Shown here piece by piece: positions 1 through 11,858 of a stretch of DNA of 11,858 bases. Each line of letters begins with the position of its first letter. The first letter of the stretch is position 1. The position numbers and the translations under genes are program-made. Below the pieces are notes generated by a model. The model was given only the letters and a program-made list of their open reading frames with translations, made no database searches and was not told the origin of the DNA. The DNA is from Nocardia sp. (GTDB taxonomy: Bacteria > Actinomycetota > Actinomycetes > Mycobacteriales > Mycobacteriaceae), in the NCBI GenBank assembly GCA_013361595.1, contig JABFXT010000081.1:1-11858 (forward strand). Direction: 5' to 3'.

Positions 1-1
1 C

Positions 2-180
2 CGCCGGGGCATCGCCGCGTTCGTGTCGTCCTCCACCGTGCGCCGCCGGCTGACCGAGGATGCGATCAAGCCCTGGCAGCACCGCTCCTGGATCTTCATC
101 ACCGACCCCGGCTTCCGACTGAAGGCCACCCAGGTACTGGACCTGTACGCCCGCACCTGGCAGGGCGAACAGGACCGGGG
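2..180 (+). pseudogene. IS630-family transposase fragment (partial, open at the left edge)
   Basis: Frame 2 from the first base reads as the helix-turn-helix and linker part of an IS630-type (DDE superfamily) transposase. It shows STVRRRLTEDAIKPWQHRSW, then a WIF..DP.F..KA segment and LDLYARTWQG, all typical of actinobacterial IS630 proteins just before the catalytic domain. The similarity stops near base 170-180, after ARTWQGE. The expected continuation (DEYVISADEKTSIQAR-like) is absent, and the frame runs to a stop at 275-277 through sequence belonging to the neighbouring regulator on the other strand. The DDE catalytic domain is therefore gone and the product would be inactive. The 5' part of the gene lies outside the window. 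I see no terminal inverted repeat at the right break, so this looks like a deletion remnant, not an intact insertion end. The family call is fairly sure; the exact break is approximate. Confidence 0.75.
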
Positions 181-974
181 TGTCGCGGCGCCTGGATATC
201 GATCTCGGCGGCGAGAAACCGTGCGGTCTCGGTGTCGGCGGGGAGATAAGTTTCGACGGCGATCTCGGCCAGCGTGATATCGAAGGCCGCGCCGAAGGTG
301 GTGATGGCGTTGATGAAACACAGCCGCGTACCGCGATATTCGAGATGGATCGGCAGGGCGATCTCCGCCGGGTCCGGTTGCGGATGATCGGCCGGCGAAC
401 CGTAGGAGACCAGTTCCTCGTACAAGGCGTGCAGTTCGGGGTCCCCGCTCTGCGCGGCCTGGCGCGCCAGCCGCGGCAGCAGGTGAGCGCGCACCTGTCC
501 GAGGTTGGTGACGCGGGACGCGAAGCCGCGGGGGTGCAGACCCAGCCGCATCATGTTCACCGGCGGCCGCAGCAGAGCGGAGTCGACGCCGTCGAGAAAG
601 ATTCCGGCCGCATCGTTGGCGAGGACGAGATTCCAGCGCCGATCGACCGCCAGGGCCGGATACGGTTCGTGAGCACGTACGAACTGTTCGAGGGCCTCGC
701 GTACCCGAACCATATCGGGGTCGTCGAACGGGCGCTGCCGATAGATCGGAGCGTGGCCGGCCGCGACCAGCAGGCGGTTGCGTTCGCGCAGCGGGACCGA
801 CAGGTGTTCGGCCAGACGCAGGACCATGGCGCTGCTGGGAATCGTTCGCCCGGTTTCGACGAAACTGATGTGGCGGGGCGAGACATCGGCCCGGATCGCG
901 AGGTCGAGCTGGCTGATCTTCCGGCGCCGGCGCCACTCCCGTAGCAGCACGCCTACCGGCCCGTCTTCGATCAT
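99..974 (-). CDS. XRE-family regulator with MmyB-like ligand-binding domain, 3' end altered by IS remnant
   Basis: This is a DNA-binding regulator of the XRE/MmyB-like class. Residues about 8-63 form an XRE helix-turn-helix (SQLDLAIRADVSPRHISFVE, then GRTIPSSAMVLRLAEHL). Residues about 85-250 match the MmyB-like putative ligand-binding domain, with PYPALAVDRRWNLVLAN, a PPVNMMRLGLHP segment, and ITLAEIAVETYLPAD near the end. Family members normally stop shortly after this last motif. Here the frame continues for about 35 more residues, rich in Pro, Arg and Gly, into sequence antisense to the IS630 fragment, stopping at 99-101. The native last codons and stop were thus probably lost. The fold may survive because the lost part is short. 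The ATG at 972-974 is chosen because the HTH follows directly; it has no Shine-Dalgarno but may be leaderless. The gene is divergent from the SnoaL-like gene 87 bp away, a likely target along with its own promoter. The ligand is unknown. Confidence 0.88.
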   Translation of the reverse strand: MIEDGPVGVLLREWRRRRKISQLDLAIRADVSPRHISFVETGRTIPSSAMVLRLAEHLSVPLRERNRLLVAAGHAPIYRQRPFDDPDMVRVREALEQFVRAHEPYPALAVDRRWNLVLANDAAGIFLDGVDSALLRPPVNMMRLGLHPRGFASRVTNLGQVRAHLLPRLARQAAQSGDPELHALYEELVSYGSPADHPQPDPAEIALPIHLEYRGTRLCFINAITTFGAAFDITLAEIAVETYLPADTETARFLAAEIDIQAPRHPGPVRPARCGRTGPVPGWPSVGSRGR

Positions 975-980
975 CGGTCG

Positions 981-986
981 AGTATC
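981..986 (-). promoter_or_regulatory. Possible -10 box for leaderless transcription of the XRE gene
   Basis: On the minus strand the hexamer GATACT ends 6 bases before the ATG of the XRE regulator. This spacing would put the transcription start on the A of the start codon, as in many actinobacterial leaderless mRNAs, and fits the lack of a Shine-Dalgarno. No convincing -35 box is seen 17-18 bases upstream. Confidence 0.35.
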
Positions 987-1061
987 ACCGCGCCGGGCCG
1001 GGCTTCGCCACTACTACCCAGGTAATCGACGGCTCCGGTCGCGACGTGCGAGCGTCGGACG

Positions 1062-1448
1062 ATGACCGACAGCACCCACAGCCGCGCCGAACGCAACAGG
1101 AGACTCGTCGTCGACGGGTTCGCCCAGTTCGCGGCCGGGAACACCGAGATACTGCGCACCCTGCTCCGGGAGGATTTCGTCGAACACAGCCCGGGCAACC
1201 CGTCCGGGCGGGACGCGTTCATCGAATTCGTCGCCACCGCTCCGGTGGCGAACGCCCGGCTGGAACTGCGGCGGGTGGTCGCCGACGACGAGCACGTGGT
1301 GGTGCACTACCGCATGACGACCCCGGCGGACGAGCGGGGAACCGCGGTCGTCGATATCTGGCGGCTGGTCGACGACCGCATCGTCGAGCACTGGGATGTC
1401 GTCCAGCCGGTGCCCGACAGCGCGCAGATACCCAACGGAATGGTGTGA
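1062..1448 (+). CDS. SnoaL-like / NTF2-fold protein
   Basis: This is a 128-residue single-domain protein of the SnoaL-like NTF2 superfamily (cone-shaped alpha+beta barrel). Members include polyketide cyclases, isomerases and many small-molecule-binding proteins. The hallmark segments of the COG4922-like branch are present: an N-terminal helix (RNRRLVVDGFAQFAAG), then FVEHSPGNPSGRDAF around residues 39-53, and a C-terminal DIWRLVDDRIVEHWDVVQP around 98-116. Candidate pocket residues are H42, D98, H110 and D112. The length is normal for the family. The ATG at 1062 gives a start just before the first helix, but no clear Shine-Dalgarno precedes it. The gene is divergent from the XRE/MmyB-like regulator, so the two may form a regulator-target pair. 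The substrate cannot be told from sequence, and a true enzymatic role is not proven. Confidence 0.85.
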   Translation: MTDSTHSRAERNRRLVVDGFAQFAAGNTEILRTLLREDFVEHSPGNPSGRDAFIEFVATAPVANARLELRRVVADDEHVVVHYRMTTPADERGTAVVDIWRLVDDRIVEHWDVVQPVPDSAQIPNGMV

Positions 1449-1458
1449 TCGGCGCGCT

Positions 1459-1477
1459 GCGGGCGGTCGTCCCCCGC
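1459..1477. terminator. Possible bidirectional stem between convergent genes
   Basis: GCGGG (1459-1463) and CCCGC (1473-1477) can form a 5-bp GC stem with a 9-base loop in the 28-bp gap between the convergent SnoaL-like and MFS genes. There is no T-run on either side. Stems this short arise by chance in such GC-rich DNA, so the position is the main argument. Confidence 0.2.
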
Positions 1478-2694
1478 TACCCGCGGCCGACGCGGAGCCC
1501 GGTGGCCACCAATACCCCGCCGGCCGCCGCGACCGTCGCCGCGACCATCGCGAAAAGTGTGACGCCCGTGGCGAAGCCCAGGTGATCGCTGACGAAGCCC
1601 AGTCCGAGGATGAGTAGTCCGGCGAAAGCGTACGCGCCGATATTGAGTGCCGCGTTGGCCTCGGCCAGCCGGTCGGCCGGGATATCGGAGTTGAGCAATG
1701 CCAGGCCGCCGAGCATCCCCGGCCCGTAGGCGATACCGGCCAGCACCGCGGCGGCGGCCAGACCGGCCACCGAGGAGGTATCGACCGCGAGGACCAGGGC
1801 AACCACGCATACGATGGTGCTCGATACCGAGGCCAGCAGCAGCCGGCGCACCGGGAGACCGCGCAAGGCGAACTGGCTGCCGGTGGCCACGGCGAAGGTC
1901 AGGCAGGCCAGCGCTCCGGGGACGATCCGATTCGTCGTATCCAGCAGCTCCGAGTGCTGCGACGGGGCCAGAGACAGCATGAACGCCGTGGTGCTCAGCG
2001 CGGAACCGGCGACGGTGACGGCGATCAGCAGGCGGCGGCGATTCGGACGCGGCACCCGGGGCACCCGGATCCAGGCGTCGCCACGCCGGCCCCCGGCGTG
2101 CGGGATGGGTACCGCGACGACGATTGCCAGTGCCACCAGCAGGAACACGGTCTCCAGCAGGAAAACGGTGACGGTCGGGCCCGGCACGGTTTCGGAGAGC
2201 AGCCCGCCCAGCAGCGGACCGAGCCCGGTACCGACCGCGATGCCGACGGCACCCGCCAGCGCGGCGGATCGGGTGCGGGCCGGGCCGGCGATATCGGTCA
2301 CCGCCGCCACGCCGGCCGAAACCATCGCGCCGCTGGCTATCCCGGTGAGGGTGCGCGCGATGAACAGCGCGAGCGTGCCGGGCGCGGCGGCGAAGATCAG
2401 TCCCGCCGCGACGGCCAGCACCAGAGCGGGGATCAGCACCGCTTTTCGCCCGAGACGGTCGGAGGCGACCCCGCACACCAGGAGGGCGAGGGCCATACCC
2501 GCCATATAGCAGCAGAAGACCGCGGTGAGCGTGCTCTTGCTGAAACCGAATTCGGCCTGCCAGAGCACATACAGCGGGGTGGCCGCGTTGGCGAGGACGA
2601 ATACCGCGGCGATCGGCCACGCGGCCGACCAGATACGCAGGCCCGCGCGGCGATCTCCCGGCGCGCGGGCATCGAGTACGACGGTTGCGGCCAT
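1477..2694 (-). CDS. MFS drug/metabolite exporter
   Basis: This is a 405-residue inner-membrane transporter of the major facilitator superfamily, with about 12 hydrophobic helices across the whole length. The MFS signature between helices 2 and 3 is clear: GVASDRLGRKAV at about residues 75-86. Helix 5 carries a GxxxGxGxGPLLGG-like antiporter motif (VGIAVGTGLGPLLGGLLSE), which points to proton-coupled efflux. The ATG at 2694 is chosen because CAGGAG lies six bases upstream on the minus strand; an in-frame TTG six codons earlier would place this site inside the gene. It is divergent from an ArsR-type regulator, and the shared 107-bp region holds three similar palindromes, so expression is probably repressed until an inducer, possibly the exported compound, releases the repressor. 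The substrate is not identifiable. Codon use matches the neighbours. Confidence 0.93.
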   Translation of the reverse strand: MAATVVLDARAPGDRRAGLRIWSAAWPIAAVFVLANAATPLYVLWQAEFGFSKSTLTAVFCCYMAGMALALLVCGVASDRLGRKAVLIPALVLAVAAGLIFAAAPGTLALFIARTLTGIASGAMVSAGVAAVTDIAGPARTRSAALAGAVGIAVGTGLGPLLGGLLSETVPGPTVTVFLLETVFLLVALAIVVAVPIPHAGGRRGDAWIRVPRVPRPNRRRLLIAVTVAGSALSTTAFMLSLAPSQHSELLDTTNRIVPGALACLTFAVATGSQFALRGLPVRRLLLASVSSTIVCVVALVLAVDTSSVAGLAAAAVLAGIAYGPGMLGGLALLNSDIPADRLAEANAALNIGAYAFAGLLILGLGFVSDHLGFATGVTLFAMVAATVAAAGGVLVATGLRVGRG

Positions 2695-2700
2695 GATGCA

Positions 2701-2706
2701 CTCCTG
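2701..2706 (-). promoter_or_regulatory. Ribosome binding site that sets the MFS start
   Basis: CTCCTG on the plus strand reads CAGGAG on the minus strand, six bases before the ATG at 2694. It decides between that ATG and the longer in-frame TTG start at 2712, which has no such site and would lie inside the first operator. Confidence 0.75.
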
Positions 2707-2711
2707 ACTCA

Positions 2712-2731
2712 AGTACGAGTTTTCTCGAACA
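2712..2731. promoter_or_regulatory. Operator copy 1 (nearest the MFS gene)
   Basis: AGTACGA-N6-TCGAACA. The left arm is identical to those of copies 2 and 3; the right arm matches the perfect complement at 5 of 7 positions. It directly abuts copy 2 and is the weakest of the three. Confidence 0.55.
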
Positions 2732-2751
2732 AGTACGAACAGAGTCGAACT
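2732..2751. promoter_or_regulatory. Operator copy 2 (central)
   Basis: AGTACGA-N6-TCGAACT. The right arm matches the perfect complement at 6 of 7 positions. The site overlaps the candidate -10 box of the MFS promoter, so a bound repressor would block transcription of the exporter. Confidence 0.65.
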
Positions 2752-2777
2752 GTAGCATCAAGTACGATAATTGTCGT
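2749..2777 (-). promoter_or_regulatory. Candidate promoter of the MFS gene
   Basis: On the minus strand ACGACA (2777-2772, four of six matches to TTGACA) is followed after 17 bases by TACAGT (2754-2749, fitting TANNNT). Transcription would start near 2742, leaving a leader of about 48 bases. Both boxes lie in operator copies 3 and 2. This is pattern-based only. Confidence 0.4.
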
Positions 2778-2780
2778 ACT
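2761..2780. promoter_or_regulatory. Operator copy 3 (perfect palindrome, nearest the ArsR gene)
   Basis: AGTACGA-N6-TCGTACT is a perfect 7+7 inverted repeat, and two central base pairs are also symmetric. This is the size and form expected for an ArsR-family dimer. It covers the candidate -10 box of the regulator gene and the candidate -35 box of the MFS gene, so one bound dimer could shut off both genes. Confidence 0.75.
2766..2771 (+). promoter_or_regulatory. Candidate -10 box of the ArsR-type regulator gene
   Basis: GATAAT matches TATAAT at five of six positions and sits in the centre of operator copy 3, so the regulator would repress its own synthesis. No good -35 box is seen 16-18 bases upstream. 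Confidence 0.45.
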
Positions 2781-2801
2781 GAACAACAGCCGAGGAGAGC
2801 C

Positions 2802-3179
2802 GTGCCGGACACCACTACCCGCCGGGGCGAGACAGCCGCATCCGGCGAACTACTGCCCGAGCCCACACGTGCGGAAATGCGCCTGGAAACCGTGCTGGGC
2901 GCACTCAGCGACCCGCTGCGCCTGAGCATTGTGCGCGCTTACTACCTCGACTCGGGTGGCGTACCGCAGGCCTGTGGCTGGTTCGAGATCGACCGGCCGA
3001 AGTCGACGCGGACCCACCACTGGCGGGTACTGCGCGAGTCGGGACTGATCCGGCAGTGGCAGTACGGCCTGGAGCGCCGCAATGTGGTCCGGGTCGACGA
3101 TCTGAACGCGCGCTTCCCGGGACTGCTGGATCTGGTCGCGAACTGGGAACCGCCGCCGAGCCGCCCTACTGCCGGGTAG
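2802..3179 (+). CDS. ArsR-type winged-helix repressor
   Basis: This is a 125-residue DNA-binding protein of the ArsR/SmtB winged-helix fold. LGALSDPLRLSIVRAYY (32-48) is the family's first helices, STRTHHWRVLRESGLI (68-83) the recognition helix and following turn, and IRQWQYGLERRNVVRV (83-98) the wing. The DDLNARFPGLLDLV tail is common in a group of actinobacterial ArsR proteins found next to transporters. The classical metal site (ELCVCDL in the alpha3 helix) is missing; the only Cys is C58 in QACGWF, so metal sensing is unlikely and a small organic inducer is more plausible. The start is GTG at 2802, with GAGGAG at 2792-2797. It is divergent from the MFS exporter and probably controls both itself and the exporter through the three palindromes between them. 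Confidence 0.9.
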   Translation: MPDTTTRRGETAASGELLPEPTRAEMRLETVLGALSDPLRLSIVRAYYLDSGGVPQACGWFEIDRPKSTRTHHWRVLRESGLIRQWQYGLERRNVVRVDDLNARFPGLLDLVANWEPPPSRPTAG

Positions 3180-3186
3180 CTTTTAT

Positions 3187-3207
3187 GTAACCCTTCTTTT
3201 CTGTTAC
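3187..3207. promoter_or_regulatory. Inverted repeat GTAAC-N11-GTTAC, possible operator
   Basis: The two perfect 5-bp arms are centred 16 bp apart in an AT-richer patch upstream of the oxidation operon. The right arm overlaps the place where a -35 box would lie for the TATGAT box at 3227. The arm spacing suits a TetR- or GntR-like dimer. No such regulator gene lies in the window, so the partner is unknown. Confidence 0.4.
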
Positions 3208-3226
3208 TCATCGTCCCACTTATGTG

Positions 3227-3232
3227 TATGAT
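3227..3232 (+). promoter_or_regulatory. -10 box for the oxidation operon
   Basis: TATGAT matches TATAAT at five of six positions and lies in the only AT-rich part of the gap before the PF10118 gene. Transcription would start near 3239, giving a leader of about 60 bases that contains the strong AGGAGG at 3291-3296. The -35 region (TACTCA or TTACTC) is weak, suggesting an activator-dependent or regulated promoter. Confidence 0.5.
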
Positions 3233-3300
3233 CGCGTCTGCCGGTGAATTGCCGCCGCGACCTCGTCGCGCGCGGCCCTGGTGACGATCGAGGAGGATCG

Positions 3301-4203
3301 ATGAGGTTGTTCGACACCGCCGCCCCCGACCGGGCGACCGATCCGGGAGACGTCGCGTTGAACGCTCGCGACGTGCGCTTCGACTGGGCGGATATCCCGC
3401 TGCACTGGATGGCCGCCGAACCCATCGCCTCCCATGTGATGAACTCGCTCAACCTCCTGCTGCCCGAGGGCGAACGCAGCTTCCTCACCACCTTCGGTGA
3501 GGCGCTCCCCTTCGTCCGGGACGCGAAACTACGTGAGGACATGCTCGGTTTCATCGGCCAGGAGTCGATGCACGCCGAAACCCACGCCGGCTCCCACGAC
3601 ATGCTGCTCACCGCCAACGGAATAGACCCGCGGCCCTTTCTCCAGCACGCGGAATACCTCTTCCGCAAAACCGTCGGCCCCCGACAGGGCACCGGTACCC
3701 GGGCCGGCCGGCAGCAATTGGTGGACCGGCTCGGGGTCATCGCTTCCCTGGAGCACTTCTTCGCGTTCCTGGGCGATTGGGTACTCAACAGTGAACTGGA
3801 GAAGTTCGACGCCGACCCGCGCATGCTCGACCTGTACCGCTGGCACGGGGCCGAAGAGGTGGAACACCGCAATGTGGCCCACGACGTCGCCGAATACTTC
3901 GGGGTGGGTTATTTCCGGCGCGGCGCGTTGATGCTGCTGGTCTTCCCGTCGTTTCTGGTGTTGCTCGTCCGCGGTACCAAATACCTGGTGCGCCGGGATC
4001 CGTCGCTGCCCGACCTGGGCTATCCGCGACTGCTGCTGAAGATCTTCGGCGCCATGCGCCGGGGCGCGTTACCGGGAATTCCGGCGCTGCTGATCAGCGC
4101 ACTGTCGACATTCCGGCCGGGATACAGTCCCGAATCGGTCGGGTCCACCGCCCAGGCCATCGCCTACCTGGCACAGTCACCGGCCGCGCGGGCGGCGTCG
4201 TGA
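3301..4203 (+). CDS. PF10118 'metal-dependent hydrolase', probable ferritin-like di-iron enzyme
   Basis: This is a 300-residue protein of the PF10118 (COG3687-like) family, usually labelled metal-dependent hydrolase. The visible ligand pattern is that of a ferritin-like four-helix di-iron protein: E56 or E58 in PEGERS, E88xxH91 in GQESMHAETH, E151 in SLEHFF, and E186xxH189 in WHGAEEVEHRNVAHD. This gives two half-sites, each with a Glu plus an ExxH motif. Residues about 207-225 (RRGALMLLVFPSFLVLLVRG) are a hydrophobic stretch that could anchor the protein in or on the membrane. The ATG at 3301 follows AGGAGG by four bases; an earlier in-frame ATG at 3244 lacks such a site. It is first in the operon and its stop overlaps the start of a 2Fe-2S reductase (GTGA). 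I infer an oxygen-activating di-iron enzyme acting on a hydrophobic substrate, fed by that reductase. The family is sure; the reaction is not. Confidence 0.88.
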   Translation: MRLFDTAAPDRATDPGDVALNARDVRFDWADIPLHWMAAEPIASHVMNSLNLLLPEGERSFLTTFGEALPFVRDAKLREDMLGFIGQESMHAETHAGSHDMLLTANGIDPRPFLQHAEYLFRKTVGPRQGTGTRAGRQQLVDRLGVIASLEHFFAFLGDWVLNSELEKFDADPRMLDLYRWHGAEEVEHRNVAHDVAEYFGVGYFRRGALMLLVFPSFLVLLVRGTKYLVRRDPSLPDLGYPRLLLKIFGAMRRGALPGIPALLISALSTFRPGYSPESVGSTAQAIAYLAQSPAARAAS

Positions 4204-5318
4204 CCGTCGCGGATCCGCGACCGGCGCAGGCGATCCCGCTGCCACCCGATCTGTACGGGGGGAAGCACGGCGACCGCACGCTGCGCCTGCTCGACGCGAT
4301 GGTGAACGCGCGGATGCGCTGGACCGCGTTCACCAACCGGCGCGATGTGGCACCGCGCGCGGACGACCGCCGGATCCGCGTCCGTGTCGTCGAGCGACAG
4401 ATGCGAGCGCACGACAACGATGTGGTGAGCCTGCGACTGGCCGCCGTGGACGGCCGGCGGCTACCTGCGTGGCGGCCGGGCGCCCATCTCGATCTGGAAC
4501 TGCCCTCGGGCCGGCTGCGCCAGTATTCGCTGTGCGGTGATCCGGCCGATACCCGGACCTATCGGATCGCGGTGCGCCGTATTCCGGACGGTGGCGGCGG
4601 ATCGAACGAAATACATCGGGAGATCACGGTGGGCTCCGCGCTGGTGGTCCGGGGCCCGCGCAACGCGTTCCCGTTCGCGGTGCCCGGCCACGGATCACCG
4701 GCCACCCGGCTGCGTTTCGTGGCCGGCGGGATCGGTATCACCCCGATCCTGCCCATGCTGCGATCGGCCGAATCGCTCGGCGTCGAATGGACCATGCTCT
4801 ACACCGGCCGGGCCCGGGACACCCTTCCCTTCCTGACCGAAGTGGAACGCTTCGGCGACCGGGTCACCGTGCGCACCGACGACCGGGACGGACTCCCGAC
4901 CGGCGCCGAACTCGTGCACGGAGTCCGCCCGGGAACCGCGGTGTACTGTTGCGGCCCGGCGCCGATGGTCGGGGCGGTCGCCGCCGCCGTACGCGATATA
5001 CCCGGGGTGGAACTGCATTCCGAACGGTTCTCGGCACCACCGGTGGTCGATGGAATGCCCTTCGAGATCGAACTGGCCCGCAGCGGTGACGTTCTGCGCG
5101 TCCCGGCCGACAGATCCGCCCTGGATGTGTTGCTGGCACACCGGCCCGACCAACCGTACTCGTGCCGCCAGGGTTTCTGCCGCACCTGCAAGGTCCGGGT
5201 GCTGGCCGGCTCCCCCGACCACCGCGATTCCGTCCTGTCCCCCGCCGAGCGCGCCGACGGCGATCTGCTGGCGTGTGTATCGCGTTGTGCGGGTGGGCGT
5301 CTGGTACTCGACCTCTAG
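4200..5318 (+). CDS. PDR/VanB-type ferredoxin-NAD(P)H reductase with C-terminal 2Fe-2S domain
   Basis: This is a 372-residue electron-transfer protein with the phthalate dioxygenase reductase layout. A flavin-binding barrel comes first, with RQYSLCGDP at 107-115. An NAD(P)H-binding domain follows, with GGIGITPILPML at 176-187 and YCCGPAPMV at 249-257. A plant-type 2Fe-2S domain is last, with Cys ligands C322, C327, C330 (CRQGFCRTC) and C359 (LLACVSRC). It passes electrons from NAD(P)H through flavin and the iron-sulfur cluster to an oxygenase. About 55 residues precede the flavin domain and include a predicted helix (TLRLLDAMVNARMRWTAF); classic PDR reductases lack this and it may dock the partner. 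The GTG start overlaps the TGA of the PF10118 gene by 4 bp, so the two are translationally coupled and probably made in equal amounts. No Rieske-type oxygenase is nearby, which leaves the PF10118 protein as the most likely partner. Confidence 0.93.
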   Translation: MTVADPRPAQAIPLPPDLYGGKHGDRTLRLLDAMVNARMRWTAFTNRRDVAPRADDRRIRVRVVERQMRAHDNDVVSLRLAAVDGRRLPAWRPGAHLDLELPSGRLRQYSLCGDPADTRTYRIAVRRIPDGGGGSNEIHREITVGSALVVRGPRNAFPFAVPGHGSPATRLRFVAGGIGITPILPMLRSAESLGVEWTMLYTGRARDTLPFLTEVERFGDRVTVRTDDRDGLPTGAELVHGVRPGTAVYCCGPAPMVGAVAAAVRDIPGVELHSERFSAPPVVDGMPFEIELARSGDVLRVPADRSALDVLLAHRPDQPYSCRQGFCRTCKVRVLAGSPDHRDSVLSPAERADGDLLACVSRCAGGRLVLDL

Positions 5319-5342
5319 ATCCGCAAGCATCGAGGAGTAAGC

Positions 5343-6341
5343 GTGACCGAATCCGACCACGAACTCACCGCGACCCGGCGCACGGTCCGCAGCGGCGACT
5401 TCGACCTCGCGGTATACGAATACGGTGACACGGCCGCCGAAACCGTCGTCCTGGTGCACGGCTGGCCCGATACGAACCATCTGTGGCACGGCGTGATCCC
5501 GCTGCTGGCCCGGAACTTCCATGTGGTCGCCTACGACACTCGCGGACACGGCGCTTCGACCCGGACCGGCCGGGTCGCCGATTTCCGGCTCGGTGAACTG
5601 GCCGCGGACTTCTTCGCGATCGCCGACGCGGTGAGCCCCGGGCGGCCGGTGCACGTCCTGGCCCACGACTGGGGTTCGGTACAGGTCTGGGAGGCCGTCT
5701 GCGAGCCGCAGGCGGTCGAGCGGATCGCCTCGTTCACCTCGGTATCCGGCCCCAATCTCGACCATCTGGGCAAATGGGTTCGCGACCGGCTCGGCCGGCC
5801 CGGTCCGCGCAATATCTGGCAGCCGTTCACCCAGTTGCTCTCCTCGGCCTACACCGGGTTCTTCATGACCCCGGGCCTGCCGCGCTGGGTGTTCGGGCTG
5901 CTCGCCACCGAACAACGCTGGCGCCGGGTCATCCAGATCATGAACGAGACCGCGCCCTCGACGATCTTCTTCGCCCCGACCTTGAAGCGGGATATGGTCG
6001 ACGGACTGCTCATCTACCGCGCGAATATCTTCGCGCATCTGCTCAACCCCCGGGAACGCACCACCGACGTACCGGTCCAGCTCATCGTGGCGGGACGCGA
6101 TATCGCGGTCCGGCCCGCCGGATACGACGATACGGCGCGCTGGGTCTCACGGGTGTGGCGCCGCGATGTACCGGCCGGGCACTGGATGCCGTTCTCCCAT
6201 CCCGAATTGCTGGCCACCGCGACGACCGAATTCGTGAACGCCCTGCGCCGGGGAGACGTCGCCACGGGCGTCACCCAGCGGACCGCCGGTGGCGAGCCCG
6301 CGCGCCGGTTGCGCGCGGTCCGGCCCACGGGCACGGACTGA
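5343..6341 (+). CDS. EphD-like alpha/beta hydrolase (epoxide hydrolase type), stand-alone
   Basis: This 332-residue alpha/beta-hydrolase closely resembles, from memory, the N-terminal domain of mycobacterial EphD. Shared features are HGWPD at 39-43 (oxyanion hole), VHVLAHDWGS at 103-112, SFTSVSGP at 130-137 and a DVPVQLIVAGRDI..RPAGYDDTARWV..VWRRD..AGHW region. The likely triad is D109 (nucleophile in HDWG), D253 (GRDI) and H280 (AGHW). An Asp nucleophile with HGWP is typical of epoxide hydrolases and haloalkane dehalogenases, not Ser esterases. A cap domain fits about 140-235. In EphD a C-terminal short-chain dehydrogenase domain follows; here the protein ends after a basic tail of about 30 residues and no SDR is nearby. 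The start is GTG, with GAGGAG at 5332-5337. It lies 24 bp after the reductase gene in the same direction, so it is likely in the operon. Substrate unknown; a lipid epoxide is a reasonable guess. Confidence 0.88.
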   Translation: MTESDHELTATRRTVRSGDFDLAVYEYGDTAAETVVLVHGWPDTNHLWHGVIPLLARNFHVVAYDTRGHGASTRTGRVADFRLGELAADFFAIADAVSPGRPVHVLAHDWGSVQVWEAVCEPQAVERIASFTSVSGPNLDHLGKWVRDRLGRPGPRNIWQPFTQLLSSAYTGFFMTPGLPRWVFGLLATEQRWRRVIQIMNETAPSTIFFAPTLKRDMVDGLLIYRANIFAHLLNPRERTTDVPVQLIVAGRDIAVRPAGYDDTARWVSRVWRRDVPAGHWMPFSHPELLATATTEFVNALRRGDVATGVTQRTAGGEPARRLRAVRPTGTD

Positions 6342-6389
6342 GATCCGCGGCGGGAGCATTCGCGCGAGGCGGCTCGGCTCACGAACCGG

Positions 6390-7379
6390 TCACGATTCGG
6401 CCGGCGGCGGGGCGGGCTCCGGGTGGGCACGACGGAAACGCTCACCCCACGCCCGGATGTGCTCGGCCAGTTCCGGGGGTTGCAGAACCCGGAAGTCGGC
6501 GCCGAGAGATCCCAGTGACATGGTGGGCCAGTCCAGGGAGTCGGTGGTCATGAATACCCGGCAGTGTCCGGTATCGATCTCTTCCACCGTGCCCCACCGC
6601 CCCAATCGCTGCCGGACGAACTCGGCCGGGGCGTCGACGAGTGCCTCGATCCGGTGCAGATGCGGCATATTGTCCACCCCGGACCGGACGAATTCCGCGG
6701 CGTCGGCGGTGGGCAGCTCCCGGGGACGGAAGCGCGATCCGTCACCTGCCGGACCGGTGAGCCGGTCGATCCGGAAACTACGCCAATCGTGGCGGGTCAG
6801 ATCGAACGCCACCAGGTACCAGCGTCTACCCAGCGATACCAGACGATGGGGTTCGACGTGGCGCTCGCTGCGGCGACCGTCCGCGGCGGTGTAGGTGAAA
6901 CGCAATCGTTCATCGTCACGGCAGGCCAGGGCGACCGCGGTGAGTACCGCCGGATCCGGACCCACGCCCGGGCGCCCGCCACCCCAGTCCGCGGGTACCG
7001 TCATGGCCCGGATCGCGTCCACCCGCTTCCGCAGCCGCGGCGGCATCACCTGCACCACTTTCGCCAGTGCGCGCACCGAGGATTCAGCCACGCCCTCGAC
7101 CAAGCCTTGCATCGCGAACTGAAGCCCGACCACGAGCGCCACGGCCTCGTCGTCGTCGACCATCAGCGGGGGCAGCGCCGCCCCGGCCGCCAGCTGATAG
7201 CCGCCGTCGACACCGCGCTGGGCCTCCACCGGGTACCCGAGTTCCCGGAGGCGGTCGATATCGCGGCGCAGGGTCCGCGGCGACACCTTCAGCCGGGCGG
7301 CCAGCTCGTTGCCGGGCCAGTATTTATGGGTCTGCAGCAGCGACAGCAGGCGCAATGTCCGGGTGCTCGTATTGGCCAT
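6390..7379 (-). CDS. YafY/PafC-type HTH-WYL transcriptional regulator
   Basis: This is a 329-residue regulator. A DeoR-like helix-turn-helix occupies about residues 6-50 (ELAARLKVSPRTLRRDIDRL), followed by the GYPVEAQRGVDGGYQLAAG wing typical of the YafY group. The WYL domain lies at about 143-212 with RRWYLVAFDL (W187-Y188-L189) and SFRIDRL. A WCX C-terminal extension lies at about 240-315. WYL domains bind ligands, often nucleic-acid or nucleotide-like, and the family ranges from DNA-damage regulators to one-gene local controllers. Length and order are normal and no truncation is seen. The ATG at 7379 directly precedes the HTH; there is no Shine-Dalgarno. The gene converges on the EphD-like gene with a 48-bp gap, so it is not part of that operon. 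An inverted repeat 23 bp upstream may be an autoregulatory site. The target genes are unknown. Confidence 0.92.
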   Translation of the reverse strand: MANTSTRTLRLLSLLQTHKYWPGNELAARLKVSPRTLRRDIDRLRELGYPVEAQRGVDGGYQLAAGAALPPLMVDDDEAVALVVGLQFAMQGLVEGVAESSVRALAKVVQVMPPRLRKRVDAIRAMTVPADWGGGRPGVGPDPAVLTAVALACRDDERLRFTYTAADGRRSERHVEPHRLVSLGRRWYLVAFDLTRHDWRSFRIDRLTGPAGDGSRFRPRELPTADAAEFVRSGVDNMPHLHRIEALVDAPAEFVRQRLGRWGTVEEIDTGHCRVFMTTDSLDWPTMSLGSLGADFRVLQPPELAEHIRAWGERFRRAHPEPAPPPAES

Positions 7380-7401
7380 ACTGTCGATTGTTCTCGAATT
7401 A

Positions 7402-7418
7402 CGGTCAGATAGTGACCG
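7402..7418. promoter_or_regulatory. Inverted repeat CGGTCA-N5-TGACCG upstream of the WYL gene
   Basis: This perfect 6-5-6 palindrome lies 23-39 bp before the WYL start codon, in the 78-bp gap behind the preceding minus-strand gene. It suits an operator for autoregulation. It could instead be a short transcription terminator of the upstream gene, but no T-run follows it on the minus strand. Confidence 0.4.
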
Positions 7419-7457
7419 CTGGGTGGGTCGACCGGGTGATGCCCGGTTCGCCCCGGC

Positions 7458-8459
7458 CTACCCGGAGCCGAGCGCACGCAGCGACACCCCGGTGATGGTG
7501 TCGGCGGATATCGATCCGTCCGCGTGCTTACGGCCGTAGACCAGGATCGGCGCGCCCACGGCGATGGCCTCGATCGTGGTGGCGACCAGCACGTAGACCT
7601 TCGTATGCGCATCGGCGTGCACGACGATCACGCTGTGGTTGATCTCGCTTTTGATGGTGAGCGTACTGCCGTCGTTGGTCAGCACCTTGCCCCAGGCGAA
7701 ACCCGCCCCGATATCGGGGGATTCGGCGGCCGGGTCCCCGGTCCGGCTCGGCGACATGGTGGAGACAACGGTGGCCGCGGTCGGGGCGGCGGCCTGGTTC
7801 GACCCGCTCGTCCGGCCCATGTAGAAGAAGGCCACCGCGAGCAGGACGGCGAGCCCGATACACAGGCCCAGCAGTGCGTGACCGCCGACGGGAAGCAATT
7901 CCAGGGCTTCGGTTTCCGGTACGGGCCAGGCGTTGTCCGACGGATCCCGGGGATCCACCGGCGGCTGCCGATACGCGCCCGAACGCACGGTCTCCGGCCC
8001 CGGAAACGGTGGGTACGCCGGGTACGCGGCAGATGCGGCCGGGTCCGGCACGGACGCGGCGGACCCCTCGTGGCCTGCCGTGGCGTATTCCTCGTAACCG
8101 GCCGGGGCGTAGCCTTCGTAGCCGTATTCCGCCGCGTGATCCGGCACACCGGATTCCTGCCGAGACCCGTCGGCGGCGTAGGTGTTCTCCTCGCCGCTGC
8201 CCGGCGTGCCGGACGGTACGAACCCGGCCGGATCGGCGCCGGCGGCCTCGGTATCCGCGTTACGCGCACCGTCGCCGGACTCCTGCGCGGCCGAACCGAG
8301 CAGGCGAACCGACTCGAGCGGCCCGGCAACCCCCGAGCGATCCTGGAACGGGCGGTTCGTCGCGGTACGTTGAACGCGTGGATCCAAGCTGCCGAACTGA
8401 TCGGCAGACAAGCCCGGGCGGTGGCGTGACCGCGACCACGGAGTGTGCTTGTCGGACAT
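7458..8459 (-). CDS. Single-pass membrane protein with DUF5666-like outer domain
   Basis: This is a 333-residue protein of unknown function. Residues 1-190 are polar and low in order, with many Pro, Gly, Ala, Ser and Tyr, including an 8-residue tandem repeat (YEGYAPAG, YEEYATAG). One membrane helix lies at about 194-214 (ALLGLCIGLAVLLAVAFFYM). A Ser/Thr/Pro linker follows, then a compact domain at about 256-326 (GKVLTNDGSTLTIKS ... VGAPILVYGRKHADGSISAD) that resembles DUF5666: a small beta-barrel with a 'GxV..xDGSTLTI' start and a 'VGxxVxVxGxxxxDGSIxA' end. Three Arg or Lys residues fall near the helix ends, too few to settle topology, but the layout suggests a cytosolic N-tail and an outer-facing C-domain. 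The ATG at 8459 has no Shine-Dalgarno but a -10-like box 6 bases upstream. No functional link to recQ or the WYL gene is evident. Confidence 0.8.
   Translation of the reverse strand: MSDKHTPWSRSRHRPGLSADQFGSLDPRVQRTATNRPFQDRSGVAGPLESVRLLGSAAQESGDGARNADTEAAGADPAGFVPSGTPGSGEENTYAADGSRQESGVPDHAAEYGYEGYAPAGYEEYATAGHEGSAASVPDPAASAAYPAYPPFPGPETVRSGAYRQPPVDPRDPSDNAWPVPETEALELLPVGGHALLGLCIGLAVLLAVAFFYMGRTSGSNQAAAPTAATVVSTMSPSRTGDPAAESPDIGAGFAWGKVLTNDGSTLTIKSEINHSVIVVHADAHTKVYVLVATTIEAIAVGAPILVYGRKHADGSISADTITGVSLRALGSG
8073..8120 (-). repeat. 24-bp tandem repeat inside the membrane protein gene (two clear copies)
   Basis: Two adjacent 24-bp units encode YEGYAPAG and YEEYATAG, and a third decayed unit begins HEG. 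The repeat lies in the disordered cytosolic part and could vary in copy number between strains. Confidence 0.6.
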
Positions 8460-8465
8460 ACTGCC

Positions 8466-8471
8466 AGGTTA
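8466..8471 (-). promoter_or_regulatory. Possible -10 box for leaderless transcription of the membrane protein gene
   Basis: TAACCT on the minus strand ends 6 bases before the ATG, which lacks a Shine-Dalgarno. This puts the transcription start on the first base of the start codon. No clear -35 box is visible. Confidence 0.35.
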
Positions 8472-8560
8472 GGCCCTCTGTTCAGGCCCCTATCGTCACT
8501 GACGGGAGGAATCATCGGATGAAAGCGGTTCTGTAGCACCGGCTTACGCCCCCGACCGGC

Positions 8561-10438
8561 TCATCCGGCCGCCAGCACCTCCAGAACCTGCTCTCCGTAA
8601 CGTGCCAGCTTGTTCTCCCCGACACCGTTCACCGTACCGAGCGCACTCAGATCGGCGGGCTTACGCGCGGCGATATCGCGCAGGGTCGCGTCGTGGAATA
8701 CCACGTAGGCGGGAACACCCTGTTCCTTGGCAGTTTCGGCCCGCCACTGGCGCAGCTTCTCGAACAGCGAAGTATCGGCGGGGTCGAGATCGACAGGCGC
8801 GGATCTACCGGATTTCGCACTGCGGGCCGCACGAGAGGGCGTGGGCCGTTCGGGTTCGCGGCGCAACCGGACGGTCCGGCCTTCGAAGAGCACTGCCTCA
8901 CTGGCCTCGGTGAGGGTGAGCACTCCGTAATCCCCGTGGACGGCGAGCAGGCCCTGGGCCAGTAATTGACGAGTCACACCGCGCCATTGGGTATCGCGCA
9001 GATCGGTGCCGACGCCGAACACACTGAGTTCGTGGTGGTCGTACTGCTGCACCTTCTGATTCTGCTTCCCGAGCAGGATATCGATGAGGTGACCGGCGCC
9101 GAAGCTCTGGCCGCGCTCCCGTTTCAGCCGCAGAACGGCCGACAACAGTTTCTGCGCCGCGACGGTGCCGTCCCAGGATTCGGGCGGATTCAGGCAGGTA
9201 TCGCAGTTCCCGCACGGCTGCGGCGGCTGACCGAAATAGGCGAGCAACTGGGCGCGCCGGCAGTCGACCGTTTCACACAGGGCGAGCATCGCGTCGAGGT
9301 GCAGCTGCAACTGGCGGCGGTGGGCGGCATCGCCGTCGGAGGTCTCGATGAGTTTGCGCTGCTGCACCACATCCTGCAGGCCGTAGACCATCCACGCCGT
9401 GGAGGCCTGTCCGTCCCGGCCGGCACGTCCGGTTTCCTGGTAGTAGCCCTCGACGGATTTGGGCAGGTCGAGATGGGCGACGAAACGGACATCGGGTTTA
9501 TCGATACCCATCCCGAACGCGATGGTGGCCACGACCACCAGACCGTCCTCGCGCAGGAAGCGCGCCTGGTTCTCGGCACGGGTCCGATGATCCAGGCCGG
9601 CGTGGTAAGGGACCGCCCGAATACCGTTCTCGGTGAGGAAGGCGGCGGTCTTCTCCACCGAGTTGCGGGACAGGCAGTAGACGATTCCGGCGTCGCCGGG
9701 ATGTTCGGCACGCAGGAAGTCCAGCAGTTGGCGATCGGGCCGGTTCTTCGGTTCGACGCGGTACTGGATATTGGGCCGGTCGAAACTGGCCACGAACCGC
9801 CGGGCCTGCCCCAGATCCAGCCGGGTGATGATCTCGTCGCGGGTCTTCTCGGTCGCGGTGGCGGTGAGCGCGATGCGGGGCACCTCGGGCCAGCGTTCGT
9901 GCAACATGGACAAGGCCAGATAGTCGGGCCGGAAATCGTGGCCCCACTGCGATACGCAGTGCGCCTCGTCGATCGCGAACAGCGCGATGCGGCCGCGGTC
10001 GAGCAACTGCGCTGTGGATTCCATCCGCAACCGCTCGGGCGCCAGGTACAGCAGATCGAGTTCACCGGCCACGAACTGCGCTTCCACCGCCCGCCGTTCG
10101 TCCGGGAACTGGGTGGAATTGAGGAAGCCGGCCCGGACGCCGAGCGCGCTGAGCGCGTCCACCTGGTCCTGCATGAGTGCGATCAGCGGGGAGACCACGA
10201 TCCCGACACCGTCGCGGACCAGCGCGGGAATCTGGTAGCACAGCGATTTGCCGCCGCCCGTGGGCATGAGCACCAGGGCGTCGCCACCGCCGATCACCTG
10301 GTCGACGATGGCGCGCTGTTCTCCCCGGAAACTCTCGTAACCGAACACCCGGCTCAGAACCCGCTGGGCCGCATCGATTTCGGCATCCGGCCGGTCAGCG
10401 GGCACGATCGGGGCTTCGGGGGATTCCACGCGGCCCAT
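8561..10438 (-). CDS. recQ: ATP-dependent DNA helicase RecQ
   Basis: This is a 625-residue 3'-5' DNA helicase of the RecQ family, close in size to E. coli RecQ (about 610). In order it has motif 0 (FGYESFRGEQ, 32-41), Walker A (MPTGGGKS, 58-65), the DEAH box (AIDEAHCVSQWGHDFRPDY, 155-173), LTATAT (191-196), motif VI (QETGRAGRDG, 334-343), the RQC zinc site (C393, C409, C412, C415), a winged helix at about 425-520, and a C-terminal HRDC domain at about 555-625. All key residues are present, so it should be active in recombination and fork repair. The ATG at 10438 has no good ribosome site; a GTG at 10429 has AGGA eight bases upstream and may be the true start, giving 622 residues. The frame is open further upstream to 10774, but that part is non-homologous and overlaps the divergent propeller gene. 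No TCGAAC-N4-GTTCGA SOS box is seen upstream. Confidence 0.96.
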   Translation of the reverse strand: MGRVESPEAPIVPADRPDAEIDAAQRVLSRVFGYESFRGEQRAIVDQVIGGGDALVLMPTGGGKSLCYQIPALVRDGVGIVVSPLIALMQDQVDALSALGVRAGFLNSTQFPDERRAVEAQFVAGELDLLYLAPERLRMESTAQLLDRGRIALFAIDEAHCVSQWGHDFRPDYLALSMLHERWPEVPRIALTATATEKTRDEIITRLDLGQARRFVASFDRPNIQYRVEPKNRPDRQLLDFLRAEHPGDAGIVYCLSRNSVEKTAAFLTENGIRAVPYHAGLDHRTRAENQARFLREDGLVVVATIAFGMGIDKPDVRFVAHLDLPKSVEGYYQETGRAGRDGQASTAWMVYGLQDVVQQRKLIETSDGDAAHRRQLQLHLDAMLALCETVDCRRAQLLAYFGQPPQPCGNCDTCLNPPESWDGTVAAQKLLSAVLRLKRERGQSFGAGHLIDILLGKQNQKVQQYDHHELSVFGVGTDLRDTQWRGVTRQLLAQGLLAVHGDYGVLTLTEASEAVLFEGRTVRLRREPERPTPSRAARSAKSGRSAPVDLDPADTSLFEKLRQWRAETAKEQGVPAYVVFHDATLRDIAARKPADLSALGTVNGVGENKLARYGEQVLEVLAAG

Positions 10439-10509
10439 CCTACGAGCCCGCGCGGACAGCCGGCGGGGCCGTCGGCGACCGGGCCGGGACCGGTCCATAT
10501 CTGCGCACA

Positions 10510-10518
10510 TGTGGACAA
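10510..10518 (-). promoter_or_regulatory. Single perfect DnaA-box 9-mer upstream of recQ
   Basis: The minus strand reads TTGTCCACA, the preferred DnaA box of mycobacteria and streptomycetes. It lies 72 bp before the recQ start. Only one copy is seen, so it is not an origin; it could be a DnaA control site or chance. Confidence 0.3.
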
Positions 10519-10567
10519 CCCGAGGGGACGGTGATGTCCGGTGACCGCCCGCGCCCCGTCCGGCCGT

Positions 10568-10602
10568 CCGCACCGGATCACCGCCGAACCGCACCGGATC
10601 AC
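10568..10602. repeat. 14-bp direct repeat with 21-bp period, possible activator site
   Basis: CCGCACCGGATCAC occurs at 10568-10581 and again, identical, at 10589-10602. The 21-bp period is two helical turns, so two bound subunits would face the same side of the DNA. The second copy ends one base before the TAGGTT box of the propeller gene, where response regulators and activators bind. Confidence 0.5.
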
Positions 10603-10603
10603 T

Positions 10604-10609
10604 TAGGTT
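10604..10609 (+). promoter_or_regulatory. Possible -10 box for leaderless transcription of the propeller gene
   Basis: TAGGTT fits TANNNT and ends 7 bases before the ATG at 10617. The start codon has no Shine-Dalgarno, in line with a leaderless mRNA. The -35 region is GC-rich and poor; the direct repeat occupies it, which fits activator-dependent transcription. Confidence 0.4.
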
Positions 10610-10616
10610 GTCGGAT

Positions 10617-11588
10617 ATGGCATCCAGAACACGAGCACGCGCCCGGCGGGCGCTGTTCGCCGCGGTGGCGGTAACGGCGGCCTGCGTGGGGGCGGCGCCC
10701 GCGCAGGCACAGGCCTTCCCGGCGATGTGCGCGGACGGCTGGGAGACGACCACGATCGTCGACGGCGTCGGCAACCTGGAGAATCTGGATTCCGACGGCG
10801 CGGGCGGTTTCTACGTCACCGGTATCGTCGACGGCTACCTCGGCCACGTCTCCGCCGACGGGACACTCGAGAAGCTGGTCACCGGGCTGGAACATCCGGC
10901 CGGCGTCCGGGTGGCCGGGCGCTCGGTGTACTACCTGACCGGTGACGGGCTGACCGACCCCCCGGGCACGCTACAGCGCTACGACCTCGACACCGGCGCG
11001 GTGACCGTACTCCGTACCGGGCTCAACGGCCCGAACGGACTGCTGCTGCTCCCCGACGGCGACCTGCTGATCAGCACGATCGGTGTACTGCGCGCGCCGA
11101 CCGGGATCGCCAGGTACCGGCCCTCGACCGGGGAGTTCACCGAATCGTGGTCGCCGGTACCGCTCACCAACGGTCTGGCCCTGGCTCCCGACGGCGCGTC
11201 GATCTACACCGGGAACCTGACCATGCGGATCTTCCGGGTCCCGCTGAACGCCCCCGCCGACGCACAGGTCGTCGCCGGTCCCCCGGATCTGCTCGCGGTC
11301 CCCGACGATATGGAGGCCACCCGCGACGGTGACCTGTACGTCGCCGACCACGGAGTCGGCGCGGTCTACCGCGTGGACCCGGCGACCGGATCGGGCTGCG
11401 CGATCGTGACCGGCCTGATCAAAAGGCCCGACCCGATCCGGATGCCGCCCGACGGCACGACCTCGGTGCGCATCGCCCGCGACGGGGATTCCTGGGCCCT
11501 GTTCGTCACCGCGATGGACGGCGCCCTGCGACGCCTCCGCCCGCCGCCCGGGCTCGATCTCACCCCGGCCGACAGCACGCGCCGATAA
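10617..11588 (+). CDS. Secreted SMP-30/gluconolactonase-like beta-propeller protein
   Basis: This 323-residue protein has a Sec-type signal peptide: a basic start (ASRTRARARR), a hydrophobic stretch (ALFAAVAVTAACVGAA) and an AxA cleavage region in PAQAQA near residues 29-33. The mature part is a six-bladed propeller of the SMP-30/gluconolactonase/LRE-like type, with repeated 'DG.L.x(V/I)' blades (LLLPDGDLLIST, LALAPDGASIYTG, EATRDGDLYVADHG). Candidate metal ligands by family analogy are E56 (LENLDSDG), N in GPNGLLLL near 141, N in LTNGLAL near 186, and D in VPDDMEA near 231. C38 and the Cys in GSGCAIV near 261 could form a disulfide outside the cell. It could be a lactonase or esterase, or only a binding propeller; the substrate is unknown. 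The start is the ATG at 10617 rather than the in-frame TTG three codons earlier. It is divergent from recQ; no functional tie to it is seen. Confidence 0.87.
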   Translation: MASRTRARARRALFAAVAVTAACVGAAPAQAQAFPAMCADGWETTTIVDGVGNLENLDSDGAGGFYVTGIVDGYLGHVSADGTLEKLVTGLEHPAGVRVAGRSVYYLTGDGLTDPPGTLQRYDLDTGAVTVLRTGLNGPNGLLLLPDGDLLISTIGVLRAPTGIARYRPSTGEFTESWSPVPLTNGLALAPDGASIYTGNLTMRIFRVPLNAPADAQVVAGPPDLLAVPDDMEATRDGDLYVADHGVGAVYRVDPATGSGCAIVTGLIKRPDPIRMPPDGTTSVRIARDGDSWALFVTAMDGALRRLRPPPGLDLTPADSTRR

Positions 11589-11689
11589 GCGATATCACCT
11601 GCTCACCGGTGGTTTCTCGGAAAATTTCAGCGCACCGGCAATTGAGGTCGGAAAGTGGCCGCAAAGGGTCATACCGTTTCTTCTGACAC

Positions 11690-11706
11690 GGAATCCACCG
11701 GATTCC
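11690..11706 (+). promoter_or_regulatory. Perfect 7-3-7 inverted repeat just before the DinB ribosome site
   Basis: GGAATCC-ACC-GGATTCC lies four bases before the GGAAGG ribosome site of the next gene. In RNA it would be a tight 7-bp hairpin beside the ribosome site; in DNA it could be an operator. The 136-bp gap around it shows no convincing sigma-70 promoter. Confidence 0.4.
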
Positions 11707-11724
11707 CGACGGAAGGCGAAGACC

Positions 11725-11858
11725 ATGAGCGAAACCTCCACCCTCCCCGAGACCGACGCCGCCGCGCCCCTCTCCGGTGAGCGGACCGACCTGCTCACCG
11801 AACTGCGCGCCGCGCGCTTCTTCCTGCGCTTCACCACCCGCGACCTGACCGACGAACA
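11725..11858 (+). CDS. DinB/DUF664-family protein (partial, runs off the right edge)
   Basis: Only the first 44 codons are visible. After an acidic, disordered start, SGERTDLLTELRAARFFLRF is followed by TTRDLTDE. This matches the first helix of the DUF664/DinB superfamily, where LLxxLxxxRxFLRxTxxGLTDEQA is typical. These four-helix-bundle proteins bind a metal, and some are mycothiol-dependent transferases; the His ligands lie beyond the window, so no activity can be assigned. The ATG at 11725 is preceded by GGAAGG at 11711-11716. The preceding gene ends 136 bp upstream in the same direction, so the two need not share a transcript. Confidence 0.7.
   Translation, partial: MSETSTLPETDAAAPLSGERTDLLTELRAARFFLRFTTRDLTDE

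Follow-up and report, generated by a model that had tools for sequence, protein, structure and literature searches.

PF10118, a protein family named metal-dependent hydrolase, probably comprises di-iron oxygenases acting on fatty molecules

Organization of the locus

The analyzed stretch of DNA (the window) comprises 11,858 nucleotides of a contig from Nocardia sp. (JABFXT010000081.1). The three-gene operon originally predicted at positions 3301–6341 is present as described; its genes are open reading frames (ORFs) on the same strand, and the first two overlap by 4 bp. The locus contains the following features:

2802..3179, + strand: small ArsR-like helix-turn-helix gene upstream of the operon, possibly a local regulator (weak matches to HTH_20 and HTH_metalloreg, below cut-off)
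3291..3296, + strand: AGGAGG, likely ribosome-binding site of gene 1 (from the sequence)
3301..4203, + strand: gene 1, PF10118 protein of 300 amino acids with ATG at 3301, proposed di-iron oxygenase component (Pfam, AlphaFold2 model, fold matches)
4200..4203, + strand: GTGA, in which the start of gene 2 overlaps the stop of gene 1 (from the sequence)
4200..5318, + strand: gene 2, PDR/VanB-type reductase of 372 amino acids with GTG start (Fer2; matches to 2pia and 6laa)
5332..5337, + strand: GAGGAG, likely ribosome-binding site of gene 3 (from the sequence)
5343..6341, + strand: gene 3, EphD-like alpha/beta hydrolase of 332 amino acids without the SDR half (domain matches, conserved residues)

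A scan of positions 2700–6600 for promoters and terminators gave no signal above chance. A relative of the ArsR-like gene was located upstream in five of the 80 named loci used for comparison, all five of which are close relatives. The claim that the reductase lacks a further oxygenase partner in its vicinity is valid for the ten proteins of the window to which the Pfam scan was applied (a set excluding the long ORF at 8561–10774 on the minus strand), among which neither a second oxygenase nor subunits of a multicomponent monooxygenase or its effector/coupling protein were found. Nor did such parts appear among the 25 most frequent families in the list for 101 class I neighbours. The locus thus differs from the sMMO, toluene monooxygenase, and PaaABCE systems, whose several hydroxylase subunits and effector/coupling protein were not found beside gene 2.

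Predicted fold and metal site of the PF10118 protein

The product of gene 1 matched PF10118 over profile positions 2–245 of 247 (Pfam; 1.9e-64). Its AlphaFold2 model (pLDDT 92.3) is all-helical with a predicted four-helix bundle core formed by helices 41–71, 75–106, 134–163, and 173–199. The best structural matches of this model, none of which had a Foldseek E-value below 0.001, belonged for the most part to the ferritin-like di-metal proteins (R2, R2lox, desaturase, ADO, and CmlI). The residues proposed to bind the metals, and a hydrophobic stretch that follows them, are located as follows:

3472..3474, + strand: codon of E58 in helix 1 (41–71), proposed metal ligand (invariant in the alignments)
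3562..3573, + strand: E88-x2-H91 in helix 2 (75–106), proposed metal ligands (alignments, AlphaFold2 model)
3751..3753, + strand: codon of E151 in helix 3 (134–163), proposed metal ligand (alignments, AlphaFold2 model)
3856..3867, + strand: E186-x2-H189 in helix 4 (173–199, interrupted at 189 according to DSSP), proposed metal ligands (alignments, AlphaFold2 model)
3922..3978, + strand: long helix with a strongly hydrophobic segment, residues 208–226 (19-residue Kyte-Doolittle mean 1.91)

The original prediction had assigned two Glu plus ExxH half-sites to this protein. These are borne out for E58, E88, H91, E151, E186, and H189, which showed no variation in 79 aligned sequences, distant members included (E58 was also invariant in the 78 sequences of alignment A1), but not for the additionally named E56, in place of which 21 of the 54 class I sequences have Ala. 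The predicted structure, which had been suggested as a check, is consistent with the ferritin-like assignment: the set E...ExxH...E...ExxH is distributed over the four helices with one half-site per helix pair and at matching helix levels, and the helix positions in the model suggest that the six ligands converge at one site. A hydrophobic window of at least 1.6 (19-residue Kyte-Doolittle) was also detected in 58 of 78 relatives.

A metal site of the heme-oxygenase-like (HDO) type is conceivable as well. We take H182-x3-E186-x2-H189 to resemble the HDO pattern, and TENA-type chains accounted for 3 of the 50 Foldseek matches listed, but R2-type chains predominate among these matches.

Profile comparisons (hhalign) of PF10118 with R2 (13 sequences), PF03405 acyl-ACP desaturases (28 sequences), and weak PF00268 relatives regarded as candidate R2lox proteins (3 sequences, or 4 with L250) revealed nothing significant, and neither gene 1 nor the A1 profile retrieved a PDB sequence at E 10 or below. 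Since no significant profile match to these sets was obtained, gene 1 was placed as a separate family by its predicted fold and ligand order. It shares both with the known ferritin-like di-metal oxidases and oxygenases (RNR R2, R2lox, acyl-ACP desaturase, ADO, and CmlI), but differs from them in the lack of detectable profile similarity to the sets tried, in the additional invariant residues His95, His182, Glu185, and Glu188, and in having its own PDR-type reductase, to which it is sometimes fused.

The reductase and its linkage to PF10118

Gene 2 encodes a complete NAD(P)H-flavin-2Fe-2S reductase, as had been predicted, with flavin and NAD domains followed by the C-terminal 2Fe-2S domain that characterizes the PDR/VanB type. 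The Pfam matches were Fer2 (4.9e-14) and, weakly, NAD_binding_1 and FAD_binding_6; the closest solved relatives are of the PDR type (6laa, 2.6e-62; 2pia, 7.3e-46, with an alignment spanning residues 55–372). The motifs RQYS (RxYS) at residue 107 and GGIGITP at residue 176 are present together with the cluster-binding cysteines:

5163..5276, + strand: 2Fe-2S cysteines 322, 327, 330, and 359 of gene 2 (C-x4-C-x2-C plus a fourth Cys)

A survey of PF10118 neighbourhoods for reductases and EphD-like genes, as the original prediction had recommended, was carried out by searching open frames directly. A reductase was encoded downstream of PF10118 in 79 of the 80 named loci, an arrangement far beyond chance, and 57 of 80 loci with a reductase (the window included) have the in-frame 4-base overlap of the PF10118/reductase type. 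In a second set of 59 regions, the reductase was located beside class I PF10118 genes in 30 of 35 cases and beside class II genes in 1 of 24; the PF10118 members examined from Acinetobacter and Pseudoalteromonas have no adjacent reductase. Moreover, natural fusions of both proteins into a single chain, including the Streptacidiphilus type, occur in 11 of the 297 genomes that were searched within one family. These 11 genomes all belong to one genus, and in 10 of them an EphD-like ORF lies directly upstream of the fused gene. That the reductase is a conserved, sometimes covalently fused partner of gene 1 is thus supported. Evolutionary distances of PF10118 and reductase correlated at 0.94, a value calculated without species-tree control that carries no weight in the argument.

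The EphD-like hydrolase

Gene 3 matched Abhydrolase_1 (Pfam) and hydrolase domains only; its match to the NCBIfam model PRK05855 ("SDR family oxidoreductase") covered positions 2–304 of 578 and remained below the model cut-off. In most relatives the hydrolase shares the two-domain build of EphD: 51 of 67 relatives at this place exceed 500 amino acids, and the five long ones scanned contain both hydrolase and SDR domains. As EphD proper has a C-terminal SDR domain fused to the hydrolase, gene 3 is EphD-like in its hydrolase half only. HGxP (residues 39–42), D109, Y170, Y225, D253, and H280 are at least 97% conserved in 67 proteins (68 table rows, with the window's protein entered twice) and presumably comprise the Asp nucleophile, the Asp and His of the triad, and two lid tyrosines. 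The Asp of HDWG aligns with 5ng7 and EphA. Judged from these residues, gene 3 carries the set of an alpha/beta-fold epoxide hydrolase; the predicted Asp-nucleophile signature is retained, with the correction that the C-terminal half present in most relatives is missing.

The linkage of PF10118 to EphD-like genes was confirmed in part. In 66 of the 80 named loci such a gene lies no more than 3.5 kb away, and it recurs with PF10118 in several gene orders, but by the criteria used it was missing at the remaining 14 and at 20 of the 35 class I loci of the second survey.

Proposed function and alternative explanations

The ferritin-like model, ligands invariant even in distant members, the conserved reductase linkage, and the natural fusions together make a reductase-fed di-iron oxygenase well supported by computation, and we are highly confident that gene 1 encodes at least a reductase-fed di-metal redox enzyme. 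Because one PF10118 branch accompanies or is fused to a reductase, often beside an enzyme of the epoxide-opening type, the family is probably a di-iron oxygenase acting on fatty molecules. Genes 1 and 2 would constitute a two-component NAD(P)H-driven di-iron oxygenase, encoded together with a product-processing enzyme. Electrons would pass from NAD(P)H to the flavin of gene 2, its 2Fe-2S domain, and the di-iron (or Mn/Fe) centre of gene 1, which would activate O2 and oxidize a lipophilic, probably fatty-acyl substrate. With less certainty, the product in this lineage may be an epoxide at a C=C bond that is opened by gene 3 via Asp109. Where relatives encode the full two-domain protein, its SDR domain would then carry the oxidation of the product further. 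This explanation as a whole is mildly favoured.

The epoxide step is supported by the recurrent linkage in several gene orders and by the conserved epoxide-hydrolase residues; lipid double-bond epoxidation would be the best reading of gene 3. If gene 1 is a reductase-fed di-metal redox enzyme, the chance that it hands an epoxide to gene 3 is about even or slightly better. The loci without an EphD-like neighbour imply that this step cannot be family-wide; of the original pathway of oxidase, reductase, and epoxide opening, the di-iron core is well supported, and the last step in part, but not as a general role of the family.

A less likely but serious alternative retains the di-iron enzyme and reductase and has them desaturate or hydroxylate an acyl chain, with the EphD-like enzyme handling a different epoxide or the products of over-oxidation, or contributing through its SDR half in most lineages. 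It would account for the acyl-ACP desaturases and other non-epoxidizing enzymes among the fold matches, for the EphD-free majority of class I survey loci, and for the second PF10118 gene of this genome, which has a reductase but lacks an EphD-like gene in the 3.8 kb covered there; FMO-like genes, present no more than 6 kb away at 7 of the 80 named loci, would fit a route via alcohol and ketone. However, the EphD-like gene recurs in several orders, also beside the fused gene, and gene 3 of the window has lost the SDR half while retaining the hydrolase residues.

Proteins with ferritin-like folds are also known to handle peroxide and iron, and can draw on reductases. It is conceivable, but improbable, that gene 1 serves in O2, peroxide, or NO disposal or in metal handling, the reductase merely keeping metals reduced and gene 3 being a neighbouring detoxification enzyme. 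Besides these known roles, the high PF10118 copy number of some genomes (up to 12 matches) would agree with this function, but the fold matches listed are of R2, oxidase, and oxygenase types, and the conserved hydrophobic helix and lipid-type neighbours (EphD-like genes, and wax-ester-synthase-type genes in 13 of the 80 named loci) are more in keeping with a lipid substrate. That gene 1 encodes a metal-dependent hydrolase, in line with the Pfam and database names and the listing among candidate proteases (PMC8960859), with the reductase uninvolved in the reaction, is very improbable: its best fold matches are di-metal redox proteins, and a hydrolase requires no electron supply, whereas class I PF10118 shares operons with a reductase and also occurs fused to it.

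Relation to known systems and distribution

The fusions resemble self-sufficient P450s of the CYP116B type, in which a PDR-type reductase is C-terminal to the P450 (PMC7260179). The same reductase type (compare the 6laa match of gene 2) is C-terminally fused to the proposed oxygenase here, which is PF10118 rather than a haem protein. AlkB, an integral membrane protein of a different fold, uses other electron-transfer parts. Its form with fused ferredoxin and ferredoxin reductase (PMC8918992) parallels the PF10118 fusions as a non-haem di-iron enzyme joined to electron donors, di-iron being proposed for PF10118. Mycobacterial EphD cleaves 9,10-cis-epoxystearic acid, and epoxymycolate levels fall when it is overproduced (PMC7998700); in the literature consulted, no direct link between PF10118 and the supply of the epoxymycolate epoxide was found. 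The alkane-desaturation operon of Rhodococcus KSM-B-3M (desaturase and ferredoxin reductase) was discarded as a candidate, its enzyme being termed an acyl-CoA desaturase in the literature consulted.

In the open-access text retrieved, PF10118 was named only within a list of protease candidates (PMC8960859). Searches for COG3687 and other names of the family, and for "VanB family oxidoreductase" together with "metal-dependent hydrolase", gave no match, and none of the matches listed in broader searches assigned PF10118 a function in its title or the start of its abstract. A di-iron oxygenase role was thus not found to have been assigned previously in the open-access literature searched. The current name may misdirect workers, as the protease screen exemplifies. 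Tentatively, class I PF10118 proteins could be unrecognized di-iron epoxygenases that depend on NAD(P)H, act on membrane or envelope lipids, and supply epoxides to EphD-type hydrolases, including a self-sufficient form combining ferritin-like oxygenase and PDR-type reductase in one polypeptide. If class I proteins are di-iron oxygenases, a widespread lipid-oxidation step in these actinobacteria can be tested, there is a candidate epoxide supplier for EphD-type epoxide hydrolases, and the fused form offers chemistry a ready-made one-protein oxygenase. Among 201 genomes sampled from the taxonomic family of the window, 162 contain PF10118, as do all 59 sampled from its genus (its own genome included).

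Gene Content of the Window

The genome that contains the window (G000:C265:1-11858) totals 5.18 Mb over 908 contigs and is 78% complete; its nearest named relatives are Nocardia.

99-974, minus strand, MmyB-like regulator
1062-1448, plus strand, SnoaL-like protein
1477-2712, minus strand, MFS transporter
3301-4203, plus strand, gene 1, PF10118 (1.9e-64)
3583-3585, plus strand, H95 codon of gene 1, invariant
3844-3846, plus strand, H182 codon of gene 1, invariant
3853-3855, plus strand, E185 codon of gene 1, invariant
3862-3864, plus strand, E188 codon of gene 1, invariant
4200-5318, plus strand, gene 2, PDR/VanB-type reductase carrying flavin and NAD motifs and, at the C-terminal end, 2Fe-2S motifs
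5343-6341, plus strand, gene 3, alpha/beta hydrolase whose match to PRK05855, a two-domain model of 578 positions, covers the first 304
6390-7379, minus strand, WYL-domain regulator
8561-10774, minus strand, ORF that looks like a RecQ-type helicase by our own reading
10608-11588, plus strand, SMP-30/gluconolactonase-like protein

The closest relatives of gene 1 bear the database name "metal-dependent hydrolase". The label "EphD-like" for gene 3 rests on the published description of EphD as an epoxide hydrolase linked with an SDR domain (PMC7998700), not on its sequence.

Linkage of PF10118 to the Reductase

The pairing of gene 1 with the adjacent PDR-type reductase, as put forward in the original prediction, was borne out. 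Among the named loci (the best 80 of 575 confirmed), 79 contained a reductase ORF downstream on the same strand, split into two pieces in one case (L079); the sole locus of the 80 lacking it was from Segniliparus (L096). The junction was an in-frame 4-base NTGA overlap in 57 of 80 reductase-bearing loci, the window counted in. A second survey comprised 59 regions, picked by hand among the matches listed from whole-genome searches and divided into class I (score >200 to the profile of aligned gene 1 relatives) and class II (the remainder). Class I loci had a downstream reductase in 30 of 35 cases and class II loci in 1 of 24 (Fisher p 2.6e-10, uncorrected for relatedness). Fer2 was the top Pfam family (28) among 101 same-strand neighbors of class I (of 108 listed), followed by Abhydrolase_1 (15), and was found in 2 of 41 class II neighbors. 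The second PF10118 gene of the window's own genome (L001, G000:C667) is likewise followed by a same-strand reductase ORF; what look by our own reading like one TetR-like and one SRPBCC-like ORF lie in the opposite direction.

The most telling sign of this partnership is the existence of single proteins carrying both domains, which, together with the adjacency, identifies the reductase as a genuine partner of gene 1. A search with the joined products of genes 1 and 2 retrieved 20 such proteins among 120 matches listed. One of them (P0307, named Streptomyces ambofaciens) was dropped, as its Arg/Pro-rich middle reads to us like a frameshift, leaving 19 fusions. The six proposed ligands (E58, E88, H91, E151, E186, and H189) and the C-x4-C-x2-C motif were kept in all 20 candidates, P0307 included, and the GGIGITP motif in 19. 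Among 297 genomes from the family to which genome G185 belongs, 11 had a frame without stops that matched the fusion, spanning residue 1-5 to 615 in ten and 47-615 in one. All 11 belong to one genus (g235), which protein names suggest is Streptacidiphilus.

Oxygenase-reductase fusions are already known from CYP116B P450s, fused to a PDR-type reductase (PMC7260179), and from AlkB, fused to ferredoxin and reductase (PMC8918992). The one literature search aimed at fusions between a ferritin-like di-iron candidate and a PDR-type reductase listed none; such a protein would be new among these fusions. The literature searched named PF10118 only among candidate proteases, in the excerpt available of a lanthipeptide-protease correlation screen that places it among its protease groups (PMC8960859); this listing possibly stems from the family name. 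Searches of that literature under the other family names tried found no paper.

The EphD-Like Gene

Of the 80 named loci, 66 had an EphD-like ORF (>150 bits, same strand, within 3.5 kb), which lay downstream in 42 of them and upstream in 24. Where all three genes were called (64 loci), the order was PF10118-reductase-EphD-like in 42 and EphD-like-PF10118-reductase in 22; two survey loci had the order PF10118-EphD-like-reductase. Ten of the 11 fused genes were immediately preceded by an EphD-like ORF. A Dietzia plasmid encodes a two-domain EphD-like protein, PF10118, and PDR/VanB consecutively; in a Burkholderia record a two-domain EphD-like protein directly precedes PF10118, with no reductase found nearby. 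HGxP, D109, Y170, Y225, D253, and H280, which we take to be the residue set expected of an epoxide hydrolase, were at least 97% conserved (67 proteins in 68 rows, the window's entered twice). More than 500 amino acids were present in 51 of the 67, and all five long proteins scanned contained an SDR domain; those of the window and its six nearest loci measure 305-332 amino acids. The association held in most named loci and in several gene orders. By the criteria applied, an EphD-like neighbor was absent from 14 of the 80 named loci and from 20 of the 35 class I loci in the survey, which counts against a general epoxide role.

Proposed Mechanism

Computation supports the partnership of genes 1 and 2 and the fold of gene 1; the chemistry we infer. 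NAD(P)H, flavin, and 2Fe-2S of gene 2 would deliver electrons to a di-iron or Mn/Fe center in gene 1, which would activate O2 and oxidize a lipophilic substrate. The window's lineage probably makes an epoxide in this way, which gene 3 would open. For EphD itself, cleavage of 9,10-cis-epoxystearic acid is reported, as is a drop in epoxymycolic acids when it is overproduced (PMC7998700). In the main rival, the same enzyme catalyzes desaturation or hydroxylation and is followed by an SDR or FMO-type enzyme; 7 of the 80 named loci have FMO-like genes within 6 kb. If gene 1 were simply a hydrolase, its occurrence fused to a reductase would be difficult to explain.

Further Residues and Neighbors

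Besides the six proposed ligands, H95, H182, E185, and E188 were invariant in 79 of 79 aligned sequences. Reasoning from helix order, H95 and H182 may lie on the same side, one helical turn off, as a possible second layer by the predicted metal site. All six ligands are kept in class II (24 of 59 survey regions; L003, L025, L177, L178, and others), whose neighbors included one AurF-type N-oxygenase and one second PF10118.

Of the 80 named loci, 13 (L039, L040, L042, L044, and nine others) had a wax-ester-synthase/DGAT-type gene (identified by Pfam on L039) no more than 6 kb from PF10118. In the three with position listed it lies on the opposite strand, about 1.4 kb upstream. Its presence hints at a lipid setting. 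An M24-type metallopeptidase gene adjoined EphD-like/PF10118 on the same strand in several Streptomyces-like loci and Burkholderia (L094, L102, L106, L111, L144), and a gene annotated M24 also precedes the Dietzia set.
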